The notes: generated by a model not told the origin, from the letters alone. A DNA stretch of 5,419 nt from Candidatus Cloacimonadota bacterium (GCA_003647765.1 QMNM01000131.1:1-5419), one strand, 5' to 3'. Positions 1-5,419 are shown, counted from the first letter of the stretch. Translations and numbers: made by a program.

Positions 1-91
1 TAATTTATAATTCTGTATTTCTGATTTTTAATTAAGTCTGCGTCAGTTTGTTAAGTTTGTATGAGTTCGCGATTAAATTCCTTGAATCAAA
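1..91 (+). other. AT-rich leader upstream of the broken lipoprotein copy
   Basis: No reading frame or RNA gene can be supported here. A TATAAT hexamer lies at 6-11, but its -35 region would fall outside the window, so a promoter cannot be claimed. The bases just before the ATG at 92 (CCTTGAATCAAA) align with the leader of the intact paralogue at 3202. That leader has AAGGAGTCAAA, so the Shine-Dalgarno sequence is missing here. Confidence 0.3.
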
Positions 92-256
92 ATGAAAAAA
101 AAATTGTTTGTGCTGGTATTTGTTTTAGCCATTGTAATGATTTGGTGCGAAGATGTCGTAAAGGAGATTACTACAACTATTTCCGGGAAAGTAACCAATG
201 AATGGGAACCTGTTTCGTGTGCGTATGTTATACTACTTGATGCAGGGGATTCAGTC
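92..256 (+). pseudogene. 5' fragment of a lipoprotein gene, diverged copy of 3202-3636
   Basis: The first 55 codons match the first 55 codons of the intact lipoprotein at 3202-3366, with about 37 of 55 residues identical by eye and no gaps. The block TTTISGKVTNE (residues 27-37) is the same in both. Homology stops at about 256 and the frame continues into permease-like sequence. Three signs point to a dead copy. The ribosome-binding site is lost (CTTGAA where the paralogue has AAGGAG). The lipobox position before the cysteine is Trp (MIWC) where the paralogue has Ser (IISC). About 90 C-terminal residues, including the Asp/Asn-rich loop, are gone. The copy presumably arose by duplication, followed by a deletion that joined it to the transporter gene. 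The 109-residue frame at 92-421 is open but is unlikely to give a lipoprotein. Confidence 0.8.
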
Positions 257-670
257 CAGACATACAGTCTTATTTTTGCTATTGGATTAGTGTTTATTTT
301 GCTGACAATTCAAGTCATTCATCTGGGGCTTGATTTCCATTTTGAGATTGGCAAGAGGAATAGTGTAGAGAATGCTCTTGATACAACTTTGCAGACAACA
401 GGTGAAAGGCATCATAATTAATGCTTTTTCTGTAATGGTAGGTTTTCTGACTCTTTTATTAGGAAGTATTGTGCCGATGCAAAGATTCGGCTGGCTAATT
501 GCTCTTACAATGGTAATTAGTGCTACTGCTTGCATAACATTTTGCCATCATTACTTCTGATTACACATGCTTCTTTCATCGGAGATTTAGAGCATATTGC
601 ATTAAAAAATGTAAATGGGATTAAATCTGGAATTAAGAAGCGATTGAAAAACTTTAAAGATAAAAAATGA
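257..670 (+). pseudogene. 3' remnant of an MMPL/RND-family permease gene, frameshifted
   Basis: The conceptual protein resembles the C-terminal end of MMPL/RND-type exporters (the COG1033-like predicted exporters), which move lipids or hydrophobic compounds through the inner membrane. The frame of 92 reads a membrane segment (IFAIGLVFILLTIQ, about 266-307). It then reads VENALDTTLQTTG, the conserved segment that precedes the penultimate transmembrane helices. One extra base near 404 moves the reading to another frame (KGIIINAFSVMVGFL, then SIVPMQRFGWLIALTMV). One missing T in the T-run at 540-543 returns it to the first frame (LPSLLLITHASF) through to the TGA at 668-670. The two shifts cancel. 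Between about 307 and 316, roughly 50 residues expected between the membrane segment and the GxDY-IHF-type region seem to be absent, which suggests an internal deletion. The N-terminal bulk of an ~800-residue protein is missing. The stop overlaps the Shine-Dalgarno sequence of the patatin gene, consistent with a former operon. Confidence 0.8.
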
Positions 671-680
671 AGGAATAATT

Positions 681-1619
681 ATGGAACGAAAATTAAATTT
701 AATGAAGCACCTTAAAAAGAAAAAAGTGGGTTTGGTTCTTGGCAGCGGTTCTGCAAAAGGATTGGCTCATATTGGCGTGATAAAACTTTTAGAAGAAATG
801 GATATAAAAATAGATGTTATTGCAGGAACAAGTATCGGTGCTTTGATTGGTGGGATTTATACTACGGGAATAAGCATAGAGGAAATTGAAGATATTGCTC
901 TTAAAATTGATTTAGCCACATCAGTAAAATTCTTTTTTCCAACTATTCCAAAATCAGGTCTTATAAGCGGTTTAAAAGTGAAAGAATTTTTAATATCTTT
1001 AATTGGAGATAAAAAAATTGAAAATCTAAAAATACCTTTTTCCGCAGTAGCAACTGATATTATTACAGGTCATGAAGTTATTTTTAATGAAGGAAACTTA
1101 GTTGATGCAATACGAGCCAGCATTTCTATACCGATTATTTTTAAACCTGTAATTCATAACGATATTATTCTTGTTGATGGAGGTATTGCCAATCCTCTAC
1201 CAATTGATGTTGTTCGCAAAATGGGCGCAGAATTTATTATTGCTGTAAATGTAATGCCATCTTTAAATAAAACAAGTAAAGTTGATAATTATTACGACTC
1301 ACAGAATTCTTCTCATCTTCCAGAAATCAAATCAATTTTACAAAGAAAACTTGAAGAATTAAGTATTGACCATAAATGGTTAAAAAAGTTTTTAACACAT
1401 AAGGAAAAACAAGACATACCTGGATTGAAAAAGATATTTAATCAATCGGTTCATATTGCTGAACAAAAATTAATAGAGTTATCTATAAAATTATACAAAC
1501 CTGATATTTTGATTGAACCGAACATCACTTTTGCTGGTCGTTTTGATTTTTATAAAGCAAAGGAAATAATTGAAAAAGGTTATAAATCTGCTCATGCAAC
1601 TTTCAATAAAAATAAATGA
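681..1619 (+). CDS. Patatin-like phospholipase (RssA/NTE-type), intact
   Basis: This 312-residue protein is predicted to be a serine acyl hydrolase acting on phospholipids or lysophospholipids with a Ser-Asp dyad. The family motifs are all present. They are a glycine-rich oxyanion loop, GSGSAKG (residues 21-27), the nucleophile elbow GTSIG with Ser51, and the DGG motif with Asp166 (VDGGIANPLP). The length fits bacterial RssA-like proteins of about 300 residues. The usual Arg of the oxyanion loop is Lys26, a conservative change. No signal peptide or membrane helix is seen, so it probably acts in the cytoplasm or on the inner face of the membrane. The ATG at 681 is chosen because AAGGA (670-674) lies 6 bases upstream; Met8 at 702 is the alternative. 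It starts 10 bases after the MMPL remnant and ends 17 bases before the LolA-like remnant's start, so it sat inside an envelope-lipid operon whose other members are now broken. Its substrate cannot be read from sequence. Confidence 0.93.
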   Translation: MERKLNLMKHLKKKKVGLVLGSGSAKGLAHIGVIKLLEEMDIKIDVIAGTSIGALIGGIYTTGISIEEIEDIALKIDLATSVKFFFPTIPKSGLISGLKVKEFLISLIGDKKIENLKIPFSAVATDIITGHEVIFNEGNLVDAIRASISIPIIFKPVIHNDIILVDGGIANPLPIDVVRKMGAEFIIAVNVMPSLNKTSKVDNYYDSQNSSHLPEIKSILQRKLEELSIDHKWLKKFLTHKEKQDIPGLKKIFNQSVHIAEQKLIELSIKLYKPDILIEPNITFAGRFDFYKAKEIIEKGYKSAHATFNKNK

Positions 1620-1636
1620 AATATGGAGGAACCAAA

Positions 1637-1875
1637 ATGAAAAACAGGCAATAACCATTACAATACTTCTGCTTTTAATTGGAGCAAGTATCTCGGTTCA
1701 TGCCCAAGCTCTTAAAGCAGAAGATATTGTAAAAAATGCGGATGCAGTCGTAAATGCACCAAAGGATCAAGAGATGTCAATTAAAATGACATTGGTTGAC
1801 AAAAATGGCGATGAAAAGACCAGAGAAATGAAGATGTATCAAAAAGGTGATGAGAAGCGTTTGGTTCGCGTTTAA
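1637..1875 (+). pseudogene. 5' remnant of an outer-membrane lipoprotein-sorting-like (LolA-like, TP_0789-type) gene
   Basis: The native start is probably the ATG at 1637, which follows a good GGAGG at 1625-1629 with a 7-base spacer. From there the frame reads MKNRQ and hits TAA at 1652. One base appears to be missing around 1649-1652, because the +1 frame continues as ITITILLLLIGASISVHAQ. That is a Sec signal peptide with a likely cut after VHA. The mature start follows (ALKAEDIVKNADAVVNAPKD), then MTLVDKNGDEKTREMKMYQKGDEKRLVR. This last stretch is the hallmark N-terminal region of the periplasmic LolA-like family that is often encoded beside MMPL/RND permeases. Intact members run about 250 residues; this one stops after KRLVRV at 1875, so about two thirds is missing. 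An open frame from an ATG at 1570 overlaps the patatin gene, but its start has no family resemblance and is probably not native. In intact form the protein would be a periplasmic lipid-binding partner of the transporter. Confidence 0.78.
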
Positions 1876-2120
1876 TCTCTTACTTAATGATGAAGATGAG
1901 TTGAAAACTTGTTCCAATTGATGGAGCAATTTCTATAACTGATTGGGATGATTGGCAAAATAACTATAGTTTTGTCGCTAATCCAGAAATAATTTATTAT
2001 CCATCTGATAATGTAGAAATAATTACAGGTGCTTACTTTCTTGATGGAAAAGGAAATAATATGTTTAATAATGTGAAAGATAACGATGAAATTTATTTCA
2101 AAGTGAAAGTAAGTTTTTAA
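1872..2120 (+). pseudogene. 3' remnant of an outer-membrane beta-barrel (porin/DUF1302-like) gene
   Basis: A frame with no start of its own runs to the TAA at 2118-2120 and reads as the end of an outer-membrane barrel. It has alternating polar and hydrophobic strands separated by Asp/Asn/Gly turns (ISITDWDDWQNNYSF, NPEIIYYPSDNVEIITGAYF, DNDEIYFKVKVSF). It ends in Phe, the classic C-terminal signal recognised by the BAM assembly complex. Upstream, the same frame continues as LISYLMMKMS and is interrupted by TGA at 1902-1904, plausibly a former TGG (Trp). It abuts the LolA-like fragment at about 1870, as expected if one deletion removed the end of one gene and most of the next. The resemblance is to the C-termini of DUF1302/alginate-export-like barrels. 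Such barrels occur in clusters with LolA-like and MMPL genes. The family name is tentative; the barrel-end character is well supported. Its stop codon overlaps the nadE start. Confidence 0.65.
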
Positions 2121-3088
2121 TGGAAAACAGTAACGAAGTAACACGAATGGACAGGGAAAGACTTAAATTGTTAATGAAAATTGAGCCAAAAAACTTATCT
2201 ATTTTTTTAGAGAATTTCATAGGAGATTACACGGAAAAATTAGAAAGGGAAGGAGTCATATTAGGGCTGAGTGGAGGCATTGATTCAGCAGTTGTTGCTA
2301 CTTTATGTAAAAGAGCAATTGGCTCAGAAAAAGTTTTGGCTCTAATTATGCCTGATAAGGACTCAAAAAAAGTACACATAAAGCATGCTCTGGATTTTGC
2401 CAAGGGATTGAATATTGAAACGAGATTGATTAATATAAGTCCATTTCTAAAAAATTTAGCAGTATATAAATTGTTTCCACTAAACAAACTTCCATTTCCT
2501 GAAAAAACAAAAGGAGCTATAGTTAGAAAAGCTTATAATTTTTATGAACGAAAGACAGGGAATACACCTCTCTCAGATAGCATTATGGGTTTTAAGGATA
2601 AAGAATTTGGGACTTATCTTAAAAAAGGCAATGCTTATTATAGAATAAAACACAGATTGAGAATGATATTACTTTATCTCTATGCAGAACTTGAAAATAG
2701 GTTAGTTGTTGGTGCGGCAAACAAAACTGAATATAAGATTGGATTTTTTGTGAAGTATGGATGTGATGATGCGACTGATATTATGCCGCTTTTGAACTTA
2801 TATAAAACACAGGTGAGAGAGCTTGCAGAATATTTAAATATCCCTTTAAATATTATAGAAAAGAGTCCTTCTCCTGATATTATTCCAGGTATTACTGATG
2901 AACAGGCAATAGGAATTCCTTATGAGAAATTAGATTTAATTTTATTAGCATTAGAAAAGGGATGGGAGATTTCCGAGATTGCTGAGATTATGAAAATGAA
3001 AACAAAAGATGTAATTTATGTAAAGAATTTGATTCAAAAATCAGAACATATGAGAAAAATTTACATACCAGAAATTGATTTATTATGA
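2120..3088 (+). CDS. nadE: NH3-dependent NAD+ synthetase
   Basis: This protein makes NAD+ from deamido-NAD+, ATP and ammonia, giving AMP and PPi, as the last step of NAD biosynthesis in the cytoplasm. The 322 residues carry the ATP-pyrophosphatase loop SGGIDS (51-56) and the nucleotide/NaAD-binding region NKTEYKIGFF (201-210) followed by DIMPL (220-224). Next come LYKTQVRELAEYLNIP and the PSPDIIPGITDEQA segment typical of the family. There is no N-terminal glutaminase (nitrilase) domain, so free ammonia or a separate ammonia donor is expected. Residues ~110-185, with FPEKTKG and GFKDKEFGTYLKKG, form a longer insert than in E. coli-type enzymes. The loop before DIMPL reads YGCDDAT where many members have GDGG or GDGA. 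The ATG overlaps the barrel remnant's stop (TAATG) and lacks a clear Shine-Dalgarno sequence. Met10 (2147) and Met19 (2174) are alternative starts, also without good ribosome-binding sites. Confidence 0.92.
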   Translation: MENSNEVTRMDRERLKLLMKIEPKNLSIFLENFIGDYTEKLEREGVILGLSGGIDSAVVATLCKRAIGSEKVLALIMPDKDSKKVHIKHALDFAKGLNIETRLINISPFLKNLAVYKLFPLNKLPFPEKTKGAIVRKAYNFYERKTGNTPLSDSIMGFKDKEFGTYLKKGNAYYRIKHRLRMILLYLYAELENRLVVGAANKTEYKIGFFVKYGCDDATDIMPLLNLYKTQVRELAEYLNIPLNIIEKSPSPDIIPGITDEQAIGIPYEKLDLILLALEKGWEISEIAEIMKMKTKDVIYVKNLIQKSEHMRKIYIPEIDLL

Positions 3089-3108
3089 AATCTCGGCAGG
3101 ATTTCTGG
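3068..3108 (+). repeat. Inverted repeat spanning the nadE stop codon
   Basis: CCAGAAAT (3068-3075) and ATTTCTGG (3101-3108) are perfect 8-base inverted repeats that bracket the nadE stop. Inside lies an alternative 6-bp stem, GAAATC (3087-3092) with GATTTC (3100-3105), around a 7-base loop. No T-run follows, so a standard intrinsic terminator is not supported. It may be an mRNA 3'-end structure or chance in AT-rich DNA. Confidence 0.4.
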
Positions 3109-3163
3109 GATTCTCTATAAGCTGTATTTCTTTGTAAATAAAAAGTTATGTTAATTTGAAAGT

Positions 3164-3184
3164 AAAAGGTTTTACAAAACTTTT
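3164..3184 (+). repeat. Imperfect hairpin upstream of the lipoprotein ribosome-binding site
   Basis: AAAAGGTTTT (3164-3173) can pair with AAAACTTTT (3176-3184) with one bulged G and a very short loop. It sits 6 bases before the AAGGAG of the next gene. The stem is almost all A:T, so it would be weak. It could be a leader structure or only an AT-rich palindrome. Confidence 0.2.
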
Positions 3185-3201
3185 GAAATAAAGGAGTCAA
3201 A

Positions 3202-3636
3202 ATGAAAAAAGGAGTATTTGCTATAGCACTGATTTTAGCAATCGTAATAATTAGTTGTGAAGATACTGTAAAAAAACTCACAACGACCATTTCTGGAAAA
3301 GTAACCAATGAAGGAGCGGCGGTTTCAGGTGCGTATGTTATCCTACTTGAAGCAGGAAATTCCGTAAGCGATGGGCTTTCACTTTCTAATGGTATGATAA
3401 CAAATTCAAATGGAGATTATACGATGGTTGAGGTGAGTGCTGGCGACCATTATGTAGCAGCAATAGATGATGTTAACAATAACATTATCTTTGATATGGA
3501 TACCGATAGAATTGGCTATTATGGCGACCTAGATACACTTGGATTTACAATCCCACGAACACTTCATATCAACAAAGGCGATGATATAGAAGATATTAAC
3601 ATTACAAAACTTTATTACTTACCAAATGGACAATGA
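3202..3636 (+). CDS. Small lipoprotein with a carboxypeptidase-regulatory-like domain
   Basis: This 144-residue exported lipoprotein has an N-terminal signal (MKKGVF..IVIISC) with a lipobox and the lipidated residue at Cys19. Residues ~28-85 look like a transthyretin/carboxypeptidase-regulatory-like beta-sandwich. The evidence is ISGKVTNEGAAVSGAYVILL, then an ITNSNGDYTMVEVSAGDHYV strand-turn pattern. Residues 90-102 (DVNNNIIFDMDTD) form an Asp/Asn-rich loop reminiscent of a calcium-binding turn, followed by IGYYG. Such proteins sit on an envelope membrane facing the periplasm or cell surface; no enzymatic residues are visible. AAGGAG (3191-3196) lies 5 bases before the ATG, which fixes the start. 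A diverged, truncated copy lies at 92-256. The gene is 113 bases after nadE and 74 bases before the radical SAM gene, so cotranscription with the latter is possible but unproven. The specific function is unknown. Confidence 0.85.
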   Translation: MKKGVFAIALILAIVIISCEDTVKKLTTTISGKVTNEGAAVSGAYVILLEAGNSVSDGLSLSNGMITNSNGDYTMVEVSAGDHYVAAIDDVNNNIIFDMDTDRIGYYGDLDTLGFTIPRTLHINKGDDIEDINITKLYYLPNGQ

Positions 3637-3710
3637 TTAAATCTATCTCAAAGTAAAGACGAGTTAATAATGGGAATTTTATGAATTATAAAAAGTGAAA
3701 GGAGAAAAAG
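3637..3710 (+). promoter_or_regulatory. Short gap with the radical SAM ribosome-binding site
   Basis: The gap is AT-rich and shows no terminator or clear promoter. AAAGGAG at 3698-3704 lies 6 bases before the ATG at 3711 and decides that start. With no terminator visible, the lipoprotein and radical SAM genes may share a transcript. Confidence 0.6.
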
Positions 3711-5162
3711 ATGAAAAGTCCAAAAGAACTAACAAAACAAGGAATAATTGAATTACTAATAAAATTAGTTAATAATAACTCTATAAGAAAAGTAGCCATT
3801 CCTATGATTGATAATAAAGTTAGAAAATTGCTGGACAAGGAGAGTGATACTAATTTTCCAGCGGAAAAGTATGCTCATTACTGCTTCTTTCACAATCTTC
3901 TAAAGAATGTAGACAAGCGAATAGATGAGAATTTGATTGCTAAAAATGTTCAAAAAAAACTTGTTAAAAATCTGGTTGAACATATCATATTCAATGGCGC
4001 GGAAACCAGAGTACAAGCTTATGAACAGGAAGGAAGAGAGATACCGACTTTCCTTGTTATTGGGCCTGGTCAGAAGTGTAATCTGAAATGTACAGGTTGC
4101 TATGCGGCTAGCCATAAGGGCGTTTTTGCTAAACTAAGTTGGGATACTGTTGACAGGATAATGACAGAAAAAGAAAAGTTGTGGAATAGCTATTTTACTG
4201 TTGTTACTGGTGGAGAGCCATTTTTGTGGAATGACAATGGCAAGGACTTATTTGACATAATGGAAAAACATAATGACCAGTTCTTCCTTATTTATACGAA
4301 TGGAACTCTAATAAATAAGAAAAATGCGCAAAGGTTAGCTGAGTTAGGTAATGCAACTCCTGCAATTTCTATAGAAGGATTTGAAAAGGAAACTGATGAG
4401 AGAAGAGGTAAGGGTGTGTATAAAAAAATACTGTCTGCATTTGAAAATTTGAGAGAAGCAGGTGTGCTTTTTGGTATTTCTGTAACTGCTACACGAAAGA
4501 ATGCTGAAACAATTGTATCTGATGAGTTTATTGATTTCTATTATGAAAAGCAGAAAGCAATATATGGTTGGTTATTCCAATATATGCCTATTGGAAGAGG
4601 AATTGATTTTGATTATATGATAACCCCTGAACAACGGCTTTATCTATATCAAAGAGGTAAGGAAATCAATGAAAAACAGGGCTATGACTATATGGACTTC
4701 TGGAATAATGGATATATGGCAAGTGGATGTATTGCAAGTGGCAGAAGAGGCGGCTATCTCTATATTCAATGGGATGGAGATGTAACTCCTTGTGCATTTA
4801 TCCCTTATTCTCCTGTAAACATCTGTGAAGTTTATAAAAATGGTGGGAATTTGAATACTGTTTTAGAAGCTCAATATTTTAAGGATATCAGAAAATGGCA
4901 GAAAAGATACGGATATCTGAAAAATAAAGAAGAGGTTGGAAATAGAATAATGCCTTGTATTATCAGAGATCATCATAAAGAATTCTGTGAAATTACAAAG
5001 AAGTATGCTGTTAAGCCAATAGATAAGCCAGCAGAAGAAGCTCTACATAGTGAAGAATACCATCAGCAGATGATTGAATATGACAAAGAACTTGAGAAGT
5101 TGTTAGAGCCAGAATGGGAAAATGATTTTGTCAAAGCTGGCAATAGATTTAAGGAAAAATAA
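3711..5162 (+). CDS. Radical SAM protein with a SPASM-like C-terminal region
   Basis: This 483-residue enzyme is predicted to bind a [4Fe-4S] cluster and S-adenosylmethionine to generate a 5'-deoxyadenosyl radical. The cluster motif is CNLKCTGC, with Cys123, Cys127 and Cys130, preceded by FLVIGPGQK on the first barrel strand. TGGEP (166-170) is the SAM amino-group motif, and ISIEGFEKETDERRGKG starts at residue 219, typical of the SPASM-bearing branch. The C-terminal part carries Cys340 (SGCIASG), Cys361 (VTPCAF), Cys372 (NICEVY), Cys416 (MPCII) and Cys426 (EFCEI). YIQWDGDVTPC resembles the auxiliary-cluster region of peptide- and protein-modifying family members. An N-terminal ~110-residue helical, Lys-rich extension precedes the barrel and resembles no domain I can name. 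No signal peptide is seen, so it is cytoplasmic. No obvious precursor peptide or partner enzyme lies in the window, so the substrate is unknown. Confidence 0.88.
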   Translation: MKSPKELTKQGIIELLIKLVNNNSIRKVAIPMIDNKVRKLLDKESDTNFPAEKYAHYCFFHNLLKNVDKRIDENLIAKNVQKKLVKNLVEHIIFNGAETRVQAYEQEGREIPTFLVIGPGQKCNLKCTGCYAASHKGVFAKLSWDTVDRIMTEKEKLWNSYFTVVTGGEPFLWNDNGKDLFDIMEKHNDQFFLIYTNGTLINKKNAQRLAELGNATPAISIEGFEKETDERRGKGVYKKILSAFENLREAGVLFGISVTATRKNAETIVSDEFIDFYYEKQKAIYGWLFQYMPIGRGIDFDYMITPEQRLYLYQRGKEINEKQGYDYMDFWNNGYMASGCIASGRRGGYLYIQWDGDVTPCAFIPYSPVNICEVYKNGGNLNTVLEAQYFKDIRKWQKRYGYLKNKEEVGNRIMPCIIRDHHKEFCEITKKYAVKPIDKPAEEALHSEEYHQQMIEYDKELEKLLEPEWENDFVKAGNRFKEK

Positions 5163-5163
5163 A

Positions 5164-5176
5164 TAGACATTGTCTA
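5164..5176. repeat. Short palindrome just after the radical SAM stop
   Basis: TAGACATTGTCTA is a perfect 13-base palindrome, 1 base after the stop codon. As RNA it could form a 5-bp stem with a 3-base loop. On the + strand it is followed by AAATAAAA rather than a T-run, so termination in that direction is doubtful. It could be a weak processing signal or an operator-like site. Confidence 0.3.
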
Positions 5177-5265
5177 AATAAAAACCATATAGGATTAAAT
5201 TGTTGGCTTTTGCGTAGAATATATGGGTTAATCTTAATTGTTCATAAACTAAAGTCATTTATATC

Positions 5266-5328
5266 GCTCCTATGGAGCTATGATTTGCTATTGTAATTAT
5301 TGCTATAATTATTTCATGCCTACGGGAT
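5266..5328. repeat. REP-like palindromic block: two short GC hairpins around an AT hairpin
   Basis: The block has three parts. GCTCC-TAT-GGAGC (5266-5278) is a perfect 5-bp stem with a 3-base loop. TAATTAT (5294-5300) pairs perfectly with ATAATTA (5305-5311) around TGCT. ATGCC-TAC-GGGAT (5316-5328) is a second short stem with one mismatch, and the T-run 5328-5334 begins at its last base. The two GC stems share the form CC-TAN-GG and stand out against AT-rich surroundings. This layout recalls short palindromic repeats scattered between genes in some Bacteroidota-like genomes. With the T-run, the last stem could also act as a weak terminator on the + strand. Family membership is my recollection and is untested here. 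Confidence 0.45.
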
Positions 5329-5338
5329 TTTTTTCGCA

Positions 5339-5377
5339 GAAACTCGACTCGGGTTCTTTGAACTCGAGTCGGGTTTC
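5339..5377. repeat. Strong 18-bp hairpin made of two near-identical units
   Basis: Positions 5339-5356 pair with 5360-5377 over 18 positions: 16 Watson-Crick pairs and two G:T (G:U in RNA), with a TTT loop at 5357-5359. The arms are also near-perfect direct repeats. AACTCGACTCGGGTT (5341-5355) and AACTCGAGTCGGGTT (5361-5375) differ by one base. The hairpin is far richer in GC than its surroundings. It could be an intergenic palindromic repeat (REP/MITE-like), a transcript-end stabiliser, or a protein-binding site. It is followed by ACGGTTAGG rather than a T-run, so a classical terminator is unlikely. Confidence 0.7.
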
Positions 5378-5419
5378 ACGGTTAGGAGTAATATATTTGT
5401 AAAAAACAATGACAAAAGA
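5378..5419. other. Window end, no gene supported
   Basis: The last 42 bases contain AGGAG at 5384-5388 and an ATG at 5409. The spacing of 20 bases is too long for a normal ribosome-binding site, and only three codons remain, so no gene start is called. Confidence 0.3.

Follow-up and report, generated by a model that had tools for sequence, protein, structure and literature searches.

A short contig from a Candidatus Cloacimonadota bacterium carries one complete patatin-like phospholipase gene among fragments of envelope-transport genes. What was this locus when it was whole, and what place did a lipase have in it? The window that we analysed is the entire contig C157, 5,419 nt long, of the MAG G000 (1.97 Mb in 360 contigs, 88.8% complete, 1.4% contaminated). 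It was set against a phylum survey of 124 Candidatus Cloacimonadota genomes; the window patatin served as the query for finding the loci of relatives, and L055 (G013:C298), the closest intact copy of the operon, as the DNA reference for the remnants (G numbers denote genomes, C contigs and L loci).

A decayed operon around an intact patatin gene

Window positions 84–2120 are a decayed copy of an operon that is kept whole in Candidatus Cloacimonadota relatives. The region holds pieces of five genes, all in one direction, and is followed by nadE, a lipoprotein paralog and a radical SAM/SPASM gene, all intact:

44–88, plus strand: degenerate piece of the genome's dispersed intergenic repeat, just 5′ of the lipoprotein remnant (local alignment score 37, against a maximum of 31 in 300 shuffles)
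84–255, plus strand: 5′ remnant of a CarboxypepD_reg-like lipoprotein gene, ATG at 92 (88% DNA identity to L055 522–693)
256–670, plus strand: 3′ remnant of an MMPL/RND permease gene (codons ~793–981 of 981, with 45 codons deleted inside)
681–1619, plus strand: intact patatin-like phospholipase gene, 312 aa (Pfam PF01734, 124 bits, cut-off 27.7)
1637–1872, plus strand: 5′ remnant of a LolA_like (PF17131) periplasmic carrier gene (~79 of 248 codons)
1856–1888, plus strand: 33-nt piece of the ~125 bp dispersed repeat, where the deletion joined LolA to the barrel (many other G000 contigs have near-exact copies)
1895–2120, plus strand: 3′ remnant of a DUF1302-like outer-membrane barrel gene (last ~71 of 443 codons; 85% DNA identity to L055 6985–7212)
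2120–3088, plus strand: intact NAD+ synthase gene nadE (Pfam NAD_synthase, 221 bits; TIGR00552, 203.7 bits, cut-off 63.65)
3202–3636, plus strand: intact lipoprotein paralog (82% DNA identity to the L055 lipoprotein; CarboxypepD_reg, 27.9 bits, below the cut-off)
3711–5162, plus strand: intact radical SAM/SPASM gene (Pfam Radical_SAM, 79.6 bits)

Several lines of evidence identify the remnants. First, they align at the DNA level, with 74–88% identity, to successive parts of one operon, L055, and the colinearity of all of them excludes chance. Second, tblastn places the MMPL remnant at residues 793–981 of an intact ortholog (E = 1e-24), the LolA remnant at residues 18–77 (E = 2e-26; positions 3–79 with a profile of intact orthologs, E = 3.6e-29) and the barrel remnant at residues 373–443 (E = 4e-31), with a C terminus, ...FKVKVSF, that ends in Phe as in outer-membrane barrels. 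Both kinds of alignment bear out the four fragments that the first-pass annotation had listed in one direction and in this order. Its reading of the stretch from 92 as permease holds for 256–670 only; 84–255 is the 5′ end of the lipoprotein gene, 74% identical in DNA to the intact paralog (window 3194–3365) and, in translation, with Trp in place of Gly just before the lipobox Cys.

Third, the losses can be placed within the reference operon. One deletion fuses lipoprotein nt 693 to MMPL nt 3401 (L055 numbering; 2.7 kb lost) at about window 255/256, where a few bases are shared; another removed 135 bp inside MMPL between 11-bp direct repeats (TTTCCATTTTG, window 334–344); and the last fuses LolA nt 5206 to barrel nt 6985 (L055 numbering; 1.8 kb lost), leaving ~22 nt of other sequence at the junction. 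Five small indels also break the frame: three in MMPL, near 306 (−5), 403 (+1) and 539 (−1), one in LolA, near 1646 (−1), and one in the barrel, near 1903 (+1). The remnants are thus truncated, as first described, but not merely truncated. The indels also mean that the ORFs at 92–421 and, TTG-started, at 1570–1875 are not genes, and both were rejected as frame remnants. By contrast, the patatin gene between the MMPL and LolA pieces is as complete as first thought, free of any frame-breaking indel: the 1,035 nt of remnant hold five and the 936 nt of patatin none, a distribution with P of ~0.04 if indels were evenly spread and of ~0.0005 when all intact genes of the contig are added.

Might the contig instead be a chimera, joined at repeats during assembly? 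A piece of the dispersed repeat does sit at the LolA/barrel join, matches to this repeat are often near contig ends, and the MAG is highly divided (360 contigs). However, neither the missing operon parts nor any MMPL has another copy in the G000 MAG (88.8% complete), and the 135-bp loss at a direct repeat and the five small indels are marks of decay that a misjoin does not make. A second genome, G118, shows the same pattern with different joins. On these grounds we judge an assembly artefact very improbable. As a pseudogene cluster the window is unremarkable, and it is the parent system that merits attention.

The repeat is intergenic, ~125 bp long, and occurs singly or in short tandem arrays, often near contig ends, on G000 contigs that include C230, C193, C199, C196, C109, C87, C288, C281, C179 and C24; a search of 2.0 Mb of loci from other genomes gave no match. 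Two further features of the window were noted in passing. The lipoprotein paralog lies directly 5′ of the SPASM gene (3202–5162) and weakly matches TIGR04134, a radical SAM-associated putative lipoprotein (19.4 bits, cut-off 39.8). Near the contig end, two close intergenic copies of ACTCGA(C/G)TCGGGTT (5341–5376) have, by eye, a palindromic look.

The parent operon in relatives

MMPL, patatin, LolA-like and barrel genes stand in exactly the window order in eight Cloacimonadota loci, and a ninth locus starts at patatin, so the adjacency suggested for relatives in the first-pass annotation does exist. In G013:C298 (L055), G003 (L062/L072), G009 (L063), G105 (L069) and G119 (L166), the order is lipoprotein, MMPL (981–984 aa), patatin, LolA-like and barrel, with some small insertions. 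G013:C49 (L056), G106 (L071, Ca. Cloacimonas sp. SDB) and G083 (L170, with a shorter MMPL) have the four core genes in the same order, and G096 (L070) has patatin, LolA and barrel on a contig that begins at patatin. The LolA subfamily of the operon is confined to ten loci above 400 bits among the 124 genomes, the next best match scoring 212, and patatin adjoins nine of the ten; the exception, G089, has permease, LolA and barrel without patatin. Wherever the 3′ flank of the long-form MMPL is available in Cloacimonadota (seven full genes and one cut by a contig start), the gene directly 3′ is patatin.

The association extends to other phyla. Patatin is directly 3′ of MMPL in one Ignavibacteria contig (L133: barrel, unknown gene, MMPL, patatin), and one small gene separates the two in a Neomarinimicrobiota contig (L074). 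Another locus outside the phylum, L075, reads MMPL-patatin-GT2-LolA-barrel, and the Bacteroidales loci L083 and L084 read MMPL-acyltransferase-LolA-patatin-LysE-GT2-barrel. The same families in different gene orders argue for selection on the set. Separately, at positions 1–3356 of L061 (G001:C140), a pair of FtsX/MacB-type permease genes takes the place of LolA and barrel after patatin, an arrangement that may be an ABC-type substitute for the MMPL set.

The intact proteins can be assigned to families with differing confidence. The L055 MMPL matches Pfam MMPL at 187 bits (cut-off 20.5) over two stretches, and the intact MMPL matches the HAE3 family TIGR00921 at 312.9 bits, below the NCBIfam cut-off of 351.9. 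The LolA-like parent matches PF17131 at 194.8 bits (cut-off 30), has a hydrophobic N terminus ending in SIYAQ, and matches DUF1329 only more weakly. The barrel gives a partial match to DUF1302 (PF06980; 26.4 bits in L055 and 25.3 bits in L056, cut-off 23.2); AlphaFold2 predicts ~23 strands and a signal helix, with a mean pLDDT of 48.4 that is too poor for a fold search.

The proposal of an intact four-part module therefore needs two amendments. The set is conserved in relatives, but as a fixed unit it is too rigid: G118 and, probably, G027 keep patatin without the three transport genes, and G089 keeps those three without patatin. The operon also extends beyond the four families, taking in the lipoprotein (and a START-domain gene), and lies inside a larger lipid-synthesis island.

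The patatin and the transport genes

By alignment, the window patatin has its catalytic Ser51 (GTSIG) and Asp166 (DGG), while in the oxyanion loop Ser stands at position 24, where Gly is nearly invariant. Its pairwise dN/dS against nine orthologs, 0.18–0.24, is as among intact orthologs, a value that is averaged over long branches and compatible with recent relaxation. Unlike the LolA and barrel proteins, it has no hydrophobic signal peptide and should thus act in the cytoplasm; among relatives, the L075 patatin is an exception, with a hydrophobic N terminus.

G118 provides the clearest case of separability. Its island is colinear in DNA with that of its congener G119 (80–88% identity), apart from deletions that run from SPASM to the lipoprotein, from MMPL to its last codons, and through LolA and most of the barrel; patatin lies intact between the last two. 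G118 has thus lost the same three transport genes as the window and kept patatin, which makes patatin separable from them. G027 has lipoprotein, a small gene and patatin at a contig edge, and patatin, DUF212, phasin and UbiB on another contig; no MMPL or LolA of the operon type was found in that genome, which probably keeps patatin without the transport trio. G092 has MMPL-patatin with no LolA or barrel adjoining. The patatin tree joins the window copy to two Neomarinimicrobiota (Fidelibacterota) copies (99/94) and sets it apart from those of G118 and G027, so the loss in the window was a separate event. The comparison suggests that the three transport genes tend to be lost together while patatin stays. 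Its retention would place patatin on the lipid-metabolism side of the island, not among the structural parts of a pump.

A different reading is that patatin is an independent RssA-like lipase that came to lie in the operon by chance, its link to the transport genes being positional only. Its best named family is indeed RssA (NF007623; 178.5 bits, below the equivalog cut-off of 272), and, beyond G118 and probably G027, it occurs next to UbiB (G012, G013:C91) or by itself (G103). Yet the subfamily occurs in only 18 of the 124 genomes, and so is not housekeeping, and its company with MMPL, LolA and barrel in nine Cloacimonadota loci, reordered in L083, L084 and L075, argues for selection on the association. 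We regard a chance neighbour as unlikely and prefer a patatin that is functionally tied to the island.

Two side observations concern related genes. The window patatin and SPASM genes are ~74–77% identical in DNA to Neomarinimicrobiota L073 and L074, as close as to same-order genomes, which suggests either cross-phylum island transfer or misbinned contigs. In a family that we call f2, within the same order, a serine palmitoyltransferase (SPT) gene adjoins a patatin-domain gene on the opposite strand, mostly ~770–800 aa long and 311 aa in G011 (G003:C94 68046–70105, G013:C289 (L253 4701–8861), G002:C56, G004:C25, G005:C25, G006:C178, G007:C58, G009:C130, G011:C93 and G017:C119); in G000, SPT and that patatin-domain gene are on separate contigs, C16 and C21.

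Relation to known export systems

The first-pass annotation took RND permease, LolA-like protein and barrel to be a known export set, and the trio does resemble AmeABD. In the AmeABCD monoterpene efflux system of Castellaniella defragrans (PMC6394551), an HAE3-family RND permease, a DUF1302 outer-membrane protein and a LolA-superfamily periplasmic protein are encoded together, as here. Three of the four Ame proteins are thus recognised here by family (RND, DUF1302 barrel and LolA-superfamily), the fourth in Ame being a second periplasmic protein, AmeC. The systems differ in that AmeB belongs to DUF1329 and the carrier here to LolA_like PF17131, in that the Ame cargo is monoterpenes whereas the island here encodes lipid-type enzymes, and in that the Ame cassette as described has no patatin (PMC6394551), which here is embedded.

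The ApeL/ApeM/ApeN proteins of the E. coli aryl polyene cluster (PMC8253772) offer a second comparison: there too, genes for an RND permease and a LolA-like carrier lie among those for lipid biosynthesis, which include KAS, acyltransferase and glycosyltransferase genes. That set has the LolB-like ApeN instead of a barrel and a thioesterase but no patatin (PMC8253772), and aryl polyene enzymes were not seen here. HpnN (hopanoid) and BstA (sterol) are MMPL/RND lipid-export permeases that the intact MMPL matches at 165 and 76.9 bits, far below the family cut-offs of 751.85 and 1400; HpnN works without encoded periplasmic or outer-membrane partners (PMC6394551). RssA is similar in length to the window patatin and differs in genomic context. 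The open-access literature that we searched, which omits most subscription papers, holds no description of patatin as a regular member of such a cassette, or of the surrounding island. Cassettes of RND, LolA-superfamily and DUF1302 proteins are known; the embedded patatin is the new feature.

The lipid island and its possible cargo

With some variation, the island runs TetR, KAS III, GNAT N-acyltransferase, SPASM radical SAM, GtrA, START-domain, lipoprotein, MMPL, patatin, LolA, barrel, small membrane protein, PlsC-like acyltransferase, LPG_synthase_C, phasin and UbiB. Homologs of the window SPASM protein flank patatin or MMPL in related islands, scoring 877 bits in L073 and 838 bits in L074, both beside patatin. 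This gene content suggests synthesis, remodelling and export of an amphiphilic lipid.

Which lipid might it be? The island GNAT is a full-length homolog of E. coli YghO (phmmer E = 5.5e-71 in L246 to 5.1e-14 for a piece in L056 cut by the contig end), present in most islands (13 ORFs, ~10 distinct genes), and YghO/aca has been assigned to dihydroceramide (ceramide) synthesis (PMC9386255). In L074, patatin, SPASM, GtrA, GNAT and SPT genes are consecutive, bringing GNAT and SPT side by side near patatin. SPT occurs in 107 of the 124 genomes of the phylum, and a survey of 33 Black Sea Cloacimonadota MAGs found no ceramide synthase (bCerS) up to ten ORFs away from SPT (PMC11334938); the enzyme encoded by the island GNAT gene may be one. 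The cargo would then be a ceramide-like sphingolipid, and Cloacimonadota would have in the island their missing locus for ceramide N-acylation and export. However, SPT is absent from the Cloacimonadota islands read, no homolog of the E. coli BL21 ceramide reductase was found in the island loci scanned (E ≤ 1e-10), and KAS III and phasin point to other lipids too. Because a more distant GNAT paralog, which may be the general ceramide synthase, lies outside the island in nearly every genome, we offer a ceramide-like cargo as a tentative candidate that is rather improbable in this specific form; an amphiphilic lipid made by the island is the broader reading that we carry forward.

Export in the organism

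The decay of the window copy may or may not deprive the organism of export. G000 contig C7 breaks off inside GtrA, after TetR, a YghO-type GNAT and SPASM. Its last 2.8 kb (12045–14805; L284 7046–9806) are 89% identical in DNA to G003:C24, and there the island runs on into an intact operon. For SPT, identity between G000 and G003 is as low as 72%, a disparity which suggests that the island head was transferred horizontally or has recombined. The eroded operon could therefore be redundant, the function being kept by another island that arrived more recently and has its export part past the end of C7; two intact operons coexist with a third patatin in G013, and at 88.8% completeness an intact second copy may be missing from the MAG. 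Against this reading, searches of the rest of the MAG turned up no START or MMPL, nor any further operon-type LolA or barrel, and an island head need not imply an export part: in G012, SPASM, GtrA and START are followed by UbiB and patatin, with no MMPL. We see redundancy as a real possibility while leaning against it; with a second intact operon beyond the end of C7, the organism would keep export despite the erosion in the window. G000 does keep a general LolA_like gene, on C100. On C7, a truncated copy of the small membrane protein gene precedes GtrA.

Discussion

The window holds a decayed copy of a conserved operon. Taken together, we consider it probable that the intact version exports a lipid, and that its cytoplasmic patatin edits that lipid without belonging to the pump structure. 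If the intact set works as AmeABD and ApeLM do, an amphiphilic lipid produced by the island would be drawn from the inner membrane by the HAE3-type permease, ferried through the periplasm by the LolA-like protein and taken up by the barrel at the outer membrane. Judging by its family, patatin would act before export, in the cytoplasm, as an acyl hydrolase that trims, remodels or recycles acyl chains of the lipid or its precursor. Both the cargo and patatin's role in lipid handling we infer from sequence. A bolder version is conceivable, in which several uncultured phyla share a horizontally moving lipid system: a cytoplasmic patatin would edit an N-acylated, ceramide-like lipid, the RND permease, LolA-like protein and DUF1302 barrel would export it, and the trio could be discarded while the editing enzyme is kept. 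Stated in full, this version is speculative, and we think it doubtful.

How unusual lipids reach the Gram-negative outer membrane is largely an open question. A conserved operon in which a lipase gene separates an RND permease gene from that of its LolA-like carrier, within an island that has an enzyme of a ceramide-synthase family, offers a concrete gene set to examine for making, editing and exporting one lipid, and the recurrent joint loss of the three transport genes, with patatin kept, indicates which of its parts depend on one another.
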